Assembly (NCBI GenBank): GCA_902570915.1
Contig: CACGAB010000002.1
Location: 1-64,000 of the forward strand
DNA from: an uncultured Pelagibacteraceae bacterium
GTDB taxonomy: Bacteria; Pseudomonadota; Alphaproteobacteria; Pelagibacterales; Pelagibacteraceae
DNA length: 64,000 bases
Direction of reading: 5' to 3'
Shown here: positions 1-64,000 of the stretch, in pieces
Layout: every line of letters begins with the position of its first letter
How positions within the stretch are numbered: position 1 is the first letter of the stretch
Program-made: the position numbers and the translations under genes
Notes under the pieces: model-generated
Databases searched by the model: none
What the model saw: only the letters and a program-made list of their open reading frames with translations
What the model was told of the DNA's origin: nothing

Positions 1-385
1 TTAATAATTCATCATGATAAAATTCAACATATTGATTGAAAATCAAACAATATTCTCTCCACCTTTTTTCTCTTTCTTCATCTTGTTTTGTAAAAATGTA
101 AGGCTGCATACCAGCCATATTTGCAAGATACTTTACGGCTTCACCAAATCTAAGATTTTGTGTTTTCATTACAAAATCAAAAATATTTCCATGTTCTGAT
201 GTAGCAAAACAATGATAAAATTCTTTTTCGTCGTTGACTGTAAATGAGGGTGTTTTTTCATTTTTAAAAGGTGAAAGACCTACAAATTCTTTTCCTCTTT
301 TTTTTAAACTTACAAATTTTGATATGACTGTTGAAACCTTTAATCTAGTTTTTATTTCATCAAGATATTCTTTTGGATATTTCAT
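1..385 (-). CDS. dnaG: DNA primase DnaG, N-terminal part (runs off the window)
   Basis: This gene is missing from the ORF track because its stop lies outside the window. Reading leftward from an ATG at 385, about 128 residues are present, starting MKYPKEYLDEI and including FKNEKTPSF and FDFVM, which are typical of the primase N-terminal domain. DnaG makes RNA primers for replication. It starts 2 bp after the yqeY stop, and the yqeY-dnaG order is common in bacteria. Oddly, the CHC2 zinc ribbon is degraded: the usual CPFH is SPFK (residues 38-41) and the usual CFGC is CFAT (59-62), so three of the four zinc ligands are gone while the surrounding fold residues remain. Identification is secure; the catalytic TOPRIM domain is outside the window. 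Confidence 0.93.
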   Translation of the reverse strand, partial: MKYPKEYLDEIKTRLKVSTVISKFVSLKKRGKEFVGLSPFKNEKTPSFTVNDEKEFYHCFATSEHGNIFDFVMKTQNLRFGEAVKYLANMAGMQPYIFTKQDEEREKRWREYCLIFNQYVEFYHDELL

Positions 386-387
386 TA

Positions 388-849
388 TTATTTATTCAAT
401 AGTTCTTTGATAAGAGATCCAGCTTTAGCAAAATCAATTTTATCGGAGTATTCTTTTTTTAATTCACCCATAACTTTACCCATATCCTTTAATGAAGATG
501 CGCCTAGTTTTGTTATAATATCCTCACATATTTTTTTTGTTTCTTCGTCTCCTAAAACCTTTGGTAAAAAACTTGATATTATTTCATATTCATTTTGCTC
601 AACTTCCAATAAATCAGTTCGATTATTTTTTTTATAGATTTCAATTGATTCGGCTCTTTGCTTAACCATTTTTTTAAATAGCTTTTTAATATCTTCATCG
701 TCTGTCTCTTTCTTGTTGGGGCCCGATCTATTTTGAATATCTAAATCTTTGATGGATGATAAAATTAACCTATAAGTTGATATTTTTGTTTTATCTTTAG
801 ATTTTAGTGCATTTTTGTATTCAGTTTCGATTGTTTCTTTTAAAGACAT
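388..849 (-). CDS. yqeY: GatB/YqeY domain protein
   Basis: A 153-residue protein that matches the YqeY family along its whole length: an N-terminal helical part (MSLKETIETEYKNALK) followed by the tail domain related to the GatB amidotransferase subunit (SSFLPKVLGDEETKKI, MGKVMGELKKEY). The family is thought to bind tRNA or assist tRNA-dependent amidation, but its exact role is not settled. Length is normal. It is co-directional with dnaG, only 2 bp upstream, so the two are probably co-transcribed from a promoter in the divergent spacer shared with carA. Confidence 0.92.
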   Translation of the reverse strand: MSLKETIETEYKNALKSKDKTKISTYRLILSSIKDLDIQNRSGPNKKETDDEDIKKLFKKMVKQRAESIEIYKKNNRTDLLEVEQNEYEIISSFLPKVLGDEETKKICEDIITKLGASSLKDMGKVMGELKKEYSDKIDFAKAGSLIKELLNK

Positions 850-975
850 AATTTTTTAATCTACTTTAAAGCAAAAAATTCTCAAAAGAAAAATTGTTTT
901 TTTTCAATTTTATAATACATCTCTGTTGCGATAATAATTCAATTATTGTATTAACCTTTAACTTATGAGTTGTAA
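850..975. promoter_or_regulatory. Divergent yqeY/carA spacer with candidate -10 box and small palindrome
   Basis: This 126-bp spacer separates divergent yqeY and carA. A perfect TATAAT occurs at 911-916 on the plus strand, a reasonable -10 box for carAB, but no good -35 box sits at the expected distance. Downstream at 933-947 is a perfect inverted repeat, AATAATT-C-AATTATT, which would lie in the carA leader and could be an operator or only AT-rich chance. A four-codon reading frame (ATG at 965, TGA at 977-979) overlaps the proposed carA TTG start. Confidence 0.35.
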
Positions 976-2173
976 TTGATCAAAAAAGCAAAAAAAACTA
1001 ACTCAAAAAAAATCTCAGATAAACAAACAGGTATTTTAGTTCTTGAAAATAGAAAAGTTTTTAAAGGCATTGGTATTGGCTACCAAGGAACAGCAACTGG
1101 AGAAGTTTGCTTCAACACGTCTCTTACAGGGTATCAGGAAATAATCTCTGACCCATCTTATGCTGGGCAAATAATCAATTTTACTTTTCCTCACATTGGT
1201 AATGTGGGTACCAATAGTGAAGATCATGAGTCTGATAAAATTTGGACAAAAGGAGTTATATTTAATTCAGAAATAACTTCACCTTCAAATTATAGATCAT
1301 TTTTACACCTCGATGCTTGGTTAAAAAAAAAATAAAATCGTCGGTATCACTGGATTAGATACAAGAAATTTGACCAATTTTATTAGAGATAAAGGAGCAC
1401 CAAAAGGCACAATATCAGTCTCAAAAACAGGAAAATTTAATATAAATAAAATCATCAATGTAACTACAAAATGGAGTGGATTAAAAAATTTAGATCTTGC
1501 AAAAGAAGTTACAACAAAGAAAAATTATCTTTGGAAAGGTTTCAAAACTTGGAAAAAGCAAATTGGATTTCAAAAAAATAGACAAAAATCTTTTCATGTT
1601 GTTGCTATAGACTATGGAATTAAAAAGAATATTTTAAGATATTTTTCTGACTTTAAATGTAAAGTTACAGTTGTTCCGTGTAATGCTAGTTATGAAAAAA
1701 TTTCATCTCTAAAACCTGATGGAATATTTCTATCAAATGGTCCTGGAGATCCTGCTGCAACTGGAAAATATGCTATTGGAATAATAAGAAATCTTATTAA
1801 AAATCATTTTCCAATATTTGGAATTTGTCTTGGTCACCAATTACTTGGCTTAGCCCTAGGAGCGAAAACTAAAAAAATGAAGCTTGGACATCGTGGAGCC
1901 AATCATCCAGTAAAAAACTTTATTAATGATAGTGTTGAAATTACCAGTCAAAACCACGGTTTTGAAATTGTTAAAGAAGGTTTGCCAAGAAATCTAGAAA
2001 TTACTCATGAATCTTTGTTTGATGGAGGAATAGAGGGAATTCGATTAAAAAATAAACCTGTGTTTTCTGTTCAATATCATCCAGAGTCCAATCCAGGCCC
2101 GCAGGATAGTGTTTACCTTTTTCAAGAATTTATAAACAACATTAAAAAAAATGCCAAAAAGAAAAGATATTAA
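976..2173 (+). CDS. carA: Carbamoyl-phosphate synthase small subunit, frameshifted in a poly-A run
   Basis: The glutaminase subunit supplies ammonia from glutamine to CarB for arginine and pyrimidine synthesis. The ORF track splits it in two (976-1335 and 1370-2173). The first half holds the small-subunit N-terminal domain ([19 protein letters not shown]); the second holds the class I amidotransferase with nucleophile motif GICLGHQ and the HPE motif in [10 protein letters not shown]. The halves join in one frame if one A is removed from the ten-A run at 1323-1332, giving [18 protein letters not shown]. The start is a TTG directly after an in-frame TAA; no ATG or GTG is available nearby. The end overlaps carB by 23 bp. 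It could be a sequencing or assembly indel, a real mutation, or a gene rescued by transcriptional slippage. Confidence 0.9.
1323..1332 (+). other. A10 homopolymer at the carA frameshift
   Basis: Ten consecutive A preceded by TT and followed by TAAAATCG. With ten A the frame reads L-K-K-K-stop. With nine A it reads L-K-K-N-K-I-V-G and continues into the rest of CarA. Runs of this length are typical sites of RNA polymerase slippage in AT-rich genomes and also of sequencing error. Confidence 0.9.
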
Positions 2174-5100
2174 AAAAATTTTAGTCGTTGGAGCTGGCCC
2201 AATAATTATTGGTCAAGCTTGTGAATTCGATTATTCTGGAACCCAAGCATGTAAAGCATTAAAGGATGAAGGTTATAAAGTGATTTTAGTTAATTCGAAT
2301 CCAGCAACAATAATGACTGACCCAGATGTTGCAGATAAAACTTATATAGAACCAATTACATTAGAAATTCTTGAGATAATTTTAAGAAAAGAAAAACCCG
2401 ATGCAATTTTGCCAACCATGGGTGGCCAGACTGCATTGAACTTGGCAATGGAAGCAGAAAAAAAAGGTGTTCTTAAAAAATATGAGATTGAACTAATCGG
2501 TGCTAATTCAAAAGCAATCTCTAATGCTGAGGATAGGAAAAAATTTAGAAAAAATATGATGGATATTGGTATAGATTTACCAAAATCAAAAGTTGTTAAT
2601 AAATTTAATCAAGCCGCAAAAGTTTTAAAACAAATCGGTCTACCTGCAATTATTAGACCTGCTTTTACACTTGGTGGTCTTGGAGGTGGAATAGCTAAAA
2701 CAAAAAAAGACTTTTACAAAATAATTAAAAATGGATTACACGAGTCTCCATTAAGCCAAGTTCTAGTTGAAGAATGTTTAGAAGGTTGGAAAGAATTTGA
2801 AATGGAAGTTGTAAGAGATAAGAAAGATAACTGTATTATTATTTGTTCAATAGAAAATATTGACCCGATGGGAATTCATACAGGTGACTCTGTTACAATT
2901 GCACCAGCGCTGACTCTTACTGACAAAGAATATCAAGTAATGAGAAACGCATCTATTGCATGCCTTAGAAAAATTGGAGTTGAAACAGGAGGATCTAATG
3001 TTCAGTTTGCCATAAATCCAAAAAATGGACGAATGGTTATTATTGAAATGAATCCAAGAGTATCAAGATCATCCGCATTAGCATCGAAGGCAACAGGATT
3101 TCCGATTGCTAAGATTGCTGCAAAACTTGCTGTCGGTTACACTTTAGATGAATTAAAAAATGAGATAACAAAAGTCACTCCTGCATCTTTTGAACCAACT
3201 ATTGACTATGTGGTCACAAAAATTCCAAGATTTACTTTTGAAAAATTTTCGACCTCACCTGCAACTTTAGGTACATCAATGAAATCAGTTGGGGAGGCGA
3301 TGGCGATAGGTCGAAATTTTAAAGAGTCTTTACAAAAAGCATTGGTTTCTCTTGAAACAGGGTATTCAGGCTTAGATAGAGTTTTTAATATTAATAGAAA
3401 AAAAATAGAGAAAAAACTTAAAGAAAATATTCCTAATAAACTTTTACTTGTCGCAGAAGCTTTTAGAAAAAAGATCAATATAAAAAGAATTCACAATTTA
3501 TCGAAAATCGATCCATGGTTTTTAGAACAAATTAAAGAGATCGTTGATAACGAAAATAAACTTAAAAACAAAGGTGTTCCAAGAGACTTTGTTGAATTCA
3601 ATCGTATTAAATCTATTGGTTTTTCAGACAAAAAAATATCCGAATTAACCAAAATTCCTGAGAGTGTTGTAAGAAAAAGAAGAATGGCTTTAAAAGTATT
3701 ACCTGTTTATAAAAAAGTGGATACTTGTGCTGCAGAATTTAAATCTTTTACACCTTATATGTACTCAAGTTATCAAAGAAATTTTTCACTTAATTCAGAG
3801 TGTGAGGCAGAGCCAACTCAAAAGAAAAAAATCATTATCTTAGGAGGGGGTCCTAACAGGATTGGTCAGGGAATAGAATTTGATTATTGTTGTTGCCAAG
3901 CAAGTTTCGCCTTAAAAGATGCAGGATTTGAAACGATTATGGTCAATTGTAATCCAGAAACTGTATCAACAGATTACGATACAAGTGATCGATTATATTT
4001 TGAACCTCTTAAAGAAGAGTATGTTTTCAACATCATTAAGAAAGAGCAAGAGAAAGGAAACTTAATTGGAGTGATAGCACAATTCGGTGGCCAAACTCCT
4101 ATAAAGTTGGCTGAATTTTTATATCAAAACAAGCTTCCAATTTTAGGAACACAATACACTTCAATTGATCTTGCTGAAGATAGAGATCGATTTAGAAATC
4201 TTTTAAATAAATTAAAATTAAAACAGGCTGAAAGTGGAATTGCTAAAACTTACAAGCAAGCAATAAAAATTGCTGACAAAATTGGTTTACCTTTAATTGT
4301 AAGACCCTCTTACGTTTTAGGTGGAAGAGCTATGGAAATTGTATATGAGAAAAATGATTTAAAAAAGTTTGTTGAAGAAGCCTTTAAAGCTGCAGAGGAT
4401 AATCCAATATTAATTGATAAATTTATTAATCAAGCGATGGAAGTTGATGTGGATGCATTATCTGATGGTAAGGATGTATTTGTTGCAGGTATCATGCAAC
4501 ATATTGAAGAAGCTGGAATTCACTCTGGAGACTCGGCGTGTAGTCTGCCTCCTGTTTCAATTAAACCTTATTTGATTAGAGAAATAGAAAATCAAACAAG
4601 AAAATTAGCTTTAGCTCTTAAGGTTAAAGGGTTCATGAATATACAATTTGCAATTAAAAAAGATCAGATTTACGTAATTGAAGTAAATCCAAGAGCAAGT
4701 AGAACTGTGCCTTTCGTATCAAAAGCAAAAGGTTTACCTCTTGCTAAAATTGCCTCAAGAATTATGGCTGGTGAAAAATTATCTAAATTTAATTTAAAAG
4801 ATAAATCTAAAGGAATGTATGCTGTTAAAGAAGCTGTATTTCCATTTAACAAATTTCCAAATAGCGATTTACTTTTAGGTCCTGAAATGAAATCAACTGG
4901 TGAGGTTATGGGTTTTGATAAAAATTTTGGTATGGCTTTTGCTAAGAGTCAAATTGCATCTGCTAATTCTTTACCAAAAGATGGCCTTGCTTTTATTTCA
5001 TTAAAAGATGCACACAAAGATGAGGGAATAGATTTAGCAAAACAATTGATCAAACTTAAATTTAAATTGTGTGCTACTAAAGGGACTGCTGAATATATTA

Positions 5101-5375
5101 GAAAATTTGGTATGAAATGTAAGAAGATTAATAAAGTTAGTTCAGGCACTCCTCACATTGTTGATGTTTTGGATGCTAAAAAAATTGCTCTAGTGATTAA
5201 TACTGGTGGCGGTAACAGTGAACATCGAGTTAGTGATGCCATAGCTTTAAGAAGAGCAACTTTAAAAAATAAAGTCCCTTATTGTACTAATATGTCAACC
5301 GCATATGCTTGTTTAGAGGCAATAAAATCACTAAAAACCAAAAAATTAGAAGTGACTGCTTTGCAAAATATTTAA
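2151..5375 (+). CDS. carB: Carbamoyl-phosphate synthase large subunit
   Basis: At 1074 residues this is the normal full length. It makes carbamoyl phosphate from bicarbonate, ammonia and two ATP. Two homologous ATP-grasp halves are visible: the first starts with [19 protein letters not shown], the second, at about residue 560, with [17 protein letters not shown]. The C-terminal allosteric MGS-like domain covers roughly residues 940-1074 ([18 protein letters not shown]). The start ATG at 2151 lies inside the 3' end of carA, implying translational coupling. Its integrity suggests the pathway is in use, which makes a true loss of carA less likely. The gene ends 1 bp from the convergent neighbour. 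Confidence 0.97.
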
Positions 5376-5376
5376 G

Positions 5377-7554
5377 TTAAAAAACTTTTCTTAAATTAAA
5401 AAAAGCTTGTTTAATATCACTAATATCAAAAGGGTCTTCATTTATTATTTTAAAATCTAATTCAAAATCATTAATGGTTTTGCTTAAAATATATTCTGAT
5501 CTTAGATCATCAGATCCTTGAATATTAAAAGCATAATTTGTTTCTTTACTAGGTAAATAGCCAATAGCTAAATGAATTTTATCAGTATGACCAAATCCAA
5601 GTGCCGAGTTGCGTTCATAAATAAAAAACAAACTGAAATTTTCATCATAAATAACATCAATGCCTGCTTCAGCATTAATGTTATGTAACGCTCCAGAGTC
5701 TAATTTGGTATCAAATTTACTTGAACTATCATTTATGTAGGAATATTTTACGTTAGATGAGCTATTTAGATTAGCCTGGTATTCTAATTTACCATGTTTT
5801 TTTATTTTGTATTTTTTATTATTTAATTCTTCAACTGAAGCTATAGACAATCTTAAATTTCTTGATTGAATACTTTGTTCGTCAAATCTCATTCCAGTTT
5901 GTCCACTTTCAGAATAGCTACTCAACAATGTATAACCTAAATCAATTTGACCAACAGGTATTAAGGTAAGCTCATCCTTTTTTATCTCCTCTTTCAATTT
6001 TAAAGTTCCATAAATTTGTTTACCGTTTCTATTTCCAGTTAATTTATTTCCATCTAAAACACTTAAGATGTCTGACTTAAGTGCACCAATACCAACTACC
6101 GCATCTAAAAATCTATTATCATCTTTTACCGGAGTGGTTGAATAATAAGTTAAATTGTAAGTATCTGTATCTAAATTACTTCCATCGATACCAACTTTAA
6201 TGTCATTTTGACTAAATCTTAACGCTAGCCCTTTTATTCCTCGATCATCAGTAAACTTGTCAGCACCAATAGTAATGCCATCGGTATAGATTTTTTTCTT
6301 AGATGAAATATCTGTTTCTCTAACTTTACCAAAAGCAAAGCTTCCCTCAGCCCAATAAAAAATATCTTCATTTTCATTTTTTTCTTTAGGTGTAGTGGAA
6401 ACTTGAATAGCCTCAGCTAGAGAGGCTAACATTTCATTAGAGAAATTAAGTTTAATATTTCTAAAGCTTAAATCTTGAAGATCTTTATTTCGTCTAATCC
6501 ATTTTAATCGATTAAGAGCTGCATCTGTTGAGTGTTCAATTGTTCTATTTGCAATATTAATTTGAGCTTCAGCTACTCCTCTTCTATCTCCTTCTGTAAT
6601 CTCTGTACATTTTCCAGCAAAAAGATTGAACGGACAAGGTAAGTGATATTCTATAATCATTGAATTAACACCTGTCTGAGCAAGATGTGCAACATACATT
6701 TTTAACCCAGAGGGGCTAAACTCTATACCTTGGGGGTCAGCAAGTACTGCACTATTTTCAAATTGTTTTGCATTTACACCACCATCTAAAGTTGCTGTCG
6801 AAATATTAAAACCCTCAGATAAAGTATATTGATTAATCTGATTCCTTTGTGAACCTACCATAAACAATCTCGTACCATTTTGATTGAACGCTATACCCCT
6901 ATTTTGCCCTTCAGAATCTTGAGTTGCTAATTCAGCAGATCTGATAAAATTAGCTCCACCCGAAAGATCAAAACTTTTGTTTAATGAATATTGATGCAAG
7001 TGCTCAATGTCTGCGCCTTTCTCGTTAACAAACATCATTGTACCATCAGGACTAAATGTTAGACCAAATAATGAACCAGCGCCTACTTGTGATGAAACAT
7101 CAATAAAATTTCCATTATACGTTACTGATGCTGATGATATATCGAAATTTGTAGAGAGCGAATATTCAAATACTTTTCTATTTGCTCTTCCACCAATAAA
7201 CATTTTTGATCCATCATTATTAAACTGGACGTTCATTGCATTACCGTCTTGACTAGCGACTGAAAATTCATTGACAAAAACAGCTGTCGATATGTTGTAT
7301 GGTATTGATAGAGTATATGAAAATACTTTATTTGTATCGTTATTAATAATAAACATTTTTTTTCCATCATTATTAAATGAAATATCTCTAGCATGAGTTG
7401 TTTGAGCATTAACCTCAAATTTTCGTATTGCATAATTGGAGGTAGTAAGATCATCGCCGGCTGATATAAAATTAGCATACGCGTTTTGAGCAAAAAAATT
7501 AGTTATGAGAATCGAAAAAAAAGATAAAAATATGTAGATTTTGTTTTTTTTCAT
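5377..7554 (-). CDS. Secreted beta-propeller protein with C-terminal autotransporter-like barrel (paralog 1)
   Basis: About 725 residues. I place the start at ATG 7554 (MKKNKIYIF) rather than the upstream GTG at 7560, because this gives a clean signal peptide ending near AYA. Residues about 35-310 carry five repeats of the form F(N/S)xDGxKMF...VFxYxLS, as in secreted beta-propellers. A cysteine pair (CPFNLFAGKC) closes the propeller, followed by a helical linker with WIRRN and then about 320 residues of alternating beta strands ending in a terminal Phe (LRKVF), as in outer-membrane barrels of autotransporters. Likely surface-displayed or secreted; ligand unknown. First of three tandem paralogs in this orientation. 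Confidence 0.75.
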   Translation of the reverse strand: MKKNKIYIFLSFFSILITNFFAQNAYANFISAGDDLTTSNYAIRKFEVNAQTTHARDISFNNDGKKMFIINNDTNKVFSYTLSIPYNISTAVFVNEFSVASQDGNAMNVQFNNDGSKMFIGGRANRKVFEYSLSTNFDISSASVTYNGNFIDVSSQVGAGSLFGLTFSPDGTMMFVNEKGADIEHLHQYSLNKSFDLSGGANFIRSAELATQDSEGQNRGIAFNQNGTRLFMVGSQRNQINQYTLSEGFNISTATLDGGVNAKQFENSAVLADPQGIEFSPSGLKMYVAHLAQTGVNSMIIEYHLPCPFNLFAGKCTEITEGDRRGVAEAQINIANRTIEHSTDAALNRLKWIRRNKDLQDLSFRNIKLNFSNEMLASLAEAIQVSTTPKEKNENEDIFYWAEGSFAFGKVRETDISSKKKIYTDGITIGADKFTDDRGIKGLALRFSQNDIKVGIDGSNLDTDTYNLTYYSTTPVKDDNRFLDAVVGIGALKSDILSVLDGNKLTGNRNGKQIYGTLKLKEEIKKDELTLIPVGQIDLGYTLLSSYSESGQTGMRFDEQSIQSRNLRLSIASVEELNNKKYKIKKHGKLEYQANLNSSSNVKYSYINDSSSKFDTKLDSGALHNINAEAGIDVIYDENFSLFFIYERNSALGFGHTDKIHLAIGYLPSKETNYAFNIQGSDDLRSEYILSKTINDFELDFKIINEDPFDISDIKQAFFNLRKVF

Positions 7555-7592
7555 AACCACTTTATAAAAAATATATTTGAAATTTGAAAATA

Positions 7593-9782
7593 TTAAAAAG
7601 TACCAGAAATCTCTAAATTTGCACCATAATCAGGGATTTTACTAAATAAACTATAATTAGAGTTTAGTTTTAAATTAAAATTACCCATTTGTTTTAGATA
7701 GCTGACTTTCGTATTATTATTGTTTATTGGATCATAAATTAAATCTAAATTTGCATTATGTTTTTTCACGCCACCAAACTTAATTAACAAACTATCTTTG
7801 TGGCCACTTTTGTCTAGACTTTGAAATCTTTCATAATTAATTGCAATTGTACGACCATCTGAATACATATATTCAAAACCTATATTCCCTTTTACATTGT
7901 GTAATGAATGAGTATTTATAGTTTTTTTAAGAGTAGTATTATCAAGATGATTTTTAACATAATGATCAATATTTGGTGTTAAATCATAAATATATTCTAT
8001 AAATCCATTTCGACTTATGGTGTCTTCATTTAAATATAAAATATCATCAAATTTCAAACCTGCGGAAATATTTCCTGTTTTAAATGTAAGTCTCTCGTGA
8101 CTTTCAACGTTATTAGAGACAACACCAAAATCGGTATAATCTGAAAATTGAGTAATACCCACTTCAAGCTTACCAAATGGGATCAATTGATATTTGGTAT
8201 ACTCATTTTCATTTTCATAGCTCATTGATGTATAAATTTGTTTGCCATTTCTATTGCCGGTAACTTGATCTTTGCCTAACTGGTCTATCATTAAATAACT
8301 AGCACCAAATAATAAATTAAGATTAGACCGATTTTTTAGAGGCACACTACTGTAAATATTTAAAGAAAATGTTTGTGCATCTAATTCATCGCTTGACCCA
8401 TCATCTATATCAACTTCTTCATTACCGTATCGGAATGCATAACCAAAAATCTTTTTATCCACTAATTTATCTGCACCAAACATAATACCTTTAGTCTTAA
8501 CTTCCTTAGGTTTAGAGGATGCTGTATCACCTACTCTTCCAAATGAAATATCTCCATGAGACCAGTAAGACCAATTCTTTTTATTGATTTTAGAATTTTC
8601 TTTTTTTAATGATACTTGAGTATATTCAATATTATTTAATGAATTTTCTAAGTTTGTTTTTAATGCTGCTAAAATTGGATTATGAATATTCAGTTTAATT
8701 TCATGATTGGTTAAATTAGTTCTTTCATCATTTCTTCGTAACCAATCAAATCTTTTAAAAATTGTTGAAGAATTTTGATAAATTACATTTTTAGCAATTT
8801 CTACTTGAGCCCCTATTGCTGTAACAGCATCCGTTTCACAAATTACAATCCCATAAGGACAAATTAAATCGTATTCGTGTACTCTATCACGGGTACCAAT
8901 TGCCTTATCTTGGTAAGTAACTTGGTAAAGTTTCATTCCATCTTCGGAGAAACCCATACCGAGAGGAGTTCCATTAGTTCCATCACTTCCTAAACTCTCG
9001 AATACTTGCTGGACTTTTCCTACAAACGTTGCTGAAGTTATATCAAAGCCTGTTGATAGTTTATAAACATAGATGAATGTCGCAATTGGATTTATACGAC
9101 TTTCAATTACATACATTCTTGTACCATCATCATCAAATGAAAAATCTTGAAGTACTGCTGCTGCAACTGTACCACTAATTGCAAAACTATTTCCTTCGGT
9201 AACTGTGCTCGTGTCATAAGGAGTAGATAAATTAAATTCAATTATTCTTTTACCACCAGTAACAGTGTGAGCATCAATTAGAAACATTTTTGTTCCATCA
9301 TTATTAAATTTAACAGCTCTGTTGTTATTTATATCTGGATCCGGATCTGTTTTAAAATGAAAACCATCATCAGCAACCATGGTGGCATTTGAAAAATCAT
9401 AGGGAGTTGAAAGCAAATGGGCGTTAAATCCACCTCCATCATTAATAGCAAAAACTTTTGTTCCATCACTATTAAACTCAAAACCTTGTGGTTGTTGTAT
9501 GTTGTCAACACCTCCATTAGTAGCTAATTCAACTTTACTATTAAAATCGATTGTAGAAATATTAAAAGGGGTATCAACATCGAATTGTAATAAAACATTT
9601 GCTCCAGAATGATAATCAGAAAAAAAAATTCTAGTTCCTGCAGGATTAAATCTCACATCTGATGGAGATTTTACAATATTAGTCAAACTAACTGTTCTTA
9701 ACAAAGTAGGTTTAACCTCAGCAAATAAATTTGATGATAATAAAAACAAGATAACAAAAATTTTTACTAAAAGCTTTTTCAT
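7593..9782 (-). CDS. Secreted beta-propeller protein with C-terminal autotransporter-like barrel (paralog 2)
   Basis: This 729-residue paralog has the same architecture as its neighbours: signal peptide (MKKLLVKIFVILFLLSSNLFA), five propeller repeats such as FNSDGTKVFAIN and FNNDGTKMFLID, the cysteine pair CPYGIVIC, a linker with FKRFDWLRRN, and a barrel ending EISGTF. The barrel shares GNRNGKQIY with paralog 1 and DPINNNNTKVSYLKQ with paralog 3. The last 200 bp contain a stretch almost identical in DNA to paralog 3. The gap to paralog 1 is 38 bp, so an operon is likely. Function is inferred as a surface adhesin or binding protein; no catalytic motif is seen. Confidence 0.75.
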   Translation of the reverse strand: MKKLLVKIFVILFLLSSNLFAEVKPTLLRTVSLTNIVKSPSDVRFNPAGTRIFFSDYHSGANVLLQFDVDTPFNISTIDFNSKVELATNGGVDNIQQPQGFEFNSDGTKVFAINDGGGFNAHLLSTPYDFSNATMVADDGFHFKTDPDPDINNNRAVKFNNDGTKMFLIDAHTVTGGKRIIEFNLSTPYDTSTVTEGNSFAISGTVAAAVLQDFSFDDDGTRMYVIESRINPIATFIYVYKLSTGFDITSATFVGKVQQVFESLGSDGTNGTPLGMGFSEDGMKLYQVTYQDKAIGTRDRVHEYDLICPYGIVICETDAVTAIGAQVEIAKNVIYQNSSTIFKRFDWLRRNDERTNLTNHEIKLNIHNPILAALKTNLENSLNNIEYTQVSLKKENSKINKKNWSYWSHGDISFGRVGDTASSKPKEVKTKGIMFGADKLVDKKIFGYAFRYGNEEVDIDDGSSDELDAQTFSLNIYSSVPLKNRSNLNLLFGASYLMIDQLGKDQVTGNRNGKQIYTSMSYENENEYTKYQLIPFGKLEVGITQFSDYTDFGVVSNNVESHERLTFKTGNISAGLKFDDILYLNEDTISRNGFIEYIYDLTPNIDHYVKNHLDNTTLKKTINTHSLHNVKGNIGFEYMYSDGRTIAINYERFQSLDKSGHKDSLLIKFGGVKKHNANLDLIYDPINNNNTKVSYLKQMGNFNLKLNSNYSLFSKIPDYGANLEISGTF

Positions 9783-9820
9783 TATTACTTTATAAAAAAA
9801 AAAATTAAAATTTGTAAATA

Positions 9821-12301
9821 CTAAAAAGTACCAGAAATTTCAAAATTTACTCCATAATCTTTAATTTTGGATAATAAATTCATTTTAGAACTCAAATTAT
9901 AATTCAAATTACCTATTTGTTTTAGATAGCTGACTTTCGTATTATTGTTGTTTATTGGATCAAAATCGAGAGCAAACTGATTATTTTCTTCTTTTGATTT
10001 ACTAAATTTAATAATAAAAGTTTTGTTATTAAAATTTTGAGATACTGCTGAATGTAAACAACTTTCACAATTATCTAAACTTTTTATGTATTTATAATCA
10101 AAAAGTATAGTGAAGCCATTTTCAAGTATATACTCTAAACCAATATTAGTTTTTAATTTTTTATTCGAATAGCTATTAATTGTCTCTTCATTTACAACAG
10201 TTGAACCTAAATATGAATATTTGTAGGCATTATCATCTGCCAGATCATAAATAATTTCAATTCCTCCCATGGGTTGGAATGTTACCCTATCTCTCTCAAT
10301 TTTTTCCATTTCAAATAAAACACCACCAGCAAATTCTCCACTTACAAATGTATCATCATGAAAACGAATATCTGTAGCTGGTCGATCGCTAGCTTTACTA
10401 ATAAAATCTGTAAATTCAGATAATTCTGTTACCCCATAAGTAAGTTTTCCTGTAGGAGTAATATTAAACTTACCATATGTCTTTTTAGTTCTGTAATTAA
10501 TTGATGCAAATGCCTGTCTTCCATTTCGTTCACCTGATATTTTTCCTAGGTACTTATTATCGAACCTTAGGGCACTCAGGCCTAAAACTGCATTAATATA
10601 CTGATTGTTGTTTGTTGGAACAGTTCCATAAATATTTAATGTCAAAGACTCGAGGTCAACTTTTTGACTAGATCGTCTAATATTCGATGCACTATCTCCA
10701 TACCTCAATGCCAAACCAAAAAACTTATTATCTCCAATTTTTCTATCTGAGCCAAATGTTATACCTTTCGTTTTAATACCTTTTGCTTTATCTACGAGTG
10801 TTTCTTGATAATCTCCTATTGATAAATCCAGTAAACTCCATGACGACCATTTAGATTTTTTCTTTTCGTCATTTTTTTGAGTATTACTCACAAGGGATAC
10901 TAAATTATTTTTTAATGAAGGTTCTAACTTACTTGCTAGAGATTTTAATATAGGATTGGGGTAGTTTATATTTATATTGTGACTAGTTAAGTCTTCTTGA
11001 TCTCTATTTCTTTTGATCCACTCAAATCTTTTAAAAATAGTATCAACGTTTATACTTATATTTTGTTTAGCTAATTCAACTTGAGCATTAACAGATGCAC
11101 TTGCATTGGATACACATGAAACAATGCCATAAGGACAATCAAGGTCAAATTGATAAATATTATCTATCGTTTGTCCAGCATCTGCTTGTGAAATAAATAA
11201 TTTCATACCATCACTTGAAAAAGAAAAACCCCATATTATTCCATGACCCGCTGGATAACTCCTCGCTTCGTCTGCATCTCGTAATGCTCCTCCAGGGGAG
11301 ACACGATATAGAAAATCATGGCCTCCTAAATGAGTAGCTGTTGAAACATCAAAAGGTTTGCCTAAACTAAATTGCTCAATGCTATTAGTATGATTTTTAT
11401 TAAAAAAAGAGATAAACATTTGACTTCCATCATCACTAAACTCAATATCTCTAGCCGCTTGAAAATTAGCGACATCTTCAACTCCAATTGTAAATAGATT
11501 TACACTATGAATTTCTGTAGCAGATGTGATATCAAATGCTGGTGATAATGAAAAAGTTGCCACCACAGGTGTGTCAGCATCTTCGCCTTGATCCACAGAA
11601 TACATTCTTGTACCGTCTCTGCTTAACGAAAAACCAGTAACTTTTGTTGAGGTGCTTAAATCAATTTGATGTATGTATTTTGCCGTTTTAAAATCAAAAG
11701 GTGTACTTAAATCATATCTATATACATCACCTGTGCTATTCAAAATATAAAAAATCCTACCACCTTTTGCTACATGAATACTTCTATATGCAGTAGAAAA
11801 AAAGCTCAAACCTTGTGCCAGAAATTCTGGATGATCAACATCAAAACCATCAATATCATCACAAGTATGTGGTATATTATCTGTAGTATCAGTTTTTACA
11901 GTGTTTAATTCAAATGGAGTAGCAACTTTGTTCATAGATAAATCAAGGTCACCCATATAACCACTAGTAGGACTAGCATCCATGTCAGCATTAATAGAAA
12001 AAACCATTGTGCCGTCATCACTCCACACGATATCTCTTAGATCCTCAGTTCTATCGTGTTTAAGTTCTGTAAAGTAGCTTTGCACCGATGTTGTTTGGTT
12101 AATCTGTTCTAATTTAGAGCTAAAACAACCGGGTGCACTATTTGGAATTCTATTTTCTTTATGTGTAAGTGTTAAAGCGGCGGCTAGAGCTAGTGTAGAA
12201 AAAAAGGCTGTAAATAAGAAAAAAAATATATTAGTACTTATAACACCTGTTTTTAAAGACTTAAAAATTTTTTTAATATTTAATTTTTTAAAAATTTTCA
12301 T
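9821..12301 (-). CDS. Secreted beta-propeller protein with C-terminal autotransporter-like barrel (paralog 3)
   Basis: The longest of the three paralogs (826 residues). It has an extended N-terminus before a hydrophobic export segment (about residues 20-42), then propeller repeats (WSDDGTMVFSIN, LSRDGTRMYSVD, FSDDGSQMFIS, FSSDGMKLFIS), the cysteine pair CPYGIVSC, a helical linker with FKRFEWIKRN, and a beta-rich C-terminus ending EISGTF. It contains an extra CESC cysteine pair near residue 750. It lies only 10 bp downstream of the CHASE2-PP2C gene stop, suggesting the phosphatase and these surface proteins are co-transcribed. Ligand and role are unknown. Confidence 0.75.
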   Translation of the reverse strand: MKIFKKLNIKKIFKSLKTGVISTNIFFFLFTAFFSTLALAAALTLTHKENRIPNSAPGCFSSKLEQINQTTSVQSYFTELKHDRTEDLRDIVWSDDGTMVFSINADMDASPTSGYMGDLDLSMNKVATPFELNTVKTDTTDNIPHTCDDIDGFDVDHPEFLAQGLSFFSTAYRSIHVAKGGRIFYILNSTGDVYRYDLSTPFDFKTAKYIHQIDLSTSTKVTGFSLSRDGTRMYSVDQGEDADTPVVATFSLSPAFDITSATEIHSVNLFTIGVEDVANFQAARDIEFSDDGSQMFISFFNKNHTNSIEQFSLGKPFDVSTATHLGGHDFLYRVSPGGALRDADEARSYPAGHGIIWGFSFSSDGMKLFISQADAGQTIDNIYQFDLDCPYGIVSCVSNASASVNAQVELAKQNISINVDTIFKRFEWIKRNRDQEDLTSHNININYPNPILKSLASKLEPSLKNNLVSLVSNTQKNDEKKKSKWSSWSLLDLSIGDYQETLVDKAKGIKTKGITFGSDRKIGDNKFFGLALRYGDSASNIRRSSQKVDLESLTLNIYGTVPTNNNQYINAVLGLSALRFDNKYLGKISGERNGRQAFASINYRTKKTYGKFNITPTGKLTYGVTELSEFTDFISKASDRPATDIRFHDDTFVSGEFAGGVLFEMEKIERDRVTFQPMGGIEIIYDLADDNAYKYSYLGSTVVNEETINSYSNKKLKTNIGLEYILENGFTILFDYKYIKSLDNCESCLHSAVSQNFNNKTFIIKFSKSKEENNQFALDFDPINNNNTKVSYLKQIGNLNYNLSSKMNLLSKIKDYGVNFEISGTF

Positions 12302-12311
12302 GAATTAAGAT

Positions 12312-14363
12312 TTATTTCTTTTTGATTAGCTCAGTATTATTGATGTTTATAGCCATACAAGTAATATCATCCCTTAATTTTTCAGCACCCCAATTTAATT
12401 CTTTTTCAATAGACTCAACTATAGTTTTTGGTGTCACATCTGACATGCCATCTATGATTTTTTGCACTCCTTCTGCGCCTAATTCCTCACCATTTTTCAA
12501 ATAGCCTTCCGTTACACCATCAGTATAAACAACAAATGTCTTATCTTTAAGGTTCATAGTATTGGATTTAACCATAGACTCTGTGAAATATTTAACAATT
12601 CCAATGGGTGGCATTTCTGATTTGATATATTCATAATTTTTATTTTGATCAAAAGTCAAAATACTTTCATGCCCTGCATTAATAAATACAAGTTCTCCAG
12701 TTTTAATATTTAATTTTCCAAAAACAGCGGTCACAAACATCCCTTTAAATTTAGCCTCAACAAGCTCATTATTGACACCGAACACAACTTTTTCTAATGG
12801 AAACTTCAAGTTCGTAAGCGTTCTAAATATTGAAGATGCTTTTGCCATATACATACCCGCTTTGACCCCTTTTCCTGATACATCGGCTAATGTGAAGAAG
12901 TATTCTTCCGGGGTAGATCTTACCACATCAAAATAATCTCCCGATACGTCTCTTGCAGGAACGTTCCTTGCAAAAATAAAATTTTCAAATTTTGATATAT
13001 CTGGGAATAAGCTTTTTTGAACTCCTGCAGCTAATTCTCGTTCTTTTAATAATTTTGCCTCTTTTTGTAAATTATCTAAAGCTATTTTGTTTTCCTCAAT
13101 AAATCTAAAATAAAGACCGGTTAAGAAGGTAGCGGTTACAATAAATATAGGGTAACTCATATCTACTAATTCAGATCTAAATTTATAAATAGAAAATCCA
13201 ATAATTATGATCGCCAAAATATTTCCAAAGAAAATCGATAAACTTAGTTTTGGTTTTACTTTTTGAGATAAAATAAATGTAATTAAAGCAACGATAATAG
13301 AAAACAATAACTCAAATATATATGTGTTTGGATTTCTAACCAAATACGATTGGTCCAAAATATTTTCAATAACATTAGCATGAACTTCAACTCCTGGTAT
13401 AGTTACCCCAAGAGGAGTTTTAACTAAATCGAATAAGCCTTGTGCTGACGCGCCAATTAAAACATATTTGTCTTTAAAAAAATCTGTTTGAAATTTACCA
13501 TCATAAACATCTCCAGCAGAAATATATTGGTTTTTATCTGACTTTTTATATTTAATCCAAATGATCCCATTAGGATCGGAGTCTATTTTATGAGGTCTTG
13601 CACTAATTCTTTGAATTCCAACTTCATTTAATTCCACATAAATATTTTTTTGTTTAGAACCAACTCTAACCATCTCTAAACCCATGGTTGGATACATTTT
13701 TTTATTGAATTGAACAATTAAAGGTAGAGATCTAATGATACCGTCTAATTGATCTAAAAAAGAAATAGATCCTAATCCTTTGACATTTTTTTCTAATACT
13801 TCTAGTGAGCCTATGGAATAGGGATAAGAGTAAGTAAATTGTTTTGGTTCCCCACCTTTAGATAAAAATCTAGCTTTTGCTTTTCGATCATAATTTGAAT
13901 GCGATGGAACGTTGCTACCTAAAACAGCAATTATTGATTTAGATTCTTTCAGTTTTTCAGAAAATATATCGTCTGGACTTTTTAAATTCTGAAGTTCTGC
14001 TATGTCAGATGGAATTAAACCATATGATTTAATTATAGCATCGGGTGATTGCTTATCCTTTTCAGTGAAAAAAATATCAAAACCTATTGCCTTTGGGTTT
14101 GACTCGTTTAACTTATCTAAAATTTCTGCAAAGACAATTCTATTCCAAGGAAACTGACCAAACTTACCTAAACTTTTTTCATCAATATCTATAATTACAA
14201 CATCTGAATTTTTTTTTTCTGCAAATACTTTTTGGTAAAGATCAAAACTTAAAAATGATATTGATTTAATAAAACTTGGGTTAAGAATTTTTAAAAAAAT
14301 TAAGAGAATAAGTAAGGCAAAGAAAACTACGTAATTTAGATTTTTATGTAAAATTGCTTTCAC
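12312..14363 (-). CDS. CHASE2-sensor PP2C (SpoIIE-type) serine phosphatase
   Basis: A 683-residue membrane protein. After an N-terminal membrane segment, residues about 35-330 form a CHASE2 extracytoplasmic sensor (VVIIDIDEKSLGKFGQFPWNR, GFDIFFTEKD). Three membrane helices follow (about 345-435), then a short coiled linker and a SpoIIE/PP2C phosphatase domain (about 465-680) with metal-binding aspartates in SGDYFD, ADVSGKG, VYTDGVTEG and DDITCM. Such phosphatases dephosphorylate STAS-domain antagonists in partner-switching systems; the STAS and kinase genes at 20.9-21.6 kb are the obvious candidates. It lies downstream of the FecR gene (59 bp gap) and upstream of the propeller genes. The signal sensed is unknown. 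Confidence 0.9.
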   Translation of the reverse strand: MKAILHKNLNYVVFFALLILLIFLKILNPSFIKSISFLSFDLYQKVFAEKKNSDVVIIDIDEKSLGKFGQFPWNRIVFAEILDKLNESNPKAIGFDIFFTEKDKQSPDAIIKSYGLIPSDIAELQNLKSPDDIFSEKLKESKSIIAVLGSNVPSHSNYDRKAKARFLSKGGEPKQFTYSYPYSIGSLEVLEKNVKGLGSISFLDQLDGIIRSLPLIVQFNKKMYPTMGLEMVRVGSKQKNIYVELNEVGIQRISARPHKIDSDPNGIIWIKYKKSDKNQYISAGDVYDGKFQTDFFKDKYVLIGASAQGLFDLVKTPLGVTIPGVEVHANVIENILDQSYLVRNPNTYIFELLFSIIVALITFILSQKVKPKLSLSIFFGNILAIIIIGFSIYKFRSELVDMSYPIFIVTATFLTGLYFRFIEENKIALDNLQKEAKLLKERELAAGVQKSLFPDISKFENFIFARNVPARDVSGDYFDVVRSTPEEYFFTLADVSGKGVKAGMYMAKASSIFRTLTNLKFPLEKVVFGVNNELVEAKFKGMFVTAVFGKLNIKTGELVFINAGHESILTFDQNKNYEYIKSEMPPIGIVKYFTESMVKSNTMNLKDKTFVVYTDGVTEGYLKNGEELGAEGVQKIIDGMSDVTPKTIVESIEKELNWGAEKLRDDITCMAININNTELIKKK

Positions 14364-14422
14364 AAATCAAATTTATAGGTAATTGGATTAAAGTAAATAA
14401 ATCTTATTTACGAAAGATCTTT

Positions 14423-15697
14423 TTATTTTTTTCTTGTTCTTTTCTTTTTAGCTTTTCTCTTCTTAGCAGCTCTTTTCTTCTTCACTACTCTTTTCTTTTT
14501 AACGATTTTTTTCTTAGGTTTCTTCTTAACTACTTTTTTCTTCTTTTTCGGTTTTTTCTTCACTGCTTTTTTCTTTTTAGCTGGCTTTTTCTTTACTGCT
14601 TTTTTCTTTTTAGCTGGCTTTTTCTTAGTAGCTTTTTTCTTAGTAGCTTTTTTCTTCGTAGCTTTTTTCTTAGCAGGTTTTTTCTTAGTTACTTTTTTCT
14701 TTTCAGTTTTTGTTACTTTTTTCTTAACAGCTTTTTTCTTTTTACCTTTTTTACCTTTTTTGGCTTTTTTCTTCTTACCTTTTTTCTTACCTTCGTCTAA
14801 TTTAGCTTTTTTCTTTTGCTTTTTAGCTTTTGCTTTTGCTTTCTGAGCTTTTTTCTTTTCTGCTCTTTCAGCTTTAATCGCTACTTTCTTCTCTTTATCT
14901 TTTTGAATGTTCTCTTTAATTATTGTTTTAATTTCTTCTTTTTCAAAACCTAGTGCTTTTAGTTCTTTTTTAAGATTTTTTCTTAATTGTTTTCTCTCAG
15001 CTTTAGTCTCATTAGGAGATAGCTTGGCTACTCTAAGAGCTTTCATTTTTTTATTAAATTTCTTTAATTGATTTTTAGTAATTTTTTTCGCTTGACCTGG
15101 CGCTTTTCCTTTGGTCATCGAAGTCATACTATACGGGTTATCTAATAAAGTTTGACCAAGATTATTTCCAACTAAAACTGCTCCTGGTCTCATACCTAAG
15201 GTATTATTTTTTCCTGGACCAATTAATAAAGTATCTGTTTTTCCTTTTGAAACTATAGTTTGAAATTCTGTTCCTCTTGAACCTAAAGTTCCCTCAGGAA
15301 CTTCGACTGTAAGGCTGTCAGGATTTTTTTTACTTATTAATCCTGAAATAACTTTTAAACTTCCTTGTTTTACGCTTGCAACGATTTTTCCATCATTTGT
15401 TTCTGGATCAAAAATAAAAGTATCCATCACAACTTCAGAGTCTTCACCAACTGTAAAAGTTGACTGATCTAATAATAAAATCTGTGTACCTGAACCTGGT
15501 GCAGCATAAATCGTTTCATTTAAATAAATTTTATCGCCAGCCTTTAACTGTCTTGTTTCAGTTTTTACCGTTCCAGATATGGCTCCAACTATTCCAACAA
15601 GTTGCTTTTCAATGCTAAGCTTCTCAGCAGAATTCACTTGAGAAGAAAGAATTAAAAATAGCCCAATGACTGCACTTAAAATTTTTTTCATTACCAT
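14423..15697 (-). CDS. Exported FecR-domain protein with long lysine-rich tail
   Basis: 424 residues with two possible ATG starts (15697, 15691) before a signal peptide ending near VNSA. Residues about 28-165 form a FecR domain (AISGTVKTETRQLKAGDKIY, ILLLDQSTFTVGEDSEVVMD, EVPEGTLGSRGTEF), here without the usual membrane anchor of sigma regulators. From about residue 215, and especially 270-424, the protein is dominated by Lys/Ala with repeats such as KKKATKKKATKKK, like histone H1-type tails. FecR domains often occur beside CHASE2 proteins, as here. The tail may bind polyanions such as peptidoglycan, LPS or extracellular DNA; this is speculation. The large plus-strand ORF over the tail is an artefact of its composition. 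Confidence 0.82.
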   Translation of the reverse strand: MVMKKILSAVIGLFLILSSQVNSAEKLSIEKQLVGIVGAISGTVKTETRQLKAGDKIYLNETIYAAPGSGTQILLLDQSTFTVGEDSEVVMDTFIFDPETNDGKIVASVKQGSLKVISGLISKKNPDSLTVEVPEGTLGSRGTEFQTIVSKGKTDTLLIGPGKNNTLGMRPGAVLVGNNLGQTLLDNPYSMTSMTKGKAPGQAKKITKNQLKKFNKKMKALRVAKLSPNETKAERKQLRKNLKKELKALGFEKEEIKTIIKENIQKDKEKKVAIKAERAEKKKAQKAKAKAKKQKKKAKLDEGKKKGKKKKAKKGKKGKKKKAVKKKVTKTEKKKVTKKKPAKKKATKKKATKKKATKKKPAKKKKAVKKKPAKKKKAVKKKPKKKKKVVKKKPKKKIVKKKRVVKKKRAAKKRKAKKKRTRKK

Positions 15698-15736
15698 GAA
15701 ACTAGCAAATTTAGACGAAAATAGGAATAATTAATG

Positions 15737-15751
15737 TTCATTATGGGTTAA
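15737..15751 (-). promoter_or_regulatory. ACCCAWWWTGR motif upstream of the FecR gene
   Basis: On the minus strand the site reads TTAACCCATAATGAA, about 40 nt upstream of the FecR start. The same core occurs before the pilin gene, the lipoprotein gene and pilT. It is a candidate operator or promoter element of a shared regulon; what binds it is not known. Confidence 0.45.
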
Positions 15752-15809
15752 AAAAAACGCAGTAAAACTGAGGTTAATCTAACCAAAAAATTAAATTTTA
15801 TTAAAAAAA

Positions 15810-17111
15810 TTAATTTAACCTAAAAGATTTTGAAAAACTCAAAGAAAAGGAATCTGCGATATAATCATAATTAACAATATTCGCTTCAGAAAAAAGTTTT
15901 TCATAAGATAAATTTATAAAAAGGCTTCTGTTAGGATCTATCCCTGGAAAAATGTCTCCAATAGCCTTTGTTAAAATTATATCAAATGTATTTGTAAAGT
16001 CTGATCTTATTGTATCATTAACTGACGTGTCTGCTTTCTTGTAATCATTGAAACTCATACTATTACTTACTGCGATATAAGCCCAAGGAAATGCAAAATT
16101 AATTCCAAAACCTACATCATAGTTTTCATAATCATTTCCAGCGTCAACTATTGAATCGGTATCACTGTAACCTAAACTAATATTAGTTGTAATCAGTTGA
16201 TTTACTATAAAGTCGTGGCCTAAAGTTATACTATGACCACTTGAGTTTGTTTCATTTGCAGTAGTGTCCATTGTATTATTATTTCCTTTTGAGTTTGAGT
16301 ATGAAAATCCATAACTAAAAGAATTTCTCTCACCGACAGAAAAGAAACCTCCTAAACCATACATCTTAGAAAAACTATCAGCATCATGTTGATAATCTGA
16401 TTTGTTTAAAATAAAATATGGACTAACACTTTGTCCTAAAAAAACTGTATCTAATCCAAGAGTTAAACCATAACTTTGATAATCATCATCAGCTTCATGA
16501 TATTGTTCAGATGTAGTTTGGGACAAATTAATAAGTAACGAGGACTCCTCTCCAACAGGTCGAGATGCAGATAATCCCATACTGCCACTCAAAGTTCTGT
16601 CAAATTTTGGAGAATTAAAAATTTCACGTGATCCAGATGAATCTTTAAATCTCGTACTTGAAACACTATTAACATTATCAGATGCAATGACTCCAGTTGA
16701 AAAATCGGCAGCAAAAGTCCAAAGACCTGGTTCTCGATCTTTTAATTCCTCTTCAATTTCTTGTAATGTTTCTAAATCTTCAGATGAAAGGTCCCTTCTT
16801 AATTTCATTTCTTCAATAATGGTTGATGCTTTTTCTGGTGAGTCAACTTGTACCAAAACTGACAATAAATATAATTTGATTTCGGTATTATCAGGATAAA
16901 GCATATTCAATCTTTCAAGTGTAGAAATTGTCTGCTTAAAGTTTCCCATTTTACCTTGTTGCTGGGCATACTTTAAATTTAAATCTAAATCATTGGGTTT
17001 TTGTAAAATTTGCATGTACGTAATATTTTTTTCGGAAGAGACAGCAAAGGTTGTCATCAGCAACAATGTTGAGATAAAAACAAATATTAATTTGTTGGTA
17101 TTTAAATTCAT
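15810..17111 (-). CDS. TPR plus outer-membrane beta-barrel protein
   Basis: 433 residues. A signal peptide (ending near TFAVSS) is followed by TPR-like helices at about residues 30-140 (TISTLERLNMLYPDNTEIKLYLL) and then about 290 residues of beta-strand-rich sequence ending in an aromatic strand (SFSLSFSKSFRLN). The architecture is like TPR/porin-type outer-membrane proteins such as the Slam (surface lipoprotein assembly modulator) family, although I cannot claim that family firmly. It sits between the Amt-PP2C and FecR genes on the same strand. A role in displaying or exporting neighbouring surface proteins or the lipoprotein is an inference from context. Confidence 0.65.
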   Translation of the reverse strand: MNLNTNKLIFVFISTLLLMTTFAVSSEKNITYMQILQKPNDLDLNLKYAQQQGKMGNFKQTISTLERLNMLYPDNTEIKLYLLSVLVQVDSPEKASTIIEEMKLRRDLSSEDLETLQEIEEELKDREPGLWTFAADFSTGVIASDNVNSVSSTRFKDSSGSREIFNSPKFDRTLSGSMGLSASRPVGEESSLLINLSQTTSEQYHEADDDYQSYGLTLGLDTVFLGQSVSPYFILNKSDYQHDADSFSKMYGLGGFFSVGERNSFSYGFSYSNSKGNNNTMDTTANETNSSGHSITLGHDFIVNQLITTNISLGYSDTDSIVDAGNDYENYDVGFGINFAFPWAYIAVSNSMSFNDYKKADTSVNDTIRSDFTNTFDIILTKAIGDIFPGIDPNRSLFINLSYEKLFSEANIVNYDYIADSFSLSFSKSFRLN

Positions 17112-17171
17112 AAAAGTGAAAGATATTAAGTCTATTTATTTTTTCAATTAATATTTTTTTGGTAATTAATA

Positions 17172-19325
17172 CTATTTTCCAATACTTATTACTGTTAAAT
17201 CATCATCCAGTTTTTGGTTTTTGCTTGTATTTATTACCATTCTAGTTATGTCACTTAATTGTTGTTTTGTATCTTTGTTGTAATTAGCCTCAATTATATC
17301 TATTGATCCATCTATACCTATTTCATTTCCTTTATCATTTAAACTTTCAGACAGTCCATCTGTAAATGCATAAAATCTTGAGCCATTTAGTTTCATCTTA
17401 TTAATATTATAAATACTTTTGTCTTTCTGTTTGATAACACCTAAGGGAGGCGCTGAACTTTGAAACTGTTCGTATTTTCCATTATCATTTCTGACAATTG
17501 CAGGCTGATGACCTGCGTTTACCCATCTAATTTCATCAGTAATTAAATTGTATTCACCAATTATTGAAGTTACAAACATTCCACCAGTTTTAGTATTATT
17601 TAAATCATTATTCATATGTAAAACCATTTCATCTGGATCTACTTTTGATTGAGATAAAACTTCGAATAAAGTAGATGCTTTTGCCATAACCATTCCAGCA
17701 TGAATACCTTTGCCAGCAACATCAGCAATTATAAAATAAATGCTATCATTGTGAGGATAGAAACTAAAGAAATCACCTGAGACCTCTCTAGCTGATAAGT
17801 TTATTCCGTACACAGGATAATTTTTTAAATTTCTTTTTGGTAAAAAGTTTTCTTGAACTTTTACAGCTAATTTAACCTCTTTAGAAATTCTTTCACGCCA
17901 CTTGTTTTTTTCCTCTTCTGTTGTTTCAAGCTTGCTCATTAACTTATTATAATAAAGACCAATCACACCACCAGCGGTAAACGGATCTTGAGGCCCCCTT
18001 ACTTTAAGATCTCCAGATTCTGATTGTTTGTTTAAAATTGAAATTAAATCATGCTCAATTGAAACTGCATTATGTTCTGCAATATTTAATCCTAATTCCT
18101 CTTGAACGGTACTTACTCTTAATGGATAAAATTTGTTTACAAAACTCAAAATTATAAATGATGAAATAAATGTAAATGATCCGATTGCTAAAATTCCTAT
18201 TAATTGAATTTTAATTTGTGAAAATCTATCAAGACCAGTATCTAAAATATTTAAATCGCTAAAAAACCCGACAGCTAAAGTTCCCCAAATACCAGCAGCC
18301 AAATGAACTGGAACAGCACCAACAACATCGTCAATTTCAAATTTGTTTAAAAGTTCATTTACAAAAATTGCAATAATCGAACCAATGATGCCAACAAAAA
18401 TTGCGGTGACAGATGTCATTGAATTACATCCTGCAGTAATTGCAACTAAACCTGCTAACGGACCTAAAATAATATAAAAAGGATCGGGTTTCTTGTGTTT
18501 AAAATATGAAATACCTAATCCAGTTAATAAACCAAAAGCAGCAGCTAAAAATGTATTAATTAAAATTAAAGGCACTACTTCATCCATTGCACCGTTACTT
18601 CCGCCATTAAAACCAAACCAACCAAACCACAAAATGAGTGTACCTAAAACAGCAAGTGGAAAACTAGATCCAGTAAATTTTCCTTTATTAGCATTGGAGT
18701 ATTTGCCAATCCTTGGCCCCAAAATAATTACTGCTGCTAACGCAATCCATCCACCTACAGAATGTACAATAGTACTTCCAGCAAAATCAACAAAGCCTAG
18801 ATCTGAAAGCCATCCAGTTGTTCTTACTGAACCAGTAACAACTAGTAACTGATCTACCGTATCATATTTTGAAAGATAGCTTGAAGACCACGCCCAATGA
18901 CCAACTATGGGATAAATTATTCCAGTAGCTAAAACAGTCATAATCAAATAACCATTAAATTTCATTCTTTCAGCAACAGCACCAGAAATAATTGTTGCAG
19001 CCGTTGCAACAAACATTGCTTGGAATACAAAGTAAGTCATGTACTCCGCTTTGTTAGTTTTAAAAAAAAATAAATCAGTGCCAAAAAAACCGTAATAAGA
19101 AGTACCAAACATGATACCAAAACCAAATATCCAAAAAATAACTACAGATACTCCAAAGTCTGCAGCATTTTTAAGGGCAACATTAATGCTATTTTTATGC
19201 CGTGATAAACCAGTTTCCATGCACATGAAACCCGCTTGCATTATAAAAACTAGAATTGCGCAATCTATCACCCATAAAGTATCAATGTTACTTGTTAGTA
19301 CATCAATTACTTCTTGGGGCATCAT
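17172..19325 (-). CDS. Ammonium transporter (Amt) fused to PP2C (SpoIIE-type) serine phosphatase
   Basis: 717 residues in one uninterrupted frame. Residues about 1-410 form an Amt/Rh channel with the usual eleven-helix pattern. Both pore histidines appear present, in DFAGSTIVH (near 188) and PVHLAAGIWG (near 340), as are the aromatic gate segments (FVATAATIISG, WFGWFGFNGG). After a linker of about 90 residues comes a PP2C domain with the metal sites SGDFFSF, ADVAGKG, FTDGLSE and DDDLTVIS. The fusion implies an ammonium sensor or transceptor whose cytoplasmic output is dephosphorylation of a STAS protein. Known Amt fusions use histidine kinase or GGDEF outputs. It lies 9 bp downstream of the lipoprotein gene. 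Domain assignment is firm; the sensing role is inferred. Confidence 0.93.
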   Translation of the reverse strand: MMPQEVIDVLTSNIDTLWVIDCAILVFIMQAGFMCMETGLSRHKNSINVALKNAADFGVSVVIFWIFGFGIMFGTSYYGFFGTDLFFFKTNKAEYMTYFVFQAMFVATAATIISGAVAERMKFNGYLIMTVLATGIIYPIVGHWAWSSSYLSKYDTVDQLLVVTGSVRTTGWLSDLGFVDFAGSTIVHSVGGWIALAAVIILGPRIGKYSNANKGKFTGSSFPLAVLGTLILWFGWFGFNGGSNGAMDEVVPLILINTFLAAAFGLLTGLGISYFKHKKPDPFYIILGPLAGLVAITAGCNSMTSVTAIFVGIIGSIIAIFVNELLNKFEIDDVVGAVPVHLAAGIWGTLAVGFFSDLNILDTGLDRFSQIKIQLIGILAIGSFTFISSFIILSFVNKFYPLRVSTVQEELGLNIAEHNAVSIEHDLISILNKQSESGDLKVRGPQDPFTAGGVIGLYYNKLMSKLETTEEEKNKWRERISKEVKLAVKVQENFLPKRNLKNYPVYGINLSAREVSGDFFSFYPHNDSIYFIIADVAGKGIHAGMVMAKASTLFEVLSQSKVDPDEMVLHMNNDLNNTKTGGMFVTSIIGEYNLITDEIRWVNAGHQPAIVRNDNGKYEQFQSSAPPLGVIKQKDKSIYNINKMKLNGSRFYAFTDGLSESLNDKGNEIGIDGSIDIIEANYNKDTKQQLSDITRMVINTSKNQKLDDDLTVISIGK

Positions 19326-19334
19326 TGATATGTA

Positions 19335-19625
19335 TTATCTATAAATACTCATGGGGTCGTAAATACAATCTGATTGATCGATAGTCTCGAAAAAAATTTC
19401 ATTTAAATCAGATGAATGAAAAGTCTGACAATATCCTTGTTCTGTAACTTCTGCCTGTAAGCTTTTTTTTGCCTCGTTAACAGCCAGCGAGCTAGCAAAA
19501 GATGTGGAGGCTTGTGAAATGGTTCCACCGGTTGCTAATGTGATGCTTGGATTCATCATAGCAGAATATTGAGTACAATTGCTTAAAAGTGGAAAAACTA
19601 TTAAAATTAAAATCAATTTCTTCAT
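19335..19625 (-). CDS. Small lipoprotein of unknown function
   Basis: 96 residues with a classic lipoprotein signal peptide, MKKLILILIVFPLLSNC, where LLSNC is the lipobox. The mature part is short, with a Gly/Ser/Ala-rich segment (ITLATGGTISQASTSFA) and two further cysteines that could form a disulfide. I do not recognise a family. It ends 9 bp before the Amt-PP2C start and is probably co-transcribed with it, so it may be an accessory of that sensor or a substrate of the nearby TPR/barrel protein. Confidence 0.75.
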   Translation of the reverse strand: MKKLILILIVFPLLSNCTQYSAMMNPSITLATGGTISQASTSFASSLAVNEAKKSLQAEVTEQGYCQTFHSSDLNEIFFETIDQSDCIYDPMSIYR

Positions 19626-19674
19626 ATTAAACGTCTTAAATATAAAACTTAAACAAACTTAAAGGCTCTATATA

Positions 19675-19689
19675 TCCATTTTGGGTTAA
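19675..19689 (-). promoter_or_regulatory. ACCCAWWWTGR motif upstream of the lipoprotein/Amt-PP2C pair
   Basis: On the minus strand the site reads TTAACCCAAAATGGA, about 50 nt upstream of the lipoprotein start. It shares its core with sites before the pilin, FecR and pilT genes. Candidate common regulatory element. Confidence 0.45.
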
Positions 19690-19713
19690 TATACAATTTC
19701 ATAATTGTAGCTA

Positions 19714-20148
19714 TCAACATTCCGAAGTATCAATACTACCACTATCATCTATATCTAACTGGCAATCACCGAGGCCTAGAGCTCTAACTGTATAAGAAGT
19801 TGTACCTGATGAAAACGAGCAAAAAAGAAACCCATTTTCCTTCTTTATATAATTTGCTTTCCCAAATAGATCAGTTCCTATGGCTTCTGTTGTTGCATCA
19901 GATGGTGTACACGACGTTTCTGCAGTTGGTACTTCACAGTAACCATCTGTGGTAGAATAATAAGTTCCACAACTAGCGTAATGATCTGTTTGAGCTAATC
20001 CAATCTGCATTAAGACATTTTCTGCAGCCTTTTTTTTTGTACCACCAATGTAACCATTATAAGCGACAGTTCCAACCGCAGACAAAATACCTATTATAGC
20101 AACTACAACCAAGAGCTCGATTAAAGTAAATCCCGAGCTCTTGATCAT
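19714..20148 (-). CDS. Type IV prepilin (second pilin)
   Basis: 144 residues with a short basic leader MIKSSG and the prepilin peptidase site G-FTLIELLVVVAIIGIL, in which the conserved Glu5 is present. The rest is a globular domain with six or more cysteines (YASCGTYY, GYCEVP, SSCT-like), so several disulfides are likely. It is probably processed by PilD at 32 kb and assembled by PilB/PilC. It lies 13 bp downstream of the other pilin gene. The C-terminus contains DIDDSGSIDTSE, an EF-hand-like acidic loop that might bind calcium. Whether it is the major or a minor subunit cannot be told. Confidence 0.88.
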   Translation of the reverse strand: MIKSSGFTLIELLVVVAIIGILSAVGTVAYNGYIGGTKKKAAENVLMQIGLAQTDHYASCGTYYSTTDGYCEVPTAETSCTPSDATTEAIGTDLFGKANYIKKENGFLFCSFSSGTTSYTVRALGLGDCQLDIDDSGSIDTSEC

Positions 20149-20161
20149 ATAATTTTGATTT

Positions 20162-20716
20162 TTATTCTAGCGCTATTGACGCAGTTATACCATCTGCTCC
20201 ACCACCTGGATCTGTAGAAAGTGAAACTGAGTTACCAGTACCTGATACCTGAACTTTACCAGTTGTGCTAGTACAGTCAGTTTCTCCACCACCGTACCCA
20301 CCTCCAGTACCCTCAGGTTCTTCAGCACCAGCCTCATCAGATGATGCAGCCATCACTGCATTACATGCATTGTTGTATGGACTCTTGTCAGCAAAAATAG
20401 GATCTGTCTCACTAGATATATGATCTGCAACTGTTTCACCTGCATTTCCACCATCTACTGCATCGTTATAATCTGAGCAAGTAATACCACCTGATCCAGC
20501 AGCATTCTTTAAAATTGTTGCACTGTCATCCAAAGTACATTTTTTTGTCTCGGATGCTACTACCTTTAGTACATTGGCATGTATGGTTTTTACTGCATTC
20601 TTTTTAGCAGCACCAGTGTACCCGTTGTAAGCAACAACTCCTACTGCAGCTAAAATACCTATGATTGCAACAACAACCAATAATTCTATAAGTGTAAAAC
20701 CTTTGTTATTTTTCAT
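20162..20716 (-). CDS. Type IV prepilin (first pilin, likely major subunit)
   Basis: 184 residues with leader MKNNKG and cleavage site before FTLIELLVVVAIIGIL. The N-terminal helix is nearly identical to that of the downstream pilin, while the C-terminal domain is different: rich in Gly, Ala, Ser and Thr with cysteines and a glycine-rich GGGYGGGE loop. A purine-rich GAGGAA lies 5-10 nt upstream of the ATG, one of the clearer ribosome binding sites in the window, which would suit a highly expressed pilin. The ACCCATTATGGA motif is 110 nt upstream. Major-pilin status is an inference from position and the strong ribosome binding site. Confidence 0.88.
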   Translation of the reverse strand: MKNNKGFTLIELLVVVAIIGILAAVGVVAYNGYTGAAKKNAVKTIHANVLKVVASETKKCTLDDSATILKNAAGSGGITCSDYNDAVDGGNAGETVADHISSETDPIFADKSPYNNACNAVMAASSDEAGAEEPEGTGGGYGGGETDCTSTTGKVQVSGTGNSVSLSTDPGGGADGITASIALE

Positions 20717-20825
20717 TTTAGTTCCTCTTTTTATTTAATTCTTAATTCTTAATTCTTATTAATAATTTATGATATGTAAATACTTTATAAACATTAGAAT
20801 ATCTAACAAAAATAAATATTTTTTG

Positions 20826-20840
20826 TCCATAATGGGTAAA
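20826..20840 (-). promoter_or_regulatory. ACCCAWWWTGR motif between the pilin and STAS genes
   Basis: In the 171-bp divergent spacer the minus strand reads TTTACCCATTATGGA, 110 nt upstream of the pilin start and about 50 nt upstream of the plus-strand STAS start. It could therefore act on both directions. A TATAAT-like box lies next to it on the minus strand. Same core as sites before FecR, the lipoprotein and pilT. Confidence 0.45.
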
Positions 20841-20887
20841 AATTATACATTTTAAGATTTATTTATGCTATCAGTCTTTAAATATTT

Positions 20888-21187
20888 ATGACTTATAAAG
20901 TAACAGAAGATGGAAATATCAGTACAGTATTTCTTAATGGCGAAATAGACATGGACGTGACCGAAAAAGCAAAAGAGGTCATTTTACCTATAGTAGAATC
21001 TGGAAAAGAAGTTCATTTAAACTTAAAAGATGTTTCCTACATGGACTCGTCAGGAATTTCTGTTTTAATTGAAAGTCATCAAAAAGCTTTAGAGCATAAT
21101 ACTAAAGTCATTGTTAAAGAGGTAAGTAAATCTGTTTTAAAAGTAATTATGATGGCAAAACTTGAACAGATTTTAAACTTGGAATAA
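20888..21187 (+). CDS. STAS-domain anti-anti-sigma-like protein (SpoIIAA/RsbV type)
   Basis: 99 residues, the usual size of a single STAS domain. The phosphorylatable site is intact in YMDSSGISVLI (Ser54/Ser55), the place where RsbW-type kinases phosphorylate and PP2C phosphatases dephosphorylate. It starts with ATG after a 171-bp spacer and its stop overlaps the next start as TAATG, so it is coupled to the kinase gene. The partner phosphatases are probably the three SpoIIE-type proteins in this window. The downstream target (a sigma factor or another protein) is not visible. Confidence 0.93.
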   Translation: MTYKVTEDGNISTVFLNGEIDMDVTEKAKEVILPIVESGKEVHLNLKDVSYMDSSGISVLIESHQKALEHNTKVIVKEVSKSVLKVIMMAKLEQILNLE

Positions 21188-21600
21188 TGAATATTGAAGA
21201 GTCTAAAGATTTCCTTGTAAGCACTGCCAGCTTGAAAGAAGTGAGAACTTTTTCTAGAGAAGTATTTGAAAAAATAAATTTACCCCAAGAACAAAAAGAT
21301 GAACTTGTATTAGCAATCGCTGAGGCTGCACAAAATATTGTTAAACACGCTTATAAAGATGTTGCAGAAACATCAGACAGAATGGAAATTAAAATTTCAC
21401 TTAAAGATAGTGACTTAGAGATAGGTTTCTTTGATAAAGGCAAAGCAGTAATACCAGAAAATATTCAACACAGAAAATTAGATGACATTAAACCAGGTGG
21501 TCTTGGTACTTTTTTTATTAAGCAAATTATGGATGCAGCGGTTTTTAAAAAAGACCAAAAAGAGTGGGTAAACCATTTGGTGCTTACCAAAAAAATTTAA
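21187..21600 (+). CDS. RsbW/SpoIIAB-like serine kinase (anti-sigma-type HATPase)
   Basis: 137 residues forming a GHKL ATPase domain. The N box is LVLAIAEAAQNIVKHAYKD, the G1 region contains FFDKGKA, and the G2 region is KPGGLGTFFIKQIMD. The size and the adjacent STAS gene mark it as the switch kinase of a partner-switching system rather than a two-component histidine kinase, since no HisKA domain exists. It is translationally coupled to the STAS gene and its 3' end overlaps the convergent pilC stop by 4 bp. In such systems the free kinase usually binds a sigma factor; here the partner is unknown. Confidence 0.92.
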   Translation: MNIEESKDFLVSTASLKEVRTFSREVFEKINLPQEQKDELVLAIAEAAQNIVKHAYKDVAETSDRMEIKISLKDSDLEIGFFDKGKAVIPENIQHRKLDDIKPGGLGTFFIKQIMDAAVFKKDQKEWVNHLVLTKKI

Positions 21601-22835
21601 CCTATCAACGCTCCAACGTTGAAAATTGGTGAATACATTGCAATCATTAATCCACCGATCATAACACCCATAAACACAATCATTATCGGTTCAATTAAAC
21701 TAGACATATTATCAACTGCACCATCAAACTCTTCTTCATAATACATCGCAACAGAACCAAACATTTCATCTAGCTGACCTGTTTGTTCACCAACAGAAAT
21801 TAATTGACTAAAAGTCGGGGGGAAGAGTGGTTCTTTTAAAAATAATTTTGTCAAAGTATCTCCAGAAAAAACTCCCTTCTTAACATTTTCCAAAGCTTCT
21901 GTTACAACCACATTATTACTTACTGATTTTGCAATCTCTATACTTTCCAATAAATTTACTCCGGCTGCACTCAAATTTCCCATTATCAATGAAATTCTTG
22001 CAAGTAATGACTTTAGTATTAAGTCACCAAATACTGGCAACTTTAAAATTTGTTTATGCCATCTATATTTAATCATTTCATTTTTAGAAGTTAAATATCT
22101 AAATGCGATAATCGAGGTAATTATAGTTATTAATAACACCATTCCACCTGTGCCTCTTAAAAAGTCACTCATAGACATAATAACAGCTGTTGGAGTTGGT
22201 AAATCTAAACCCATTCCAGCATACATTTTTGCAAATACTGGAACGACTTTTATTAACATAAATGCACTAACAGTTATTGCTACTGAAAACATTATAGCCG
22301 GATACATCAATGCAGATTTTATTTTCTTTTTTATTTTTTCTTTTTTTTCTAAAGAGTCGACAATCTTTAATAAAAACACATCTAATTTACCACTGGCTTC
22401 ACCTGCTTTTATAAGATTACAATAAACATTATCAAAATATTCAGGATATTTTTCAAAACATTTAGATAGAGTTACACCCCCTTCAAGGCTTTTTCTAATA
22501 TCCTCGATTACTTCTTTTATTGCTGGACTTTCTAACTGATCTCTTAGCATGGCTAAAACTTCGAGAATTGGTAAGCCTGCTTTAACCATGGTTGCAAACT
22601 GCTTTGAAAAAATTAAGACATCCTCTACTTTTACTTTTTTCTTACCAAAAGAGAAACCCCCACCACTTTTTGACTTAGTTTTAGTTTCTCCCTTTTTCTT
22701 TTTTGATCTTATTAAGTTTGTGATTATAATTTTTTGTTCTTTAAGCTTATGTGATGCCTCTTCCTGATTGATAGCTTCAATATCACCCTCTACATATTTG
22801 CCATCAGCAATGCCTTTATAAGTAAATGCTTCCAT
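21597..22835 (-). CDS. pilC: Type IV pilus inner-membrane platform protein PilC
   Basis: 412 residues, normal for the PilC/GspF family. Two repeated helical cytoplasmic domains (FSKQFATMVKAGLPILEVL at about 80 and LLARISLIMGNLSAAGVNLLES at about 280) are separated and followed by membrane helices. A short N-terminal domain begins with FTYKGIADGKYVEGDIEA, typical of PilC. It anchors the assembly ATPase to the membrane. It follows pilB by 21 bp and ends the pilMN-O-P-Q-B-C operon. PilC is preferred to GspF because of the surrounding pilus genes. Confidence 0.94.
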   Translation of the reverse strand: MEAFTYKGIADGKYVEGDIEAINQEEASHKLKEQKIIITNLIRSKKKKGETKTKSKSGGGFSFGKKKVKVEDVLIFSKQFATMVKAGLPILEVLAMLRDQLESPAIKEVIEDIRKSLEGGVTLSKCFEKYPEYFDNVYCNLIKAGEASGKLDVFLLKIVDSLEKKEKIKKKIKSALMYPAIMFSVAITVSAFMLIKVVPVFAKMYAGMGLDLPTPTAVIMSMSDFLRGTGGMVLLITIITSIIAFRYLTSKNEMIKYRWHKQILKLPVFGDLILKSLLARISLIMGNLSAAGVNLLESIEIAKSVSNNVVVTEALENVKKGVFSGDTLTKLFLKEPLFPPTFSQLISVGEQTGQLDEMFGSVAMYYEEEFDGAVDNMSSLIEPIMIVFMGVMIGGLMIAMYSPIFNVGALIG

Positions 22836-22856
22836 TTTTATTTAAGTATATAATAA

Positions 22857-24608
22857 TTATGAGGCTGATAAAACCCGCTCGTATTCTCTAAAATTCAGCT
22901 CTCCATTAGCAATTAGCCTTCTTCCCATATCTTGCATAGTTTGAAAACCCTCTTTAATTGCTATTTCTCTCAATTCAGGTGTTGTTGCTTTTCTAAGTAT
23001 TGCCTCTTTAACTGGTTTTGAAACAACTAAAATTTCGTAAAGACCTTGTCTACCCTTATAACCAGTATCTTTACACTTAGGACAGCCTTTCCCTTTAAGA
23101 GCTTTAACTCTAGAAGCTAATTCTGCTGTAAAGCCAAGATCTTGCAAAACTTTTGGATTAACATCATCATCAGGAACTCTACAATCTTTGCAAGTCCTTC
23201 TTGCTAATCTTTGTGCTAAAACCATTTGGCATGCAGCACTAATTAAATAATCAGGAGTGCCCATGTTTTGTAATCTAGTTATGGTGCTTGGAGCATCATT
23301 CGTGTGCAAAGTACTAAATACTAAGTGACCAGTGAGTGCAGCTTTTAATCCGATATCAACTGTTTCCTTATCTCTCATCTCACCAACAAGTATTATTTCT
23401 GGGTCTTGTCTTAAAAAAGATCTCAATGCCGCAGCAAAACTTAATCCAATGTCATCTTTAATCTGGACTTGTCCTACACCATCTAGCTCATATTCAACAG
23501 GATCCTCAGCTGTTAGAATATTTAAGTGAGGCTTACTCACCTCTTTTAAAATACTATAAAGAGTTGTTGATTTACCAGATCCTGTTGGTCCAGTTACTAG
23601 TATTAAACCTTGAGTTCCATGAATTGCTTTTCTTAAATTCTGTAAATCAACATCTTCAAAATTTAATTGCTCTAAAGTAATGTCACCAGCATCTTTATTT
23701 AAAACCCGCATTACTATTCTCTCATTATTAGCTGTCGGTAAAATCGATAAACGTAAATCAACAACTTTACCATCTATCTTAAAATTTATTGCTCCATCTT
23801 GAGGTAATCTTCTTTCAGCAATATCTAATTTACCCATTATTTTAAATCTGGTAACAACCGCTCCATAATTATCATGAAGAAATTTTTTATATTGCTCTTG
23901 CTCTTGGAGCATTCCGTCTAATCTATATCTAACTCTTGAGCTAAATCTGTATGGTTCGATATGAATATCACTAACACCTGATTTAATAGCTTCTGCTACA
24001 ACTGCTGTACTAAATTTTATTACTTCCGACTCATTTTCAATTGCTTCAATATCTTCTTCTGGAGCTTTTTCTAAAACTTCGCCCGCTTCACCTAAATCAG
24101 AGTCAAAGGTTTTTGTTTTCTCTTTATTCTCTTGTCTAATTGTTGCAGTTGTAACGTCTCCACTTTCTGATTGAAGTTTTTCAATAAACTCTGAAATTTG
24201 AGAAACTTTTGCAGCATGTAGCTCTATATTTTTTTTTGTAATTGCTTTTAAATTTCTCATAAGACCAAGCTTTGAACTATCTGAAATTGCAATGTGAAGA
24301 GTTTTACCCTCAACTTTAAAAGGCGCTACAAAATTTACGTTTATGTAATTTGAAGGCAGCACACTTTTAATTTCATCGCTTATTTGAATTTTAGAAAGAT
24401 CTACAATTTCAAGACTTTGTTCTTTTACTAAAACATCTAAAATTTTATTTTCGTCAGTTAACTTAAGTTCAAATACTGCATCTATTTGAGATTTATTTCC
24501 CTCAGTACTTATCTTTTTAATGTTAATTAAATCTTTTCCAGAAATAATATCATTATCAATTAATACATTGATTAAATTTATTTCACTTTCTCTACTTATT
24601 TTTAGCAT
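22857..24608 (-). CDS. pilB: Type IV pilus assembly ATPase PilB
   Basis: 583 residues. The N-terminal MshE/GspE-like domain (about 1-160) is followed by the secretion ATPase: Walker A GPTGSGKSTTLYS, Asp box, Walker B-like ILVGEMRDKET, and His box TGHLVFSTLHTNDA. A tetracysteine zinc motif is present (RRTCKDC and KGCPKCKDTGYKG), as in extension ATPases and unlike PilT. It powers pilus extension. It directly abuts pilQ with no spacer (24608/24609). Confidence 0.95.
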   Translation of the reverse strand: MLKISRESEINLINVLIDNDIISGKDLINIKKISTEGNKSQIDAVFELKLTDENKILDVLVKEQSLEIVDLSKIQISDEIKSVLPSNYINVNFVAPFKVEGKTLHIAISDSSKLGLMRNLKAITKKNIELHAAKVSQISEFIEKLQSESGDVTTATIRQENKEKTKTFDSDLGEAGEVLEKAPEEDIEAIENESEVIKFSTAVVAEAIKSGVSDIHIEPYRFSSRVRYRLDGMLQEQEQYKKFLHDNYGAVVTRFKIMGKLDIAERRLPQDGAINFKIDGKVVDLRLSILPTANNERIVMRVLNKDAGDITLEQLNFEDVDLQNLRKAIHGTQGLILVTGPTGSGKSTTLYSILKEVSKPHLNILTAEDPVEYELDGVGQVQIKDDIGLSFAAALRSFLRQDPEIILVGEMRDKETVDIGLKAALTGHLVFSTLHTNDAPSTITRLQNMGTPDYLISAACQMVLAQRLARRTCKDCRVPDDDVNPKVLQDLGFTAELASRVKALKGKGCPKCKDTGYKGRQGLYEILVVSKPVKEAILRKATTPELREIAIKEGFQTMQDMGRRLIANGELNFREYERVLSAS

Positions 24609-26147
24609 CTATAGAATCCTTGGTGCGATAAAAACTAATAATTCATCCATATTATCAGTATTCTGTTTTCCTTTAAATAAATTTCCAACAACCGGAACAT
24701 CTCCTACACCAGGAGTTTGTTGCTTGCTGTTAGTTAAAGCATTCTTTTTAATACCACCTATAACTACAATATCGCCATCAGCTATTAATAATTTTGTGCT
24801 AATTTCCATTTTATTGATTGCAGGATCTCCTGGATTAGATCTATTAGGAGTATCATTATTAACTTGGATATCCAAAAGAACGTTTCCATCTCCAATAATG
24901 CTTGGTGTAACAGTCATTTTTAATGCTGCTTCTTTAAAAGAAGTATCTGACCCTTCTGCTGAACTAGAAGCGTAAGGTATTTCTTCACCTTGTGTGATAG
25001 TTGCGACCTGATTATCTAAAGTAAATATTTTTGGATTAGATATAGTTTTTCCAAGCCCCTGGGACTCAAGTGCAGTTATTTCGGTCTTTAAAACTGCTGA
25101 TCCTGTCTTCTTTAATATTCCAATACCACTTGTCTTACCGGCTGCTCCAAAATTTGTTATTGAGTCAGTAGTGGAGCCTATAACAGCAGTAGCTGCACCT
25201 ATGTCTGCATCTCCTGATGATCCTGCTTGAACACCACCTATTATCTCACCCTGTCTTCTGTAGTATCCGCCAAGAGCAGTGCCTAAAGCTCTTTCAAAAT
25301 CAGAATTAGCCTCAACAATAAAAGCTTCAATTAAGACTTGTCTTGTTCTAACATCAATTTCTTTAATTATTTTATCAACTACGTCTAAATCTTTTTCTTT
25401 TCCTCTTGCAATAATCGATCTTGTAGTTTTTTCTTCAGTAATTTGAACTAAAGAGATTCCACCATCAACTGCTTTAAATAACTCATCTAAAGTAGCTTTG
25501 GCCTCAGCAGGACTTATGTAATAGAGTCTAAATATTTCTGAAATTAATGGCTCAACAGAGTCCTCTAATTCAACTTTTTTTCTAACAGCAGAAGCTCTTG
25601 CTGATTTTGTAGATTCTTGTTGAGTTAAATTTGATGGAGAATGAACTCTTATTAAATTACTTTGAACATCAAAATCAGCTGCATAGTTTTTTAGATCTAA
25701 AAGCGCATTAAAAGCTTTGTCCCACGGAATATCAATCAATTGTGCTGTGACCGAGCCGGCAACTTCATCACCTATGAGGATATTTATCTCACCTGCTTTT
25801 GCCATCAGTTCTATTGCAGTTCTATAATCTAGATTTTTAAAATTAAATGAAATATTTTGCTTTAATAATTTATATTCGTCACCAATTAGCAAATAGTTTC
25901 TTGCTTTTTGTGAAGAAATTTGTTTTCTTTTACCAAGTTTAATTACGTCAGCCTCAGCTGGTTTTGGCCCCATCTTAGCAGTTTTATCAACTTCTATTTT
26001 ACCTTTCTTCTTGATGTCATCTTTTATTAAAGGAGTGTTGTGTTTAAATTTTTTTGTTCCAAATTTACCGTCAGTAGCACAACCACTTAAAAGCAAAGCT
26101 GAAAAAATGCTAAATAAAATAAAAAATTTAATATTTTTAAAATTCAT
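24609..26147 (-). CDS. pilQ: Type IV pilus secretin PilQ (MshL-like lipoprotein)
   Basis: 512 residues with a lipoprotein signal (FSALLLSGCATDG). A short secretin-type N domain (ISFNFKNLDYRTAIELMAKAG) and the secretin C-domain (QVLIEAFIVEANSDFERALG, GLGKTISNPKIFTLDNQVATI, ELLVFIAPRIL) follow. It forms the outer-membrane pore for the pilus. It is shorter than classic PilQ (about 700 residues) and lacks AMIN domains, resembling the MSHA secretin MshL. Its start overlaps the pilP stop by 11 bp. Confidence 0.93.
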   Translation of the reverse strand: MNFKNIKFFILFSIFSALLLSGCATDGKFGTKKFKHNTPLIKDDIKKKGKIEVDKTAKMGPKPAEADVIKLGKRKQISSQKARNYLLIGDEYKLLKQNISFNFKNLDYRTAIELMAKAGEINILIGDEVAGSVTAQLIDIPWDKAFNALLDLKNYAADFDVQSNLIRVHSPSNLTQQESTKSARASAVRKKVELEDSVEPLISEIFRLYYISPAEAKATLDELFKAVDGGISLVQITEEKTTRSIIARGKEKDLDVVDKIIKEIDVRTRQVLIEAFIVEANSDFERALGTALGGYYRRQGEIIGGVQAGSSGDADIGAATAVIGSTTDSITNFGAAGKTSGIGILKKTGSAVLKTEITALESQGLGKTISNPKIFTLDNQVATITQGEEIPYASSSAEGSDTSFKEAALKMTVTPSIIGDGNVLLDIQVNNDTPNRSNPGDPAINKMEISTKLLIADGDIVVIGGIKKNALTNSKQQTPGVGDVPVVGNLFKGKQNTDNMDELLVFIAPRIL

Positions 26148-26643
26148 TTGCCTCTTTTATTTGGTTTTTAAAATTCATAATTATGTACTGGTTATCATCA
26201 GCTTTTTCGAAAACTGCTCTTTTTATACTAACGTCAACAAGTTTCACACCACTTAAGACTTCTTCAAATAATTCTACCGTCATAAATTCACCATTGTCAT
26301 CAACTAAAGTAATGAAACTATTATCTTTAGCAGAAAATGATCCAACGAGTTTATACGATCTTAGTTTTACTGCACTTGATGTAGGTGTTACCTCTGTTAC
26401 TATGTCACTAGCTGTTGACGCATCACCAGCAAATGGATCATTTAAAGGCAACGGTTCTTCTTTTACTACAATTTGACCTGTTTCTTTACTAATGTTTTCT
26501 TGTTGTGATGCCTGCTTCTCTTTAACTTGTTTATTAATCTCTTTTGCTTTTTCAACAATGTTTTGATCGTGACTATCTGACATTACTTTCTGTGAGAAAG
26601 TAATAACTATTAAAACCAAGAATATGAGTCTAAAAAAATTCAT
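26137..26643 (-). CDS. pilP: PilP-like pilus assembly protein
   Basis: 168 residues with an N-terminal signal sequence (RLIFLVLIVITFSQKVMS), a low-complexity Gln/Glu/Lys linker, the motif PLNDPFAGD, and a small beta-rich domain (SYKLVGSFSAKDNSFITLVDDNGEFMTV). This matches PilP and its relatives, which link the inner-membrane PilMNO complex to the secretin. No lipobox cysteine is seen, unlike many PilP proteins. It sits exactly between pilO and pilQ with overlaps at both ends. Confidence 0.8.
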   Translation of the reverse strand: MNFFRLIFLVLIVITFSQKVMSDSHDQNIVEKAKEINKQVKEKQASQQENISKETGQIVVKEEPLPLNDPFAGDASTASDIVTEVTPTSSAVKLRSYKLVGSFSAKDNSFITLVDDNGEFMTVELFEEVLSGVKLVDVSIKRAVFEKADDNQYIIMNFKNQIKEANEF

Positions 26644-27331
26644 CTGGTAAACCCACTATTGTTAATACACCAGTTACTGCTACCGTACTGGTTGTATCCC
26701 CTTTTATCACTTTAATTGTTTCTTTGTCAAAATTTAACATTTTTTGAGACATAGCTACTTGTCTCTTAAACTTAATATATCCAAGAAAATTGCCCTTTAT
26801 TTGAAAATTTACAGGTATTCTGTAATACGCAATATTTTTTTTAACACTGGTGTCAGCTTTCTTCTTTCTTTTTCTCTTTTTCTTCTTTTTCTTTGTATCA
26901 GTAGAGGCAATAGCTGATGCCTTTGTTATAGGCTTTGGTTTGCCCTTTTCAATCTTTGAAATAACTAAGTTGTTTATCCCAGCGAATTCACTAAGTGTCT
27001 CATAAAGACCTTCCACCTCAGCTTTACTGTGAAATAAAGTAGAATATTGCTCGTATCGAGGAGTAAGTTTTTTTATTTTAGCTTTACTAGCTTTAATTTC
27101 TTGGTTCATCTTTGTTATCTCAGCTTGTTTTTTTTGCATGTTATCCAACTGAGCTTTTTTCTTCTCAACAATTGGGCTTAAAACCGCGTAATAAATAATT
27201 AAAAAAACAATTACTGATAAGAATCCAATACCAAATTTAATTAGAATTTTTTTATCTATAGATTTAATTTTAGCTTTTACACTTTCTAGGTTGATGTTCT
27301 TTAAATCTAAACTAATATTCTTTAAATCCAT
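26630..27331 (-). CDS. pilO: PilO-like pilus assembly protein
   Basis: 233 residues: a cytoplasmic stub, one membrane helix (FGIGFLSVIVFLIIYYAVL), a periplasmic coiled coil (KKKAQLDNMQKKQAEITKMN) and a ferredoxin-like C-terminal domain (AYYRIPVNFQIKGNFLGYIKFKRQ-like). This is the PilO pattern. A lysine/arginine-rich insert (KKKKKKRKRKKK) interrupts the periplasmic part at about residue 145, an unusual feature. It begins 3 bp after the pilM-pilN stop, and its end overlaps pilP. Confidence 0.85.
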   Translation of the reverse strand: MDLKNISLDLKNINLESVKAKIKSIDKKILIKFGIGFLSVIVFLIIYYAVLSPIVEKKKAQLDNMQKKQAEITKMNQEIKASKAKIKKLTPRYEQYSTLFHSKAEVEGLYETLSEFAGINNLVISKIEKGKPKPITKASAIASTDTKKKKKKRKRKKKADTSVKKNIAYYRIPVNFQIKGNFLGYIKFKRQVAMSQKMLNFDKETIKVIKGDTTSTVAVTGVLTIVGLPDEFF

Positions 27332-27334
27332 AAA

Positions 27335-29662
27335 TTATCCCTTAACATCCACAAAAACTGTAAAGTTCTTTTTAATATCAGCAGAGTCCCCAGCCTTACC
27401 TTTGTAATTCATTTTACCTAATGATGCTTGTACAACTAACTGCTGCGCCCCTAAATTATTAATTAACTTCAAAATGTCTTGATCGGTAGCAGCCTGACCT
27501 TTTATAATTACTTTATTTTTGCCATTGTATTCAACTGACGCAAATTTTATTCTTTTAGGAACACTCATAGCAATTTGAGCTAAAACTCTATAACTATTCT
27601 GCTTATTTGATTTTAAACTTTTACTCAATTTTAAGGTATTTGAAATTATAGCTAACTCTTTTTTAATTTTCTTTTGTTCAGATATTTTAGCTTTATGAGT
27701 TTTTAGGACAGTATTGTAATTAACTAGTTTTTTATTGTATGATTGGATGTTCCAGAAAGATAAGCCAAAAAGAATTATATATATTGCAGCTACTGAAGCA
27801 GCTATACCTTTGAAAGCAAAACTTGAAAAAGCTTTCATCTTTTTTTCTTTAATCATGCCTTTTCTGTTAGGAAGTAAGTTTATATTTTTAACGGCGGTAA
27901 CAAATTTATAATAGCCAAATACATCCAACTTTCTAAAAGCAAGACCTACAACTGACGATAGATATGATCTGTTAATTAAATCTACTTTTTCTTTATTTTG
28001 CTGAGGGATTAACAATCCATCAATTGGATCAAATAAGTTAAAGCCAACATTTAATAAACCCTTTCTAAAACTTGACAAAAAATCCTCAACATTTTTTAAA
28101 TCCGAGACTACTTTTATGTTTCTTATTCTTTTCTCATATTTGGTCTCAAAATCTTGAACAGCTTGTTTTACTTGAGTTAAAAATCTTCTTACTAATGCCT
28201 CTTTTTCTTCAACATCCTGTGATTCTAATAATATTTTTCTATCTTGGCCTCTTAAAAAAATATCAGTAATTATTGGATTATTGTCGTATAAAATCATTAA
28301 ATAATTTTCATCTAAACCAAATTCCAAAACCGCAGTAAGATTTACATCGTCAGCTTTATTGGAGATTTGATTAATTTGATCGACAGCAGATTTTAATGCA
28401 AAACATTTTACATCAATTATAACTGGGTTGAGATTACTTTGCTTGATTATTGAGGTATAATTATTTATGTCAGCCAATTTTGAAGCAACAAACAAAATAT
28501 CCATTGTGTTAGCTTTTTCGTTTCTATTAATAACTTGATGGAAAATTGAATAATCGTCTAAATTATCAGTTAACTGAACTAAATTTTCCCAAAGTGAATT
28601 AGTTTCAATTGCTTTTTGCAATTCCTCTTCTTTCATCAACGGTGCTGTTACAACTCTAATAATTGCGCTTGTGACAGGTATAGCAATAGCAGCATTTAAA
28701 GTTGTGATTTTAGATTTTTGTAATGCAATTGTAAGTTCTGCTCCTAATTTTTCTCCATTATCTAAAACATTTGCGTCATCTGGTAAGTCAACTGGGTGCG
28801 CATAAAATTTATCCAATACCCATTGATTTGATTTATTAGTTGATACTTGGGCTAATCTTATTTCTTTGTTTGTAATTTCAACTCCAACAATTTCCTCTCC
28901 TTTAACTGCTGACTTTCCAATTTTAGATTTAAAAAAGCTAGTAACTTTTTTCGAAAGTTCATTAGTTTTGAGTGATGGTTTGGAAACTGAACTTTTTTCT
29001 AAGAAGCTTGGCTTTTTAAATTTAATATTTTTTATATTGTCTAAAAAAGCAAATTTTGATTTTTTATTTTCTTGTTCGTCCTCTGTTGATTGATTTAAAA
29101 TAGAAGCGTCAATTTTAGGTTCGGTTAACGTAGTTGTTTGACTCGTTTGTTCTTTATTAACAATTTGAGTTGAAGTTTCCGGTTGAACAGATGTTTCTTC
29201 AGTTTTAACAGGTTGCTCTTGAATTTCTTTTTCTTTTTCTTTTCCCGCAACAACGTCGTCAAACCATTTTTCTAAAATTGGTATTGCTTCCTCCAAATTA
29301 GGAGTTCCTGATGATGAAATTTTTTGTTTTCCATCATGATAAAGTCTCCCAACCCAATTTTTTGATTTTAATTCACCTTTGTATTTGTCTTGTCGGATAT
29401 AAATATGTAACCTTCCGTCTTTCTTATGGATTACCTCATGTGAGGATCCATTATCTTCATCTTTTTTTTCACTAGATGTATCTAAATTTTGTGTTTGATC
29501 ATTATTTTCGTTATTATTTTGATTTGATTCAGAGACAGGATCATTTTTTTGATTATCTACACCCTCAGGTTGATTATTTTCATCAACTTTAGATTGATTC
29601 TCAGTTTCTGACTGAGACCTTTCCTCTTCAATAATTTTTTTTTCGTCGTCTTGATCGTTCAT
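27335..29662 (-). CDS. Fused PilM-PilN pilus assembly protein with extra N-terminal domain
   Basis: About 775 residues from ATG 29662 (the track starts 6 nt earlier at a TTG). Residues about 1-75 are Gln/Asn/Asp/Glu-rich and disordered. About 80-140 form a small domain, RLHIYIRQDKYKGELK...WVGRLYHDGKQKISSSGT..EEAIPILEKWFDD, resembling AP2-like/arm-type domains of phage integrases. A second disordered stretch follows. PilM, an actin-like protein, covers about 255-600 (EEIVGVEITNKEIRLAQVS, TLNAAIAIPVT). PilN covers about 610-775 (INLLPNRKG, one membrane helix, coiled coil). PilM and PilN are usually separate genes. It is the first gene of the pilM-N-O-P-Q-B-C operon, just downstream of the TCTAACACA repeats. 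Confidence 0.88.
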   Translation of the reverse strand: MNDQDDEKKIIEEERSQSETENQSKVDENNQPEGVDNQKNDPVSESNQNNNENNDQTQNLDTSSEKKDEDNGSSHEVIHKKDGRLHIYIRQDKYKGELKSKNWVGRLYHDGKQKISSSGTPNLEEAIPILEKWFDDVVAGKEKEKEIQEQPVKTEETSVQPETSTQIVNKEQTSQTTTLTEPKIDASILNQSTEDEQENKKSKFAFLDNIKNIKFKKPSFLEKSSVSKPSLKTNELSKKVTSFFKSKIGKSAVKGEEIVGVEITNKEIRLAQVSTNKSNQWVLDKFYAHPVDLPDDANVLDNGEKLGAELTIALQKSKITTLNAAIAIPVTSAIIRVVTAPLMKEEELQKAIETNSLWENLVQLTDNLDDYSIFHQVINRNEKANTMDILFVASKLADINNYTSIIKQSNLNPVIIDVKCFALKSAVDQINQISNKADDVNLTAVLEFGLDENYLMILYDNNPIITDIFLRGQDRKILLESQDVEEKEALVRRFLTQVKQAVQDFETKYEKRIRNIKVVSDLKNVEDFLSSFRKGLLNVGFNLFDPIDGLLIPQQNKEKVDLINRSYLSSVVGLAFRKLDVFGYYKFVTAVKNINLLPNRKGMIKEKKMKAFSSFAFKGIAASVAAIYIILFGLSFWNIQSYNKKLVNYNTVLKTHKAKISEQKKIKKELAIISNTLKLSKSLKSNKQNSYRVLAQIAMSVPKRIKFASVEYNGKNKVIIKGQAATDQDILKLINNLGAQQLVVQASLGKMNYKGKAGDSADIKKNFTVFVDVKG

Positions 29663-29772
29663 ATACAATTTAAAATTTTTTCTCTAACACAATTTAACGA
29701 ATCTCTAACACAAAATATTACTTTAGTCTAACACAAAATTATAAAATATATGTTCAAAATGAGCTAAATAGT

Positions 29773-29949
29773 AAAAAAGTCAACAAAATAGCCATTTTTT
29801 ACAAATTAAAATAATTTATAAATATAAAATTTTAAATCTAGATTTAAATAAACTCTAACACAAATCATAAATATTTAATTGTGTTAGAGTATTTCTATTT
29901 TGTGTTAGAATATTCAATTTTAATTTTTTATTAAAAAAGTCAATAAAAT
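29773..29949 (+). repeat. Direct repeat AAAAAAGTCAAYAAAAT, two copies
   Basis: Copies at 29773-29789 and 29933-29949 differ at one base in 17 and are 160 bp apart. They flank the central inverted pair of the TCTAACACA array, one on each side, which adds to the sense of a structured control region. Confidence 0.5.
29831..29848. repeat. 18-bp perfect palindrome
   Basis: TTTAAATCTAGATTTAAA is a perfect palindrome directly beside copy four of the array. It is a candidate binding site for a dimeric regulator, although AT-rich palindromes arise easily by chance. Confidence 0.5.
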
Positions 29950-30086
29950 CAACAAAAAGTAAAATTATTCTAAATTTGGAATTTTTTGTGTTAGAGTTTT
30001 AGATTTATGTGTTAGAGTTTAATATTTTCACTCTATTACACTCAAAAATTGTAAATTCTATATTTAATTTATGAAAAATTTATTTA

Positions 30087-30112
30087 CTCAATTAAAAATT
30101 GAGCTTTTTTTT
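30087..30112 (+). terminator. Possible hairpin with T run
   Basis: A 7-bp stem CTCAATT-AAA-AATTGAG at 30087-30103 is followed by C and nine T on the plus strand, the shape of an intrinsic terminator. No plus-strand gene precedes it; the minus-strand genes would read it with a weaker T tract. It may insulate the repeat region or be chance in AT-rich DNA. Confidence 0.3.
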
Positions 30113-30215
30113 TAAAAAAAAATAGTTTTTTTCTCTTTTTAAGCGAAAATTAAATAATAATTGAATTTCTTAAATAATTTTTAAAAATAATTTTCTTAAA
30201 ACACATTTTTTTATT

Positions 30216-30518
30216 TTAATTAGGCTCTCCTCTTATATCTGTAGTTAACTCTTGATAAATCAAAACTGTAATTGCGTTAAGATTATTAATAATTCTGTTA
30301 AAATTCCAAGTGGTATCAACATTATTACAATTTAATTCTCTAAAGTAATAAACTTTTGCTCGTGGAAGCGTTGGAAATATATCTTCAGAGATAATATTAA
30401 GCTGATTTGTTTTTTTTTCAATTGTAAAATTATATCTACAAACATTTGACGTCGCCCAAAACAAAAGAGCAGAAATAATTATTGCAAACAAGACCATTGT
30501 CTTACTTATCGCAAACAT
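30216..30518 (-). CDS. Small membrane-anchored or exported protein of unknown function
   Basis: 100 residues with one N-terminal hydrophobic segment (TMVLFAIIISALLFWATSNVC) and a short extracytoplasmic part containing RAKVYYFRELNCNNVDTTWNFNRIINNL. The two cysteines after the membrane segment could form a disulfide. I do not recognise a family. It starts 9 bp after the GAF-PP2C stop, so the two are likely co-transcribed and it may be an accessory of that phosphatase. Confidence 0.6.
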   Translation of the reverse strand: MFAISKTMVLFAIIISALLFWATSNVCRYNFTIEKKTNQLNIISEDIFPTLPRAKVYYFRELNCNNVDTTWNFNRIINNLNAITVLIYQELTTDIRGEPN

Positions 30519-30527
30519 AAAAGAAAA

Positions 30528-31877
30528 TTATGCTCCGTCTACAACAACAATAGTCAGATCATCTTTTTGAATACGACCAGACTTAATTATATCCTCAACA
30601 ATTTTATTTAATCTTTCGTGATTAGGTGTTTGTTGATACTTTGTAATATAATTTTTGAAACCATCGGACTCTAACATGTTACCTTTAGGATCTTTCATTT
30701 CTGTTATACCATCAGTGAATACATACATCGAACTTTCAGAAAATTTTATTTTTGTCTCTTTGTATTTAATCTTCGACATAATTCCTAAAGGCGGACCTGC
30801 TTCACTAAAGTTTGTAAATTTTCCATCTTTAGAATGAATTAGTGGTGGTTCATGTCCTGCGTTAGCAAGTAGTAATTCTTTTTTATTACTGTCGTAAATA
30901 CCTATAAGCATTGTTACAAACATTCCACGTGCAGCTGTTTCACAAATTTCAGAATTAAGTAAGTTTAATAAATCAGCAGCAGAAAAAATTGTTTTACTTA
31001 AGCATCGATAAAGACTCGAAGCCTTTGACATTAAAAGGGAAGATTTAATTCCTTTACCAGATACATCTGCAACACCAAAACCAAATTTACCATCACCTAG
31101 ATCAGAAAAATTATAAAAATCTCCTGATACAACTTTTGCTGGGATGTTTATTCCTGCTATAGGAAAGTTTTCTTTTTTATTTTGTGACAACAAAGTTTTT
31201 TGTATCTCACCAACAATTTCAATTTCTTTTTGCATTCTATTCTTATCAACTAAATCTTTTGCCATCTTAGCATTGTTTATTGCTAATGCAGCTGGACCAG
31301 ACAAAGTTTCTAAAAGTTTTCTATCATTCTCTTCAAAAAGTTTATTGTTAGTTTTTTTATTTAAGCAATGAATAACGCCAATACATTCATCCGATACAAT
31401 TAAAGGGGAACATAGAACTGAATAAGTTGTAAAATTTGTTTTATTATCTAAATCGAAATAAAATTCTGCAATTTCTCTAATATCTTTTCTAACATCACCA
31501 ACTCTAATACATTTTTTCATGACTGCAGCTTTTCCCATAACTCCTTGAGTAATTGGGATTTCAAAATCTTCAAGATATGCTTGATGTTTTGAAGCAATAC
31601 ATTGGAACGATTGATTTTTTTTATCTATTAAAAAAATATTTGCTGCTTGTGCATTAATTCTTTTTATAATTAATTCTAATGAGTTATTAAGTGTTTCTTT
31701 TAAATCAAGAGACATTGCAAACTCTTGATTCATTTTAGTTACCAGCTCTAAATCTTTACTGCTAGTGTCATCTATTTTGATCGTTTCCTTTTTTTTTACT
31801 CCAAAAAACATGTTATTTATAAATTGATATTCGTTATTTTTTTGATAATTTTGAAATTGATGGAAATCATTATTCAT
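30528..31877 (-). CDS. GAF-sensor PP2C (SpoIIE-type) serine phosphatase
   Basis: About 449 residues from ATG 31877 (the track uses GTG 31898); a GGCG-like purine stretch precedes the ATG. No membrane segment is seen, so it is cytoplasmic. A GAF domain covers about residues 60-200 (INAQAANIFLIDKKNQSFQC, YSVLCSPLIVSDECIGVIHCLN). The PP2C domain covers about 240-449 with SGDFYNF, ADVSGKGI, VFTDGITEM and DDLTIVVV, all metal sites present. It is the third partner-switching phosphatase in the window and lies between the pilus operon and pilD. The GAF ligand is unknown; small molecules or cyclic nucleotides are usual for the fold. Confidence 0.92.
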   Translation of the reverse strand: MNNDFHQFQNYQKNNEYQFINNMFFGVKKKETIKIDDTSSKDLELVTKMNQEFAMSLDLKETLNNSLELIIKRINAQAANIFLIDKKNQSFQCIASKHQAYLEDFEIPITQGVMGKAAVMKKCIRVGDVRKDIREIAEFYFDLDNKTNFTTYSVLCSPLIVSDECIGVIHCLNKKTNNKLFEENDRKLLETLSGPAALAINNAKMAKDLVDKNRMQKEIEIVGEIQKTLLSQNKKENFPIAGINIPAKVVSGDFYNFSDLGDGKFGFGVADVSGKGIKSSLLMSKASSLYRCLSKTIFSAADLLNLLNSEICETAARGMFVTMLIGIYDSNKKELLLANAGHEPPLIHSKDGKFTNFSEAGPPLGIMSKIKYKETKIKFSESSMYVFTDGITEMKDPKGNMLESDGFKNYITKYQQTPNHERLNKIVEDIIKSGRIQKDDLTIVVVDGA

Positions 31878-31930
31878 GCGCCTAATTTCTATTTGCACCT
31901 AACTGATGCAATTATGTTAGTACAATACTG

Positions 31931-31942
31931 CATTAATGGGCT
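31931..31942 (-). promoter_or_regulatory. Degenerate CCCAT(TA)ATG site upstream of GAF-PP2C
   Basis: On the minus strand the sequence is AGCCCATTAATG, about 54 nt before the chosen GAF-PP2C start. It resembles the ACCCATTATGG sites with one extra base and a changed first base. It lies in the divergent spacer shared with pilD, so it might influence both. Weak evidence on its own. Confidence 0.25.
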
Positions 31943-31976
31943 CATAGAATTTTCCTCTCAAATTAAACTCTAAACT

Positions 31977-32741
31977 GTGTTCTATATTATAACATTTATC
32001 CTTGGAAGTATATGGGGGAGTTTCGCAAACGTTTGTATACACAGGCTTCCAAATGATGAAAGTATGGCAATTAAGAGATCATATTGTCCAAAATGCAGTA
32101 CCAAGATCAATTGGTTTGACAACATTCCTCTATTGTCTTTCTTTATACTTGGTGGAAAGTGTAGAAGTTGCAAAGTTAAAATAGATATAAGATATTTTAT
32201 AGTAGAATTAATCAGTGTCTTAAGTTTTTTACTAATTTACCATATTTATGGTTTAACTATCACAACTCTGTTGTTAGCTTTGTTAAGTATTTTTTTTATA
32301 ATCATATTTTTTATAGATTTAAATCATTTTATAATCCCTAACAGCCTTACTTTTCCATTAATGATAATTGGTTTTGCAAAATCGTTTGCTCCAAATTTAG
32401 ACTCAAATCTCTTTCCTGTTTATCTTAACTCACTTATTGGAGGAATTATGGGTTACTTGGTCATTTGGTTAATCATTCTTTCTTATAAAAAATTTAAGAA
32501 CAAAGAAGGTATGGGACTGGGGGATGCAAAGTTACTCTCTGCAATTGGTTTTTGGTTCGGCTGGATATGTATTCCCTTTATAATTTTTATATCTTCTGTT
32601 GTAGCACTTCTAATTGTAACACCATCTCTAATTAAAAAATCAAAAACAATGTCCTCTCAAATTCCATTTGGTCCGTATATTATAATCGGTTGTGTGGTTT
32701 ATATTTCTTTTTTTGATAAATTTAAAATATTTTTGTTCTAA
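31977..32741 (+). CDS. pilD: Prepilin peptidase / N-methyltransferase
   Basis: 254 residues from a GTG start. The N-terminal zinc-binding methyltransferase part shows two CxxC pairs (YCPKCSTKINWFDNIP and GGKCRSCK). The aspartic protease sites are in FFIDLNHFIIPNSLTFP and GMGLGDAKLLSAIGFWFGW (the GxGD motif). Multiple membrane helices span the protein. It cleaves and N-methylates the prepilins encoded on both sides. It diverges from GAF-PP2C, and its stop overlaps the convergent pilY1 stop by 4 bp. Confidence 0.95.
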   Translation: MFYIITFILGSIWGSFANVCIHRLPNDESMAIKRSYCPKCSTKINWFDNIPLLSFFILGGKCRSCKVKIDIRYFIVELISVLSFLLIYHIYGLTITTLLLALLSIFFIIIFFIDLNHFIIPNSLTFPLMIIGFAKSFAPNLDSNLFPVYLNSLIGGIMGYLVIWLIILSYKKFKNKEGMGLGDAKLLSAIGFWFGWICIPFIIFISSVVALLIVTPSLIKKSKTMSSQIPFGPYIIIGCVVYISFFDKFKIFLF

Positions 32742-35700
32742 TAATTTTCTCGCCAATTTCCTCTGAACACTGAGATTGCTCCGTCATTAGAAAGTAAAGA
32801 TATAAGTGTATCTTCTTGGTCTTCACTATCTGTTGTAATGTTTGCAAAAAGTTTATCTGCAAACACTTCTAACTTCGAAAGAACACCAGGTTGTAAATAA
32901 TAACAACCTGTCTTTTCATCAAAGCCTGCATTTGCATCCATCTGTCTGCTTGCTCGTCCAATTTCTTCTGAGGTATTAATTCCACATTCATCATCAGCGG
33001 CACAGACATAAGCGTTTCCGACATTACACTTTCCGCCCTCTGGTGGTTGATAAACAGGGTAATAAACCGTGCCCTTAAACACAGTGGGTGATGCGGTAGC
33101 TTTGTGATATAAATTTTGCGTTAAGTTTGGAGCTCCTGTATCTGTGACTAAAGACTCGTCTTGTCTTTTGTCAAATGGCTTATCTAATTTAAATACCCAG
33201 GCGTCCTTAGATATCGCAGGACAATCTCCCTGATCCATTGTTTCGTCAGCAGTATTTACACAATTTGGACTTAAAGTATATCCGTCTTCTGCATCAATCT
33301 TTCTTGCATTCATAGCCTCTGTTAAAGACCCAACACCTCCAGAATTAACCATTCTAAAATTTGGAAAATCAAAATCTCTTATTCCATATAAGATGTTATC
33401 CATTCCTCTTGATCTCCGCGCGATGTCATTAAAGTCCCCAGTGGCTCCAAACAAATATAAGTTTTTAGTATCCATTCCAAAAGCAGCGTCCATTCCAAAA
33501 AAACTAACTCTGCCGTTTTCCTCGTTTGTATTTAGAGAAAATAAAGTAGTATGATCATATAATTCTATTGGCGCCGGATTAGAGCCTTTAGAAGTCAGTT
33601 CATTAGTTAAGTTAATTTTTGAAATTTTCCCCTCATAATCGTTTACATAAACCATTGCTCCCCGCCATTTCGCACCTCTAAAAGTATCTGGAGTAATTAC
33701 CACTGGGTCACCCAATACTGAATTAGGAAGATCGTTTAATGTACCTCCATAAGCACTTTCAAATGAGTTATCGATATCGACTAAATCGATTAACCCATTC
33801 CCTCCGCTAGCTATTTTCCCAGGGTATTGGCCTCCACTTTGCTCACTCATGGACTCTAAATCTATTACATATACAGCTGAACCAACACCGCCAACTCTAC
33901 CAAATCCAGCGGGCATTACTGCAACATATCTATCACTATCTATAGACTCTTCTCTTTCAACTGGAAGTCTGAATATTCTTGGCGTTGCCCAAGTTTCACC
34001 CATCTTACTATAATCATATACTGGGTTTTCAGTTCCTATATTAGGAATTTTAACAGTAAAGAAAGTTGTCTCATCATCGGATGCTAGAGAACCGTCATCT
34101 TCACTCAGATTAATTACTAGTTCCTCTCTAAATGTAATTGTTGCTAATGATGCTTCTTGTACAATCGTATCTACGGTTAATGATGTAACAGTTCCATCTA
34201 TAACTTTTTGAACAGGTAAAGTTGATGGATCATCAATAAATTCTTGCGGCATAATATATGGAAATCTCCAAACTCTGCCTTTGTAACAAGCGGCTGTACC
34301 ACCCGAGTAAAAATTACTGTCGGTCACACAATCTCTAATCTTATCTCTTTCAGTATAATCATTACCAGTGCTATCATTAGCTAGGTCAGCATTTCTAGCT
34401 ACTTCAATATTAAATTTAGCGTTTTTAGCTTCCTCTGAGTCATTAATATTCAAGCTTCCACCTGTATAATCTAATGCTGGAGCTGGTGAGTCTTCACTGT
34501 TAATTATTGTACCATCACTTAAAGCTATCATAACTTTACTTCGAACAAAATCATTGTAAACAGAGAATACATGAATTGGTTCTGATGGCTCTGTCACATC
34601 TAAAATAGAATATCCTGCACCACCTCTTCCGTAAGGAATCATTAATATGGTACGCCAAGATTTTGTTGCCTCTGGCTGCCCATTAGGTTTCACAGCTTTA
34701 ATAAACATGTCATGTACAACTGGTGAACCATCAACTGCAAATATTGCATTCGTACCGCCTTTTCCATTACCAATTGCTTGATCTAGGTTATCATTTACCA
34801 TCTCCGGTAACTTTCCAGCAATGAACGGTGGAACAAAACCCCAAAGCTCCTCTCCGGTTTTAGCATCAAACGCGTGCAACATTCCATCATTAGCTCCTAC
34901 ATAAAGAACTCTTTGCCTTTGGCTTAAACTAGAAGCAAAACTAGCATAACCATTTTTTTGTCTGTAGTATGCTTCTTGATTTGTGGCTGTGTAGTTCGTG
35001 TTTGCGCCTGGAGGTCCAACCTCAACTATCTGAGAATGATATATGTCGCCAAGAATATTTTCTCTCTTAGCTCCTTTTCCAGAACATCTGTCGTCACCTG
35101 TATTGTATAGAAAGTAATCCGCACCTCTGACGAAATTAATCAAACCTTTTATATCATCATCATTTCCATCTGGTCCTGGACAAGTAGAACCCGTTTTATG
35201 ATAATCGGTAACAGTGTTTCCTAAAATTTGAAATAATTTATTAATTTCAGAACTGTTTCCTTCAACCCAGTTGTTCCAGCCACTATCTACGTAACTTACA
35301 CCCTGCAGAGGGGTCCAAATTTTTCTTTTAGATATATCTCTTTGTGCTAGTATTTTTGCTGCGTCCCAATTATTTGCAGGGTCGTCATGAATAACAAAAC
35401 CGTCTGGCGTAACGCCCTTTCTCATTAAATGTCCTATCCACTGTTGTCCTTGCGCTAATGAAAATTGTCCCTGAAACAAATCTCCACCTTCTTGCACGGT
35501 AGCAGTTATGGCTGGAGCAGAAAATGAGAGCCTACTAGCAATGATTCTCTCTATCTCACTTTTTAATTTTGTAACTAACTCTTTTGGATTTTCTGCAATA
35601 ATTCTTTGTCTACATTCTGGATCAGTTTGAGCTGATGTACCAAAATTAGGATCATCACAACTACCAGCTTTTGCTGCTTCTTGAAATTGCTCGTCTCCTC

Positions 35701-37594
35701 TATCTTTTATTCCTCCACCATAGGCTATAAAAATCGTCTTAACTCCTTTTGCATTTCCAAACCGATCTTTGTTTACCCCCGCTGCTGCACTATCAATTCT
35801 TAAATCTCTAATTTGTCTCAAAGCCAGGTCGTGGTGTTGCCACATACCATCACCTATTACAATAACGTAGTTAAGTTGACACTCTGGACCGTCTTTAGTT
35901 ATTCCAATGTTTGGGTCTAACATATACTCGTAAGCAAGTTGAGAAAATGCAGTACCATCTGTTCCAAATCTTGTTTTCATTCTATCAACAGCTTCAACTA
36001 TTCGATTAGATGTATTTGGTCCAATTCCTACAGGTATACAAGAGTTGTCATCGCATTGGACAGATTTACCTAAAGGATGTTGGGCAGCGTTAGACCACCC
36101 CCGGTAATAATCACAATAATCATTGCACCTTTGAAATTTTTTTGCCTTGGGACACATGTTGTGACAAGAATATTCTGTAAACGGTAACCATTTTCCCTTA
36201 GCTCCTCTTCCGTTTGCTCTTGTTCCAGCGTTCCAATATCCATAACCAAAATACGCTCCACTAGTTAATGAACTGTCGTTAACAACTGCTTTAATTGCCC
36301 TCTTGGCTCCTTCAGCTCTACTTACTATTTTAGTTCCCAATTCGTCAACCCAAGTCATGGACCCTCCACTTATATCAAATTCTTGAATTGAATTTTTCGC
36401 ATTACCAACCCAAACTCTGTCATTGGACACATGAAGACCCATAGGTATATTAAAGAGAATATTTGATGCTGTGGACGCTGTTGGACCGAACCCCCCAACA
36501 GTTGTTGTAGTAGTTATGTTCGATGAGTTAATTGATAATTTTTGCAGTGTGTGGCTAGTGTTACTTGTTGCATAGATAATACTTTCATCTTGTGGATCAA
36601 TACTCATTTTCGCAACTAGATTGTAAACATTGCCATTAACATTTCTCTGAAAACGTGTAGGCGCTTCAAGATTTGGACAAAAGTTTACGCCATCAGATGA
36701 AATTGAAATTTTATAAATTTCTCCGCTAACAACGTAGTAAAGATTGTTTCCACTATCCATAGAAATTGAACTTGTAGATCTTAAGTGGGTTCTGAATGTT
36801 GAATTGAGACTATTAACAGGACAAAGCAATTGGTTACCAGTCGAGAGATTTCTTGAAAAAACAAATTCTTCTTGACCATATCTAAAACAAACCCATCTCT
36901 TTCTTTTTTTCTTTCCTACCCTTCTTTCATCAAGGCAGACTTCTTGATGACCCGTTACAATTAAATGGTCTTGGCTATCAATAGTTTTAATATCCAAACC
37001 TAGTGGATACAATTTATCAAATCTTCCAGTAGACATTTTCCCAAGTTCAGTACTACTAATAACCTCTACGCAATTGCCAGACGCATCTATAGCTACAACA
37101 GACTCATAATCATACGAGATTGAGTAAATAACTTCTTTACCTGCTGGTGAAACTCCATTTACATCTGATGACTTATCCATTTCACGAACAGTTCTTACTC
37201 TGCTATCTTGTCTGCCAGTCTCTAATTCACACGAGGGCATACTGTTTGATCCTTGGAATAGCCTATCTCCCTTGCCATCACCGTCAGGATCAACAAATGT
37301 TGGATCAAAATCCTCTGTGTCGTAATCAAATTTTACAATTGCGCCTCTAGCTTGCCCAACCATTACATCACCATCATTAAGCAAAATTAAATCATTTGGA
37401 TTATAAATTGCTGCACCACCAAAAGGGTTTCCGTTCATACTAGCTGATGTATCAAGAAGAATTAATATATTTGCTTTAACATCGCCTGTACCTGAACCCG
37501 GTGGTAATGATTTTGAAAGGGCATTTTGATTAAACGCCATAACTAATGCAAATAGATAGAAAAATAATCTTTTTATTGAGTCCATTTTAAACAT
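32738..37594 (-). CDS. pilY1: PilY1-like pilus tip adhesin with interrupted VWA domain
   Basis: About 1618 residues from ATG 37594, which overlaps the upstream stop as TAATG (the track starts at TTG 37600). A signal peptide ends near ALS. The VWA MIDAS motif LLDTSASM is at about residue 50, but the next VWA helix (EGAKRAIKAVV) is at about 430 and YVIVIGDGM near 600; between them is a beta-propeller-like insertion of some 370 residues. The C-terminal half is the PilY1 propeller (RVLYVGANDGMLHAFDAKTG). Acidic loops such as DPDGDGKGD may bind calcium. It is probably a tip adhesin that also controls pilus retraction. It is the last gene of the pilT-minor pilin operon. Confidence 0.9.
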   Translation of the reverse strand: MFKMDSIKRLFFYLFALVMAFNQNALSKSLPPGSGTGDVKANILILLDTSASMNGNPFGGAAIYNPNDLILLNDGDVMVGQARGAIVKFDYDTEDFDPTFVDPDGDGKGDRLFQGSNSMPSCELETGRQDSRVRTVREMDKSSDVNGVSPAGKEVIYSISYDYESVVAIDASGNCVEVISSTELGKMSTGRFDKLYPLGLDIKTIDSQDHLIVTGHQEVCLDERRVGKKKRKRWVCFRYGQEEFVFSRNLSTGNQLLCPVNSLNSTFRTHLRSTSSISMDSGNNLYYVVSGEIYKISISSDGVNFCPNLEAPTRFQRNVNGNVYNLVAKMSIDPQDESIIYATSNTSHTLQKLSINSSNITTTTTVGGFGPTASTASNILFNIPMGLHVSNDRVWVGNAKNSIQEFDISGGSMTWVDELGTKIVSRAEGAKRAIKAVVNDSSLTSGAYFGYGYWNAGTRANGRGAKGKWLPFTEYSCHNMCPKAKKFQRCNDYCDYYRGWSNAAQHPLGKSVQCDDNSCIPVGIGPNTSNRIVEAVDRMKTRFGTDGTAFSQLAYEYMLDPNIGITKDGPECQLNYVIVIGDGMWQHHDLALRQIRDLRIDSAAAGVNKDRFGNAKGVKTIFIAYGGGIKDRGDEQFQEAAKAGSCDDPNFGTSAQTDPECRQRIIAENPKELVTKLKSEIERIIASRLSFSAPAITATVQEGGDLFQGQFSLAQGQQWIGHLMRKGVTPDGFVIHDDPANNWDAAKILAQRDISKRKIWTPLQGVSYVDSGWNNWVEGNSSEINKLFQILGNTVTDYHKTGSTCPGPDGNDDDIKGLINFVRGADYFLYNTGDDRCSGKGAKRENILGDIYHSQIVEVGPPGANTNYTATNQEAYYRQKNGYASFASSLSQRQRVLYVGANDGMLHAFDAKTGEELWGFVPPFIAGKLPEMVNDNLDQAIGNGKGGTNAIFAVDGSPVVHDMFIKAVKPNGQPEATKSWRTILMIPYGRGGAGYSILDVTEPSEPIHVFSVYNDFVRSKVMIALSDGTIINSEDSPAPALDYTGGSLNINDSEEAKNAKFNIEVARNADLANDSTGNDYTERDKIRDCVTDSNFYSGGTAACYKGRVWRFPYIMPQEFIDDPSTLPVQKVIDGTVTSLTVDTIVQEASLATITFREELVINLSEDDGSLASDDETTFFTVKIPNIGTENPVYDYSKMGETWATPRIFRLPVEREESIDSDRYVAVMPAGFGRVGGVGSAVYVIDLESMSEQSGGQYPGKIASGGNGLIDLVDIDNSFESAYGGTLNDLPNSVLGDPVVITPDTFRGAKWRGAMVYVNDYEGKISKINLTNELTSKGSNPAPIELYDHTTLFSLNTNEENGRVSFFGMDAAFGMDTKNLYLFGATGDFNDIARRSRGMDNILYGIRDFDFPNFRMVNSGGVGSLTEAMNARKIDAEDGYTLSPNCVNTADETMDQGDCPAISKDAWVFKLDKPFDKRQDESLVTDTGAPNLTQNLYHKATASPTVFKGTVYYPVYQPPEGGKCNVGNAYVCAADDECGINTSEEIGRASRQMDANAGFDEKTGCYYLQPGVLSKLEVFADKLFANITTDSEDQEDTLISLLSNDGAISVFRGNWRENY

Positions 37595-38130
37595 TACCAA
37601 TACTGCCTATATTCATTAGTTGTAATTATTAATTCTTCCTCGACCAAAACATCCAATCTTAAAGTTTTACTATAATAATATTTCTTATTATCCTTCTCCC
37701 AACTAATATGTCCAAGCCATTTTGGATCAAAAACTTCTTTGGCTTCTTCTCCATAATTTTCTTGAATATAATAAAAGAGAAAAGATTTTTTATCATTTAT
37801 CTTAGATATATTATTATTAAGAATTAACTCATAACCAATAACAGTTTCTCCACCTAGAGAGTGAATTCTAATTTCAGTTTCCTCCGGATAATGGTCTGGA
37901 CACCAATTTTTAAAATTCGTTGTTGCAAACCAATAATTTGTTTTTTCAGCATTTGGATTCATATCTATTAATTCAATATTCTTATCTATATCAGGCTCAC
38001 CTAACATCTCAGTGACACTTGAAAAACTCTCTCCAATTTCAAATTCTAGATCACATTCTTCAGAATAAACAGGATTAAATTTTAGAAAAGTTAGTAAAAA
38101 TAAAGTTATTAAAAATATATTTCTTCTCAT
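37594..38130 (-). CDS. Secreted protein of unknown function between pilX and pilY1
   Basis: 178 residues with a signal peptide (IFLITLFLLTFLKFNPVYS) and a mature domain with two cysteines, an acidic start (ECDLEFEIGESFSSVTEMLGEP, similar in shape to SmpA/OmlA-type lipoprotein domains) and many aromatic residues near the C-terminus. I cannot name a family. It sits where no gene occurs in the Pseudomonas fimU-pilVWXY1 order and is coupled to pilY1 by overlapping stop and start. A chaperone or partner of PilY1 or PilX is plausible. Confidence 0.7.
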   Translation of the reverse strand: MRRNIFLITLFLLTFLKFNPVYSEECDLEFEIGESFSSVTEMLGEPDIDKNIELIDMNPNAEKTNYWFATTNFKNWCPDHYPEETEIRIHSLGGETVIGYELILNNNISKINDKKSFLFYYIQENYGEEAKEVFDPKWLGHISWEKDNKKYYYSKTLRLDVLVEEELIITTNEYRQYW

Positions 38131-38134
38131 GATT

Positions 38135-39031
38135 TTATGTCGGCATTACCACAATACTTTCTAAAGGTATTAAAATTTCAACATCTCCATTATGGTATTC
38201 TCCTCTGCCTCCTGGCCCATAAAGAATCCCACAGGAATATATTTTATATGCTGTTCCTTGTGAGTCAACATTACTTACATCTGTTGCAATACTAGATCCA
38301 TCGTTTCTATATGCGGCTGCCCCCACATTTACGATAAAATATTCATAAGCAAATCTTTTTAAGAAATTAAATTCTGCCCTAATAAATTTTTCTTTTTCTT
38401 CAAAATCCTCAGGACTATCTCCACTTTCATTAACTACTTCATCATCAGTGTTAAAACTTGTGCTATTAGGATCTAAACATTCTGCATTTGATCCTGTGCA
38501 TAGAAGTGGTCCAACGATATCCAAAAAACTTTTTTCAACTGGAAGTTGGCCCTTTCCAATAATTGAGACATTGCCCTCATCATTTGTATCGAGGTTTTTA
38601 AAACTCATTAAGCATTGTGAGCTATCTTTAGCAACTTCTGTATCATTTTGAGCTGGTCCTCGTATAAATGTATGTCTGAAGAAACCATTTTCTGATTTGC
38701 TCGCGTACTCAGTTTTTGTATCCTGCCATATCTCATTTTTAACATTCCAGACTGCTAATGGACCAGGTTCTGCAGGAGGATCTCCGAGGACATCATTGTC
38801 ACTGGGCATGCTATTCATCCAAGGTCCAAGATATTTATCCAAGATCCATTTCTCTCCCTCTAAAAGACCAGCTTCGGCCACATAAAAAGTTTGCTGGTAC
38901 TGATCACTACTGTTGTTACTTTGATGATCCCCTGATGAAATAACTATTAACGAACCGCCCATTAAAGACATTACTATTAAAAGTATAATTGATAAAACTA
39001 ATGCAAATCCTTTTTCTTTATTACTATTCAT
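38135..39031 (-). CDS. pilX: Minor pilin PilX
   Basis: 298 residues with the PilX N-terminal signature KGFALVLSIILLIVMSLMGG, followed by a helix (TFYVAEAGLLEGEKWIL) that is typical of the family. The C-terminal part has several cysteines. PilX lacks the usual Glu5 in many bacteria, as here. It is a minor pilin of the tip complex together with PilV, PilW and PilY1. Its start overlaps the pilW stop by one base. It is longer than the usual PilX (about 170-200 residues), with an enlarged globular domain. Confidence 0.88.
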   Translation of the reverse strand: MNSNKEKGFALVLSIILLIVMSLMGGSLIVISSGDHQSNNSSDQYQQTFYVAEAGLLEGEKWILDKYLGPWMNSMPSDNDVLGDPPAEPGPLAVWNVKNEIWQDTKTEYASKSENGFFRHTFIRGPAQNDTEVAKDSSQCLMSFKNLDTNDEGNVSIIGKGQLPVEKSFLDIVGPLLCTGSNAECLDPNSTSFNTDDEVVNESGDSPEDFEEKEKFIRAEFNFLKRFAYEYFIVNVGAAAYRNDGSSIATDVSNVDSQGTAYKIYSCGILYGPGGRGEYHNGDVEILIPLESIVVMPT

Positions 39032-40014
39032 TAGTTAGCCATTCCTATTCCACCTAAGTTTCTTGTATGCACTGTTAAAAAAATTGGATCTCTTTTGAAA
39101 GCAGCATCTTCACCAGTAAATTCTGTAGCTTCTCTTCCGAGAGATAAAATTTTTCTTTTTGTTCCCTCTCTAAGATTTTTAAAAAATCCAGATTTTGAAG
39201 CTGATCTAAATGTTAAAGTCATATCAACCGATCGAATATCATAAATATTTTCAGGATCTTTTGGATCTGCATCCACTACTCGACCAAATTTATCCATAGC
39301 AACAAATGACATGTCGGATAAATATTCTCTAACTAACTGACCAGAGTAACAATCGTTATCTGGAGGACAATTGTTGACGACCCACTCTCCTCCTTCTGGA
39401 TCATCTAAAGCCTGTCTCCAATATTTCTTTGATCTGAAAACTCCATAAAATTTGTCATTATCTTTTTCCATAGCATGGGCAAAATAAGAGATCTTATATC
39501 TTGTATAAAATTGTTCCCCGCCTCCAACATCAGCATTTGCATCAAAATCTCCATAAACAATATGGATTTGATCACAACAAACTTCATTTATTTTTTCATC
39601 AATTATATCATATCCAGGAACAACAGGGTCTGCATCTGATAGTCTAGTTGCATCTCCAAGTCTATTTCTATAAATAACAACTGGTGCATGGCTGATACTT
39701 TCTTCAGCAGCAGTATCACCTGGAACAAATCGTAGATAATCAATTCTTGGAATTCTCTCTCCTTCAGGTCTTGCTTCATTCTCAGCATTGTAACCATAGT
39801 AATATTTAAAACCGGCCATCCTTACGTCTCTCATTATCATGGAAACTATATCTCTTCCTGACTTACTAATACCAGCAACATCCGTTACCCTAGAGTAAGT
39901 TTGGTTTATTACTGAATAAGTGGTGTACATTGCACCAATTATTATTGCGGATATGACGATACCTATAAGCATCTCTATCAAACTTACCCCTGCGTTTTCA
40001 TGAGTTCTTATCAT
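39031..40014 (-). CDS. pilW: Minor pilin PilW
   Basis: 327 residues. The prepilin leader MIRTHENAG precedes VSLIEMLIGIVISAIIIGAMY; the motif DIVSMIMRDVRMAGF is characteristic of PilW. The globular part contains cysteines (NEVCCDQ, NNCPPDNDCYSG). The ATG overlaps the pilV stop (ATGA). It acts in the priming/tip complex for pilus assembly with PilV, PilX and PilY1. Confidence 0.9.
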   Translation of the reverse strand: MIRTHENAGVSLIEMLIGIVISAIIIGAMYTTYSVINQTYSRVTDVAGISKSGRDIVSMIMRDVRMAGFKYYYGYNAENEARPEGERIPRIDYLRFVPGDTAAEESISHAPVVIYRNRLGDATRLSDADPVVPGYDIIDEKINEVCCDQIHIVYGDFDANADVGGGEQFYTRYKISYFAHAMEKDNDKFYGVFRSKKYWRQALDDPEGGEWVVNNCPPDNDCYSGQLVREYLSDMSFVAMDKFGRVVDADPKDPENIYDIRSVDMTLTFRSASKSGFFKNLREGTKRKILSLGREATEFTGEDAAFKRDPIFLTVHTRNLGGIGMAN

Positions 40015-40748
40015 TCTCCAGCTCCTCTAGCTCGATATTTGGGTTCATAGTCTGCTTGGAAATATAAAAATCTTCTTTTCTTTCCACCGTTTAAATTGAA
40101 TTGAATTCTTCCAACATACATTCGATCATCAAATATGTTATTATTAGTATATGTACATTTGTTTGAGGCCCAACGACACATATCAAACATCTTAATCGAC
40201 TTTGTATCTTTTTCGGTTTTACATTTTATTAATTGATCTTGGTTTAAAATTGCCTGCCACTTTAGTATTTGGTTTGAAGCAGCACTTTTTCCTCCCCAAA
40301 TTGATGCTTCATCTTTTTTATAAAGAGGCAACCTTTCTTCTGTAGAGCATTTATCCGTATTTATAATGTTGGTTATATTATTAAGCTTAGTATCTGATCC
40401 ACAAGCATTAGTATCCCCAGATTCTTCAAAATCCAAATTGGTATAAAATTGTACAAATTTTGCGCACGCTTTTCGATCTGCCTCTGAAGGCATATATGCT
40501 TTACCATCTTCAAAAATCAAAGCCTGTTCATCATTTTCACTTACTCCTACATAAGTATCTTTGTAACCAAGTACTCCCTCTGCAATCATTCCTACTAAAT
40601 GTCCAGCTTTTGACCTCTCTCCTGAAACATCAATAGAATTTACTGCATAGCCAACCATTTGAAAAATTCCTATGAAACCAATGCCAACTATTACGCTTGC
40701 AACAATTGCCTCTAATATACTCATCCCTTTTTCTTTGTTATTTTTCAT
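40011..40748 (-). CDS. pilV: Minor pilin PilV
   Basis: 245 residues with leader MKNNKEKG and MSILEAIVASVIVGIGFIGIFQM, the PilV-type N-terminus (Glu5 present). The globular domain holds several cysteines. It lies 1 bp downstream of fimT and overlaps pilW by 4 bp. Part of the tip/priming complex. Confidence 0.87.
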   Translation of the reverse strand: MKNNKEKGMSILEAIVASVIVGIGFIGIFQMVGYAVNSIDVSGERSKAGHLVGMIAEGVLGYKDTYVGVSENDEQALIFEDGKAYMPSEADRKACAKFVQFYTNLDFEESGDTNACGSDTKLNNITNIINTDKCSTEERLPLYKKDEASIWGGKSAASNQILKWQAILNQDQLIKCKTEKDTKSIKMFDMCRWASNKCTYTNNNIFDDRMYVGRIQFNLNGGKKRRFLYFQADYEPKYRARGAGE

Positions 40749-40749
40749 T

Positions 40750-41433
40750 CTATTGAGTAACCCAATCTCCTTTTACTTCAGCCCATTTTTCAACTTTAAT
40801 ATTACCAAATCTTGACCAAATAATACGATAATCACATTGAGGACCTCTACGTATATCCATTTCGTCCCTAGGAGATAAGTGTCTATCACAAATACCTCCG
40901 GTTCCAAATAATTCTAAAGAATTTTCTCCGTCTAATTCATCGGTTGTACTATACCATCTCCCATCTTTTGAAAAACATACCCCTACCTCATCTTCATCGG
41001 CTAAAGTTGTTTGAAGGTTATTTAAAACCACACTGGACACCTCGGGCCTATCAGATATGGTACCATCATGATCCCAGTCAGCTACATCTCTGGAGCACCT
41101 TTCAGATGCGTTTCTAAAAGCTCCTGAAGTAATTCTGTCACCTAATGTATCTGCTGTTATTCCTCTTGATGTAATTGTAAGAGCAGTACCGGTATCTTCT
41201 GAGTCTTCATAAATTATGTAAACTTGAACAAAAGCGTAAAGTCCCCTTTGTACTTGTGAGTTTATATTATCAAATACATTAAATGCTTTGAGGACATCGG
41301 ATTGCACTGCTCTAGCTTTATTCCAGTCTAATATTCGTGGGAAAGAAATAGCTGATAGTATACCCACAATACATAGCACAACTATAACTTCTAAAGTTGT
41401 AAAACCTTTATTGTTCTCTACCAGCTGATGCAT
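40750..41433 (-). CDS. Minor pilin FimT/FimU (GspH-like)
   Basis: 227 residues from the ATG at 41433 (MHQLVENNKG); the track start at 41454 would add seven residues. The prepilin site is G-FTTLEVIVVLCIVGILSAISFP, with Glu5 and the conserved helix. The C-terminal domain is beta-rich with cysteines (ERCSRDV, GICDRHLS). GspH/FimT-like proteins are the first minor pilins of the pilVWX cluster. Its start lies inside the 3' end of pilT. Confidence 0.83.
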   Translation of the reverse strand: MHQLVENNKGFTTLEVIVVLCIVGILSAISFPRILDWNKARAVQSDVLKAFNVFDNINSQVQRGLYAFVQVYIIYEDSEDTGTALTITSRGITADTLGDRITSGAFRNASERCSRDVADWDHDGTISDRPEVSSVVLNNLQTTLADEDEVGVCFSKDGRWYSTTDELDGENSLELFGTGGICDRHLSPRDEMDIRRGPQCDYRIIWSRFGNIKVEKWAEVKGDWVTQ

Positions 41434-42421
41434 CAATTTTACCTGCTTTGACAAGTTCCTCTAAAGATTTTGTCATTGTAATCATTCCTTCCTTGACGGC
41501 GGTCTGCATGATGCTTGGTATTTGGTGGATTTTAGACTCTCGTATTAAGTTTTGAATTGGTGCTGTACATTTCATTACCTCAAAGGCACCACAACGACCT
41601 TGCCCGTCTTTTGTTTTAAGAAGTCTTTGGGTTACAACCATTTTTAAAGATGTAGAAATTTGAGCTCTAATCTGCGCTTGTTGTTCTGGCGGAAATACGT
41701 CTATGATTCTGTTTATGGTACTTGGGGCACCGCTTGTGTGCAAAGTTCCAAAAACAAGGTGACCTGTCTCAGCTGCAGTTAAAGCAAGTGAAACTGTTTC
41801 AAGATCTCTCATCTCTCCAACTAATATAACATCTGGATCTTCTCTCAATGCGGCTTTTAATGCACTAGCAAAAGATTGAGTTTGTTTTCCAACCTCTCTG
41901 TGGGAAACAATACTCTTTATATCTTTATGAATAAATTCAACTGGATCCTCAACCGTTATAATATTTGAGGTTCTTGTCTTGTTAATTTCATTAACTATAG
42001 CTGCAAGTGTTGTTGACTTACCCGAACCGGTTGGACCTGTCACCAAGACCAAACCTTTGTGCATATCAATGATATCATAAAGAACAGGCGGTAAATCAAA
42101 TTGATCCATCGTTGGAATTACACTCTCAACTCTTCTTAATACTGCAGCCGGACCATGAATAGTTTTGTAAAAGTTTGCTCTAAATCTTAGTCCACTTAAA
42201 GTTACTGAGGAATCTAATTCATGAGTATCCTTAAATCTATTCATTTCAATTTCATTACAGTTTGTTGATAATAAATCTTGGAGATCCTGAGCTTTAACTA
42301 CAACCTCTTTAATTTTATGAATTTCACCAGTTTGACGGTAAGCTAAAGGCCAACCACTTCTAATATGAAAATCGGAAATTTTTTTATTATTTTTTGCGAG
42401 TTCTTCTAATTTTTCAAACAT
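41408..42421 (-). CDS. pilT: Pilus retraction ATPase PilT
   Basis: 337 residues, normal for PilT. Motifs are Walker A TGPTGSGKSTTLAAI, Walker B ILVGEMRDLET, the His box TGHLVFGTLHTSGA and the PilT-specific FPPEQQAQIRAQIS. The zinc-binding cysteines of PilB are absent, as expected. The family's usual N-terminal start ('ASDLH') is read here as KISDFHIRSG. It powers pilus retraction, hence twitching or DNA uptake. First gene of the pilT-fimT-pilVWX-pilY1 operon, with the ACCCATTTTGA site 126 nt upstream. Confidence 0.93.
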   Translation of the reverse strand: MFEKLEELAKNNKKISDFHIRSGWPLAYRQTGEIHKIKEVVVKAQDLQDLLSTNCNEIEMNRFKDTHELDSSVTLSGLRFRANFYKTIHGPAAVLRRVESVIPTMDQFDLPPVLYDIIDMHKGLVLVTGPTGSGKSTTLAAIVNEINKTRTSNIITVEDPVEFIHKDIKSIVSHREVGKQTQSFASALKAALREDPDVILVGEMRDLETVSLALTAAETGHLVFGTLHTSGAPSTINRIIDVFPPEQQAQIRAQISTSLKMVVTQRLLKTKDGQGRCGAFEVMKCTAPIQNLIRESKIHQIPSIMQTAVKEGMITMTKSLEELVKAGKIDASAGREQ

Positions 42422-42546
42422 AAAAAATATTTATAAGTGATTATATAAGTATATCACTCTAAAAGTAAAATTTACTATGATTAAAAATCATTTGGAAAAA
42501 AGTTAGAAAAATCGAAAAATTTCATGATACAACTTCAGATAGTAAG

Positions 42547-42561
42547 GTCAAAATGGGTTGC
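42547..42561 (-). promoter_or_regulatory. ACCCAWWWTGR motif upstream of pilT
   Basis: On the minus strand the site reads GCAACCCATTTTGAC, 126 nt upstream of the pilT start in a 205-bp divergent spacer. It shares the ACCCAWWWTGR core with sites before the pilin, lipoprotein and FecR genes. The rest of the spacer shows no further clear element. Confidence 0.4.
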
Positions 42562-42626
42562 TTACTATTTTATCTCATCTAATACGATAGACTCTTAAAA
42601 AAATTTAAATTACCTTTTATAAATTA

Positions 42627-42866
42627 ATGAGTACTGAAAATTTAAAAGCAAACCAAATTGAAAATACGGTTAATCAATCCGATATTGGTTATTATATTGA
42701 GAAAAGTTTAGATAAATTTTCAAATACTACTTCGGATAAAGGGTACTGGAAACTTTACGACAAAAATAATCCTGACGACGATGGTGATCAAATAAAAACT
42801 GTTTTTGGTATTTGTTTTACCTTCTTTACTTTACTAATATTGGGATCTTACTCTTGCTTTTTGTAA
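42627..42866 (+). CDS. Small tail-anchored protein of unknown function
   Basis: 79 residues. The N-terminal two thirds are hydrophilic, with an Asp/Asn-rich loop DKNNPDDDGD that resembles a calcium-binding loop, and the C-terminal 20 residues are a membrane segment (VFGICFTFFTLLILGSYSCFL). I recognise no family. It is divergent from pilT and convergent with the next gene, so it is a single-gene unit. It could be an accessory of the pilus or a mere small orphan. Coding status rests on its start, composition and position. Confidence 0.5.
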   Translation: MSTENLKANQIENTVNQSDIGYYIEKSLDKFSNTTSDKGYWKLYDKNNPDDDGDQIKTVFGICFTFFTLLILGSYSCFL

Positions 42867-42896
42867 GAAAATAATTTTGAAAAAATTAATTGTTAA

Positions 42897-43559
42897 TCAA
42901 TCGACTTTCCAATCAGTTTTGAAAGTGACATAGTTTACTTGAATACATCTTCTTTCTTTTATAATCTTTTTTTTCTCCATCCCATGCCAGGTATTTGGCC
43001 CACTTGAAAAAAGATAACCATAATTGTGTTTATAAGGAACAGTTTTTACTTTCTCTAGTTTATCGTTGTAAAAATCAGTCCCCAAATCTTCTGACTCACC
43101 TTCTTTATTAACAAAAATCAATCCTGACATTAGTTTTTCTTTGATATCACAGTGCGGTTTCAACCAAAAACCCTCACGATCACAAATTACTTCTACTCTA
43201 ACGTAAGAATTAGAAAGATCTTTGCTAATCATTTTTGAAATTGCCTCGTAGGTTTCTTTGGATTGTAATTCCTTAATGAATTTTACTAAATTTGGAAATT
43301 TTGATGAATTTTCTTTTGTTACAAAACATCTAAATTTTATCGCCTTACCTCCAGATGCTATTCCTTCCCTGAATTCTGCCGCTCCACCATCGATTGCTCT
43401 AGTACCATCATAAGTTAAATTATGTTTGCTAACATCCGGTATATCAGCAGTAATTATTTCTTGAATCGTTTCATCGCTTAAAGCATTATTATATTCCCAA
43501 TGATCAAATGGAAAATCATACTTTTTTGATTGTTTTAAAATCGAACTAAGAAATGTCAT
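42897..43559 (-). CDS. 2-oxoglutarate/Fe(II)-dependent oxygenase family protein
   Basis: 220 residues. The iron-binding HxD is in WLKPHCDIKEKLMSGLIFVN and the distal His in NTWHGMEKK, followed by an Arg (ERRCIQVNY) suitable for binding 2-oxoglutarate. This is the pattern of prolyl 4-hydroxylase-like oxygenases. Substrate unknown; such proteins in marine bacteria often modify surface polysaccharides or small metabolites. Its start overlaps the ELM1-like gene stop by 14 bp, so the two are coupled. Confidence 0.82.
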   Translation of the reverse strand: MTFLSSILKQSKKYDFPFDHWEYNNALSDETIQEIITADIPDVSKHNLTYDGTRAIDGGAAEFREGIASGGKAIKFRCFVTKENSSKFPNLVKFIKELQSKETYEAISKMISKDLSNSYVRVEVICDREGFWLKPHCDIKEKLMSGLIFVNKEGESEDLGTDFYNDKLEKVKTVPYKHNYGYLFSSGPNTWHGMEKKKIIKERRCIQVNYVTFKTDWKVD

Positions 43560-44496
43560 AATTTTTAATCTTGCTCTTTATATATCCTGATATTCTATCA
43601 GTTTCATTAAGTTTTTCATATTTCCAATTATCTACTTTATGATTTAGATCTCTAATAATATTAAGTCCTTTAAACATTTCAAAAAATTTTTTAAATCTAT
43701 CGTTATTTTTTACGTGTGGCATATGCGCTACATAAATCGGTTTACCAGTAATTGCTGCTTCAGAAATCATAGATGTAGAGTCACAAGTAACAACTATATG
43801 ATCTGCAAGTCTTAAGGATGATAGGTACGCTTTTTTATCAATATCAGTAATGACAACTTGGTTTTCATCAAAATAATTTTTTGCTTTTTCAATTATCTTT
43901 TTAGGAGTTCGCATTGAGGGAATTAAGATCAACTGATATCCATTATTTAAAAAATTTTGTTTAATCTTATAAAAAATATTCTCTATTTCTGTCTCCTTAT
44001 AATCATAATATTTATTAGGTCCTCCAACTATTAGAGTAACTATTTTTTCTTTATTTATTCTAGGCTTCAAATAAGAAATATTTTCATCTAATTCTCTCTC
44101 TGTTAAATAATGAATAGCTCCTTTGCTAGAAATGACATTTTCTCCTATCAAACCATCGTGTTCAGGAGCCACTACAAAATCAAAATTAGATAATGAAACC
44201 TTTGGATCTTGGATATGAATAATAGTAATTTTATCTTTAAATTTTTTTTTTAAAAAAAGTGATGGAATAACGCTTTTTCGGCCACAAGAAATAACAACAT
44301 TAAAATTATTATCAATTTTGTTTTTAAATACAAAATCATGTATTGGAGTAATTTTTGGAGGAATAAGCTTCCAAAAATTATTAAGTTCAATTTTTTCGTG
44401 TATAAAATCAAGATCTAAAGCTTTGGCTAGTCCTTCAACCTGACTAATCATGCCATGCATACCTTCGGTCAATAATAAACCTTTTAATTTAGTCAT
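43546..44496 (-). CDS. ELM1-like (mitochondrial fission ELM1 / DUF1022) glycosyltransferase-fold protein
   Basis: 316 residues. The sequence matches the ELM1/DUF1022 family known from alphaproteobacteria and mitochondria: GLLLTEGMHGMISQVEGLAKAL, VISCGRKSVIPSLFLKK, IHIQDPKVSLSNFDFVVAPEHDGL, VGGPNKYY and VTCDSTSMISEAAITGKPIYVAHM. The fold is glycosyltransferase-B-like; the bacterial function is not established. Divergent from trxB with only a 21-bp spacer. Possible envelope sugar role, supported only by the neighbouring oxygenase. Confidence 0.85.
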   Translation of the reverse strand: MTKLKGLLLTEGMHGMISQVEGLAKALDLDFIHEKIELNNFWKLIPPKITPIHDFVFKNKIDNNFNVVISCGRKSVIPSLFLKKKFKDKITIIHIQDPKVSLSNFDFVVAPEHDGLIGENVISSKGAIHYLTERELDENISYLKPRINKEKIVTLIVGGPNKYYDYKETEIENIFYKIKQNFLNNGYQLILIPSMRTPKKIIEKAKNYFDENQVVITDIDKKAYLSSLRLADHIVVTCDSTSMISEAAITGKPIYVAHMPHVKNNDRFKKFFEMFKGLNIIRDLNHKVDNWKYEKLNETDRISGYIKSKIKNYDIS

Positions 44497-44517
44497 TAAT
44501 CACTATATAGCTTTCAT

Positions 44518-45462
44518 ATGAGTCAAAATCCAACTAAACACACAAAAGTGTTGATAATTGGATCTGGTCCAGCCGGATACACTGCAGCAGTTTATGCAGC
44601 AAGAGCAATGCTTAACCCTATCTTAGTTTACGGCTCAGAACCAGGCGGACAGCTCACCACAACCACAGACGTTGAAAATTATCCAGGATTTGCTGATGTA
44701 ATTCAAGGGCCTTGGCTGATGGATCAAATGAAAGAGCAAGCTAAAGCTGTTGGAACTGAGATGATAGAGGATCACATTAGTTCAGTAAATTTAAAAACTT
44801 CTCCTTTTGAAGCTATGGGTGATACTGGACAGAAATACACTGCTGACAGCATTATTATTTCAACTGGTGCCCAAGCAAGATGGCTAAATTTAAAATCTGA
44901 ACAAGACTTTAGAGGATTTGGTGTTTCAGCGTGTGCTACTTGTGATGGATTTTTCTTCAAAGATAAAGAAGTTGCTGTTGTGGGCGGTGGAAATGCAGCT
45001 GTCGAAGAGGCGATGTTTCTGACAAAATTTGCTTCAAAAGTAAAATTAATTCACAGACGAGACAGTTTAAGAGCAGAAAAAATGCTTCAAAAAAAATTAA
45101 TGGCAAATAAGAAAATTGAAATTATGTGGGACTCTGTCGTAGAAGATATTGTCGGAGACAAGGACCCTAAGAATGTCAAAGGAATTAAAGTAAAAAATGT
45201 AAAAACAAACAAAATTGAAGAAATTAAATTAGACGGAGTTTTTATTGCCATCGGACATGATCCAGCTACACAATTATTTAAAGACCAACTCAAAATGGAT
45301 AAAGAGGGTTATTTAATTACTAAACCAGATTCTACAGAAACAAATATTCCTGGTGTTTATGCAGCTGGCGATGTTAAAGATAAAACATTTAGACAAGCAG
45401 TAACTGCAGCTGGAATGGGTTGTATGGCAGCTTTGGAAGCTGAAAAATTTTTATCACATTAA
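44518..45462 (+). CDS. trxB: Thioredoxin reductase
   Basis: 314 residues, typical length. FAD-binding GSGPAGYTAAVYAARA, redox-active CATCDG at about residue 140, NADPH-binding GGGNAAVEEAMFL and HRRDSLRA, and the C-terminal FAD motif GVYAAGDVKDKTFRQAVTAAGMGC are all present. It reduces thioredoxin with NADPH. The next gene starts 1 bp after the stop. Confidence 0.97.
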   Translation: MSQNPTKHTKVLIIGSGPAGYTAAVYAARAMLNPILVYGSEPGGQLTTTTDVENYPGFADVIQGPWLMDQMKEQAKAVGTEMIEDHISSVNLKTSPFEAMGDTGQKYTADSIIISTGAQARWLNLKSEQDFRGFGVSACATCDGFFFKDKEVAVVGGGNAAVEEAMFLTKFASKVKLIHRRDSLRAEKMLQKKLMANKKIEIMWDSVVEDIVGDKDPKNVKGIKVKNVKTNKIEEIKLDGVFIAIGHDPATQLFKDQLKMDKEGYLITKPDSTETNIPGVYAAGDVKDKTFRQAVTAAGMGCMAALEAEKFLSH

Positions 45463-45463
45463 C

Positions 45464-46411
45464 GTGAAAAATAATCTACATGTGTTTTTAGGTGCAACTG
45501 TAGCTGATGCTGCAGCGAGACCTTTACATTGGGTTTATAATCAAAAAAAACTGAATTCTTACATAAAGGGAAGAAAAGATTTCTCTTTCTTAAAAGAAAA
45601 TAAAAGTCCTTTTTATAATATTAAAACAGGTAAAGTTTCTGGATATAATGAAATTGGTCAGGTCATGTTCAAAACTCTGCTTGAGGGACATGATGATATC
45701 AACCAACGTTTTAAAAAAAATATTCTTAAAAATTTCGGCCCTGGAAGTATTTACTGGAGGAATCTAGGGCTTAGATCAAAGTATAAAAAAGTTAAAGACT
45801 GGCGTGGCATAGTTAAAGGACCCTGGATACATCAAAATGTAATAGAAACTATTAGAAATATTAAATTAAAAAAAAAAATAACGGGTGGAGTTAAAGTCAA
45901 TGAGTCTGATGGTTTTTGTGCAAGCCTTCCCTATTTTCTTTATGGTTTTGATTTGAAAAGTTTAAAGAAAATAATCTCAACCGTAACCGTTTCAAAAATA
46001 AGTCATAAGTATGCCTTAGCTAAATTTCATATAATAGACTTAGCTCTTAAAGGAGCGCGAAATCCAATAAATGAATTTGTCAAAAAATTTAGAAAAGATT
46101 CCAATTATAAGACTATCATTAATGACATAATCAAAATTAAAAAATTAAAATTAAGTTCTCACCCATCTGTTGTCAAAAAACTTGGTATGGCATGCAGCTA
46201 TCCTGGAACATTTAATAGTTCAATACATGCAATAATAAACTCAAAAAACTACAAAGATGCTATTTTAAAAACAATTAAGGCTGGTGGATGTAATTGCTCT
46301 AGAGCAAATTTTATTGGTGCGTATTTTACAGCATTAAAAGGATTAAACTCTGTTCCAAAATCTTGGATCAAAAAAACTCTCCCAGCAAAAAAAATTTTAA
46401 ATCAAAGATAA
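45464..46411 (+). CDS. ADP-ribosylglycohydrolase-family (J1-crystallin-like) protein
   Basis: 315 residues from a GTG start 1 bp after trxB. The N-terminus (FLGATVADAAARPLHWVYN) and C-terminus (KAGGCNCSRANFIGAYFTALKG) match the J1-crystallin-like branch of ADP-ribosylglycohydrolases. The acidic metal ligands usual in active family members are altered: the C-terminal region reads GGCNCSR where a GGDN-type sequence is common. Activity is therefore uncertain, and no partner ADP-ribosyltransferase is nearby. Coupling to trxB suggests only shared expression. Confidence 0.78.
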   Translation: MKNNLHVFLGATVADAAARPLHWVYNQKKLNSYIKGRKDFSFLKENKSPFYNIKTGKVSGYNEIGQVMFKTLLEGHDDINQRFKKNILKNFGPGSIYWRNLGLRSKYKKVKDWRGIVKGPWIHQNVIETIRNIKLKKKITGGVKVNESDGFCASLPYFLYGFDLKSLKKIISTVTVSKISHKYALAKFHIIDLALKGARNPINEFVKKFRKDSNYKTIINDIIKIKKLKLSSHPSVVKKLGMACSYPGTFNSSIHAIINSKNYKDAILKTIKAGGCNCSRANFIGAYFTALKGLNSVPKSWIKKTLPAKKILNQR

Positions 46412-46413
46412 AA

Positions 46414-49796
<3,383 letters not shown>

Positions 49797-49815
<19 letters not shown>

Positions 49816-50552
49816 TAATCACTGGAGGGGCAACTAGAATTGGCGCTGCAATAGCTGAAGAATTATCTGGCCCGAATATAGAAATAATTATCCATTACTA
49901 TAAATCAAAATCCAAGGCAGAGAAATTAAAGAGGAAATTGCAAAAATATGGAACAATTGTAAATTTAATTAAAGGTAACCTAAGCAAAGAAAAGGATATC
50001 TTAAAAATTATCAAATTTTCAAAATCCAAAATGAAATTTTTTGATTGCTTAATTAATAATGCCTCAATATTTGAGAATGACAAATTAGAAAATTTTAACT
50101 CAAAAAGTTGGGAGAAGCATCTTTCAACAAATCTTAAAGCCCCTGCTCTTTTGTCAAAAGAGTTTTCAAAGAATACTAGGGGCAAAAATAACAACATCAT
50201 AAATATTATTGACCAAAGAGTTTTTAAACTAACTCCATTTTTCTTCTCTTATACGCTAAGTAAAAGTGGACTTTATACATTAACAAAAACTAGCGCCATG
50301 AGTCTTGCGCCAAAAATACGTGTAAACGGTATAGCACCTGGTCCCACATTAAAGAATAAAAGACAATCAGATAAACATTTTAAAAAACAATATTTAGCAA
50401 CACCATTAAAACAACAAGTGGATGTTAAGGAAATATGTAAAGCTGTAAAATTTTTTATTGAAAATAGCTCTATTACAGGTCAAGTTTTGGCAATTGATAG
50501 TGGTCAAAATTTGAATTGGCAAACTCCCGATGTTATAGGTAGCAAAGAATGA
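49797..50552 (+). CDS. Short-chain dehydrogenase/reductase, FolM/pteridine reductase-like
   Basis: 251 residues from a GTG start inside the uvrB 3' end. Cofactor-binding [26 protein letters not shown] and catalytic Y-x3-K in [10 protein letters not shown] are present, with PGPTL following. The TGGATRIG N-terminus and the folB gene nearby point to a dihydromonapterin or pteridine reductase-type enzyme in folate metabolism, but the SDR family is broad and this is an inference. It overlaps the next gene by 4 bp. Confidence 0.82.
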
Positions 50553-51457
50553 GATTTTTAATTTTTACTGTCTCGCTATTCCTCGCAACAACTGTTTATG
50601 CTAATGATCATAATATAAACAAAAGTGGATTTTTATCAAAAAAATTATCAGTATCAGCTTTATCAAAAATAGATAACCCTGAAGAAAAAATTATTTTAAT
50701 TTACAACCATGGTCAAAATACTTTTGATGGCGCAAGCAACTCTTGTACCGATTATGGGCAAATTAGAAATCAAGGTTCACTTGTTGGCGAAAGAATAAAT
50801 GGAAAAGAAATTATGGTTTATAATCTTTGTACTCATAAAATAAAAGGTGATATGCCATTAAAATGGTGGATATCAAAAGATAAACCATATGTAGGAAAAA
50901 CAAAAATAGACAAAAGGGTTGAGGCTAATTTGCAATTAGTAAAACAACTAAATTCTTTAGGCGTTCCAAAAAATCAAATTTTTGTTACTGGACATTCTTG
51001 CGGAGGTCTTACAACTTTACTTTTTTTTTCGAGACATCCAAATGAAGCGGCTGGTGGAATAGCATATATGCAAGCATGTTTTGGCCAGCTTACAAAACAA
51101 TATAAAGTTAAAAAACTTGGAGCTGATAAAGCTTTAGAAAAATTCAAAAAAAAAAGACCCGGACCATATAAAGTTAGAGAAAAATTTAATGATGAAATTA
51201 AAAATTTGAAAGTACCGCTACTAGCCTTCACACATCCAAAAGATAATTATGAGGGATTACTATCAGACTGGCTGGAAGATATACCTGGCATGAAAAGAAT
51301 AGTTATCTCAGATGATTTTAAAATTAATGGGAAAAAATGTAAAAAGAAGGGAAAAAATCAGACAGATCCTATCAAGAAAGGGCATAATATGGACCAAGGT
51401 ACTTGTTTCCAGTATTATAATTCAGAAATAAAAAATTATATTAAATCAAGAATTTAG
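50549..51457 (+). CDS. Secreted alpha/beta hydrolase-like protein
   Basis: 302 residues with a signal peptide (FLIFTVSLFLATTVYA). The fold is suggested by IILIYNHGQNTFDGA, the nucleophile elbow VTGHSCGGLTT (GxSxG) and a possible late catalytic acid and His (FTHPKDNYEG, IKKGHNMDQGTC). Several cysteines suggest disulfides in the periplasm. The substrate is unknown. It is tightly packed between the SDR gene (4 bp overlap) and folB (3 bp gap), although the product is periplasmic. Confidence 0.72.
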   Translation: MRFLIFTVSLFLATTVYANDHNINKSGFLSKKLSVSALSKIDNPEEKIILIYNHGQNTFDGASNSCTDYGQIRNQGSLVGERINGKEIMVYNLCTHKIKGDMPLKWWISKDKPYVGKTKIDKRVEANLQLVKQLNSLGVPKNQIFVTGHSCGGLTTLLFFSRHPNEAAGGIAYMQACFGQLTKQYKVKKLGADKALEKFKKKRPGPYKVREKFNDEIKNLKVPLLAFTHPKDNYEGLLSDWLEDIPGMKRIVISDDFKINGKKCKKKGKNQTDPIKKGHNMDQGTCFQYYNSEIKNYIKSRI

Positions 51458-51460
51458 CTG

Positions 51461-51886
51461 ATGGCAAAAAATAATTTTAAAATTGTTAAGATTAATAAAA
51501 CAAAATCTCTTTTTAATTACGAAAAAAAAATTTTAATCAACGAACTAATTTTAGATTTAAAACTTGGTTATTATGATTTTGAGAAAGTTAAAGCACAAAA
51601 AATAAAATTTAGCTTAGAAATAGATTATGAAGACAAAAAACCAACTAATGATAAGGATATTAAATCAATTGTAAACTATGGCACGGTGGTAAAATTAATA
51701 AAGAACTTAGTAAAAAAGAAACATTATAATTTTTTAGAGACATTGGCTGAGGCTGTATTTGATGAACTATTTAAAGACCAGAGAATAGGTAAAATAACTT
51801 TAAAAATTGAGAAACTAGAAATCTTAAAAAATTGCTCATCTGTTGGAATTCAAATTTCAAAAAAAAGAAGTCATGATAAGCTCTGA
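51461..51886 (+). CDS. folB: Dihydroneopterin aldolase
   Basis: 141 residues. The folB pattern is visible: a [21 protein letters not shown] segment with the active-site Glu, [13 protein letters not shown], the substrate-binding [14 protein letters not shown], and [19 protein letters not shown], which carries the lysine region. It forms 6-hydroxymethyl-dihydropterin in folate synthesis. A short N-terminal extension of about 20 residues precedes the conserved core. It overlaps uvrC by 14 bp. Confidence 0.85.
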
Positions 51887-53708
51887 AATTGGAAAAGAAG
51901 TTATTAAAAAAGAACTTTCATTAATTCCAAAACTACCTGGCGTTTACCGAATGTTGAATGAAAAAGAAGAAATTCTTTATGTTGGAAAAGCTAAAAATTT
52001 ACCAAATAGATTAAAAAGTTATATCTCCGAAAAAAATCACATTATTCGAACAGAAAGAATGTTGTCCCAAACAAGGAAACTTGAGGTCACAACAACATCT
52101 AACGAAAGTGAAGCTCTACTTTTAGAGGCAAATTTAATTAAAAAATATAAACCTAAATTCAACATACTTTTAAGAGATGATAAATCTTTTCCATTCATAT
52201 TTATTGGCAATAAAGATAAATGGCCCCAAATTAAAAGACATAGAGGAAAGAAAACTAAAGAGGGATTTTATTTTGGCCCTTTTGCCTCCGCCGGTTCTGC
52301 AAATTGGACCATTAAAATGATACAAAAAATTTTTCATTTGAGAGTTTGTGATGATACTGTTTTTAAAAATAGAGAGAGACCTTGTATTTTATATCAAATC
52401 AAAAGATGTTCTGCTCCATGTGTTGATTATATAAAAAAAGAGGATTATCAACAAACAGTAAAGGACGCGATTGAGTTTGTTTCTGGTAAGTCGAGAAGAA
52501 TTCAAAAAAATTTATCAGATCAAATGGAAAAGGCTAGTGAGGATTTAGATTTTGAAAAAGCAGTAATTCTTAGAGATAGAATAAAGTCTTTAAATATAAT
52601 TCAATCATCTCAGAGAATAAATGAAGCCAATCTTGTAGAAGCAGATGTAATTGCTGGCTATAAGGAGTCTGGTAAAACTTGCATTCAAGTATTTTTTTAC
52701 AGGTCAAAACAAAATTGGGGTAATCAGTCCTTTTTCCCAAAACATGATCCTGATGAAAAATTAAGTAACATTTTAAATTCTTTCATTTCTCAATTTTATG
52801 AAAATAAAAGTGTTCCTTCCTCAATAATTTTATCTGAGGAAATAAAAGAAAAAACTTTAATTGAAAAAACTTTGTCCCAGAAGGAAAATAAACAGATACT
52901 TATTTCTGTAGCAAAAAAAGGAGCAAAATTAAAAGTTATTAATCAAGCTATTAAAAACGCAAAAGATAGCCTTAATAGAAAACTATATGAAAGCCAAAAT
53001 AATCGAGAGTTATTCGACTCGGTAGCGAATAAATTTAATTTAGAAACAAATATCAATCTCATAGAGGTGTACGATAATAGTCATATTCAAGGAACAAATA
53101 GCGTTGGTGCTTTAATTGCTTATGGTGATGAAGGATTTATCAAAAAAAGATACAGAAAATTTAATATAAAAATAAAAAAAAATGAGCAAGATGACTATGG
53201 AATGATGAAAGAAGTCTTAACAAGAAGGTTTAAAAGAGCTATTCAAGAAAAAGATAATTACCTTACTTTTCCTGACTTAGTTTTAATAGATGGCGGAAAA
53301 GGCCAATATTCAGTTGCAAGAGAAAGTTTAAATGAGTTAGGACTTCATGATATCCCCGTTATTGCCATAGCTAAAGGCAAATTTAGAAATAGTGGAAACG
53401 AGACATTTTTTCATAATGGTAAAGAATATAAATTTGCAAAAAATGATCCTACCCTTTTTTTTCTCCAAAGAATTAGAGATGAATCTCACAGATTTGCAAT
53501 AAGTGCCCATAGATCTAAACGAAAAAAGAGTTTGAGTAAGTCCCTTTTAGATCAAATAGATGGTATTGGAATGATTAGAAAAAGAGCATTGCTTAATCAT
53601 TTTGGCTCTGCGAGAGCAGTTGAATCTGCAAGTCTTGATGAAATTAAATCTGTTGATGGTGTAGAAGAAAAAGTTGCTAAAAAGATATATAACTTTTTTC
53701 ATGAATAA
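51873..53708 (+). CDS. uvrC: Excinuclease ABC subunit C
   Basis: About 611 residues from ATG 51873 ([10 protein letters not shown]); the track start at TTG 51843 is within folB and adds ten residues without support. GIY-YIG nuclease at the N-terminus ([23 protein letters not shown]), UVR motif ([17 protein letters not shown]), RNase H-like endonuclease half ([32 protein letters not shown]) and helix-hairpin-helix end ([18 protein letters not shown]) are all present. It makes both incisions in excision repair. Confidence 0.96.
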
Positions 53709-53716
53709 AAATAAAA

Positions 53717-54301
53717 ATGCTTAAGAAAATACCTAATATATTGACCATTGGAAGAATTTTGATTGTTCCATTTTTTGTTTTAGCATTTTACCTTCCTGGT
53801 TTTTATGGTGACTTTACTGCATTAATTCTTTTTTTAGTCGCATCATTTACTGATTTTTTAGATGGTATGTTAGCTAGATTGCTTGGAGAGGAATCTAAGC
53901 TGGGTGAGTTATTAGACCCAATCGCTGACAAGATAATTGTCGCTGCAGCTCTTATTCTTTTAGTAATGGATGGTACTATTCGAAATTATGAAGTTATTGC
54001 AGCTATAATAATTCTAACACGTGAAATATTAGTTTCTGGTCTAAGAGAATTTTTAGCTAAAGGAAAAATTAAACTTCCTGTTTCAAATTTAGCTAAATTG
54101 AAAACTGTTTTACAGATGGTTTCGATTGCTCTTTTACTTTCAGGTGATACTGGAAATAAAATTATAAATTTTCAAGATTATAATGCTCAAACAATCGGAA
54201 TCGTTTTGTTATGGCTCTCCGCAGCTTTAACACTTTTTACTGGGTATGAATATATGCGGAAAGGAATTGATCATGCAATTTCAGAGGATAATAAGGATTA
54301 G
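53717..54301 (+). CDS. pgsA: CDP-diacylglycerol-glycerol-3-phosphate 3-phosphatidyltransferase
   Basis: 194 residues, a polytopic membrane enzyme with the CDP-alcohol phosphotransferase motif DFLDGMLARLLG...LGELLDPIADK. It makes phosphatidylglycerol phosphate. It follows uvrC by 8 bp, an order seen in alphaproteobacteria, and ends 4 bp inside the convergent ilvE stop. Confidence 0.94.
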   Translation: MLKKIPNILTIGRILIVPFFVLAFYLPGFYGDFTALILFLVASFTDFLDGMLARLLGEESKLGELLDPIADKIIVAAALILLVMDGTIRNYEVIAAIIILTREILVSGLREFLAKGKIKLPVSNLAKLKTVLQMVSIALLLSGDTGNKIINFQDYNAQTIGIVLLWLSAALTLFTGYEYMRKGIDHAISEDNKD

Positions 54302-55179
54302 GCTGCTTTTTTCTTCTTTACTAAAGTTTGATAGCTCTCATTAAGATTAATTATCATATCACAAACTTTGTATTGGTTTTCAGCGATGCAAGATACTGGA
54401 GTTACCTCTGCAGCTGTACCGGTTAAAAAACATCCAACAAAATTTGGAAGTTCATTTGGATTTATTTTTCTTTCGTGAACTTTTATATTCTTAGATTTTG
54501 CAATCTCAATTACAGTCCTTCTTGTGATACCATCTAAAAATGAGTCAGGTATTGGAGTATGTAGCTCTCCTTTTTTATCTTTAAAAAATATATTTGCCCC
54601 TGTTGCCTCGGCAACATTTCCCTCATAATCTAACATCAATGAGTCTGTATATCCTTGTTTTTCAGCTTCATGCTTTGAAAGAGTGCAGATCATATAAAGT
54701 CCTGATGCTTTTGTATCCCAAGGTATAGTATCTGGTGCGGGTCTTCGCCACTTGGATATATTTAATTTTATACCTTCTACTTTAAGCTTTGGATCGAAAT
54801 AAGATCCCCACTCCCAAGTGGCTATTGCGACATGAATTTTTGTATGCTGGGCAGATATAGCCATCATTTCACTTCCTCGCCAAGCAACTGGCCTAACATA
54901 TCCATTTTCAACCTTTTGTGTTGCTATTATTTTTTTACTAGCTGAATTGATTTCATCTTCTGTATAAGGAATTTCAAAACCCATTCTTTTTGCTGAATAA
55001 AATAATCTTGATGTGTGCTCCTCTAGTTTAAAGATTGAACCATCATAAACACGCTCTCCCTCAAAAACACAACTCGCATAATGTAAACCATGACTTAAAA
55101 CGTGCAATTTAACGTCTGACCAATCTACTAAACCGCCATTGTACCATATTTTTCCTGATCTTTTATCGTAAGGTATCAT
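54298..55179 (-). CDS. ilvE: Branched-chain amino acid aminotransferase
   Basis: 293 residues, fold type IV PLP enzyme. Start motif VHVLSHGLHYASCVFEGERVYDG-like (read KLHVLSHGLHYASCVFEGER), the PLP lysine in WDTKASGLYM, and GNVAEATGANIFF with FLDGITRRTVIEIA are as expected. It carries out the last step of Leu/Ile/Val synthesis. Ends in lysine-rich KKKKAA. Divergent from the MarR gene; the shared promoter must lie in 55180-55244. Confidence 0.93.
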   Translation of the reverse strand: MIPYDKRSGKIWYNGGLVDWSDVKLHVLSHGLHYASCVFEGERVYDGSIFKLEEHTSRLFYSAKRMGFEIPYTEDEINSASKKIIATQKVENGYVRPVAWRGSEMMAISAQHTKIHVAIATWEWGSYFDPKLKVEGIKLNISKWRRPAPDTIPWDTKASGLYMICTLSKHEAEKQGYTDSLMLDYEGNVAEATGANIFFKDKKGELHTPIPDSFLDGITRRTVIEIAKSKNIKVHERKINPNELPNFVGCFLTGTAAEVTPVSCIAENQYKVCDMIINLNESYQTLVKKKKAA

Positions 55180-55244
55180 GTATGAAATATTTATTTTTAA
55201 AAAATATCTTTGTATCTTTAATATGTCAATATAACTTACCTATT

Positions 55245-55682
55245 ATGAAAGAACTTTTGTATCTAAAAGACGACCAATTAAAAGATCTGATTGAGAAATT
55301 ATTTGTAGGCTATAGAGAAACCTTTTCAGACTCAAAGAAAATTCTGGATAAGTACTCAATTGGTTTAGCTCACCAAAAAGTTATACATTTACTATCAATG
55401 TATGAGGGTATTTCAATTTCTAAATTACTCAAAAAACTTAAAGTAACAAAACAGAGTTTAAATAGGGTATTAAAAGATTTAATAAAACTTGAGATTATTG
55501 TTTTTAAAAAAGATGATTTAGATACAAGAATTAAACATGTTTATTTAAATGAAAAAGGTAAAAAAATTTTCGAGGAAATATTTTTGTTACAAAAAAAAAG
55601 AATTTATAACGCCCTTTTAGACTCAAGTTCTGAAGAGGTAATTAATTTTGATAAAGTCTTAAAAAAAATCATCAATGGATAA
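55245..55682 (+). CDS. MarR-family transcriptional regulator
   Basis: About 145 residues from ATG 55245 (MKELLYLKDDQL), typical MarR length. The track start at 55182 is 2 bp from the divergent ilvE start and would leave no promoter. Winged-helix motifs: SIGLAHQKVIHLLSMYEGISISKLLKKLKVTKQSLNRVLKDL and the wing KKDDLDTRIKHVYLNEKGKKI. The DxRxK-type wing (DTRIKHVYL) is characteristic. It overlaps the response regulator start by 8 bp, so it belongs to that operon. Confidence 0.87.
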   Translation: MKELLYLKDDQLKDLIEKLFVGYRETFSDSKKILDKYSIGLAHQKVIHLLSMYEGISISKLLKKLKVTKQSLNRVLKDLIKLEIIVFKKDDLDTRIKHVYLNEKGKKIFEEIFLLQKKRIYNALLDSSSEEVINFDKVLKKIING

Positions 55683-56352
55683 TTTTATTGCTCATATATT
55701 GGTTGTAGATGACGATGATGGAATAAGATCTTTAGTAAAAAAGTATCTAAATGAAAACAATTTTTTAATATCTACGGCAGAAAATGCAGAAGATGCTAAA
55801 AAAAAAATAGAATTAATAAAGTTTGATTTAATAATATTAGATATAATGATGCCAGGTAAAAGTGGATTAGAATTTATTCAAGAAAATAAAAAAAAGTTAG
55901 AGACTCCAATTATTTTATTGACTGCCAAAGGTGAACCAAGTGAAAGAATTGAGGGTTTAGAAATAGGAGCTGATGATTATTTGCCTAAACCTTTTGAACC
56001 CAGAGAATTAATTTTAAGAATTAAAAATATCCTAAATAAGACAAAAAAAGTTAGTCAAAAAAGAGTAATTGAATTTGATAAAATAAAAATTGATCTTAAT
56101 AAACTTGTGATTTTAAAGAATGATAAGGAATTTAAGATTAATAATACTGAAAAAGTTATATTAGAAAAAATGATTAATAATCCAGGCAAGACTTTTTCTA
56201 GAGAAAATATTGGTATACTAATTAATTTAGATAAAGAGAGATCTATAGACGTAATCATTACTAGATTGAGAAAAAAAATTGAGGATGATCCAAAAAATCC
56301 TAAATTTTTGCAAACTATGAGAGGGGCTGGGTATGTTTTATGGATTAAATAA
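55675..56352 (+). CDS. ompR: OmpR-family response regulator
   Basis: 225 residues. The receiver domain has DDDDG, the phosphoacceptor Asp in LIILDIMMPGKSG (about residue 55), the Thr in LLTAKG and the Lys in DYLPKPFEP. The C-terminal winged helix (TRLRKKIEDDPKNPKFLQTMRGAGYVL) is of OmpR/PhoB type. Its end overlaps the kinase start by 20 bp. The OmpR name follows the EnvZ-like partner; targets are unknown. Confidence 0.93.
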   Translation: MDNFIAHILVVDDDDGIRSLVKKYLNENNFLISTAENAEDAKKKIELIKFDLIILDIMMPGKSGLEFIQENKKKLETPIILLTAKGEPSERIEGLEIGADDYLPKPFEPRELILRIKNILNKTKKVSQKRVIEFDKIKIDLNKLVILKNDKEFKINNTEKVILEKMINNPGKTFSRENIGILINLDKERSIDVIITRLRKKIEDDPKNPKFLQTMRGAGYVLWIK

Positions 56353-57652
56353 AATTATCAAAAATATTCTTCCAAAAAGTTTGTTTTATAGAGCACTACT
56401 TATTGTGGCAGTTCCAGTTCTAGTGTTACAGCTTGTTGTAACAATTGTTTTTTTTGACAGCTTATGGATCAAAACAACTAAAGGTATGACCAGAGCGTTA
56501 GTAAACGAAATGAGTACACTTCTTGAATTTTATAAAAATGAAAGCTACGATAAAGATGAAATAAATAATCTTTTTTCTATTTACCAAGATTTAAATTTTG
56601 AATTCGTAAAAGATGAAAAGTTTGATTTTGTCTATACCGATAGATGGTTTAGTCCAATAGATCGAACTTTAAGACGTGAGCTGAAATCTAGGTTTAAATT
56701 AGATAATTTTTGGTTTGATACGACCAATTATAAAGAGTTGATCGATATTAGAATTAAATATGAAAGTGGTTATATCAAATTTCTTGTACCAAGAGATAGA
56801 GTTACGAGTTCATCAGCAAGAATATTTGCGCTTTGGATAACTGTTCCAGCTTTGATAATGGTTTTAATATCTCTAATTTTTTTAAAAAATCAAACAAGGC
56901 CTATAACTAATCTCGCTAGAGCTGCAGAAAAATTTGGCAAAGGTGAAGAAATTGATGAATTTAAACCATCAGGTGCCTCAGAGATTAGACGTGCAGGTTA
57001 TGAATTCGATAAAATGAGAAAAAGAATAATAAGACATTTGAACCAAAGATCTGAAATGTTATCAGGAATTAGTCATGATTTAAGAACTCCCCTTACTAGA
57101 ATGAAATTACAAATAACTTTTATAAAAGATAAAGAACTTTCAAAAAAATTAACGGAAGACGTTGATGAAATGGAAAAAATGCTCAATGAGTACCTTCAAT
57201 TTACAAGTTCATCTTTTGCTGAAAAAGATGAGATGTTCAATCTAACAGATCTGATTAATGAAATTATAGAAAAATATGACAACGATAATATCTCATTAGA
57301 ACTTATGCCAAGAGTTTATTTTAATGGAAGAAAAAATTTAATCACCCGTTGTATCAATAACCTTCTAAATAATGCAATTAAATACGCTAAAAAAGTAAAT
57401 ATAGAATTAAACAAAAATAATAATAATCTTTTCATTAAAATTGAGGATGATGGTCCGGGTATTCCAAAAACTGAATATGAAAATGTATTTAAACCATTTT
57501 ATAAAATTAATAAAGGTAGGGCAGACTCAAAATCTAGTGTTGGATTGGGATTATCAATAGCGTCAGATATAATAAAATCCCATGGAGGTAATATTAAATT
57601 AGATAAATCTAAGATGAATGGTTTAAGCGTTAAAGTTTTTTTACCCGTCTAG
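56333..57652 (+). CDS. envZ: EnvZ-like sensor histidine kinase
   Basis: 439 residues. Two membrane segments (about 20-42 and 165-185) flank a periplasmic domain of about 120 residues, then HAMP, the phosphoacceptor His in SGISHDLRTPLTRMKL (about 247), and the ATPase with N box RCINNLLNNAIKYA, G1 EDDGPGI and G2 GLGLSIASDI. The SHDLRTPLTR box is typical of EnvZ. It pairs with the overlapping response regulator; its input is probably envelope or osmotic state by analogy. Confidence 0.93.
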   Translation: MFYGLNKIIKNILPKSLFYRALLIVAVPVLVLQLVVTIVFFDSLWIKTTKGMTRALVNEMSTLLEFYKNESYDKDEINNLFSIYQDLNFEFVKDEKFDFVYTDRWFSPIDRTLRRELKSRFKLDNFWFDTTNYKELIDIRIKYESGYIKFLVPRDRVTSSSARIFALWITVPALIMVLISLIFLKNQTRPITNLARAAEKFGKGEEIDEFKPSGASEIRRAGYEFDKMRKRIIRHLNQRSEMLSGISHDLRTPLTRMKLQITFIKDKELSKKLTEDVDEMEKMLNEYLQFTSSSFAEKDEMFNLTDLINEIIEKYDNDNISLELMPRVYFNGRKNLITRCINNLLNNAIKYAKKVNIELNKNNNNLFIKIEDDGPGIPKTEYENVFKPFYKINKGRADSKSSVGLGLSIASDIIKSHGGNIKLDKSKMNGLSVKVFLPV

Positions 57653-57881
57653 ATTTAGAATTTTTCTTTAATTTAATCTTTTCAATTTTATTTTCTAAAA
57701 TTTCAACTCTTTTAGAAAGAATTTCAAACTCATCTTTGCTAGTTAATTTAAGTTTAAAAACCAATTCATCTCTTTTTGATTTTAAAATTGAGAGTATCTC
57801 TGACGTAATATCTTTTGAAGAAACTATACCTTGCTCAATTAACTTGGCGAATCTATCGATTACAAATTTTGAGTTTTTCAT
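57630..57881 (-). CDS. ubiK: UbiK (BMFP/YqiC) family accessory protein
   Basis: 83 residues with the expected C-terminal coiled coil (LTSKDEFEILSKRVEILENKIEKI) of the BMFP/YqiC family, preceded by helices with RDELVFKLKL, and a basic tail (KSRRVKKL). UbiK assists ubiquinone biosynthesis enzymes in proteobacteria. It is convergent with envZ (23 bp overlap) and divergent from lgt with a 49-bp spacer. Confidence 0.85.
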   Translation of the reverse strand: MKNSKFVIDRFAKLIEQGIVSSKDITSEILSILKSKRDELVFKLKLTSKDEFEILSKRVEILENKIEKIKLKKNSKSRRVKKL

Positions 57882-57930
57882 ATATTTATATAATAACTTA
57901 TTATAATTTAAATTATAATTATTATTTGAA

Positions 57931-58713
57931 ATGTTTATTAATAATTTTGACCCAGTCGCTATTCAAATTTTCTCACTCGAAATAAGGTGGTATTCTTTAG
58001 CTTATATCGTTGGTATTTTGCTAGGGTGGTTTTTAAGCAAAAAATTTTTTATTTCTGAACCAAAAGTAAGTGAAAAATTTGATGATTACATAACTTATCT
58101 TATTTTAGGTTTAATTATTGGTGGTAGATTAGGATATGTTATATTTTATAACCTTGAATTTTACGTAGACAATTTATTAGATATTTTTAAGATTTGGCAA
58201 GGTGGTATGTCGTTTCATGGAGGAGTTATAGGGATCGTAATTGCAACTTATTTTTTTGCAAACAAAAATTCACAAAGTTCATTTAGCTATTTAGATATTG
58301 TATCTCTTGTTGCGCCCATAGGTATTTTTTTTGGTAGAATAGCAAATTTTATTAATTCAGAACTTTATGGTGTCGAAACTAATGTTGCTTGGGCAGTCCA
58401 ATTTCTAAAAATAGATAACTTGTATCGACACCCCACTCAGTTATATGAAGCATTTTTTGAAGGTATAGTTCTATTTTTAATTCTAATATATTTTAGAAAT
58501 AAGAGTTTTTCCAAAAGACCTGGCTTTATCTCTGGTATATTTTTGGTTTTTTACTCAATTTTTAGATTTACAATTGAGTTTTTAAGAGTTCCTGATGACC
58601 AGCTGGGTTATTTATTGTTCAATCTAACTATGGGACAACTTGTAAGTATCTTTTTTTTAATCATCGGATTTTATTTATCAATCTCTAAATATGAAAACAG
58701 ACAAAATAGTTAG
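57931..58713 (+). CDS. lgt: Prolipoprotein diacylglyceryl transferase
   Basis: 260 residues, seven membrane helices. Lgt motifs IRWYSLAYIVGILLGW, the catalytic-site GGMSFHGGVIG, and the signature GRIANFINSELYGVET are present, with HPTQLYEAF. It attaches diacylglycerol to prolipoprotein cysteines, needed for the PilQ-type and small lipoproteins in this window. It overlaps the next gene by 23 bp. Confidence 0.96.
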   Translation: MFINNFDPVAIQIFSLEIRWYSLAYIVGILLGWFLSKKFFISEPKVSEKFDDYITYLILGLIIGGRLGYVIFYNLEFYVDNLLDIFKIWQGGMSFHGGVIGIVIATYFFANKNSQSSFSYLDIVSLVAPIGIFFGRIANFINSELYGVETNVAWAVQFLKIDNLYRHPTQLYEAFFEGIVLFLILIYFRNKSFSKRPGFISGIFLVFYSIFRFTIEFLRVPDDQLGYLLFNLTMGQLVSIFFLIIGFYLSISKYENRQNS

Positions 58714-59734
58714 TCTACCCTTAGACAAGTTTATCAGTAACTCTATGTATAATAAAAATTCTGGGTATTACATGAAAAAAAACCCATTTGGTAAAAAAGG
58801 AGATTTTATCACAGCTCCTAATGTATCAAGATTATTTTCTGAAATGATTGCTATTTGGATTGTAAGTTTTTGGAAAAGTATAGGGTCACCAAAAGAATTT
58901 AACTTGATCGAACTTGGCGCAGGAAACGCTGCAATGATGAAAATTCTCATAGAAAGTTTTAAAAAATTCCCATCGTTTTTCAAATCCTGTAGATTGGTAA
59001 TTCATGAAATAAGCCCAACACTGAAGAATATACAAAAAAAAAAATTATCAAATTCAAACATAAATTGGATAAACGATTTAAAAAAGATTAAAAAAATTCC
59101 TAGTATATTTGTTGCTAATGAGTTTTTTGATGCACTAGCAATCAAACAATTTCAAAAAAAAGGGGGTCTATGGTTTGAAAAATTTGTTAGTTTGAACAAA
59201 GAAAAAACTTTTTTTTCAGAAGAAAAAATTAATATGAAAAATTATGAGAGAAAGATTGATTTTAGAATATCTAAAAATCAAAATTTTATAGAATATTCAG
59301 AGCTTGGTATTAATTACCTTAAACAAATTTCAAAAATAATTAAGGCGAGATCTGGAGGAATTTTAATCATAGATTATGGATATACTGAGGATAAAATGAA
59401 AAATACTTTACAAGCATTATATAAACACGAATATTCAGATGTTTTAGCTAAAATTGGAAGTTCCGATATCACGCACAATATTAATTTCCGATTGTTTGAA
59501 AAAATAATCAAGAAACTTGGTGGATTAAAGCATAGTTTAACAACACAAAAAGAATTTCTCACAAAAATGGGCATTAATGAAAGGGCTGAGATAATTGCAA
59601 AAAATCAAAACTTTTTAAAAAAAGCAGATATTTATTACAGATTAAAAAGGCTAACAGATGAAAAACAAATGGGAAAATTATTTAAAGTTATGTTAATAAA
59701 AAATCAAAATAACAATTTTAATTTAGGATTTTGA
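58691..59734 (+). CDS. MidA/NDUFAF7-family SAM-dependent methyltransferase
   Basis: 347 residues of the DUF185/MidA family: NSGYYMKKNPFGKKGDFITAP, SRLFSEMIAIWIVSFW, the SAM site IELGAGNAAMM and FVANEFFDALAIKQFQ. In mitochondria NDUFAF7 methylates a complex I subunit; bacterial homologs are presumed protein arginine methyltransferases. The SAM motif differs somewhat from the more usual GPGRGTLM. Tightly coupled to lgt; the pgeF frame starts 2 bp after its stop. Confidence 0.88.
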   Translation: MKTDKIVSLPLDKFISNSMYNKNSGYYMKKNPFGKKGDFITAPNVSRLFSEMIAIWIVSFWKSIGSPKEFNLIELGAGNAAMMKILIESFKKFPSFFKSCRLVIHEISPTLKNIQKKKLSNSNINWINDLKKIKKIPSIFVANEFFDALAIKQFQKKGGLWFEKFVSLNKEKTFFSEEKINMKNYERKIDFRISKNQNFIEYSELGINYLKQISKIIKARSGGILIIDYGYTEDKMKNTLQALYKHEYSDVLAKIGSSDITHNINFRLFEKIIKKLGGLKHSLTTQKEFLTKMGINERAEIIAKNQNFLKKADIYYRLKRLTDEKQMGKLFKVMLIKNQNNNFNLGF

Positions 59735-59735
59735 T

Positions 59736-60494
59736 CTGATCACTTCTCAAAAATTATTAAAAAATAAAAATATAAGTCATGGTTTTTTTAATAAGAATGG
59801 AGGTAAATCAAAAGGAATATATAAAGGTCTTAATTGTGGCCTTGGTTCTCTTGATAACAAAAATAACATTTTAAAAAATTTAAAAATTGTCAAAAATAAA
59901 ATCGGAAAAAAAACAAAAAAAATTTATTTGGTTCATCAAGTACATAGCAATAAGTTGGTTTTTCTTAATGAAAATTCTGAATTAAAAAAAAGGATTAAAG
60001 CTGATGCAATTATAACTGACCAAAAAAAACTTCCGATAGCTGTATTGACCGCAGATTGTGTGCCAGTATTGTTATATGACTATGAAAAAAAAATTATCGC
60101 AGCTATACATGCTGGTTGGAAGGGTGCATATAAAGGCATAATCAAAAATGTTATTAATTTTATGCTTAAAAAAGGTTGTAATCCAAAAAATATTATTGGG
60201 GCAATTGGTCCATCAATTACTCAAAAAAACTACGAAGTAAAAGCCGACTTTAAAAAAAAATTTATTGAAAAACATAAAAAAAACAAAATTTTCTTTAAAA
60301 ATAAAAAAAAACTAATTTATTTTGACTTACCAAATTATGTCAAAACTCAACTTAAATCACAAAAAATCAATAAAATCGATATGATTAAAATCGATACATT
60401 TGATAGAAAAAATAATTTTTTTAGTGCAAGAAGATCATTAAAATTAAATCTCAATGATTATGGTAGAAATATTTCAATAATTATGATTAATTAA
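59736..60494 (+). CDS. pgeF: PgeF (YfiH/DUF152) multicopper-like purine nucleoside phosphorylase family protein
   Basis: The ORF track begins at TTG 59928 (188 residues), but the same frame is open upstream to 59727 and encodes the conserved N-terminus [25 protein letters not shown]. No ATG, GTG or TTG exists in that part, so translation probably starts at CTG 59736 or the following ATC, giving about 252 residues, the usual size. Downstream motifs are [30 protein letters not shown] and IGAIGPSI, with the metal-binding His and Cys. The family edits peptidoglycan precursors or cleaves purine nucleosides. It starts 1 bp after the midA stop, so coupling may help a weak start. Confidence 0.88.
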
Positions 60495-60501
60495 GTTTTT
60501 C

Positions 60502-61434
60502 ATGAAATTATTAACTGGAAATAGTAATAAGATCCTAAGTAAAAATATCGCCAAGTATTTAAAATCTAAACTTGTCAATTCCAGTATAAGAAAGTTTGCA
60601 GATGGTGAAATTTACATTGAAATAAATGAAAACATAAGAGGCAATAGTATTTTTATAATTCAATCAATTTCTTCACCAGCTAATGATAATTTAATGGAAT
60701 TATTATTATGTATTGATGCTTTAAAAAGATCATCAGCAAAAAATATAACTGCTGTAATCCCTTATTTTGGCTATGCAAGACAAGATAGAAAAGTTGTACC
60801 AAGAACATCTATATCAGCAAAGCTTGTTTCAAATTTAATTACTCAAGCTGGAGCAGACAGAGTAGTAACAGTTGATCTCCATGCTGGTCAGATACAAGGT
60901 TTTTTTGATATTCCAGTAGATAATCTTTTTGCAACTCCAATATTTGCGCGACACATTAAAAAAAAAATTAAAAGTAAAGATATAATCTGTGTTGCACCAG
61001 ATGTTGGTGGTACAGAAAGAGCTAGAGCGCTTGGAAAAATTTTAAATGTTGGACTTGCAATAGTTGATAAAAGGAGACCTAAGCCAGGACAATCTCAAGT
61101 AATGAATATAATTGGTGATGTTAAAGGTAAAACTTGTATTCTTGTCGATGACATAATTGACTCTGGTGGAACGATAGTTAATGCAGCTAGAGCTTTAAAA
61201 AATAGAGGTGCTAAGGATGTTTTTGTTTATATAACGCATGGTGTGCTAAGTGGGGACGCAGTAAAAAAAATTAAAAAATCTGTCATCAAAAATTTGGTAA
61301 TAACTGATACAATTGATAATGTTGAAAGAACGAAAAATGTAAAAAATATAGAAGTTTTACCAATTTCTGGCCTTATGGGTGAGGCAATTAAAAGAATTTC
61401 TAATTCAACTTCCGTTTCAGATTTATTTAAATAA
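60502..61434 (+). CDS. prs: Ribose-phosphate pyrophosphokinase
   Basis: 310 residues. The catalytic loop region [19 protein letters not shown], the metal site [19 protein letters not shown], and the PRPP signature [21 protein letters not shown] are intact. It makes PRPP for nucleotides, histidine and tryptophan. It begins 7 bp after pgeF and is followed by rplY, an order common in alphaproteobacteria. Confidence 0.97.
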
Positions 61435-61477
61435 TTACCTTGATTATTTATCAACATGAGTTAAAAAACCCTCTTTT

Positions 61478-62206
61478 ATGAATTCATTAGAAGCTAACAT
61501 TAGAGATAACAAAACTAAGGGTGAATTAAACGCCATTAGAAACAATGGAGAGGTTCCTGCAATTGTTTATGGCGGTAAAGATGAAAATCAAAAAGTTTCT
61601 ATTTCAAAAAAAAAACTTAAATACTTAATTGAGAAAGAAAATTTTTTATCAAATATCATAACACTAAATGTTGGTGGTAAAAATTTAAATGTTTTACCAC
61701 GAGAAGTAAAGTATCATATCTTAAGTGATGAACCAACTCATGTTGATTTTTTGAGAATTTTACCTGGTGTTAAAATTAAAATTGATGTTCCAGTAAACTT
61801 CATCAATCATGACAAATCTCCAGGACTTAAAAGAGGCGGAGTATTAAACATTGTCAGAAGAAAAATCGAATTGAGATGTCCTAGTGAAAAAATTCCTGAA
61901 AATATTACAATTGATTTGGATGGTGTAGATATTGGTGAAAGTTTTAAAATTTCATCTGTAAAATTAGATAGTGAAGTAACTCCTACCATTCAAGGAAGAG
62001 ATTTCGTAATTGCAACTCTAGCGGCGCCGACTGTAATGAAAGAACCAGAAAAACCAGCTGAGGCTGAAACAGCAGAAGGCGAACCAGGGGCAGAGGGATC
62101 AGAGACTGCAGCAGCTGATGGTGAAAAGACACCAGCCGAAGGTGAAAAAAAAGATGCTGATGATAAAAAAACTGCCGAAAAAAAACCTTCAGAAGAAAAA
62201 AAATAA
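61478..62206 (+). CDS. rplY: 50S ribosomal protein L25/general stress protein Ctc
   Basis: 242 residues. The L25 5S-RNA-binding domain covers about 1-95 (IRNNGEVPAIVYGGKDENQKVSISKK, VDFLRI) and the TL5/CTC beta domain about 96-185. A C-terminal tail of about 55 residues rich in Ala, Glu and Lys (GEPGAEGSETAAADGEKTPAEG) is an extension as in many alphaproteobacteria. The tail's codon use is richer in GC than the surroundings. It precedes pth in a short-spaced group. Confidence 0.93.
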   Translation: MNSLEANIRDNKTKGELNAIRNNGEVPAIVYGGKDENQKVSISKKKLKYLIEKENFLSNIITLNVGGKNLNVLPREVKYHILSDEPTHVDFLRILPGVKIKIDVPVNFINHDKSPGLKRGGVLNIVRRKIELRCPSEKIPENITIDLDGVDIGESFKISSVKLDSEVTPTIQGRDFVIATLAAPTVMKEPEKPAEAETAEGEPGAEGSETAAADGEKTPAEGEKKDADDKKTAEKKPSEEKK

Positions 62207-62240
62207 TATCATTAAATTGGATAAAATTTCTCAATAATTT

Positions 62241-62801
62241 ATGCTTTTGTTTGTAGGTCTAGGTAACCCAACTCCAGATAGCGAAAATAATCGACATAAT
62301 GTGGGTTTTAAAATCATAGACAACATTAATAAGAAATATAGTCTTTCTAAGCAAAAGCCAAAATTTAAAGGTCTTCTTACAACTGGAAATATTAACAATA
62401 AGAAAATTTATGCAATTAAGCCCCTAACATTTATGAACAATTCAGGCATTTGCATAAGAGAATTAATTGAATATTTTAAAATTGATGCCGAAGATGTAAT
62501 AGTTTTTCATGATGATCTTGATGTTGAATTAGGAAAAATTAAAGTAAAATTCGGTGGATCAAGTGCAGGTCACAATGGGATTGCCTCAATAGATAAATTC
62601 ATCGGTAAAGATTACTCAAGGGTTAGGGTGGGTATAGGAAAACCTAAGAATGGGATTGAAGTTTCAGATTACGTTTTACAAAATTTTGATGAAGATGAAA
62701 CAGTTGGCATTAAAAAAATTTCAAATAGTATCACTGAATCAATTTCTATTTTGGTAGAAAAAAAATTAGATTTATTCTCAAGTACAGTTAATAATAAATA
62801 A
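62241..62801 (+). CDS. pth: Peptidyl-tRNA hydrolase
   Basis: 186 residues. Active-site motif FVGLGNPTPDSENNRHNVGF with the catalytic His, KPLTFMNNSG, FHDDLDVELGKIKVKFGGSSAGHNGI and YSRVRVGIGKP are all characteristic. It frees peptidyl-tRNAs stalled in translation. Its TAA overlaps the ychF ATG (TAATG). Confidence 0.97.
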   Translation: MLLFVGLGNPTPDSENNRHNVGFKIIDNINKKYSLSKQKPKFKGLLTTGNINNKKIYAIKPLTFMNNSGICIRELIEYFKIDAEDVIVFHDDLDVELGKIKVKFGGSSAGHNGIASIDKFIGKDYSRVRVGIGKPKNGIEVSDYVLQNFDEDETVGIKKISNSITESISILVEKKLDLFSSTVNNK

Positions 62802-63874
62802 TGAGCTTGAAATGTGGGATTGTTGGTTTGCCAAATGTTGGTAAATCTACACTGTTTAATGCTTTAACAAATTCAAATAAAGCACAAGCTGCAAATTTTC
62901 CATTTTGTACAATAGATCCTAATGTAGGTATTGTTGCTGTCCCTGATGATAGGCTAGATAAATTAGCAAAAATATCCAAATCTAAAAAAGTCATTAATAC
63001 AACAATCTCATTTGTTGATATTGCAGGATTGGTTAAGGGTGCTTCAAAGGGTGAAGGTCTTGGGAATAAATTTCTTTCTCACATAAGAGAAGTTGATGCA
63101 ATAATTCATATGATAAGATGTTTTGACTCTAGTGATATACAAAATGTTAATACAACTGTTGACCCAGTGAGAGATTTAGAAATTATTGAAACAGAAATGA
63201 TGCTCGCCGATCTTGAGTCGATACAAAAACGACTTGAAAAAAATAATAAAAAAAATGTCGATGAGTCAATAATTAAAATTCTTGAGAACACTCTGGAATG
63301 TATCAATAATAATAAGGATATTTCTTTATTAAAAAACCAATTTAATAAAAAACTATTAAATCAAAGTGGGTTATTGTCTCTTAAACCTAAAATATTTGTG
63401 TGTAATGTTGATGAAAAAAGTGTTCAGTTTGGTAATAATCACTCAAAATCTTTTATAGATAAATTTGGCCAACAAAACACATTAGTTATATCTGCAGATA
63501 TAGAAAATCAAATTAACGAATTAGATGTTGATGAAAGAAAAAACTATATGGAAATGATTGGCTTAAAGAGCAAAGGGTTAAGCCTATTAATACAAAAAGC
63601 TTATAATATTCTAGGATTAGAAACTTACTTCACGTCCGGTCCAGAAGAAACTAGAGCATGGACTATTCAAATAAATAGTACCGCACCTGAGGCAGCGGGT
63701 GAAATTCATTCAGATTTTGAAAAAGGATTCATTAGAGCTGAAACAGTCTCGTATGATGATTTTGTCACTAATAAGGGTTGGGTGAATTCAAAAACTAATG
63801 GTAAAATGAGATTAGAAGGTAAAGATTATATTGTTCAAGATGGGGATATTCTAAACTTTCGTTTCAATACGTGA
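62801..63874 (+). CDS. ychF: Ribosome-binding ATPase/GTPase YchF (Obg family)
   Basis: 357 residues, usual length. P-loop GLPNVGKSTLFNALT, FVDIAGLVKGASKGEGLGNKFLSHIREVDAIIH, the NxxE-type nucleotide specificity region (VCNVDEKS) as in YchF, a coiled-coil arm and a C-terminal TGS domain (AWTIQINSTAPEAAGEIHSDFEKGFIRAE). It binds ribosomes and prefers ATP. It is coupled to pth and convergent with petC, overlapping by 24 bp. Confidence 0.97.
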   Translation: MSLKCGIVGLPNVGKSTLFNALTNSNKAQAANFPFCTIDPNVGIVAVPDDRLDKLAKISKSKKVINTTISFVDIAGLVKGASKGEGLGNKFLSHIREVDAIIHMIRCFDSSDIQNVNTTVDPVRDLEIIETEMMLADLESIQKRLEKNNKKNVDESIIKILENTLECINNNKDISLLKNQFNKKLLNQSGLLSLKPKIFVCNVDEKSVQFGNNHSKSFIDKFGQQNTLVISADIENQINELDVDERKNYMEMIGLKSKGLSLLIQKAYNILGLETYFTSGPEETRAWTIQINSTAPEAAGEIHSDFEKGFIRAETVSYDDFVTNKGWVNSKTNGKMRLEGKDYIVQDGDILNFRFNT

Positions 63875-64000
63875 CCAAATTCTTTTCATACTAAAATAGA
63901 CTAAAATTGTAAGAATAATTAAGTATACGATTGCTTTAAATCCCATTTTGTGTCTAGATTCTAAATGAGGTTCAGCTGCCCACATCAGAAAAGTAGTGAC
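63851..64000 (-). CDS. petC: Cytochrome c1, C-terminal end (runs off the window)
   Basis: The last 49 residues of a minus-strand gene, absent from the ORF track because the start is outside. The sequence FLMWAAEPHLESRHKMGFKA followed by a membrane helix (IVYLIILTILVYFSM) and a basic end is the conserved C-terminal anchor of cytochrome c1 of the bc1 complex. Its stop at 63851-63853 lies inside the 3' end of ychF. The haem-binding part is not visible, but the anchor sequence is distinctive. Confidence 0.88.
   Translation of the reverse strand, partial: VTTFLMWAAEPHLESRHKMGFKAIVYLIILTILVYFSMKRIWSRIETKV

Follow-up and report, generated by a model that had tools for sequence, protein, structure and literature searches.

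The pilMN locus

The window analysed here, a stretch of 64,000 nucleotides, derives from an uncultured member of the Pelagibacteraceae (SAR11). It carries a pilMN-O-P-Q-B-C operon on the minus strand, the first gene of which begins with an ATG at 29662. The features of the operon are as follows.

27335..29662, minus strand: pilMN fusion gene, 775 amino acids, with an N-terminal integrase-type domain predicted to bind DNA
29441..29662, minus strand: acidic disordered N-terminal segment (residues 1-74), hypervariable (conservation over 87 sequences)
29252..29440, minus strand: predicted arm-binding (integrase N-terminal) domain (residues 75-137), nearly invariant
28898..29251, minus strand: long variable linker (residues 138-255)
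27893..28897, minus strand: PilM (actin-like) domain (residues ~256-590; PilM_2, TIGR01175)
27338..27889, minus strand: PilN part (residues 592-775; Pfam PilN at 692-768)
26630..27331, minus strand: pilO, from a weak PilO/T2SSM match below cutoff and its operon position
26137..26643, minus strand: probable pilP, without a family match and placed by operon position only
24609..26147, minus strand: pilQ secretin (TIGR02515, 3.8e-90)
22857..24608, minus strand: pilB ATPase with an MshEN domain (Pfam)
21597..22835, minus strand: pilC platform protein (Pfam)

PilM and PilN are fused in this chain, as the earlier note had proposed. The Pfam profiles PilM_2 (residues 260-464, E 2.7e-17) and PilN (E 7e-5) both match the one open reading frame above their curated cutoffs, and the TIGR01175 match lies below its cutoff (77 of 133 bits). 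Within the PilN part, an INLLP peptide at residues 594-598 and a membrane segment at ~616-640, followed by a periplasmic domain, can be read from the sequence. The fusion is intact in more than 100 relatives and is thus no sequencing artefact; the relatives are uncultured Pelagibacteraceae. It is less of an oddity, however, than had been claimed. Relatives from the same order (L165, L166) have the fusion without the extra domain, and the architecture is that of GspL of type II secretion, in which a PilM-like cytoplasmic domain and a PilN-like periplasmic domain share a single chain with one membrane segment (PMC3724824). PilM itself is cytoplasmic and forms part of a ring which PilN anchors (PMC3724824, PMC13039148). 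Taken alone, therefore, the fusion is GspL-like and ordinary. With the type IVa PilM/PilN platform it has in common the PilM_2 and PilN domains, the INLLP peptide and the gene order M-N-O-P-Q together with B and C, the operon encoding PilO, PilP, PilQ, PilB and PilC; it differs in being one chain and in bearing an N-terminal domain of DNA-binding type with linkers. We know of no GspL with such an N-terminal domain or with a cognate DNA array.

A nearly invariant N-terminal domain

The small domain which the earlier note had placed between disordered acidic segments stands out clearly. Residues 75-136 are 92-100% conserved, against ~30-60% for the flanks, the acidic character of which is evident from sequence (means of 15-residue blocks, 87 aligned sequences). 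Four-fold synonymous sites within the domain have a conservation of 0.52 compared with 0.44-0.53 in other conserved parts of the gene. This normal synonymous variation indicates that selection acts on the domain at the level of the protein, and it rules out hyper-conservation of the DNA or a recent gene conversion.

Searches of Pfam, NCBIfam and PDB sequences returned no named family for the domain, nor any significant match to Pfam arm families or to solved arm or AP2 structures. The N-termini of the homologous integrases described below are likewise without a match to these families and structures, so that this test does not separate the PilMN domain from integrases. In PHROGs there is a single weak match, to phrog_17986 (function unknown, 5e-4), and no homologue of the domain was found in phage records or viral-contig scans. 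AlphaFold models (pLDDT ~80) predict strands at 8-11 (short and extra), 16-25, 28-40 and 43-48 and a helix at 54-69, a layout in line, the extra short strand apart, with the three strands and helix described for arm-binding domains (PMC8138268). Foldseek comparison of two models with the PDB gave no significant match, AP2 and arm folds included. The AP2-like character put forward in the earlier note is therefore unproven as a fold name, and the kinship to integrases rests on sequence, not on fold matching.

The same domain heads tyrosine integrases

Tyrosine integrases carry an N-terminal arm-binding domain, with which they bind short arm-type sites in the DNA next to the att core. A profile of the PilMN domain gave 73 strong hits over 399 SAR11 genomes, nearly all on PilMN. 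In genome G181, in whose assembly no PilMN was found, a 422-residue protein (L150) begins with the same domain (59% identical) and matches Phage_integrase at 9.8e-8. A separate order-wide scan around G766 returned G766 alone. Another order-wide scan added a 418-residue protein (L204, genome G478) with a domain 61% identical over 57 residues to that of the window and a Phage_integrase match of 1.3e-7; a class-wide scan added a distant integrase, L211, by profile match, the relatives of which are located on rhizobial and caulobacter plasmids. Weak genome matches L205-L209 (440-454 residues) and L210 are by their sequences sensor-kinase-like and CoA-transferase-like, respectively, rather than integrases, and are attributed to chance.

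Alignment of a PilMN-only profile with an integrase-only profile gave a probability of 95.1 (E 3e-8), and profile comparison ties the domain to integrase N-termini of other alphaproteobacteria. The arm likeness noticed in the earlier note is thus upheld as homology, and kinship between the N-terminal domain of PilMN and those of integrases is, on these comparisons, practically certain. With the arm domain of lambda Int, Tn916 Int and SXT-type integrases (PMC8138268) it has in common the N-terminal position, a length of ~60 residues, predicted strands with a C-terminal helix, repeated arm-like sites beside the gene, and direct homologues in integrases of SAR11 and other alphaproteobacteria. The SAR11 version differs in being fused to a pilus platform without recombinase domains, and in having no significant match to Pfam arm families or solved arm structures.

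Genome G478 holds both forms of the domain, the integrase L204 on contig G478:C3 and a PilMN (L220) on G478:C2; the mobile element and the pilus promoter of this organism may thus influence each other.

An array of sites upstream of pilMN

Immediately upstream of pilMN lies the repeat array to which the earlier note had drawn attention.

29683..30016, both orientations: array of eight exact TCTAACACA/TGTGTTAGA sites spanning 334 bp
Site positions: 29683+, 29704+, 29727+, 29854+, 29880-, 29901-, 29987-, 30008-

The sites follow the non-palindromic consensus tTGTGTTAGAg in an A/T-rich setting. Neighbouring sites are mostly ~21-23 bp apart, equivalent to two helical turns, and the array faces outwards from a centre and extends far upstream of the promoter. 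The rest of the window has no exact TCTAACACA, against 0.61 expected for 64 kb, and the 948-kb genome has only three outside the array compared with 12 for a reversed control; no further clustered target was found in it. Upstream regions of the main clade, 86 in number, contain 558 exact sites and 14 one-mismatch variants, and those of ten domain-less relatives contain no exact site before pilMN. The site is kept while the layout of the array varies between clades and genera, and the array stays before its own operon even beside different upstream genes. A role at the level of RNA was set aside: with sites in either orientation, and with sites lying upstream of the predicted promoter, DNA is the simpler target. 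At two loci (L221, L162) extra sites lie 385-890 bp upstream of pilMN, which suggests a duplication of the array or an inserted gene.

The array and the domain occur together. When genomes with two neighbouring exact sites are scored as array-positive, 68 of the 399 genomes qualify and all 68 carry the domain, whereas the array is found in none of 326 domain-negative genomes (Fisher 2e-71 over the 399 genomes, relatedness not corrected for). Each of the five domain-positive genomes without a site pair can be explained: G181 has only the integrase form, the sites of G210 and G271 are spaced differently, and the contigs of G320 and G380 stop 8 and 33 bp upstream, respectively. At one locus (L095) the domain stands without an array; the DNA upstream of it consists of an inverted stretch of the adjoining SpoIIE gene, and this contig is probably chimeric. 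On a tree of the PilM-PilN core, a domain-less clade nested beside a domain-bearing clade is without the array too. There are about two changes of state on the tree in all, so that few independent events lie behind the large co-occurrence count.

Related sites beside the integrases

Each of the two SAR11 integrases, and likewise L211, lies after the 5' part of a tRNA-Leu, with a second tRNA-Leu-like sequence downstream, as would be seen if the elements had inserted into a tRNA gene. Beside the integrases are TCTTACACA/TGTGTAAGA sites, which differ from the array site at a single base, together with one exact TGTGTTAGA. Near L150 and L204 there are three sites each with at most one mismatch, a definition fixed beforehand from the pilus array, against 0.3-0.4 expected (~1% of shuffles). 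Tandem 11-bp pairs of related sites, with two mismatches allowed, lie upstream of five of seven integrases compared with ~0.016 expected from shuffles, a figure which is partly post hoc as the 11-bp spacing was noticed before testing. Sites at the plasmid integrases L224-L227 are less similar, and two of these four are without a tandem pair. Judged by sequence and position, near-identical sites stand where arm-type sites of integrases belong. Since the adjoining integrases have the same domain, and one of them comes from an assembly in which no PilMN was found, this ties the site to the domain independently.

In both SAR11 islands a resolvase-type serine recombinase gene (L172, 17981-18691) and a complete tRNA-Leu follow the integrase; the serine recombinase beside L204 has the same start sequence as the L172 one.

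Position of the sites relative to the promoter

Two elements of a core promoter are predicted within the array.

29738..29743, minus strand: predicted -10 element, TATAAT, 2 nt before the 29727 site
~29762-29767, minus strand: predicted -35 element, weak in the window

With this promoter the 29727 site would overlap the transcription start, although the promoter calls rest on matching to a consensus in a genome very rich in A/T, and the top-scoring call of the window itself lies elsewhere. The arrangement recurs: 72 main-clade regions have a TATAAT-like element that stops two to three bases short of the proximal site, and six clade-B loci have a predicted TTGACA-17-TATTGT/TATTAT promoter with an array site inside its spacer. 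Two deep clades of PilMN with unlike array layouts thus both have a site on the predicted core promoter, positions which suit repression. Four loci (L158, L160, L161, L218) have sites upstream of the predicted promoter, at about -71/-51 or -49, an arrangement that would be compatible with activation as well. Near the predicted -35 or spacer there is an ACCCAnnnTGrnCA-like element which seems common to domain-bearing and domain-less lineages (e.g. L001, L024), and is perhaps an ancestral promoter or the site of another regulator.

A pilus platform which may control its own operon

These features suggest that, in a SAR11 ancestor, a GspL-like PilM-PilN fusion acquired at its N-terminus the arm-binding domain of a tyrosine integrase, and that TGTGTTAGA sites were multiplied or recruited before the pilMN-O-P-Q-B-C operon. 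Placed before PilM and the PilN membrane segment, the domain would be in the cytoplasm, each platform subunit presenting one copy on a linker of ~100 residues. An assembled platform of many subunits could then hold several of the eight helically phased sites together. PilMN bound at the sites which overlap the predicted promoter would most likely repress the operon, and through avidity it would be the assembled platform that binds efficiently, capping the number of machines. Overall, we consider it probable that the captured domain lets a membrane-anchored platform bind the array at its own promoter and so autoregulate, most likely as a repressor. The steps differ in strength. That the domain binds the array is highly likely. 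Some autoregulation of the operon by PilMN, which the earlier note had suggested and which the strict pairing of domain and array supports, is likely. As to its sign, we lean towards repression by PilMN, as the sites overlap the predicted core promoter. A more specific version, in which PilMN subunits arranged in a ring would clamp the eight sites through their arm domains, letting the cell count its finished pilus machines and shut the operon off without a separate regulator, is offered tentatively. These gradings of kinship, binding, autoregulation and repression are judgements.

Other readings of the pairing can be weighed against this one. The domain and array might tether the chromosomal locus to the pilus base, so as to position or segregate it or to permit co-transcriptional assembly at the membrane, and transcription would be little affected. 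A membrane-anchored protein with long linkers would suit such a role, and eight phased sites over 334 bp, facing outwards from a centre and reaching far upstream of the promoter, exceed the need of a simple operator. However, the array always precedes its own operon, whatever the upstream genes, and overlaps predicted promoter elements, and tethering of this kind seems unlikely. Much the same can be said of PilMN as an autoactivator, recruiting RNA polymerase from its bound sites and so producing positive feedback or all-or-none pilus production: sites do lie just upstream of the -35 in L158, L160, L161 and L218, but main-clade and clade-B loci have a site on the start point or within the -35/-10 spacer, which makes activation improbable.

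The domain could also be an arm for imported or phage DNA, acting in uptake or as a decoy which captures the integrase, or the integrase sites, of invaders. Near-identical sites do flank SAR11 integrases, one of them in the PilMN-bearing genome G478. The predicted cytoplasmic location nevertheless speaks against the DNA uptake envisaged in the earlier note; the sites, moreover, are concentrated at the pilus promoter and rare elsewhere, and domain and array are kept or absent together, all of which leaves this reading very improbable. It is also conceivable that an unrelated regulator reads the array, that the domain does something else and that their pairing is a coincidence of lineage, as the small number of state changes on the tree would allow; given related sites beside integrases with the same domain, one in an assembly in which no PilMN was found, we regard such a coincidence as highly doubtful.

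Autoregulation, most likely by repression, is thus preferred, and it would have parallels. The ToxR/CadC type of regulator, PutA and YopD are membrane-anchored or moonlighting autoregulators, and like them PilMN would be a membrane or structural protein controlling its own or linked genes; it differs from them in the integrase origin of its predicted DNA-binding part, which here is built into the structural platform of a pilus. SAR11 bacteria are among the most abundant marine heterotrophs and have very few regulators. With two sigma factors and four two-component systems in SAR11 (PMC13198564), self-control by a pilus machine is plausible. A search of the open-access literature, with subscription papers outside its scope, found no account of PilM from SAR11 and none of a comparable DNA-binding pilus platform; as far as that literature goes, the parts are of known kinds and the combination is new. 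If the reading is correct, a DNA-binding domain of a mobile element and its sites were co-opted together into the base of a cell-surface machine, giving a minimal coupling of machine assembly to gene expression. The prediction that the domain binds TTGTGTTAGAG is sequence-specific and offers a handle on the control of pilus number in uncultured lineages.

Genes around the operon

PilB (22857-24608) has an MshEN domain (Pfam, 8.5e-14), a family of which some members bind c-di-GMP. Around the pilus operon (12312-14363, 17172-19325, 20888-21600, 30528-31898) lie three SpoIIE-type phosphatase-like proteins and a STAS/RsbW-like kinase pair, possibly forming a partner-switching hub. One of the three apparently has a CHASE2-like sensor, one appears to be fused to an ammonium-transporter-like protein and one has a GAF domain, the last being the one covered by Pfam. 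A FecR-like exported protein (14423-15697), also identified from its sequence only, has a long Lys-rich repetitive tail which gives rise to tandem repeats at 14421-14859.
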